Source: a virus. Taken from it: a stretch of 21,525 nucleotides of DNA. This document shows, piece after piece, positions 1-21,525 of this stretch. The stretch is taken from positions 1 to 21,525 of IMG/VR virus record IMGVR_UViG_3300044621_001380; one strand, 5' to 3'. Within the stretch, counting starts at the first letter, position 1, and the number at the start of each line of letters is the position of its first letter. Under the pieces are notes generated by a model. That model made no database searches. It saw only the letters and a program-made list of their open reading frames with translations, and had not been told where the DNA came from. A program made the position numbers and the translations under genes.

Positions 1-1383
1 AGTTCTGGTGGCTCCCTGGCTGAAGCGCTGCGTCTGGTTTCCTCGGCGGGTGGCCTGCCGATTTCCGGCGACCGATGCGGCGCGATCGGACGTGTCCCGC
101 TCGATCCCGGTGGCGATGCCGGTCCCGGTCGTCGTGTTGAACTGCCCGACTTGCCGCTGCTGGGCGTTGATGTCCTGTTCGGCGCCGAGGCGAGTTTTCC
201 CGCCGGTGGTGGCGATATCCATGCGGCGGTTGGCGATGTCGCGCTGCGAGCCCAGCCGCAGGCCTTCCTTCGTCGTGTTCGCCTGGAGCGCCTGGTTCCC
301 GAGAGACAACTCAACGCCGGTCCCGATGTCGGCCGCCGTGCGCTCGCCGCCCATGCGGAGAGTTTCGGCTGTCCCCTCGCGACTGGCGCGGGCGTTCGAA
401 GCGGCCACGCGGGCCCCGGTCATAGCGTCAGCGGCGTCACCGGCGGCGTCTCGCAGATACCGGCCACGCATTGCGGCACCGGCGATTGGATCACCGCCAG
501 CGGCGCGGTTCCGGCGGTCCAGTTCACCGGCGGCGGAGCGGTATTTCGCGCCACCATCGATTCCCGCCTTCGTGACGATCATCGCCTCCTCTTCCGGAGT
601 CATCTTGATCCGGTCGAGGGAGGTCTTGTCGGCGCGGAGCGAGGCTGGGTCGTACGAGCCGCGAGCTCGATCAGCGGTTCCGGAAAGAGTCCGGTCGACG
701 CCTTGCGAGTATTCGTCGGAAAGGCCGAGCTGGCCGTCCAGGCTCTCGTACATCCCGCGTTCCATGTCGTCGACGGCACCGCGCTGGCGCGCAGAGGATT
801 CGTTTTGTTGACCTTCGGCGGCTTCCGGATTAAAGTAGGCGGCTCGCTCCCACGGGTTGCCCATGATCTGGTTCGTCTCGTCGCCAGTCAGGAAGTTGCC
901 TTCGTAATCGGCGTCGTTCGCCGTGAACTGGTCGAACTCACCAGATCGGTCGATCCGGCTGGCCTCGTCGGGATTGTACCCGCCACGGCCGCCAATGAGC
1001 GGGTCGTAGACCTCGTCGCCGTAGGAGCGGTAGTTTTCCTTGATGCGCTCGTTGTTGGCGGTGTTGTCCTTGGCGTTCTGGAATAACTCGTCACCGCGAC
1101 CGTAGGCGAAGTTCCGGTCGTTCGTAATCATGTCGCCGACGTTGTCGCCGCTATAGCGATCGTAGCCGGGGGCGCCGCCGGGGTAACTTCCTGGATTGTA
1201 CTGGCCGTCTCCAGCATCGCTTCCGTTGTACGGGTCGCCACCAACCGGCGTTCCTTCGCCAAGGCGATTGCTCATCGGCGGAGATCCGTCTTTATTGTAG
1301 GCCTCACCCTCCCACTCCATCGGTAGAGGAGCTGGCCTGCGCTGGTATTTGCTAGGACGCGGCATAGCCATCTGAGTTCCCAT
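1..1383 (-). CDS. Large partial virion-like protein, runs off the left edge
   Basis: An open frame of 461 codons starts with ATG at 1383 and is still open at base 1, so the C terminus lies outside the window. The ATG directly follows the TAA of the Gln/Pro-rich gene, and the purine-rich AGAGGGGG just before that stop can serve as ribosome binding site. The first ~140 residues are rich in Gly, Tyr, Asp and Pro (YNPGSYPGG around 62-70, GGYNPDE around 135-140). Residues ~230-461 are Ala/Arg/Gly-rich and look helical, with many RxA and DI repeats. I recognise no family. Its position after the tail and lysis genes and its composition would suit an internal virion or DNA-ejection protein, but that is inference. 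Long plus-strand open frames opposite it are shadows. Confidence 0.8.
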   Translation of the reverse strand, partial: MGTQMAMPRPSKYQRRPAPLPMEWEGEAYNKDGSPPMSNRLGEGTPVGGDPYNGSDAGDGQYNPGSYPGGAPGYDRYSGDNVGDMITNDRNFAYGRGDELFQNAKDNTANNERIKENYRSYGDEVYDPLIGGRGGYNPDEASRIDRSGEFDQFTANDADYEGNFLTGDETNQIMGNPWERAAYFNPEAAEGQQNESSARQRGAVDDMERGMYESLDGQLGLSDEYSQGVDRTLSGTADRARGSYDPASLRADKTSLDRIKMTPEEEAMIVTKAGIDGGAKYRSAAGELDRRNRAAGGDPIAGAAMRGRYLRDAAGDAADAMTGARVAASNARASREGTAETLRMGGERTAADIGTGVELSLGNQALQANTTKEGLRLGSQRDIANRRMDIATTGGKTRLGAEQDINAQQRQVGQFNTTTGTGIATGIERDTSDRAASVAGNRQATRRGNQTQRFSQGATRT

Positions 1384-2313
1384 TTAGCGCCCCCTCTGAA
1401 TCAATCTCTGCCACCAAGCATCACCGCCGCCAGCGTTACCGCGTTCGGTCATTCGCCTCATTCCTTCTTCTGGCTGCTCAAGCGGCAGTGGAATATCTGG
1501 TGCGCCTTGATCGAACCCGCTATACACCCCACCGTCTGGGCCGCCGTTGGACTGGACGAGTGACTGGCCATTGAAACCGCTAGAGGGCGTCGGCGCTTGT
1601 CCAGGGAAGGCTGCCGCTGCAAACCTGCGACCGTCATCCTGGAAGTTAGCCATTCCCGAGTCTGGCGGCATCGGCGAGCCGTCAGCGTAGACGCCTTCTC
1701 CAACGTATGTTCCTTGCTGTAGGCGGCTAGACGGCACCTGCGCTTGCTGCGCGGCACGAGACTGCATCTCTCGCGGGTTGTATCCGCCATTTTGCGGCTG
1801 CGGTTTTATTTGATCGTATGTCGACCGATAGCCATTCATGCCGCCGCTCTGGCCTTGATACCGCCGCTGCGCGTCAATTTCCGCTCGCGCTCTGGGGTCG
1901 TAGTTATTGTACTCGTCGCTGCCCTGCGCTGGTAGTTGTGGCTGCGGTTGCTGCCGCTGCCGGGGCTGCGGTTGCGGCTGGTATCCATACCCCATGCTCG
2001 ACTGTTGGCGCGGGGAGTAAGTGCCACTCTGCGGCTGGACCTGCTGGCGTGGCTGCTGGGCCTGCTGTCTTTGAGGCTGACGTCCGTACGACTGGGCTTG
2101 CGGCTGCTTCGGTTGTAGCGTTCGGCTGTAGGCCATCTGCTGCGGTTGGTCGTATTTCGACATCGGCGCAGTGGCTTGGCGTGGTTGTGCGCTCGGCTGT
2201 TGGGCTGGCGGAGGCGCTGGCTGCGCTTGGACCGCTGGCTTCTTGACTGGTGCCGGCTGTTGCTCAACAGGCTTAGGCGCCTGCTGCGGTTGAACTCCTG
2301 ATAAGAAAGGCAT
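1384..2313 (-). CDS. Gln/Pro-rich low-complexity protein
   Basis: This 309-aa protein starts at an ATG with a strong AGGAGG ribosome binding site that overlaps the stop of the gene upstream. Residues ~8-130 are almost entirely Gln, Pro, Ala and Arg in irregular short repeats. The remainder is Gly/Ser/Tyr-rich, with GGYNPREMQSR at 176-186 and YADGSPMPP at 209-217, and ends in a Trp/Arg-rich tail (WWQRLIQRGR). It has no signal peptide or membrane segment. Its stop codon is immediately followed by the start of the next gene, so translation is probably coupled. I do not recognise a family. Disordered Q/P-rich proteins occur among phage virion and tail-associated proteins, but no function can be assigned. 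The repetitive GC-rich DNA creates open frames on both strands; the strong ribosome site favours this frame. Confidence 0.75.
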   Translation of the reverse strand: MPFLSGVQPQQAPKPVEQQPAPVKKPAVQAQPAPPPAQQPSAQPRQATAPMSKYDQPQQMAYSRTLQPKQPQAQSYGRQPQRQQAQQPRQQVQPQSGTYSPRQQSSMGYGYQPQPQPRQRQQPQPQLPAQGSDEYNNYDPRARAEIDAQRRYQGQSGGMNGYRSTYDQIKPQPQNGGYNPREMQSRAAQQAQVPSSRLQQGTYVGEGVYADGSPMPPDSGMANFQDDGRRFAAAAFPGQAPTPSSGFNGQSLVQSNGGPDGGVYSGFDQGAPDIPLPLEQPEEGMRRMTERGNAGGGDAWWQRLIQRGR

Positions 2314-2322
2314 GGACGCCTC

Positions 2323-2649
2323 CTACTTCTTGTGAAACTGTTCCCAGATCTGACTTGCGCCCCAGGCGAGAACTCCGCCACCGGCGACCAATGCGGCCCT
2401 CACTCCATTTGCCATTATCCGCAACTTCTCGAACTCGGTGATTTTTTCTTTGGCGTTCTGCAATTCTTCCTTGATCGCGTCGACGTCGTCAGCCATTCTC
2501 GTCATCGAGAACTGCATCTGCTGCATCTCCCGGGTCATTGACTCGACTTTCGAGTTAGTGGCCTCAAGGAGTTTAATGATTAACTGCCACTTCTCTTTGT
2601 CATCCATGAGATGGATTTGCTCCGGAATAATTGCGGCGAATTCTTGCAC
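2323..2649 (-). CDS. Coiled-coil protein with C-terminal membrane span (XhlA-like layout)
   Basis: I place the start at a GTG (2649) preceded by AGGAG with an 8-base spacer, giving 108 aa. The frame is open further upstream, but that extension would overlap the holin-like gene and is very basic and unlike a protein start. Residues ~19-76 form a long charged heptad-type coiled coil (KVESMTREMQQM, DDVDAIKEELQN). Residues ~82-98 are a hydrophobic segment (VRAALVAGGGVLAWG), followed by a short cationic tail HKK. This order, cytoplasmic coiled coil then terminal anchor, is that of XhlA-type holin-associated proteins. The gene lies 25 bases after a holin-like gene, which fits a lysis cluster. Family membership is inferred from layout, not clear sequence identity; a spanin-like or structural role is possible. 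Confidence 0.65.
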   Translation of the reverse strand: MQEFAAIIPEQIHLMDDKEKWQLIIKLLEATNSKVESMTREMQQMQFSMTRMADDVDAIKEELQNAKEKITEFEKLRIMANGVRAALVAGGGVLAWGASQIWEQFHKK

Positions 2650-2674
2650 GGTCTTTTCTCCTAGCTGAACGACC

Positions 2675-2911
2675 TCAGCGTTTCGCTCCGCCCGGCGGCG
2701 GCGGCTGGGCGGGAGCATTTGGTGACGGCGTAAAGATGCCATAGATAGCCAGAACCGACTGCGTGCTTCCAATTATAGTGATGATCCACTTGGCTGTGTG
2801 TTCATCCTGGATCAATCCTTGCCCGTTAGCGCTGTAGAATATCGCGCACAAAATGTGCAGGATTATCTGCAGGTAAGGAGGGATATTGATCTGATTTTTG
2901 GCTTTTGGCAT
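2675..2911 (-). CDS. Putative holin (two membrane spans)
   Basis: This 78-aa protein starts with the basic stretch MPKAKNQ and has two hydrophobic segments, about residues 12-29 (YLQIILHILCAIFYS) and 42-60 (WIITIIGSTQSVLAIYGIF), joined by a short polar loop. It ends in a Pro-rich, cationic tail (PPPPGGAKR). Small size, two spans and a charged C terminus are typical of class II holins, which permeabilise the inner membrane to time lysis. It lies near an L,D-transpeptidase gene and directly before a coiled-coil membrane-anchored protein. The putative ribosome site AAAGG is inside a perfect 6-bp hairpin immediately before the ATG, so translation may be controlled by RNA folding. The class is assigned from topology and neighbourhood only. 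Confidence 0.65.
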   Translation of the reverse strand: MPKAKNQINIPPYLQIILHILCAIFYSANGQGLIQDEHTAKWIITIIGSTQSVLAIYGIFTPSPNAPAQPPPPGGAKR

Positions 2912-2912
2912 C

Positions 2913-2927
2913 GTCGAACCTTTCGAC
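2913..2927 (-). promoter_or_regulatory. Hairpin enclosing the holin ribosome binding site
   Basis: The message strand reads GTCGAA-AGG-TTCGAC, a perfect 6-bp inverted repeat around a 3-base loop. It ends two bases before the holin ATG. The only Shine-Dalgarno-like bases (AAAGG) lie in its stem and loop. This arrangement could keep holin translation low until the structure opens. The structure is visible in the sequence; the regulatory role is inferred. Confidence 0.5.
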
Positions 2928-2939
2928 TACATATGGACG

Positions 2940-2965
2940 CTGGCGGCAGGAACACCTACCGCCAG
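2940..2965 (-). other. Strong intergenic RNA hairpin before the holin gene
   Basis: On the message strand an 11-bp stem (CTGGCGGTAGG paired with CCTGCCGCCAG, one G-U pair) closes a TGTT loop. It begins 7 bases past the stop codon of the 190-aa gene. No T run follows, so it is not a standard intrinsic terminator. It may act as a weak terminator, an RNA processing or stability element, or a partner of the smaller hairpin that covers the holin ribosome site. Confidence 0.6.
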
Positions 2966-2972
2966 CCGGGGA

Positions 2973-3545
2973 TTACTTCTTCTTGGAGACGGCCGGTTCG
3001 TGGACCGGTGGTGGCGCGTCGTGGGTCGGCTCGGCCCCGGGAGTCGGTTCGACGAACGGGGCGGCGGCCGGCGGTGCAGGCGGAACGATGGAAGCAGCGA
3101 GAATCACCTTTGGCGCCGCATAGTTGCCGGCGTCGTTGATCGCGGTGAAGAGGCGCTGAAAACCGAAATCGCCGTACTTCCGGATGATATCGAGGCTGTC
3201 GCGGACTTCGAGCATCACGCCATTGGTGGTGCGGAACGGGTTGATATACTCGTCGCCGAAGTCGTCGTCAGTGGAGCGCTTGGGGCCCTGCTCGATCTTG
3301 AGCTGGAGATGGATCGGCTGGGATTCCGGAAACCCGTTGGCGACCAGCTCGTCGACCGGGATATACAGAGCGGTCGGGCCACCCTTGCTGCCGATAGCCA
3401 GAAGCGAGGATTCCGGCAGGCCCATGCCGCCGCGGAAGCGGGGAGCGTGCTTCTGCAGTTCGCCCATCAAAATTCGGCCCTCTTCGATGCTGGCCAGGTC
3501 GGCGGGCAACTTGCCTTCGTAGGTGGATTTGTAGAGATTCGACAT
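2973..3545 (-). CDS. Hypothetical protein with Pro-rich C-terminal tail
   Basis: This 190-aa protein has a good ribosome site (AAAGGA) inside the end of the transpeptidase gene; its ATG overlaps that gene's TGA by one base, so the two are likely translationally coupled. Residues 1-~150 look globular and mixed alpha/beta, with a Gly-rich stretch near 38-56. From ~153 the chain becomes a Pro/Ala linker (VPPAPPAAAPFVEPTPG) and ends in KKK. It has no signal peptide, membrane segment or recognisable catalytic motif. It sits between a peptidoglycan enzyme and a holin, so it could be part of the lysis group or a tail-associated protein. I do not recognise it. Confidence 0.8.
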   Translation of the reverse strand: MSNLYKSTYEGKLPADLASIEEGRILMGELQKHAPRFRGGMGLPESSLLAIGSKGGPTALYIPVDELVANGFPESQPIHLQLKIEQGPKRSTDDDFGDEYINPFRTTNGVMLEVRDSLDIIRKYGDFGFQRLFTAINDAGNYAAPKVILAASIVPPAPPAAAPFVEPTPGAEPTHDAPPPVHEPAVSKKK

Positions 3546-4006
3546 CAGGTTTCCTTTACCTCAAGCGTGGTTATCGGCCCGTGCTGCGCGATCAATTCGT
3601 GAAGCCGTGCCATGGTTTCATTGTGCACCCGAAGGCATCCGTACGTGGGACGAAGTTGCCCGGCGCCATTCAAAACTCCTGCATGCAGCCAGATGCCGAC
3701 GCGGCGGTGCTTGGCGTCGTGAGATGTCATCGCATTGCCATCAAGCGGCCACAACATGAAAACTGGATGAATCCCGTAGGTGGACGTGTCGGCCTGCGGC
3801 TTGACGGCGGCGGTCACCTTCCATTTCCCGGTCGGCGTGTCCCCGAACGGGAACAATTGGTCGCGAGTGGCGTTGCCAGACTTCTTCGCCATCGCGTTGT
3901 CGGCCTTGCCGAGAACCGGAAACTTCTGGACGAGCGCGCCGCTGCGCCAGATTTGCAGTTCGCCGGTCTGGCTGCGGTCTTTCGGAAGTATGGCGATGAG
4001 TTCCAT
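3545..4006 (-). CDS. L,D-transpeptidase (YkuD-fold) peptidoglycan enzyme
   Basis: This 153-aa protein shows the YkuD catalytic-domain signature: TPTGKWKV at 57-64, the IWLHAG block with His108, and PTYGCLRV with the presumed nucleophile Cys124. Host enzymes of this family use the active-site Cys to make 3-3 cross-links or to cleave L,D bonds in the peptide stems. The protein is only the catalytic domain: no signal peptide, no LysM or SH3 domain. It lies between the tail fibre gene and the holin-like gene, where phages usually keep an endolysin, and I see no lysozyme, amidase or peptidase elsewhere in the window. It may therefore be the lysis enzyme, acting as an L,D-carboxypeptidase or endopeptidase, or a virion-borne wall modifier. 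The family is clear; the direction of the reaction is not. No Shine-Dalgarno precedes the ATG, only five bases after the previous stop. Confidence 0.88.
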   Translation of the reverse strand: MELIAILPKDRSQTGELQIWRSGALVQKFPVLGKADNAMAKKSGNATRDQLFPFGDTPTGKWKVTAAVKPQADTSTYGIHPVFMLWPLDGNAMTSHDAKHRRVGIWLHAGVLNGAGQLRPTYGCLRVHNETMARLHELIAQHGPITTLEVKET

Positions 4007-4011
4007 GGTGG

Positions 4012-5070
4012 TTACGAGAGCGAGTGGCTGTGTTCTTCCGGCGTTCCGACGAGGGCGTTGTCGACCACGATGGCGGCGATGGCGGCGGCGATAGCGGCGT
4101 CGACTTCCGATTTCGAATAGACGTCGAGCCCGGTCCGAGTCGTTGCGGCGTCTTGCGATGACAGGGTGCCACCTGGCAGGGCAATCACGTATGTCGACGT
4201 CAGCAGCGGGTTCGTTACGGCGCCACTGACATCGAGAGCGCCAACCATGTTTGTGTCGCCAACGATCTTGACGGCTTCGGCCGCGCTGGGGGTGGATGCG
4301 CCAACCCCGAGAAAGTCAGATACCGATGCGTACCCATCGGTCGCCGGCGCGGCTCCGCCAACGCCGAGGCGAGGAGTGACAACGCTTTCCGGTTTGATAG
4401 TGGTGTCGCTCGATACGTTTTTGACAGTGAGGACAACTGCCGCCGCACTCACGGTGCCGATGATTTCGTTGTCGGCACCCTTCTTAACAGAGATAGTCCC
4501 GGTCGCCTCTTCGGATTGCAGGAGCGTGATAACGTCACCATCGACGGCATCTTTGAACGTGTTGATAAGGCGCGCCCAGAACGGGTTTGATTCCAGCGAG
4601 AACGAGTTGACGGCGCCGGCATCGACTTGCCCAAGGACAAGCACTATATCGTTTCCAAGCGAATCTTGCTCGGCGGTAATGGAAAAAAGAAGCTGCCCGT
4701 CGATATCAGTGATGAATAAATTGTCGGGGGAGATAGACATGCTCTCGCCGATATCGGGGTTACGGCTTTCGATATTCAGCGTCCCGTTGCCTGCCCGGCC
4801 AGACGCATCCAAGAGGATCACAAACCTGCCGTCGATCGACCTGATCTGCCCGACCGGGTCACCGTTTTTCAGGTTCCCAAGGATCTGCAGCACTGGAGTG
4901 GCGACAACATCTTTCCGAAGCCCGCTTGTCGAATCAGTGATGCGGAACCACCCCATGTCACGGTAGGTGTTGCTGAACGCAATGTCGATTTTGTCCAGGG
5001 CATTCGCAAGCAGGACGCCGAAGCGTTCGCGAGTTGCGAGGAGCTGCTGGCCGATGAGTTTGAGGCTCAT
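4012..5070 (-). CDS. Tail fibre-like protein
   Basis: I choose the ATG at 5070, which overlaps the preceding stop as ATGA; a TTG 15 bases upstream is less likely. The product is 352 aa. The N-terminal ~100 residues are probably the virion attachment part. Two related repeats (LGVGGAAPATDG and LGVGASTPSAAE) lie in the C-terminal half, followed by MVGALDVSGAV and YSKSEVDAAIAAA, elements common in trimeric phage fibres. The protein ends with a His-rich HSHSLS. The gene follows the tail protein with which it probably assembles. The role, host recognition or a tail appendage, is inferred from repeat style and gene order. There is no visible chaperone or enzymatic domain. Confidence 0.7.
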   Translation of the reverse strand: MSLKLIGQQLLATRERFGVLLANALDKIDIAFSNTYRDMGWFRITDSTSGLRKDVVATPVLQILGNLKNGDPVGQIRSIDGRFVILLDASGRAGNGTLNIESRNPDIGESMSISPDNLFITDIDGQLLFSITAEQDSLGNDIVLVLGQVDAGAVNSFSLESNPFWARLINTFKDAVDGDVITLLQSEEATGTISVKKGADNEIIGTVSAAAVVLTVKNVSSDTTIKPESVVTPRLGVGGAAPATDGYASVSDFLGVGASTPSAAEAVKIVGDTNMVGALDVSGAVTNPLLTSTYVIALPGGTLSSQDAATTRTGLDVYSKSEVDAAIAAAIAAIVVDNALVGTPEEHSHSLS

Positions 5071-6956
5071 GCGTTTTGCATCCAATCTACAAAGTATGCC
5101 GTGATCGTGGACAGGTCAAACCAATTGCCGGCGCCCGTCGTACTGACGCGGATCGTGACATTGTCGTCGTTGAAATCAGCGCCAAGAAGCTGGTCGTCGG
5201 ACGGGTCCGCTTCGAGCGTGACGCTTTCCAGCGTTTCGGAGTATTGGCGGTTTTTCCCATACGCGACAACGGCCAAATCTCCTTCGCCGACGACCTGCAT
5301 TTCCGCTGCGCCCAATTTGATATCGCGCCATTTCGATCCAGCGGGGATGAGGTAGGACGTCTCGTACAGGCTGGTGAATCCATTGCCGGCGTCGTCGTGT
5401 TGGCCTACGACTTGGCGGAGCATGTTTCCGGCGGCGGCCGGTCCCGCCCATAACGCCGTCTGCCCCGTCGAACGGCTCTGCACCATCCCGATCGAGGAAT
5501 GGCTGGTCGGCAGATTGTCGAGGGAGAAATCCACCTGCGACCAGGACATGCCGCGCGAATAATCCCACGTCAGGAGGTGGGTCGGCTCAGTCGCGCCGTC
5601 GAGTGGCGCGGACAAATAGACGCGGTTGTTGACCGGGTCGTCGACGATCTGAATGCACCACGGCGCCGCCCAGTTAATGCGGTCCCATTCGTCCTTGTTC
5701 ATGTAGGAGATCGCGATGGGATCGTACTGTCCGTCGAAGCGGTAGAAGCCGGTGGAGTTCGCCACCCACGCATAGTCGCCGCCGGTGGCCCAGCAAACCG
5801 CGTTCGTGCCGGTGGTGCCGATGGTGCCAGACACCAACTCTGGGTCACCCCAGAACCGCGGCCGTTCGCCGCTCATCGAGAAGGCGTATGTCCAGGACGG
5901 CCCCAGCACGTAGATGTTGCCGCGCATCGGGAATGCCGTGATGATCTGGCGCTGCCCGGGGAGCGTGATCGCATGCTCGATTTCGGTGAGGTACTGATAA
6001 TCCTTGGGGTCGGAGATGTAGAGCTTCTGCGGCGTCAAGTACATCATCCGCTGGCCGACCGCTACGACTTTGAACGGGTTGAACGGGCCGTTCCCGCTCG
6101 TGTCCTGCGTCAGCAAGTCGAAGTTCTCGCTGCACTCCTCGGCCGAATCCGCCAACGTCTCGTCAGCGATGTCGATTACCATGTTCGCCGTCCAGGCGGT
6201 GCCGGCTGGAATGGCGACGGATGCGTCTGGAACGAAGTACCAGCGATCCGGATTATCCTTGCGGGTCATGATGGGGTGCAGGTAGGCGGCGTCAGTCGGC
6301 GTGGTGGCGGTGACGGCCATGTTTAGCGTCTTGCCGCCGGCAGTGACCGTGAACGTGACAGGAGTGAACACTCCAGCCGAATACGGTCCAGGCTTCCCCG
6401 TGAAACCAGTGCGCGACTCCAGGATGTACCCAAACTTGTGGTCGCCTGCGCTGCAGTTCCCGGCGCCAGTCTCGGTGATGACCGGGGCCGTCGTCATCGG
6501 GCCGGCGAAAGCCTTGTCAGCCGGCGCGCCGCCGATGAGCGCGTTGATGACGCGAGCCTGTGACGTGGCGATGCCACTGGTCTGCGTCACGCCAACGTAG
6601 AGCCTCGATCCGGCCTCGGCAGGAACGACGGAACGCCCAGCCTGCGAAAGCAGCGTGACGGTGCTTCCGTCGACGACATTCCGCATCTTCAGAGTCGCCT
6701 CGCTCTCGTAGTAGACGATGCGATTTACCTCCACCGCGTTGTCGTTGGTGATCCAGTGATAAAAGCTGGTAACCTTCCCGGCGGTGGCGAAGTCATGCGC
6801 GAATCCATCCCTCGACTTGACGCGGTTCAACTCGAAGCGCACGTTTTGCGCGAGAGAGCCCCGCTCCTTTGGAACCGGCCTGTTATCGAGGCGACTCCAA
6901 GGACCGCGGGGCCCCACAATACGCGACGTTTTGAACCCGTCAACCGCGACAGCCAT
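5067..6956 (-). CDS. Large tail protein, propeller-like (tail hub or tubular type)
   Basis: This 629-aa protein begins with a pattern typical of a podoviral tail protein family: PRGPWSRLDNRPVPKERG followed by NVRFE and SRDGF around residues 15-53. Later segments such as VVAVGQRMMYL, KLYISDP, IYVLGPSWTYAF, YAWVANSTGFYRFDG and NNRVYLSAP recur as beta blades, suggesting a beta-propeller or similar all-beta fold. It lies between head-tail joining genes and the tail fibre gene, as tail tubular or tail-stabilising proteins do. It probably builds the tail tube, nozzle or fibre platform. The exact homologue (P22 gp10-like or T7 gp12-like) cannot be decided by eye. The start is an ATG four bases past the previous stop, with no clear Shine-Dalgarno. 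Confidence 0.68.
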   Translation of the reverse strand: MAVAVDGFKTSRIVGPRGPWSRLDNRPVPKERGSLAQNVRFELNRVKSRDGFAHDFATAGKVTSFYHWITNDNAVEVNRIVYYESEATLKMRNVVDGSTVTLLSQAGRSVVPAEAGSRLYVGVTQTSGIATSQARVINALIGGAPADKAFAGPMTTAPVITETGAGNCSAGDHKFGYILESRTGFTGKPGPYSAGVFTPVTFTVTAGGKTLNMAVTATTPTDAAYLHPIMTRKDNPDRWYFVPDASVAIPAGTAWTANMVIDIADETLADSAEECSENFDLLTQDTSGNGPFNPFKVVAVGQRMMYLTPQKLYISDPKDYQYLTEIEHAITLPGQRQIITAFPMRGNIYVLGPSWTYAFSMSGERPRFWGDPELVSGTIGTTGTNAVCWATGGDYAWVANSTGFYRFDGQYDPIAISYMNKDEWDRINWAAPWCIQIVDDPVNNRVYLSAPLDGATEPTHLLTWDYSRGMSWSQVDFSLDNLPTSHSSIGMVQSRSTGQTALWAGPAAAGNMLRQVVGQHDDAGNGFTSLYETSYLIPAGSKWRDIKLGAAEMQVVGEGDLAVVAYGKNRQYSETLESVTLEADPSDDQLLGADFNDDNVTIRVSTTGAGNWFDLSTITAYFVDWMQNA

Positions 6957-6959
6957 TGG

Positions 6960-7427
6960 TTAGGTAGTGTACCCGCCAAGGTTGCGCAGGACGTAGGCTT
7001 CGGAGCCAGGCGTGGTGCTGGTGAACTGGATCGAAAACCGCTTCGACGTGTTCTGCGGAACAGTGACCGTGACGCTGCCGGCCACATTCGGGCCAAGCGA
7101 GCCACCGGTGCCAACGCTCATCGTGATCGTTTCGGCGGCGTCGGCGTCGTTCTGGATCGTGAACTGCATCTCGATCCGTGCCGTCAACTCGGCGCCAAGC
7201 TGACCGGCGATGTTGCGCAGATACGCCACGAGCAACGCGGCAGTCGGCAGGACATCCGTTCGGCCACTGCCATTCGGGTCGCGGCGGATGTACCCGCCGG
7301 CGATTTCGGCGGCCGTGTAGGTCACCGCGGCGGCCGTCGTCTTCACGGTGCTCGTGAGGTAGCCGATATTGGGTCCGACTTCGGCGTTCAGTCGGCCATT
7401 CTTATACAGTGTTTCGAGATTTTTCAT
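6960..7427 (-). CDS. Small structural protein, unknown family
   Basis: This 155-aa protein is acidic to neutral and beta-rich in its C-terminal half (FTIQNDADAAETITM, GSVTVTVPQNTSKRFSIQF), giving the look of an immunoglobulin-like or jelly-roll virion domain. The N-terminal ~35 residues are helical and polar. It has no Cys, signal peptide or membrane segment. It is preceded by a 63-base spacer with a hairpin and followed four bases later by the 629-aa tail gene. The neighbourhood says head-tail junction or head decoration. I do not recognise the family, and the role remains inference. Confidence 0.75.
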   Translation of the reverse strand: MKNLETLYKNGRLNAEVGPNIGYLTSTVKTTAAAVTYTAAEIAGGYIRRDPNGSGRTDVLPTAALLVAYLRNIAGQLGAELTARIEMQFTIQNDADAAETITMSVGTGGSLGPNVAGSVTVTVPQNTSKRFSIQFTSTTPGSEAYVLRNLGGYTT

Positions 7428-7464
7428 GATTCCCCGCTCTTTCGAGATTTATTCAGTTGATACG

Positions 7465-7486
7465 CCGGGAGCCGGAGCTACCCCGG
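7465..7486 (-). other. Intergenic hairpin with a C(UCCG)G tetraloop
   Basis: After the stop of the 307-aa gene the message reads CCGGGGTAGC-TCCG-GCTCCCGG, which folds into a stem of about 8 bp with small bulges capped by a UNCG-class tetraloop, known for high stability. No T run follows. It sits in a 63-base spacer that otherwise holds only the next gene's start region. It may protect or trim the transcript or lower read-through to the tail genes. Confidence 0.45.
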
Positions 7487-7490
7487 ATGT

Positions 7491-8414
7491 CTACCAGACC
7501 TCGGCCCAAAACAAATCCCCGACTTGCGGGATGTAGCCAGGAGCCATCGTAATTGTCGCACCAGAAAGCGTGTACGCGGTACCGGACAGCAGTGTCACTC
7601 CATTCAGGTAAAGCGTCATATGGAGAGGCGCCGATGCCAATGTGAATGTGTCGTTCGTCCCGTCAATTGTTCCGGTCGGCACGACGGTATTTGGTGCCCC
7701 CACGGAGCCTCCTTCGGAAGTTATCAGCCCTGGAACAAATGGCAGCATTGCCAAGTTCTGAGCGTGATAAATCGGCATCTGTAATTGAGAGGACTGCTCA
7801 CCGGTGACAGCCGCCTGAATGAGCCGGAAGATGAACCCGCCGTTGTTGTCCAGCCTATCGCCACGAGCCTGCCGGTCGTAGTCGCGGGCCAGGTCCTTGT
7901 TGCCAGCGGTGAAGCCGGCGATGGCCGCCACTCGGTAGGCCAGGAAATTCTTGCACCCGTCGATCCCGCATGAACCGGTCGTCGGCGCAGCACCGGAATC
8001 GTAGTACCGGATCCGGAGTTGGACAGCGCCAGTCGCACCGATGAAGTTCCAGGTGTCGTTCGACCACTCGTAATTGACTAATAGTTGAACGGCTTGGCGC
8101 TGGGGGAGAGCGGTGCAAGCAGTCACCAGGGTGTAAATCCCTGTGCTCCCATAAATCCGCTCCTCCATCGAGTAGAGCTCGCCGAAGTTCGACACCCCAA
8201 TCGCTGCCGGGGTTAAAGAAGTGGTGTTGGCCGCCAACGGGTAGATGACCGTGCGGAGTTGCTTGGTGAGGTGGTTGCGGGCCATCTCCTCAGTCAACTC
8301 CTCGTACGCCATCTCAAACGACGGCTGCAGTACCGCCGCGGTGAACTTACGTGGAGTTCGTTCACCAAGGAGGCTCGCAGCCAGCGCTACCACTTCTTCT
8401 ACGGTTGGGATCAT
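7491..8414 (-). CDS. Head-tail adaptor or neck-like protein
   Basis: This 307-aa protein has an N-terminal helical part (MIPTVEEVVALAASLLGE, then EMAYEELTEEMARNH) similar in style to podoviral head-tail joining proteins that bind under the portal. The C-terminal 62 residues (246-307) form a separate module, PTGTIDGTNDTFTL, LYLNGV, Y-TLSGATITM and GDLFWAEVW, that recurs at the ends of many phage structural proteins as a small beta-sandwich appendage. Two Cys (GSCGIDGCKNF) lie mid-protein. It follows the capsid genes and precedes the tail gene, consistent with a connector. I judge the C-terminal module well supported and the adaptor role likely but unproven. Only three bases separate it from the previous stop and no clear Shine-Dalgarno is visible. 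Confidence 0.65.
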   Translation of the reverse strand: MIPTVEEVVALAASLLGERTPRKFTAAVLQPSFEMAYEELTEEMARNHLTKQLRTVIYPLAANTTSLTPAAIGVSNFGELYSMEERIYGSTGIYTLVTACTALPQRQAVQLLVNYEWSNDTWNFIGATGAVQLRIRYYDSGAAPTTGSCGIDGCKNFLAYRVAAIAGFTAGNKDLARDYDRQARGDRLDNNGGFIFRLIQAAVTGEQSSQLQMPIYHAQNLAMLPFVPGLITSEGGSVGAPNTVVPTGTIDGTNDTFTLASAPLHMTLYLNGVTLLSGTAYTLSGATITMAPGYIPQVGDLFWAEVW

Positions 8415-8417
8415 GGA

Positions 8418-9158
8418 TTAAGCCCGAACGGGAGTTTGCTTGGGCGCTACGGCCTTGCCAATGGCTGCCGGGTCAATACCCTCGATCTGGACATCCACCG
8501 GCTTCGAAGACGGCTTGAGAGCGGAAATCTGATGCTGCTGTGTCGCTGCCTCGACCAAGCGATTGGTCTTCGCGATCTGGGCGGCGTAGGCCTCGGCGTT
8601 GACGACCTCTTTGCACTCGGGACATTTGATGGCGTGCGACACGATGTACTTGCTGCAGTACGGGCATTCCATGCGCGCGTCCCGCTTGAGGTCATGATTC
8701 TGCCAGGACTCGCCGACAACTCGCAGGTACTCGGCCGCGCGGAAGTGGCGGGCGCCGATCGCGCCGGTCAACTGCTTGGCCTCCAAGTACCGCGCCTCGA
8801 TGATGAGGTTCCGGCAGAGCTTATCCTGTTCGTCTTTGCACTCCTGGTACTGAGGATCTTCGAAGATCTGCTGTGCGGTCGGCGTTCCTTCCATCATGAA
8901 GACGCCGATACGACCATCGTTCCCGCAGGAGAAGCGCCGGTAGCTGGACACCAGATCCCGCGCCAACTCCTCAGCGGAAACCAGCATGTTCATGTACTGG
9001 TCGGCGCCGGCGTAGTCGCGTTGGGTGGCGTCGACAACCTGCAAAGTGGAGAATCCGCCGGGAGTGGCCGGCGGCACGGTGAACACCTTGACCGGCGATA
9101 ACATTGGCCGACTCTCCTGGAGTTCAAGCGGAAAGATCGAAACGATCGTGAAAATCAT
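8418..9158 (-). CDS. Zinc-ribbon protein in the head module
   Basis: This 246-aa protein carries a zinc ribbon, CPYC at 165-168 and CPEC at 179-182, 10 residues between the pairs. The N-terminal ~160 residues appear alpha/beta with a helical YMNMLVSAEELARDL segment. The C-terminal ~55 residues are helical, then Pro/Lys-rich. The ATG at 9158 overlaps the preceding stop as ATGA and has AGGAG six bases upstream; a second ATG at 9104 (Met19) also has AGGAG, so the shorter form is possible and would drop a hydrophobic MIFTIVSIFPLEL start. Placed between capsid and adaptor genes, it may be a head completion or capsid-associated protein. Zinc binding is inferred from the Cys pattern; the family is not recognised. 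Confidence 0.75.
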   Translation of the reverse strand: MIFTIVSIFPLELQESRPMLSPVKVFTVPPATPGGFSTLQVVDATQRDYAGADQYMNMLVSAEELARDLVSSYRRFSCGNDGRIGVFMMEGTPTAQQIFEDPQYQECKDEQDKLCRNLIIEARYLEAKQLTGAIGARHFRAAEYLRVVGESWQNHDLKRDARMECPYCSKYIVSHAIKCPECKEVVNAEAYAAQIAKTNRLVEAATQQHQISALKPSSKPVDVQIEGIDPAAIGKAVAPKQTPVRA

Positions 9159-9754
9159 AATGCTCCTATGGACGGAAGGCTGACGTGCCCTTTACCGCCG
9201 GGGTTATTTCCAAACGCGGGCGTCGAGTCGTCCACGAAATCATTGACCTTGTTCTGGAAGGAGTCGCGGACTTTCTTCCCTTCGGCGGCATCCTCCTCGC
9301 TGAAGTGTTTGAAGGCTGCCTCATATCCCTTGGACACGATCTTCAACGTCTCGCGGATGTTGTAGGCGGCGCGCAGGGACTCTTCTTCGCCCGGGAGGAT
9401 GTCGACGCGCATGACGATGTTGTCCACCGGGACATACATGCCGTTCGCTGGCCACGGGAAGTCCGTACCAAACTGGCTAATCCACAGATCGCGCGTGGGC
9501 GTCATCAGGACGGCAATCGTCCAGCACACGCCATTGGCATGCGTCTCGGCGAACATGCGCCGCTTGTACTGACGGTGGGCCAGCCAAAGAGTTGACTCGC
9601 TGTCGAAGTGTTCTTTGTAACCGCGGCCGAATTCAATCGGCATCTCGTCGGTGCGCATCCACTGGTAACACAGGCGGCCGTCGCCAGTGACGCCGAACTC
9701 CGTGAAGTGCTTGCGGTTCAATTCGTGGATTTTTTTGCGCTGTTCTTCGTTCAT
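9155..9754 (-). CDS. Hypothetical head-module protein
   Basis: This 199-aa protein has a charged helical start (MNEEQRKKIHELNRKHF), an aromatic central part with several Trp and Cys (LCYQW, GVCWTIAVLM, FGTDFPWP) and a helical C-terminal third, ending in a Gly/Pro-rich tail. It has no membrane segment or known catalytic motif. It lies 45 bases after the major capsid gene, across a strong hairpin, and overlaps the next gene by four bases (ATGA). No Shine-Dalgarno precedes its ATG; the bases upstream read ACAACCAACCTC. It could be a capsid decoration, head completion or packaging accessory protein. I do not recognise it. Confidence 0.78.
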   Translation of the reverse strand: MNEEQRKKIHELNRKHFTEFGVTGDGRLCYQWMRTDEMPIEFGRGYKEHFDSESTLWLAHRQYKRRMFAETHANGVCWTIAVLMTPTRDLWISQFGTDFPWPANGMYVPVDNIVMRVDILPGEEESLRAAYNIRETLKIVSKGYEAAFKHFSEEDAAEGKKVRDSFQNKVNDFVDDSTPAFGNNPGGKGHVSLPSIGAL

Positions 9755-9766
9755 GAGGTTGGTTGT

Positions 9767-9791
9767 GGGCGGCGGTATTTCTCCGCCGCCC
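9767..9791 (-). other. Perfect 9-bp hairpin after the capsid gene
   Basis: The message strand reads GGGCGGCGG-AGAAATA-CCGCCGCCC. It begins about eight bases after the capsid stop codon and lies within the 45-base spacer. No U run follows, so it is not a classical intrinsic terminator. Stable hairpins after capsid genes in other phages protect the 3' end of the message or give partial termination, allowing much more capsid than downstream protein. That role is inferred here. Confidence 0.6.
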
Positions 9792-9799
9792 GGGTTGGG

Positions 9800-11050
9800 T
9801 TAGTAGGACGGCAGCGTCAGCCCGCTGAGGTAGCCGGCGTTGCCGGGGTTCTCGCAGACGTAGTTTTCCAGCAGGTACAGCGCGAACCAGGTCGTCGCGG
9901 CCGGGGAGCCGTCCGAACCGTAGATCGTGAAGAACCGGTTGCCGTTCTGCTCGTAGTAGCCGAGATCCTTCACCTGGCAGCGAGTCCAATCGCTGAAGTT
10001 GATGAGATCCATGCGGTCGTTGTCCTGGTGGGGATCCACCATGCCGGGACGGCCGCAGTAGTCAAAGGTCGGGGAATCCGGTTCTTCGTTCAGATCCGTA
10101 CCCAGACCCTTGCCGTTGCCGGTGAGATCGAAGCGGGACATGGTCAAAACCTGCGAGCGCAAGTTCGACTTCTGCTTTTCGGACGACACCCACATCATCC
10201 CCTTGACGATGCCCTTGCGCCGTTCGATGACCTGGTCGAGCAACTTCTGGCCGCTCATGAAGGTCGGGACGCCGGCCACCGGGACGGAGTTGGAAACGAC
10301 TTCGTAGGTGGTCGCGGCCGAGACGCCGAGGCGGGAACCGGAGGTGCTGGAGTTGTTGAAATACTTCAACCCCTGCGGGCCGGTCGGGCTGGAGCCGGTC
10401 ACGCCATCCCAGCAAAGGGTGTCGCCGCCGGCCGCCGAGGCGATCGTGGCGGAGAGGGTGACGGCTCGGTTGGCGTAATCGATCATATCGATCTGCACCG
10501 CGGTACCGGAGTTCAGCGCGGTGCCGCCGCTGTTGTACGGGATCACGTACTGGCCGAGGCGCAACTTGCGGCAGGCCGTCACGGTGTCCATGACGTACAC
10601 GGTTTTGGACGAAACCGTGGACTGGGAAATCGACGTCGCGATGATCGCGGTGCCGTCCGAGTGGAACGCCTGGTCGACGAAGTTCGCCATTTCCGGGATC
10701 GCGCTCTTGATCGCCTTTTTGAAGGCGTTCAGCCTCGAGATCGAGGCGTCGGCGGTGGCGTCGATCATCAACTGCGGCAGTTCGTACGCGATACGGAAGC
10801 TGTAAAACGTCTGGGTGAAGACGTTGCCCTTGCTCGCCGTGCCGCGGCCAATGGCGCCGCCGTTGCTGTTAAAGGTACCGGTGCGACCACCGTTCTGAGT
10901 GAGGAATGGCGCACGGAAATCGCGTTCGCTGATGCGGTCCAGCTTGCCGTTCTTCTTCAGCTTGTTCACGAGAACCGGAGCCGTTCCGAAGAATTCCGGG
11001 AACGACTTCGAGATTACTTCGGACTGCGCGTACAGGGCATCTGTTGCCAT
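9800..11050 (-). CDS. Major capsid protein
   Basis: This 416-aa protein directly follows the scaffold gene and has a good ribosome site (GGGAGA) before its ATG. Its N-terminal segment (SEVISKSFPEFFGTAPVLVNKLKKNGKLDRIS) and the following FRAPFLTQNGGRTGTFNSNGG stretch are like the N-arm and extended loop of podoviral HK97-fold capsid proteins. The central part has a helical spine region (ASISRLNAFKKAIKSAI) and beta-rich segments. Near residues 335-350 SPTFDYCGRPGMVDPHQD has capsid-like style. Length and place between scaffold and neck genes fit. It forms the icosahedral shell and is expected to be the most abundant protein. The fold is inferred; the identity is strongly supported by order. Confidence 0.85.
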   Translation of the reverse strand: MATDALYAQSEVISKSFPEFFGTAPVLVNKLKKNGKLDRISERDFRAPFLTQNGGRTGTFNSNGGAIGRGTASKGNVFTQTFYSFRIAYELPQLMIDATADASISRLNAFKKAIKSAIPEMANFVDQAFHSDGTAIIATSISQSTVSSKTVYVMDTVTACRKLRLGQYVIPYNSGGTALNSGTAVQIDMIDYANRAVTLSATIASAAGGDTLCWDGVTGSSPTGPQGLKYFNNSSTSGSRLGVSAATTYEVVSNSVPVAGVPTFMSGQKLLDQVIERRKGIVKGMMWVSSEKQKSNLRSQVLTMSRFDLTGNGKGLGTDLNEEPDSPTFDYCGRPGMVDPHQDNDRMDLINFSDWTRCQVKDLGYYEQNGNRFFTIYGSDGSPAATTWFALYLLENYVCENPGNAGYLSGLTLPSY

Positions 11051-11075
11051 GATTTATCTCCCGACGTGAGGTGGT

Positions 11076-12446
11076 CTACCCGAAAACGGCATCGACCTGT
11101 TCTTCCCACGTCCGCTGTCTCCCCTCGCCCTGCGGAACACGGCGCGGCGCTGGCGTGCCAGTACCGGGGGTGTTTTTCTGCTGCTGGGCCTCGGCGAGTT
11201 TGTTGTGCTTTGCGGCATTGGCCGTTTTCAGGCCGGCACTCTGGGCGCCGATGATCTTGGCCGCGTTCGCGGCGATGACCTGTCGTGCCCGGGCTTGATA
11301 CCGCTGGACGATTTGCGTACGCAGAGACTCGCGCACCTCTTCGGATGCGGCGCGACTTGCGCGTGTATACAGATCGCGGGTGGCGGCAACCCATTTCTGG
11401 TCACCGTTCAACGCCTCGCGAATTTCGACGTTCAGGAGTCGGATGGTATTCGCCAACCGGTCCTTGCCCTCCGGGGAGGACTCAAAAGATTTGCGGAGTT
11501 CCGCTGGGATCGCCTCATTAACAGCCGAGTCAACGGACTGCTGAATTGAGGACTTGGTCCCCGTGTTCCAGCCTTCCCATGCAGCCTTCTGCTGCTGGCG
11601 CTGGTGCTGCGCGATGTTTTGCTCGCGCTGGCGAAGATCCTGCTCGCGGGAATCGACGGTCGGCTTGGTGCGCGTCCGCATGTCCTCGTCTTTGAGGAAC
11701 GTGTTGTTCAGCTTGTAGTCTAGGTTCTGGGCCGTCTTGAGCAATTTAACGTCGCCGCTCTGGGCGGCCTCGTCGTACATCTGCTGGATGTGCTGGTTCA
11801 GAACGAAGTTGACCGTGCGCTGGTGGTTCTCCGGCGACACCTGCGCCATCGTGTTGAGGAACGCCTCGCCCATCGTTTCCAGCGGGTCGTGTGAAATTTC
11901 ACCGCGGGAGATCGCTTCGGCGGCCGTGCGGAAGAGGTTGGCGAAGACGTAGCCCTGCTCTTTGACGTTCGGGCTGATCGCGTCCATGTTCTGCGCGGAA
12001 AGCCACTCGTGCGACGTCTGACGAGTCGACATCGCTTCCGGCGTCAACGGCTCCCCAAGAATCTCAGCCGCCGCTTGGGCGGTCTTGTAGCCAGCATAGA
12101 TCGCCATGCCGCGAGGCTTCGAGTAAACGACTTCCTCTTTCCCGTTGCGGCCGACGCGCACGACGGCGTCTTCCGGGAGGTCATCGACCGTATCCTTCGG
12201 CGCATCATCGGCCGGAGGCGCTGCGGGGTCATCGGCGCCCGGCTCATCCACCACCGGTTCCGGAATCTCGTCAATCGGCTCATCTGCGACGGCAGGCTCG
12301 TCGACGGCGGTATCTTTCACTGGATCGGCGGCCGGAGCCGGCGTATCGCTCAACCTTTCGGTAGCGGCGGCGGTCGACGTAGAAACCGCAGCGGCATCGA
12401 AGGCCGCGTCTATCATCGAGTCAAGTCCACCATCAAGTTCTGGCAT
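11076..12446 (-). CDS. Capsid scaffolding protein
   Basis: This 456-aa protein lies between portal and capsid genes, the standard place for a scaffold. The N-terminal ~95 residues are Ala/Asp/Pro/Glu-rich and acidic (DEPAVADEPIDEIPEPVVDE), probably disordered. The middle is helical, with a Gln/Arg-rich coiled stretch (EQDLRQREQNIAQHQRQQQK). The C-terminal ~70 residues are basic and helical, then PAPRRVPQGEGRQRTWEEQ, like the capsid-binding tail of P22-type scaffolds. It contains no Cys or catalytic motif. It would guide procapsid assembly and leave or be cleaved before packaging. The ribosome site AAAGGA precedes the ATG and overlaps the edge of a small hairpin. Role assigned by position and composition. 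Confidence 0.8.
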   Translation of the reverse strand: MPELDGGLDSMIDAAFDAAAVSTSTAAATERLSDTPAPAADPVKDTAVDEPAVADEPIDEIPEPVVDEPGADDPAAPPADDAPKDTVDDLPEDAVVRVGRNGKEEVVYSKPRGMAIYAGYKTAQAAAEILGEPLTPEAMSTRQTSHEWLSAQNMDAISPNVKEQGYVFANLFRTAAEAISRGEISHDPLETMGEAFLNTMAQVSPENHQRTVNFVLNQHIQQMYDEAAQSGDVKLLKTAQNLDYKLNNTFLKDEDMRTRTKPTVDSREQDLRQREQNIAQHQRQQQKAAWEGWNTGTKSSIQQSVDSAVNEAIPAELRKSFESSPEGKDRLANTIRLLNVEIREALNGDQKWVAATRDLYTRASRAASEEVRESLRTQIVQRYQARARQVIAANAAKIIGAQSAGLKTANAAKHNKLAEAQQQKNTPGTGTPAPRRVPQGEGRQRTWEEQVDAVFG

Positions 12447-12531
12447 TCGGGAAATCCTTTCGCTGTTCAGCGATTGGTTTCAGTCTACACCTTTTCGAAC
12501 ATTAAATTTCAGGTGCCAGATATCTGAAATT
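12447..12531 (-). promoter_or_regulatory. AT-rich 85-base spacer between portal and scaffold with dyad repeats
   Basis: This is the most AT-rich spacer in the structural block. It contains repeated CTGAAAT / ATTTCAG motifs around a palindrome at the portal stop and a small hairpin at 12460-12473 just before the scaffold ribosome site. I see no convincing sigma-70 promoter. It may hold a regulator-binding site or RNA control of scaffold and capsid expression. The repeats are visible; the function is inferred. Confidence 0.4.
12460..12473 (-). other. Small hairpin adjoining the scaffold ribosome site
   Basis: The message reads TCGCT-GAAC-AGCGA, a perfect 5-bp stem (6 bp if the loop tightens), and is followed at once by AAAGGA, the putative ribosome site of the scaffold gene. 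It could modulate initiation. Modest stability makes the role uncertain. Confidence 0.4.
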
Positions 12532-12537
12532 TCAGAT
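12522..12537 (-). repeat. Perfect 16-bp palindrome over the portal stop codon
   Basis: ATCTGAAATTTCAGAT is identical on both strands and covers the portal TGA. Further copies of CTGAAAT (and its complement) lie on both sides within about 45 bases. A perfect palindrome of this length is the form expected of a dimeric repressor site, and as RNA it gives a 6-bp hairpin with an AAUU loop. Confidence 0.6.
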
Positions 12538-14799
12538 TTCAGTTGGCATCGCTCCAGGACCGAAATCATTGGGGCCTGGAGGTAGATCCGGCTCGCCCTG
12601 TGGAGGTGGCGCTGGGGCTTGCTCGCCACCTCCCTCTTCCGGCGGGAGCATGGGAGGCGCTGCCATCAAGTCCAACTGGCCGCCGAACAGTTTCACGTTC
12701 TCCAGGCCAACAGGGTTGGACTCGGCCATATCCTGCCCGACGTCTGACAAGACCCATGCACGGAAGACCTCGGACATGAACATCGCGTCTTTGAACTCGT
12801 ACGGGTCTGGCATCTGCGACGGCATCCGCGTGGGCATGCCGGTCATCGGATCGAACTCGTCGATCGGTTGTTCCTGCAGGAGTAACTGGATCTGCGCGAG
12901 GCACTTCTTGAACTGGGCGGCGCCCGGGGTGTAGAAGCCCTCGACGCCGAAGATGCGCTGCATCTGCTCAATGTTCATCGGGTGGCTAAACCCGAGCACG
13001 TTGGCAAGGTCAGGATTCTCCTGCGAAATGCCAGTGATGCGCTCCTGTTTCTCGGCCACCGTCACCGGTGCCGATTCTTCCGACTGCAGATCCCATCCGT
13101 CCAACTGTAGATTGTCGACGACCATCCGGCGCGTCGGCGTCATCGGGTTATTGCTGGGAACGAAGATTTCCCCGCTCTTGTACCGCGCCATTTCCTTGAT
13201 TCCGTTTTTCGTGGCGATACGCACGCAGGACTGGAGTTCATCGAATCCTGGCTGCAGTTGCGCGAGCGCCTGATTCTTCCGCTGGTTCTCGCCGCGGAAT
13301 GTATTGGCCGGTGTCCCGCCGCCGTAGACTGCCGGCTGCATGCCGTCGATCTCCCGGCTCATGTTGCGCTGCCACTCAATGAACGGCATCATTTGGTCGC
13401 TCATCTTGGCAACTGGCAACTGGCCGTACAGGGAGCCGATTGACTGGCCGCCTTGGATCTTCACGCGCACGAGCTCTCCGACGAGCGATTCAGCTTCCTT
13501 GATGTGCTGCGGACTCAGGAGCGTCGAGTCGACCATCGTTTTCGGGATCATGCGCAGCAAGGTTTCCTTGCCGAGATTGACCGCGTCGTTCAAGTCGTCC
13601 TGGATGGGAATAATGCCCTGGCAGAGCGGCGGGTCACTGATGTATGGGCCCGTGCCGGTCTTGCAGATGGACAGGTAATCGTCCATGCACTTGTGCTCCA
13701 TCCGGACCACTTTGCTCCCTACGATGGTCATGAGAACGCCTGTCGGGAACTGCTTTATCATCTCGTCGCGATCAGTTTTAGTGAGCGCGTGGTAAACATC
13801 CGGACGGACGTACTTCCGGCTCTCAAGGACGAGCCCTGAAGACTTGTCGAAGCACGGCACGCCGTTGGGAGACTCGACGGTTTCCTTCGCCAACTCGGCA
13901 TCCATCGGAGTGCCGCGGCCCATGTCGGAGTCCTGCGTAAAATCATCCGGCAGGTTGTACAGGGACTTCAGCATCCATTGCGGCTTCATCAGGTCGATCG
14001 TGACGAACTGGCAATCCTCAAGGATCTTAGCGCCAAAGGTGTGCCCGACGTCGAAGGTGGTCAGAATCTCCAACTCCACCTCGCCTTTCGGATACTTCTG
14101 CTGGCCAGCTTCGTACGGAACCTCGACCGTGATCGCTGGCTGGTAGGACTCCGGCCGCACGCTCGCCCCACACTGGTCGCACTGAAGTTGGTTGGCGACC
14201 GCTCCGCAGACATAGCACATCATCCCGGCCGGCCGAATCTCCACCTCCCGCATCTCCATCACCGGAAGGCTTTCCTCCCCATACTTCAGCCCGTTGGCGT
14301 TGTACCGGGTATGCAGAAATACGGCCGACGTCGACCACTGGTAGAACGCGATCTCGCGTTGCCGGCGCCGAATATCCCAGAGGCGGTGCAAGTGCATCGT
14401 CGCAGTCTGCGCGTCATCGGCCATGCGGAGTTGATTCGAAGCCCACGGGTCGAGCGGGACCGCCTTGATGTTCGGCGCGCGCTGCCCGACGATCGCCACG
14501 TACTTAACGCCATCGGCGGAGACAATGTTGTAGGTCGACGAGAACGTACGCTTCTTGCCGTCCCGCTCCTCGACCTGAACCGGCTTCCAGTCGTAGGATC
14601 TGCCGTCCGACGCCATCTGCGGGAACAGGTATTGCTTCCCCTGCATGTACAGGAGATTCCGCTTCGCGAGGGATATCTGCGCCTGTCGGTTTGGCTCCGC
14701 TGGCAATTCCAGTTCCTTGTAGACGACTTCCTTCAGCTTCTCGCCGATCGATTCAATTACCGCCTTCTCGTCGATTTCAGTGGCGCCAGTTGGTCCCAT
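12532..14799 (-). CDS. Portal protein (P22-size) with inserted zinc ribbon
   Basis: This 755-aa protein has features of large podoviral portals: helical N terminus with NRQAQISLAKRNLLYMQGKQY at 37-57, the W/F-rich FSSTYNIVSADGVKYVAIVGQ stretch, helical wing and stem segments, and a Pro/Gly-rich C-terminal tail. Twelve identical subunits would form the ring at one vertex through which TerL pumps DNA. Residues 195-210 hold a zinc ribbon, CYVC then CDQC, inside the wing region. Its length is close to P22 portal (about 725 aa). It lies between TerL-linked small genes and the scaffold. The start ATG overlaps closely with the previous stop (one base apart). Identity rests on length, order and general sequence character. 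Confidence 0.85.
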   Translation of the reverse strand: MGPTGATEIDEKAVIESIGEKLKEVVYKELELPAEPNRQAQISLAKRNLLYMQGKQYLFPQMASDGRSYDWKPVQVEERDGKKRTFSSTYNIVSADGVKYVAIVGQRAPNIKAVPLDPWASNQLRMADDAQTATMHLHRLWDIRRRQREIAFYQWSTSAVFLHTRYNANGLKYGEESLPVMEMREVEIRPAGMMCYVCGAVANQLQCDQCGASVRPESYQPAITVEVPYEAGQQKYPKGEVELEILTTFDVGHTFGAKILEDCQFVTIDLMKPQWMLKSLYNLPDDFTQDSDMGRGTPMDAELAKETVESPNGVPCFDKSSGLVLESRKYVRPDVYHALTKTDRDEMIKQFPTGVLMTIVGSKVVRMEHKCMDDYLSICKTGTGPYISDPPLCQGIIPIQDDLNDAVNLGKETLLRMIPKTMVDSTLLSPQHIKEAESLVGELVRVKIQGGQSIGSLYGQLPVAKMSDQMMPFIEWQRNMSREIDGMQPAVYGGGTPANTFRGENQRKNQALAQLQPGFDELQSCVRIATKNGIKEMARYKSGEIFVPSNNPMTPTRRMVVDNLQLDGWDLQSEESAPVTVAEKQERITGISQENPDLANVLGFSHPMNIEQMQRIFGVEGFYTPGAAQFKKCLAQIQLLLQEQPIDEFDPMTGMPTRMPSQMPDPYEFKDAMFMSEVFRAWVLSDVGQDMAESNPVGLENVKLFGGQLDLMAAPPMLPPEEGGGEQAPAPPPQGEPDLPPGPNDFGPGAMPTEI

Positions 14800-14800
14800 T

Positions 14801-15181
14801 TCAATTTCCTTCCGCGGTCAGCCTTCGGACGCTGGCGATAAACTCGCTGTTCCGTTGTGCGCGTACCGATTGCAGGTTCACGTAATTCGATTCGATCTGG
14901 ACCGGCGCCTCGGCGGCGGCCTTGTAGATTTCTGTGGGGATCGACGGCGCTCCCGGGAACGGCACGAACCCGTATCGCGTCTGCGTGTCGATATTGACGT
15001 GCATCTGGAATAGCGATCGCTCGTTCTCCTGCGCCGTCTCAAGCATTGACGCGAGGCGCGCGATCTCTCCGCGCTGGGCCATTACCTGCCCCTCGATCAG
15101 CCGGCGCGCTTCCCTGGACTCAGCCAGGTCGGCTTCAAGCTGGCGGAGCCGGCGGCCCTGAAAAATGCTGCCGACACGCAT
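14801..15181 (-). CDS. Small coiled-coil protein before the portal gene
   Basis: I choose the ATG at 15181 (126 aa) because the upstream extension of this frame overlaps a better gene in another frame and reads poorly. GGAG lies about 10 bases before the ATG. Residues ~9-62 are a charged coiled coil (RRLRQLEADLAESREARRL, RGEIARLASMLETAQENER). The rest, including GFVPFPGAPSIPTEIYK, is mixed, with a helical end. It has no membrane segment. Small coiled-coil proteins next to TerL and portal genes can be terminase small subunits or packaging accessories, but I see no DNA-binding helix-turn-helix. Function unknown. Its stop is one base from the portal start. Confidence 0.68.
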   Translation of the reverse strand: MRVGSIFQGRRLRQLEADLAESREARRLIEGQVMAQRGEIARLASMLETAQENERSLFQMHVNIDTQTRYGFVPFPGAPSIPTEIYKAAAEAPVQIESNYVNLQSVRAQRNSEFIASVRRLTAEGN

Positions 15182-15320
15182 CCAAAAACTGTCTCCGCTC
15201 TCGGTCGGTTGGAGGACGGTCGAAATGGATTCCGATTCCGGTTTGCTCGCCGTCTTTGAAAACCCGAACAGCGTTCGGGCCCTCGTCGCGAAGTTCAAGA
15301 ACGAAGTCCACATCACTCAT
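15135..15320 (-). CDS. Small hypothetical protein overlapping its neighbours
   Basis: This 61-aa protein starts at an ATG overlapping the previous stop by eight bases, with GGGAGAAG immediately upstream as a good ribosome site. The sequence (MSDVDFVLELRDEGPNAVRV) looks like a real globular start, with beta strands followed by a helix (DRERRQFLDACRQHF) and a Pro-rich end. The last ~47 bases overlap the next gene. A competing longer frame of the downstream gene covers the same DNA; composition and ribosome site favour this reading. No family recognised. Confidence 0.6.
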   Translation of the reverse strand: MSDVDFVLELRDEGPNAVRVFKDGEQTGIGIHFDRPPTDRERRQFLDACRQHFSGPPAPPA

Positions 15321-15621
15321 CTTCTCCCGCCCCCATCATCTCGGCGCCCTCGTCTTCCATCTCGCCTTCGCTATCGGCCGCTTCGAACGCCGGGCACCCG
15401 CCGTCCATGTCGCATGGCGCGTTGAATTTCTTGCACATTGATTTTTCGCCGTCGAAATACTCGCAGGCGGCGCAATGTTCCCACGGCCCAACGTAGCCTG
15501 GGATCTGGCCACCACCGGCTGAACGCATCTCCCCGCCGGCCATCTCATCGCCGGGGCCCTCGATATCAAATGGCAGCCCGCTGGGCTTGCCTTTGGTCAT
15601 GTTCATCAATTTGGCTGCCAT
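15313..15621 (-). CDS. Cys-rich small acidic protein
   Basis: This 102-aa protein has five Cys, C50, C53, C63, C70 and C76, in a compact block with HCAACEYF and CPAFE at its ends, a likely metal-binding or disulphide-stabilised fold. The flanks are Gly-rich and the C terminus very acidic (EGEMEDEGAEMMGAGEDE). The ATG lies in the TerL coding end (16-base overlap) and has GAGGA six bases upstream. Proteins with this CxxC...C...C...C arrangement occur near phage terminase and portal genes, where their function is unknown. A zinc or iron-sulphur role is inferred from Cys spacing only. Confidence 0.78.
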   Translation of the reverse strand: MAAKLMNMTKGKPSGLPFDIEGPGDEMAGGEMRSAGGGQIPGYVGPWEHCAACEYFDGEKSMCKKFNAPCDMDGGCPAFEAADSEGEMEDEGAEMMGAGEDE

Positions 15622-17444
15622 CTTGTCCTCATTGCATCACGAGTGAAACTCGCGTGGATCACATTCTCGGAATTGTCTTTGTTGTACCGCGTGGCGGCTG
15701 CGATCGCCACCTGGATTTTCAAGTTGATATCGGCGTCTTTCCCGACTTGCCGGAGAACTTCTTTCGCGATGAACTCGCCCCGAGGGATGACGTTCTGCTG
15801 CTCTGATGCTCCCATAAGTCCATACGAGAGCGCATCCCAAGGGTCATCGCCGATTGTATCTCTGTCGGGGTCGCCGTGGAACTTCTTTACTTTTTCCAGG
15901 TCTTTCGGGTCAGGCCGGAGAAGTGGGATCGTCTGGATTAGGATACGGCAGCAATCGTGAATCTGCAGGCGCGGCAGCGGTATTTGCTCCTGCTGGTCCT
16001 CAAACTTCGCCATGTAGGAGAGGTACTTGAGGTTCCCTTGAGGCATTTCGAGGAGCTTGCGAGCATAGGCCATATCCGGCTCGACCTTCTCGACGATGTG
16101 GCGCCACTTCAAGAAGTCGCGAGCCACGTTGGCCTGGGCGACTCGATCGGAAGAAGACCGGCGGAGAACGATCTTCGCCTTGCTGTACTGGTCCCGGAAC
16201 CGCTCCGCGAACATCTCGTTGGCGACGACGGCGTCCTCGCCGGCCTCTGCACTCAACCGTTCCTGCTCTGTCTTCGCCACGAGAAAGCAACTCCCTGGGC
16301 CAAGGATGCGGTCGATACCGGTGGCCAGTTGCTCCGCCACCGACTTCCCGCTGTTCTTCACGCTGAACTGCTCATGCGAGAAGTAGAGCGTAATCGACGG
16401 CTCCGACATCCCTTCCAGGTCTGGCATCGTGCGCCTGGCGAACTCCATCCCCAACTCTTCGGCGCCGACGCCGCGAACGACCATCTCCCGGTAGACGTGG
16501 GTTCGCCTGTCCAGCTCGTTTCCAAACCAATACGCCGCGGCATGGTGAGCGAAGCCCCAATCGAGAGAGGCCCACCGGTGGCACCACGGCGGAAGCGACC
16601 TGGCGGGGATCACGTGGTTCGCCCGCTCCGGCTCCCTGTCGCGCGGACCAGTCGGCCGGAACTCCGGGAACATCGTTCCTTCCTGGCAATCCCAGTCGCC
16701 GAGGAACCACGCCCGCCGCAGGGCCTCGTTCTCCATGCCAGCCAACTGGTGGAAGAACGACGGATCCCGCTCCATCATGATGAGGTTGTCGGTGATCCTG
16801 GCAGGGATGAACACCCGCACTTTTTTGTTCTTCCCTCGGAACGGCTGCTTCGCTGCCACCGGAATTCCATCAATGGTGACCTGTACGAAACGCTTCTTGA
16901 TCCAGTAATTGCCCGGGCCATCCGGGTTCGTCGTCAGCAGAATGGCGGCGCGAATCCCGGGAACAGTGCTACGGTTCGAACCGAGGAGTTGTTCGTACAT
17001 CACCTCTTTTTCGATCTGCGTGGCTTCTTCCAAGCCGATGAGGTGGTATTCGTGACCCTTGACGTCTTCGAGGGACCTCTCGTCCTTGAAGTGGTTCGTG
17101 TAGATGCGGGCGCCGGAGGGGAACACGAATTCCGTTGGCCGGCCCTCGCGCTTCGCCCCCATCTTCTCGTACAGCTGCCAAGCGCGATCGCAGAATTCCT
17201 TCAAAGACTCGGCCGTCTTGCGAAGGATCAGCCCGCGATACAGCGGCTTGTCGATATGAATGGTCATCCACGCGATCAACGCCTCTGTTTTTCCTCCAGA
17301 CCTGGCTCCACCCAGGAGGATTTCCTGAGCCTGCACATGCGGGTTCAGCGTGAGATCAAATAAATCCTGCTGGGGCCCAGCCTGCGCGCGCCACAGAACC
17401 TCGCCGTTGGCGTCGTAGATCGTGAATAGTTGGCGTTCGGCCAT
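15606..17444 (-). CDS. terL: Terminase large subunit (ATPase and nuclease)
   Basis: This 612-aa protein shows the TerL order. The Walker A is GGARSGGKT at 45-53, the Walker B with catalytic Glu is HLIGLEEA at 134-141, and the coupling motif TTNPDGPG is at 171-178. The nuclease part starts with WASLDWGFAH (Asp295 as first metal ligand) and ends with DDPWDALSYGLMG at 533-545 with further Asp ligands. The motor packages DNA into procapsids through the portal and cuts the concatemer. Length is somewhat above the common 450-600. The ATG is one base from the tailspike stop, so translation may be coupled to the gene upstream. No small subunit gene is recognised nearby. Confidence 0.95.
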   Translation of the reverse strand: MAERQLFTIYDANGEVLWRAQAGPQQDLFDLTLNPHVQAQEILLGGARSGGKTEALIAWMTIHIDKPLYRGLILRKTAESLKEFCDRAWQLYEKMGAKREGRPTEFVFPSGARIYTNHFKDERSLEDVKGHEYHLIGLEEATQIEKEVMYEQLLGSNRSTVPGIRAAILLTTNPDGPGNYWIKKRFVQVTIDGIPVAAKQPFRGKNKKVRVFIPARITDNLIMMERDPSFFHQLAGMENEALRRAWFLGDWDCQEGTMFPEFRPTGPRDREPERANHVIPARSLPPWCHRWASLDWGFAHHAAAYWFGNELDRRTHVYREMVVRGVGAEELGMEFARRTMPDLEGMSEPSITLYFSHEQFSVKNSGKSVAEQLATGIDRILGPGSCFLVAKTEQERLSAEAGEDAVVANEMFAERFRDQYSKAKIVLRRSSSDRVAQANVARDFLKWRHIVEKVEPDMAYARKLLEMPQGNLKYLSYMAKFEDQQEQIPLPRLQIHDCCRILIQTIPLLRPDPKDLEKVKKFHGDPDRDTIGDDPWDALSYGLMGASEQQNVIPRGEFIAKEVLRQVGKDADINLKIQVAIAAATRYNKDNSENVIHASFTRDAMRTRWQPN

Positions 17445-17445
17445 C

Positions 17446-18897
17446 CTACTGCCGGTACCACTTCCCGTCGCTCGCCATCTCGAAGTTCACCCACTGGTTC
17501 GCCGTGCTGGTGTAGGCACCGCCGAAGTCTCCCGGGTTTGTCCCGCCGGTGTTGAACGTGGTGGCCGACTGCGTCCACACCTTGATGCGCTGGCTTGGCC
17601 AGCCGCCTGTCATCCGCGTGGCAGTGCCGCCGCCGGTCACCTGCAGAACGTCTGGAACGGTGACTGGAATGGCGATCGTGTTTGCCGAAACGGTGGTCGA
17701 CGGGATTGTGTCAACGCGCACATTCGGCGAAGTCAGGAAGTTTGAGTTGGTCCCGGCCTGGACGAAGAACGAACTTGATGCCGGCGTGTACATCACGTTG
17801 TTCACGAACTGAGAATTCGTGATATTGGAGTTGAAGTACCCCCACCAGTTGGTCGTTGATCCAAGAGAGGCGATGTCGCGGAATGTATTATCAACAACAG
17901 ATAACCCTGTGGCTGCCGTTAAAACAGCAACTCCACCGCCTCCGCCGCCGGATAAATCACAGGTGCCGATGGTATTACCGAATACCTTCACGCCCTTCGA
18001 GTTGATCAATTCAACGCAATGGCCTTGGTGGCTGGCTATATCGTTTCCAGACAGGATGAACCTGCCCTCGGTGGCATTACTCATGTCAATTTGTATTCCT
18101 GGATACGATGGGTAATAATTACCGACTAGCCACGAGTTTGATATTGAAACCTGCCCTTGCGGATTCGGATTAACGCTACCTATCGCTACCGAAGAGTACC
18201 GCACTCGATCGATTACCCCATTGTCGAATAAAACCCCAGAAAGCACTTCAGGCGGATTGATTCTAAGCCCGAATTCTCCCCGCAGCGCCGTGTTGCTTAT
18301 AGCTGTCCCGTCAGCGCTCTCAATATACATGCCGTTTTGAAGAACCTTCTGGAACATCGCCCGGCCACCAGTCGTGTAGGCGTTGGTGAAGGTGCTGCCC
18401 TGCAGGTCGATGGTGGTGGAGTTGATGACGGTTACCTTCCAACTGCCGTTTGCCTCTGTCGTTCCGCCAACACCAAACACGGTCACCCAGTCGTTCGTGG
18501 TGAAGACATTTGCGCTCGTCGTCAACCGAATCAGTCCTGATCCGTTATTAACGGCGCCTGAGATTGTCGGCATAGAGGTGATATATCCCTCTGAAACTGA
18601 AAACTCAGAATTGCTGACATACAACCCGCTGGATGCTCCACCAGCACTCGTAGATCCTCCAGTAACGTATACCCCGGCGAAAGGCTGCTCATTAGAAACT
18701 CTTGTTTGCAAAAAAGAAATTTCATCCAAGTGAATATCGTCAGCCGCATCTATATACACGCCAGTGATCTCGTCCCAAATCCTAATCCTGTTGAGGTATG
18801 CGCCACAACAGGTATGCCCTCTAATGCGGATCGCCGCTGAAGTAGACCTTCCGTTGAAGCGTATGTAAGGCAGATCCAGTTCCAACTGAGTCGACAA
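17446..18897 (-). CDS. Tailspike, C-terminal part (beta-helix), downstream of a frame change
   Basis: This open frame begins only at a TTG without any ribosome site, inside the 3' end of the preceding open frame, and continues its fold, so I read both as one gene. Residues ~10-110 and ~185-385 show the Asn/Gly/Ser-rich periodic strands of a right-handed parallel beta-helix (GVYIDAADDIHLDEISF, IQIDMSNATEGRFILSGNDI, VKVFGNTIG, LSVVDNTFRDIA), as in phage tailspikes and depolymerases. Residues 112-183 are an inserted module repeated from the first part. The last ~90 residues form a separate beta domain ending in WVNFEMASDGKWYRQ. Catalytic residues cannot be assigned. If the frame is restored the gene would give about 743 aa. 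Confidence 0.75.
   Translation of the reverse strand: MSTQLELDLPYIRFNGRSTSAAIRIRGHTCCGAYLNRIRIWDEITGVYIDAADDIHLDEISFLQTRVSNEQPFAGVYVTGGSTSAGGASSGLYVSNSEFSVSEGYITSMPTISGAVNNGSGLIRLTTSANVFTTNDWVTVFGVGGTTEANGSWKVTVINSTTIDLQGSTFTNAYTTGGRAMFQKVLQNGMYIESADGTAISNTALRGEFGLRINPPEVLSGVLFDNGVIDRVRYSSVAIGSVNPNPQGQVSISNSWLVGNYYPSYPGIQIDMSNATEGRFILSGNDIASHQGHCVELINSKGVKVFGNTIGTCDLSGGGGGGVAVLTAATGLSVVDNTFRDIASLGSTTNWWGYFNSNITNSQFVNNVMYTPASSSFFVQAGTNSNFLTSPNVRVDTIPSTTVSANTIAIPVTVPDVLQVTGGGTATRMTGGWPSQRIKVWTQSATTFNTGGTNPGDFGGAYTSTANQWVNFEMASDGKWYRQ
18349..18564 (-). repeat. Second copy of tailspike module (E1_FCCH-like)
   Basis: Residues 112-183 of the downstream frame (ISGAVNNGSGLIRLTT, FGVGGTTEANGSWKV, STTIDLQGSTFTNAYTTGG) match the copy at 19235-19447 almost position by position. 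The pattern resembles the FCCH-type beta module that is often annotated in phage tail proteins. It interrupts the beta-helix. Confidence 0.65.
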
Positions 18898-19678
18898 TAA
18901 TTATGTCGGCGGCATAATCGCTTGCCCGGCTCAACACCGTACTGAATATGCCAGCCCCAAAAATATCAGACGTGAAGTCGCTAGTTAACCACAGCGGACC
19001 ATGAACGATTATCGTCGGTTGGCTCATATACACCAAGCGGCGAGTCCCGGTTTGGGACCACAGCGCCTCCACAACGCCGCCAAAAGCTGGCGCTATTGAG
19101 TAGGTTCCGGAATGCGAGTTGCTAACCCACGCCTTGATCGTGCCGGATGAACCGAGCCCAGTACACGTCCCTCCACTCACGAAAATCGTCTCAGCCGTGC
19201 CAACTCCGCCGGAAAGGTATAGTGGGTGGATTAACTGCTTGGCGGTCCCTCCGCTCGTATATACGCCGGAAAAAGTGCTACCGATTAGGTCAAAAGTCGT
19301 TGATGTGACGCGAGTGATCGCCCAGTTTCCGTTCGCCGCCGTTACGCCTCCCACCCCAGATATCAAAACTCTTTGGCCGCTTCCTAGATTCAGGGCGGTT
19401 GTCGTGATACGGATTAGACCACTCCCGTTATTGGCCACGCCAGTGATCGTTAGGGACGGGCCTAAATTCGTCCCTTTCAACCCGAGCGGACATTTAGAGA
19501 ATGTGAACGTCTCCTCCGCGGCGCCTGCGAGCGTGGTGCTGAACGACACCGCCGGGAAGTTGAACGCCTCGGATGGGATGCCTGGCTGATTTTTCAAATC
19601 ACGCACGTAATCAGGCTTTTGAGAGAACAAGCACAGCGTTGCTGCCGCGATAATTGTGATCTGGTGGAGGAGTCGCAT
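18821..19678 (-). CDS. Tailspike, N-terminal part, upstream of a frame change
   Basis: I choose the ATG at 19678, with GAGG at a suitable distance; the frame also opens upstream from a TTG inside the terminator T run, which is not credible. The product is 285 aa. It begins MRLLHQITIIAAATLCLFSQ, which looks like a signal peptide and is unusual for a virion protein. A beta-rich module follows (copy 1 of the repeat), then WLTSDFTSDIFGAGIFSTVL, the typical entrance to a pectate-lyase-like beta-helix. The frame then stops at 18821, 77 bases after the next frame opens. The gene is first in the block after a terminator and directly upstream of TerL, an uncommon place for a tailspike. Confidence 0.75.
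   Translation of the reverse strand: MRLLHQITIIAAATLCLFSQKPDYVRDLKNQPGIPSEAFNFPAVSFSTTLAGAAEETFTFSKCPLGLKGTNLGPSLTITGVANNGSGLIRITTTALNLGSGQRVLISGVGGVTAANGNWAITRVTSTTFDLIGSTFSGVYTSGGTAKQLIHPLYLSGGVGTAETIFVSGGTCTGLGSSGTIKAWVSNSHSGTYSIAPAFGGVVEALWSQTGTRRLVYMSQPTIIVHGPLWLTSDFTSDIFGAGIFSTVLSRASDYAADIIIVDSVGTGSALHTLQRKVYFSGDPH
19235..19447 (-). repeat. First copy of tailspike module (E1_FCCH-like)
   Basis: This encodes ITGVANNGSGLIRITTT, ISGVGGVTAANGNWAITRV and STTFDLIGSTFSGVYTSGG. It is the same ~72-residue beta module found at 18349-18564. The NNGSGLIR and YTxGG ends are nearly identical, so the repeat arose by duplication or shared acquisition. Confidence 0.65.
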
Positions 19679-19796
19679 ATTCGCCTCAATCCTACCAAGT
19701 TTCGCTGCCACCAAAAAAATTGCCGCCTAACCGGTGAAGGCTGGCGGCCGAAGTGGCTTGCCCATCAAGGAGATTTCACTTCCGTGTCCAGTCAGA
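19679..19796 (-). other. 118-base spacer containing a terminator
   Basis: Between the 27-aa membrane peptide and the tailspike start, the spacer holds the terminator described separately and a short GAGG ribosome site. I find no clear -35/-10 pair in the 34 bases left after the T run, so the promoter for the structural block is either non-standard, phage-specific, or upstream with read-through. Confidence 0.5.
19713..19748 (-). terminator. Rho-independent terminator before the tailspike-terminase block
   Basis: On the message strand a GCCGCC / GGCGGC stem (19722-19748), extended by AGCC / GGTT with one bulged A and a TTCACC loop, is followed by AA and seven T. It lies in the 118-base spacer after the small-gene group, 34 bases before the tailspike ATG. 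It is the only hairpin in the window with a proper T run. It should separate the upstream small genes from the structural genes unless antitermination occurs. Confidence 0.75.
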
Positions 19797-19880
19797 TCAT
19801 ACACCAGGACCACGGCGCCCTGCCATCAAAAAATACAGGAGTAGCAGCAAGAGCACGATGACCAGGATTACCTGCTTCAT
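19797..19880 (-). CDS. 27-aa single-span membrane peptide
   Basis: A short frame reads MKQVILVIVLLLLLLYFLMA followed by GRRGPGV: a near-pure hydrophobic helix of about 16 residues with a positive tail. It starts seven bases after the stop of the 73-aa gene and ends about 50 bases before the terminator. No good ribosome site is visible, so it would rely on coupling. Such peptides are known as phage lysis or host-membrane modulators, but no function can be assigned, and it may not be expressed. Confidence 0.45.
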   Translation of the reverse strand: MKQVILVIVLLLLLLYFLMAGRRGPGV

Positions 19881-19886
19881 GTCGTA

Positions 19887-20108
19887 TCAGCAGCCTTTGT
19901 GGCTTCGGTGCCACTCTCGCCCGTGAGCGCTGACGGTGAGCGGTGATCGCCGGTGCCACTCCAATCCGCTGGCGTCTTTCGGCGGCAGCGGATGCGGACA
20001 ATGGCGATGGCATAGCGTCGGACAGCAGTTGGACATCTCCTCGCCTGGCTGCGGTCCGCATACTTCGCATGATGCCTTTGGGAGTGCCTTGCGCTTACCT
20101 CTCTTCAT
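19887..20108 (-). CDS. Cys/His-rich 73-aa protein
   Basis: I choose the ATG at 20108 because GGAGG lies five bases upstream, inside the previous gene, whose end it overlaps by 14 bases. The product starts with a basic stretch (MKRGKRKALPK) and has C14, C17, C28, C29, C33 and C37 with His at 34, 36 and 39, arranged as CEVC then NCCPTLCHRHC. This suggests one or two zinc sites. The C-terminal half is Trp/His/Arg-rich. Nucleic-acid or protein binding would fit a basic zinc protein, but no family is recognised. Confidence 0.68.
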   Translation of the reverse strand: MKRGKRKALPKASCEVCGPQPGEEMSNCCPTLCHRHCPHPLPPKDASGLEWHRRSPLTVSAHGREWHRSHKGC

Positions 20109-20256
20109 GGGCCTCCATCTCAAACGGGTCGCTCGCCGCATCGCCCAGTTCGCGCGCCTTCGCCTGGCGCAACGTCGCCTCGATCGCGGCTCGCCCTGGG
20201 ACGTCGACTGCCGACGGGTTCTCGCAGCAGAGGCAGAAAATCTGTTCGTCGCTCAT
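20095..20256 (-). CDS. 53-aa protein with Cys cluster
   Basis: Starts ATG at 20256, overlapping the previous stop as ATGA, and reads MSDEQIFCLCCENP followed by a helical Ala/Arg-rich part and an acidic end (DPFEMEAHEER). CxCC at 8-11 could be half of a metal site, possibly completed by another subunit. It is in the middle of three genes linked by overlaps. Function unknown. Confidence 0.62.
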   Translation of the reverse strand: MSDEQIFCLCCENPSAVDVPGRAAIEATLRQAKARELGDAASDPFEMEAHEER

Positions 20257-20405
20257 CCACGCCTCATGTCGTCGAGGTAAGCCCGGTCGCGGGCGGCCTT
20301 CTGTGATCCCATCTGAACCAGCAATACGCTGGCCTCGTTGTTTGGCTTACCAGTGATAGCGGCCACGATCACCGCGGCCATAGCGTCCCGTTCAGCGTTC
20401 TGCAT
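20253..20405 (-). CDS. 50-aa hypothetical protein
   Basis: Starts at the ATG at 20405, with a strong AAAGGAGG ribosome site seven bases upstream; the longer frame above it is an artefact since the site lies inside it. The product reads MQNAERDAMAAVIVAAITGK followed by a charged helical part and DDMRRG. The AAVIVAAITG stretch is short and amphipathic rather than a full membrane span. It is the first of three overlapping small genes. No family recognised. Confidence 0.7.
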   Translation of the reverse strand: MQNAERDAMAAVIVAAITGKPNNEASVLLVQMGSQKAARDRAYLDDMRRG

Positions 20406-20421
20406 ATCGCCTCCTTTATTC

Positions 20422-20434
20422 GCAGGGCCCCTGC
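20422..20434 (-). other. Short GC-rich hairpin upstream of the 50-aa gene
   Basis: The message reads GCAGG-GGC-CCTGC in the 104-base spacer, eight bases before the strong ribosome site of the 50-aa gene. No T run follows. A second, weaker dyad, ACACC-N10-GGTGT, lies at 20480-20499 in the same spacer. I see no convincing promoter here. Either dyad could be a regulator site; evidence is slight. Confidence 0.35.
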
Positions 20435-20509
20435 ACCAGAGCCCCGCGAAAGTCCGACGCTGCACGCATCGAACAAGTTACACCAATGTACCAAGGTGTC
20501 AGATGAGAG

Positions 20510-20869
20510 TCAATCGTTTTCCACCGCCACGATCAACTTTTGCTCAGTCAGCAAATCGACGATCGCCTGGTCGCGAGTTGAGGCCGTCGCTTTCTTCGAC
20601 GGGTCGTTTCCGAGGAACGCCATGTACTTCTCCCCGCCTATCTCCGAGTTTACGCAGACGGTGAAGATTTTGATGGGGGTCGGCGCTGGGGTCTGTTGCC
20701 GCTGCAGTAGATCGTTCATTATCTTCTGGCTATCGTACCCAGGGCCGAGCAGCCCGCCCCTTAACTGGTCGGCCGGGTTGTTGAAGTCGTACGGCTTGGC
20801 CGGCGCAAAGGTATGGTCTTTTCGATACTGCTCATCCATCTTGTCCATGTGGTCTATGATTCCGCCCAT
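20510..20869 (-). CDS. Hypothetical 119-aa protein
   Basis: Starts at ATG 20869, three bases after the preceding stop; a second ATG at 20848 (Met8) is also possible. The first ~60 residues are polar and Pro/Gly-containing (YDFNNPADQLRGGLLGPGYD). The last ~60 (IKIFTVCVNSEIGGEKYMAF, then ATASTRDQAIVDLLTEQKLI) look like a small alpha/beta domain. It has no signal, membrane segment or known motif. Its place in a run of small unknown genes gives no function. Confidence 0.7.
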   Translation of the reverse strand: MGGIIDHMDKMDEQYRKDHTFAPAKPYDFNNPADQLRGGLLGPGYDSQKIMNDLLQRQQTPAPTPIKIFTVCVNSEIGGEKYMAFLGNDPSKKATASTRDQAIVDLLTEQKLIVAVEND

Positions 20870-20872
20870 ACG

Positions 20873-21277
20873 CTATACTCTTTTCCTTTCCAACTCCACC
20901 AAATGCTTCCGCCCATCAGTATCCGTTAACCGCATCACCTTGGACTTCTTCTCGTCAGCGAACTGCCACGCCGATTCAAGATCCGTGAAGTACCGGATCC
21001 GCCGATATCCGACCTTTCCGTCCACCCGGTACCATACGGCCAAGTACCCTACCGTCACCTCGCCGGGCCGGATGTCGCCCTCCCAAATGTCCAGCACCGC
21101 AGGTGGTGCAGGTGGTGCAGGTGGCTCCTCACTCCGCCGCAGCACATCCCCCAGCACCCCGGGCCCGACCGTCCCAATCGTGATCGGTTTCCCGCTCGCC
21201 TTCGCCTCCAGCGCGCCGGCCGCGGCCGTGATCGCCGTTCGCCCCAAAAATCCGCCGAGTTTTTTCCAGAAGCCCAT
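20873..21277 (-). CDS. Hypothetical 134-aa protein with Pro-rich linker
   Basis: Starts at ATG 21277 with AAGGA shortly upstream. The N terminus is a short amphipathic Gly/Ala-rich helix (MGFWKKLGGFLGRTAITAAAG). A linker PPAPPAPPA around residues 52-60 is encoded by a 9-base tandem repeat. The C-terminal ~70 residues form a compact beta-rich domain (GYLAVWYRVDGKVGYRRIRYF, then helix and VMRLTDTDGRKHLVEL). The helix could associate with membrane or virion. I do not recognise the family. Confidence 0.72.
   Translation of the reverse strand: MGFWKKLGGFLGRTAITAAAGALEAKASGKPITIGTVGPGVLGDVLRRSEEPPAPPAPPAVLDIWEGDIRPGEVTVGYLAVWYRVDGKVGYRRIRYFTDLESAWQFADEKKSKVMRLTDTDGRKHLVELERKRV
21099..21125. repeat. 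Three tandem copies of a 9-base repeat
   Basis: On the plus strand GCAGGTGGT occurs twice in tandem followed by GCAGGTGGC. It encodes the PPA PPA PPA linker of the 134-aa protein. Such repeats vary in copy number by slippage. Confidence 0.8.
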
Positions 21278-21301
21278 GTCCTTGAATATCCCTTCCTTCC
21301 A

Positions 21302-21525
21302 TCAATCCAGCAGCGCTGAATAAACAGCATCCCACCCGTAATTCCCGTCATCTCGCAAAACGCTTTTCAGCACCGGAACGACGAAGTTCTTGGGATAATG
21401 CGAAATCTTGGACACATGCGCAAAATCAATCGCCCGTTCGAAATCCCCAAACAGACGAACCATCGCGAAGTTAATCGCCGGCACTGTGTAGTCGAACACC
21501 AAGTACAAATCCCCGCCACACCGAC
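21302..21525 (-). CDS. Hypothetical protein, 5' end outside the window
   Basis: The frame is open to the right edge (first full codon at 21523), and the nearest start inside, a TTG at 21508, has no ribosome site. So this is the C-terminal ~74 residues of a longer protein. The visible part reads DLYLVFDYTVPAINFAMVRL, FGDFERAIDFAHVSKI and ends YGWDAVYSALLD, a compact alpha/beta fragment. Function unknown. Confidence 0.65.
   Translation of the reverse strand, partial: RCGGDLYLVFDYTVPAINFAMVRLFGDFERAIDFAHVSKISHYPKNFVVPVLKSVLRDDGNYGWDAVYSALLD

Follow-up and report, generated by a model that had tools for sequence, protein, structure and literature searches.

Does a YkuD-fold protein take the place of an endolysin in this tailed phage? 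The stretch of DNA analysed here (hereafter the window) is a complete IMG/VR record, a linear fragment of 21,525 bases, so absence of a gene from the window does not amount to absence from the phage. The terminase and major head protein genes mark it as a tailed phage, and the called genes lie on the minus strand (Table 1). Two further IMG/VR contigs (L002 and L003) encode a terminase identical to that of the window (100% at the protein level), indicating that the virus was present in more than one sample. Searches with the terminase and tail queries recovered only fragments of the same virus; portal, major capsid and tail proteins had no relatives in INPHARED, and a search for an extension at the left end of the record with a 461-aa protein returned no relative. 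Elsewhere in the window, two adjacent ORFs (17446-19714, minus strand) are apparently paralogues encoding tail or fibre proteins; each contains an E1_FCCH-like stretch that scores under the cut-off (about 1e-4). A 246-aa protein and the presumed portal of 755 aa (8418-9158 and 12532-14799, both minus strand) contain zinc-ribbon-like cysteine motifs with weak DZR matches.

Table 1. Window features relevant to phage type and to the proposed lysis cassette
Feature	Position	Strand	Basis
Predicted coiled coil, 131 aa (start uncertain), candidate lysis accessory	2323..2718	-	Gene call
Candidate holin, 78 aa, two hydrophobic stretches	2675..2911	-	Hydropathy, layout
Conserved neighbour of the YkuD gene, 190 aa	2973..3545	-	Homologues in G164 and G167; overlaps the YkuD ORF by one base
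Compact YkuD-fold protein, 153 aa, proposed endolysin	3545..4006	-	Pfam, AlphaFold2 model, Foldseek, relatives
Probable tail appendage protein, 352 aa, immediately upstream of the YkuD gene	4012..5070	-	Gene call; position and fibre-like C-terminus
Major head protein	9800..11050	-	phrog_14242 (1.6e-05)
Terminase large subunit (tailed-phage marker)	15606..17444	-	Pfam Terminase_6N (3e-08); phrog_979 (2.4e-37)

The ORF of the proposed endolysin starts with ATG and gave the sole YkuD match in the record (PF03734, E 4.5e-06, 27.8 bits against a cut-off of 23.4). The YkuD histidine and cysteine, His108 and Cys124, lie at the places given in an earlier sequence-only reading of this DNA, and both are invariant in A2, an alignment of ten family members comprising the window protein and nine phage relatives. 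The motif HXX14-17(S/T)HGCh from the literature, which most YkuD members show but some lack, is not fully matched: the window protein reads T-Y-G-C, with tyrosine replacing the second histidine, and its His-Thr spacing is 12 residues. Csd6 likewise lacks the second histidine (T-K-G-C), so the T-Y-G-C variant is compatible with YkuD membership. Set against the YkuD and Tlde1 (PF10908) profiles, the two families named in the sequence-only reading, the protein matched the former over its cut-off and not the latter; among Pfam families YkuD alone was matched at E up to 1. PHROGs held no match to the window protein and NCBIfam none to A2. The protein carries no signal peptide.

The AlphaFold2 model computed from A2 (pLDDT 92.9, pTM 0.88) predicts a YkuD fold, and its best solved neighbours in Foldseek were Bd1075, Tlde1a, Csd6 and LdtMt2. 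The literature describes Bd1075, Tlde1a and Csd6 as L,D-carboxypeptidases and credits Tlde1a with additional transpeptidase activity (PMC8938487, PMC9638812, PMC6403190). A phmmer alignment to Csd6 (E 0.52) places window residues Tyr77 and Trp106 opposite positions 142 and 167 of the 4xzz chain. The catalytic residues of Csd6 are presumably His160 and Cys176, which implies a numbering offset of nine relative to that chain; by counting, Tyr77 and Trp106 would thus correspond to Csd6 Tyr133 and Trp158. These two residues belong to the D-Ala pocket of Csd6 (PMC10653827). Tyr77 is nearly invariant in A2; no more than about half of its members, the window's closer relatives included, have Trp106. 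The pairing, drawn from a weak alignment, may favour cleavage adjacent to D-Ala.

Relatives of the protein were sought in phage, plasmid and IMG/VR sequences. The ORF itself retrieved nothing from INPHARED phages by tblastn, even at E 10, or from viral contigs in single-sequence scans; the DNA pattern YGC[IL]RVHN and a scan with a three-sequence alignment were equally empty. Plasmid records contained full-length relatives in Rhizobium (E 6e-14) and Paenibacillus (E 6e-11), and alignment with these revealed the signature LRPTxGC[ILV]R. As a DNA pattern, this signature occurred in 35 IMG/VR stretches, and eleven loci among them matched the family strongly (E 1e-28 to 1e-36). The search with A2 returned 32 loci, partly on the same contigs, bringing the total to about 30 IMG/VR contigs with compact, signal-less relatives. 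The His and GC.R motifs are kept in 25 distinct full-length members (two of them plasmid-borne) and H-x-G in 24, and dN/dS values of about 0.10 in two close pairs indicate purifying selection on the gene in those pairs. Pfam YkuD matched the proteins of nine of eleven scored contigs at E 0.001 and exceeded its cut-off in three, so the family is easily missed.

The Rhizobium relative is a stand-alone family member on pRlX1, beside very large hypothetical ORFs (L011:14995-15576), and that of Paenibacillus polymyxa is likewise stand-alone, on a plasmid with conjugation genes (L012:43751-44200, minus strand). Two genome matches (L004, L005) were set aside as ordinary LysM-YkuD chromosomal proteins. 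A chromosomal YkuD query also retrieved INPHARED matches, which looked host-like by their neighbour genes where these were inspected. The L,D-transpeptidase annotated in the INPHARED records MW462191.1 and MK416017.1 (L007, L008) is surrounded by host-type genes, and phage YkuD counts from such records may therefore be inflated.

The genes around the YkuD ORF of the window were then compared with those of the relatives. The gene layout agrees with the earlier claim of a holin-like gene one gene after YkuD, the 78-aa ORF lying beyond the conserved neighbour. The best 19-residue Kyte-Doolittle means of this ORF, about 1.55-1.59, are just below the usual transmembrane threshold, and it matched no holin family in Pfam or PHROGs; as a marginal call, it may be the holin of the window. 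The predicted coiled-coil protein matched coiled-coil families weakly, together with a hemolysin family (phrog_1193, E 0.006), and has a weak C-terminal hydrophobic stretch (hydropathy peak 1.32). Neither the probable tail appendage protein nor the conserved neighbour had a significant match in Pfam or PHROGs. The conserved neighbour is homologous by BLASTP to the product of the gene directly downstream of YkuD in contigs G164 (2.3e-20) and G167 (6.7e-20). In G164, a 42-kb contig of another phage type, the order is YkuD, conserved neighbour, a 108-aa protein and Phage_holin_4_1, so that this homology ties the window cassette to one with a recognised holin.

At least two Pfam holin families occur near YkuD among the relatives: GTA_holin_3TM in G174 (1.8e-10) and G173 (2.5e-11), and Phage_holin_4_1 in G164 (1.8e-24), G154 and G170. 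The gene order in G174 is GemA (5.9e-41), Mor (2.1e-06), YkuD, a protein with two transmembrane segments, GTA_holin_3TM, a small ORF, DUF2730 (8.6e-19), another small ORF and gp27 (2.7e-41), and G173 has the same layout. Phage Mu carries GemA, Mor, three small genes, C, the endolysin gp22, Rz, gp24, DUF2730, gp26 and gp27; in the Mu-like prophages YkuD thus occupies the slot between GemA/Mor and DUF2730/gp27, the position of the gp22 endolysin. The 48-kb contig G175, apparently a full-length Mu-like prophage with genes from regulator to tail, also has YkuD in the gp22 slot, followed by a 215-aa protein that matched no holin family. The YkuD proteins of the Mu-like contigs form one clade (support 100/99). 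Two further observations concern these neighbourhoods. A conserved protein of 108-111 aa with an LKK.GRG N-terminus precedes Phage_holin_4_1 in G154 (1196-1531) and G164 (8187-8513), the G164 copy having no Pfam match. In G170, the gene directly downstream of YkuD encodes a patatin-like phospholipase (1.2e-23; L110:3289-4161, minus strand), possibly a membrane-attacking partner in lysis.

Membership of the fold family, the conserved His and Cys, the lack of a signal peptide and the selection and gene position seen in relatives provide the basis for assigning a role. At the end of infection, the YkuD-fold protein probably serves to break down the host wall; for the phage of the window, this probable role rests on its relatives and on a fragmentary genome. 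More specifically, we consider it reasonably likely that the ORF encodes a holin-released cytoplasmic endolysin hydrolysing the mDAP-D-Ala bond. Synthesised without a signal peptide, the protein would accumulate in the cytoplasm and enter the periplasm once the neighbouring holin opened the inner membrane. In the periplasm, His108 would activate Cys124 for attack on the mDAP3-D-Ala4 bond at its mDAP carbonyl, and the acyl-enzyme would be resolved by water. Such cleavage would remove D-Ala from free tetrapeptides, and in 4-3 cross-linked dimers it would open the cross-link and cause the wall to fail.

The mDAP-D-Ala bond is an L,D bond and is found in ordinary 4-3 cross-linked peptidoglycan, in the donor half of the cross-link, where its hydrolysis would open the link. 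Ordinary 4-3 cross-links would suffice, the host would not need any special L,D cross-linking, and the earlier hint of a host with accessible L,D-linked stems finds no support. Pure L,D-carboxypeptidase action would leave cross-links uncut, and YkuD enzymes can also form bonds; an enzyme trimming monomers only could not lyse the cell alone. We infer that the YkuD protein hydrolyses rather than transpeptidates and that it acts on cross-linked stems.

No lysozyme, amidase or endopeptidase was visible in the window to the sequence-only reading, and Pfam and PHROGs searches of the main ORFs together with six-frame searches, the latter for Phage_lysozyme, Amidase_2, Peptidase_M15_3 and Phage_lysozyme2, likewise found no other lytic domain there. 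The same four families were absent from 19 records, the window included. In G175, 43 scanned proteins yielded 22 Pfam families, none of them lytic, eleven large structural or transposition proteins having been left out, and no lytic Pfam family was present among the 53 proteins of G164. A GH108 search had no match in any control genome and was not counted as evidence of absence. SLT was found in one of 26 relatives' records, G158, whose SLT enzyme (L064, contig 24703-25131, minus strand) has an apparent signal peptide and lies two genes from YkuD; YkuD is therefore not always the sole wall enzyme. This co-occurrence and the incomplete record of the window speak for an auxiliary role, in which the main murein hydrolase lies outside the fragment and YkuD assists release by freeing proteins bound to the wall or by trimming stems. 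DpaA, a YkuD hydrolase that detaches Braun's lipoprotein in Escherichia coli, shows that such an enzyme can release an envelope protein (PMC10653827). However, DpaA is reported to lack the D-Ala pocket (PMC10653827) with which Tyr77 and Trp106 of the window align, and the long contigs G175 and G164 show no other lytic Pfam family among the proteins scanned and place YkuD in the lysis slot (G175) or next to a holin (G164); we regard the auxiliary role as unlikely, though the strongest of the alternatives.

The relatives' holins, the gp22 slot and G175 with no other lytic domain detected thus support the original proposal of a YkuD-fold enzyme in the endolysin's place, and the phage of the window would lack another endolysin, although a canonical one may be encoded beyond the fragment. 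A broader claim, that an unnamed family of stand-alone YkuD-fold endolysins serves unrelated environmental phages as their sole murein enzyme and cuts mDAP-D-Ala inside cross-links as an L,D-endopeptidase, is one we put forward only tentatively.

Gene position also bears on the remaining alternatives. YkuD follows tail genes in the window, G155 and G171, and some BFVD matches lie inside large tail proteins, as would suit a virion-associated enzyme that makes a local hole in the wall during DNA entry. This is improbable for a small stand-alone protein with holin neighbours in several lineages, the more so as the Mu-like relatives carry it in the lysis slot, apart from the tail block. Wall remodelling during infection, such as the superinfection blocking suggested earlier, would draw on the transpeptidation and D-amino-acid exchange of which YkuD enzymes are capable (PMC9638812), but the protein has no signal peptide for early periplasmic delivery and its gene is placed with a holin and late genes in a lysis cassette, leaving this reading less supported and slightly more improbable still. 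A delivered antibacterial toxin or phage-borne cargo, akin to Tlde1 or a polymorphic-toxin YkuD tail, is the least probable: Tlde1a is among the closest folds and a Persicobacter RHS-type protein has a YkuD-like domain at its C-terminus, with a small ORF behind its gene, but the YkuD protein of the window has no delivery domain, no immunity-like gene was identified and holin neighbours recur. The Persicobacter protein, of 3159 aa, is plasmid-borne (L013:1070-10549, plus strand) and its C-terminal domain is a weak family match; the small ORF (L013, 10542-11081) could be an immunity gene.

YkuD enzymes are mainly known as wall builders, trimmers or protein-attaching enzymes, and the class is a fairly surprising one for an endolysin, though with precedents; the activity is predicted. 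If unrelated phages do use such an endolysin recurrently, the known lysis enzymes would gain a cysteine-dependent class, a function could be assigned to a family missed by annotation libraries, and some phages seemingly without an endolysin would have one. Our limited search of the open-access literature found no paper on the compact family, and BFVD holds YkuD-like folds labelled endolysin or lysin. The strategy is uncommon, in agreement with the sequence-only reading. Compilations of phage lytic proteins list YkuD among the enzymatic domains in PhaLP (PMC8310338), a Yellowstone endolysin catalogue (PMC5017753) and gut endolysins (PMC13284279), but it is rare, with 10 such proteins in PhaLP (PMC8310338) and 3 in the Yellowstone catalogue (PMC5017753). 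The same compilations, and the LDT-like endolysin proposed for the Mu-like Vibrio phage Martha 12B12 (PMC9239132), show that the strategy has precedents.

The papers on PhaLP, Yellowstone and the gut give domain lists only. The family described here consists of compact proteins, most of which score under the Pfam cut-off, and neither PHROGs nor NCBIfam contains it. The Martha 12B12 endolysin, which from gene order we read as the DUF5675 protein VPCG_00031, resembles it as an LDT-like soluble protein in a Mu-like endolysin slot with a visible His and GC motif, but shows no significant profile similarity to the family (hhalign probability 8.8% as a single protein and 0.4% with a four-sequence alignment). 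Csd6 of Helicobacter pylori and Bd1075 of Bdellovibrio are YkuD-fold L,D-carboxypeptidases and, together with Tlde1a, the best fold matches; Csd6 can also be aligned in the regions of the active site and the D-Ala pocket. Both are, however, larger cell-shape enzymes with extra parts and 15-17% identity. Tlde1a, a type VI secretion effector, shares the fold (TMq 0.59) and is a wall-harming L,D-carboxypeptidase, but it is delivered and has an immunity gene, whereas the window lacks a Pfam Tlde1 match. The YkuD proteins of the Mu-like phages share their gene slot, between GemA/Mor and DUF2730, with the endolysin gp22 of Mu, but they differ from this SAR muramidase in fold and in being soluble.
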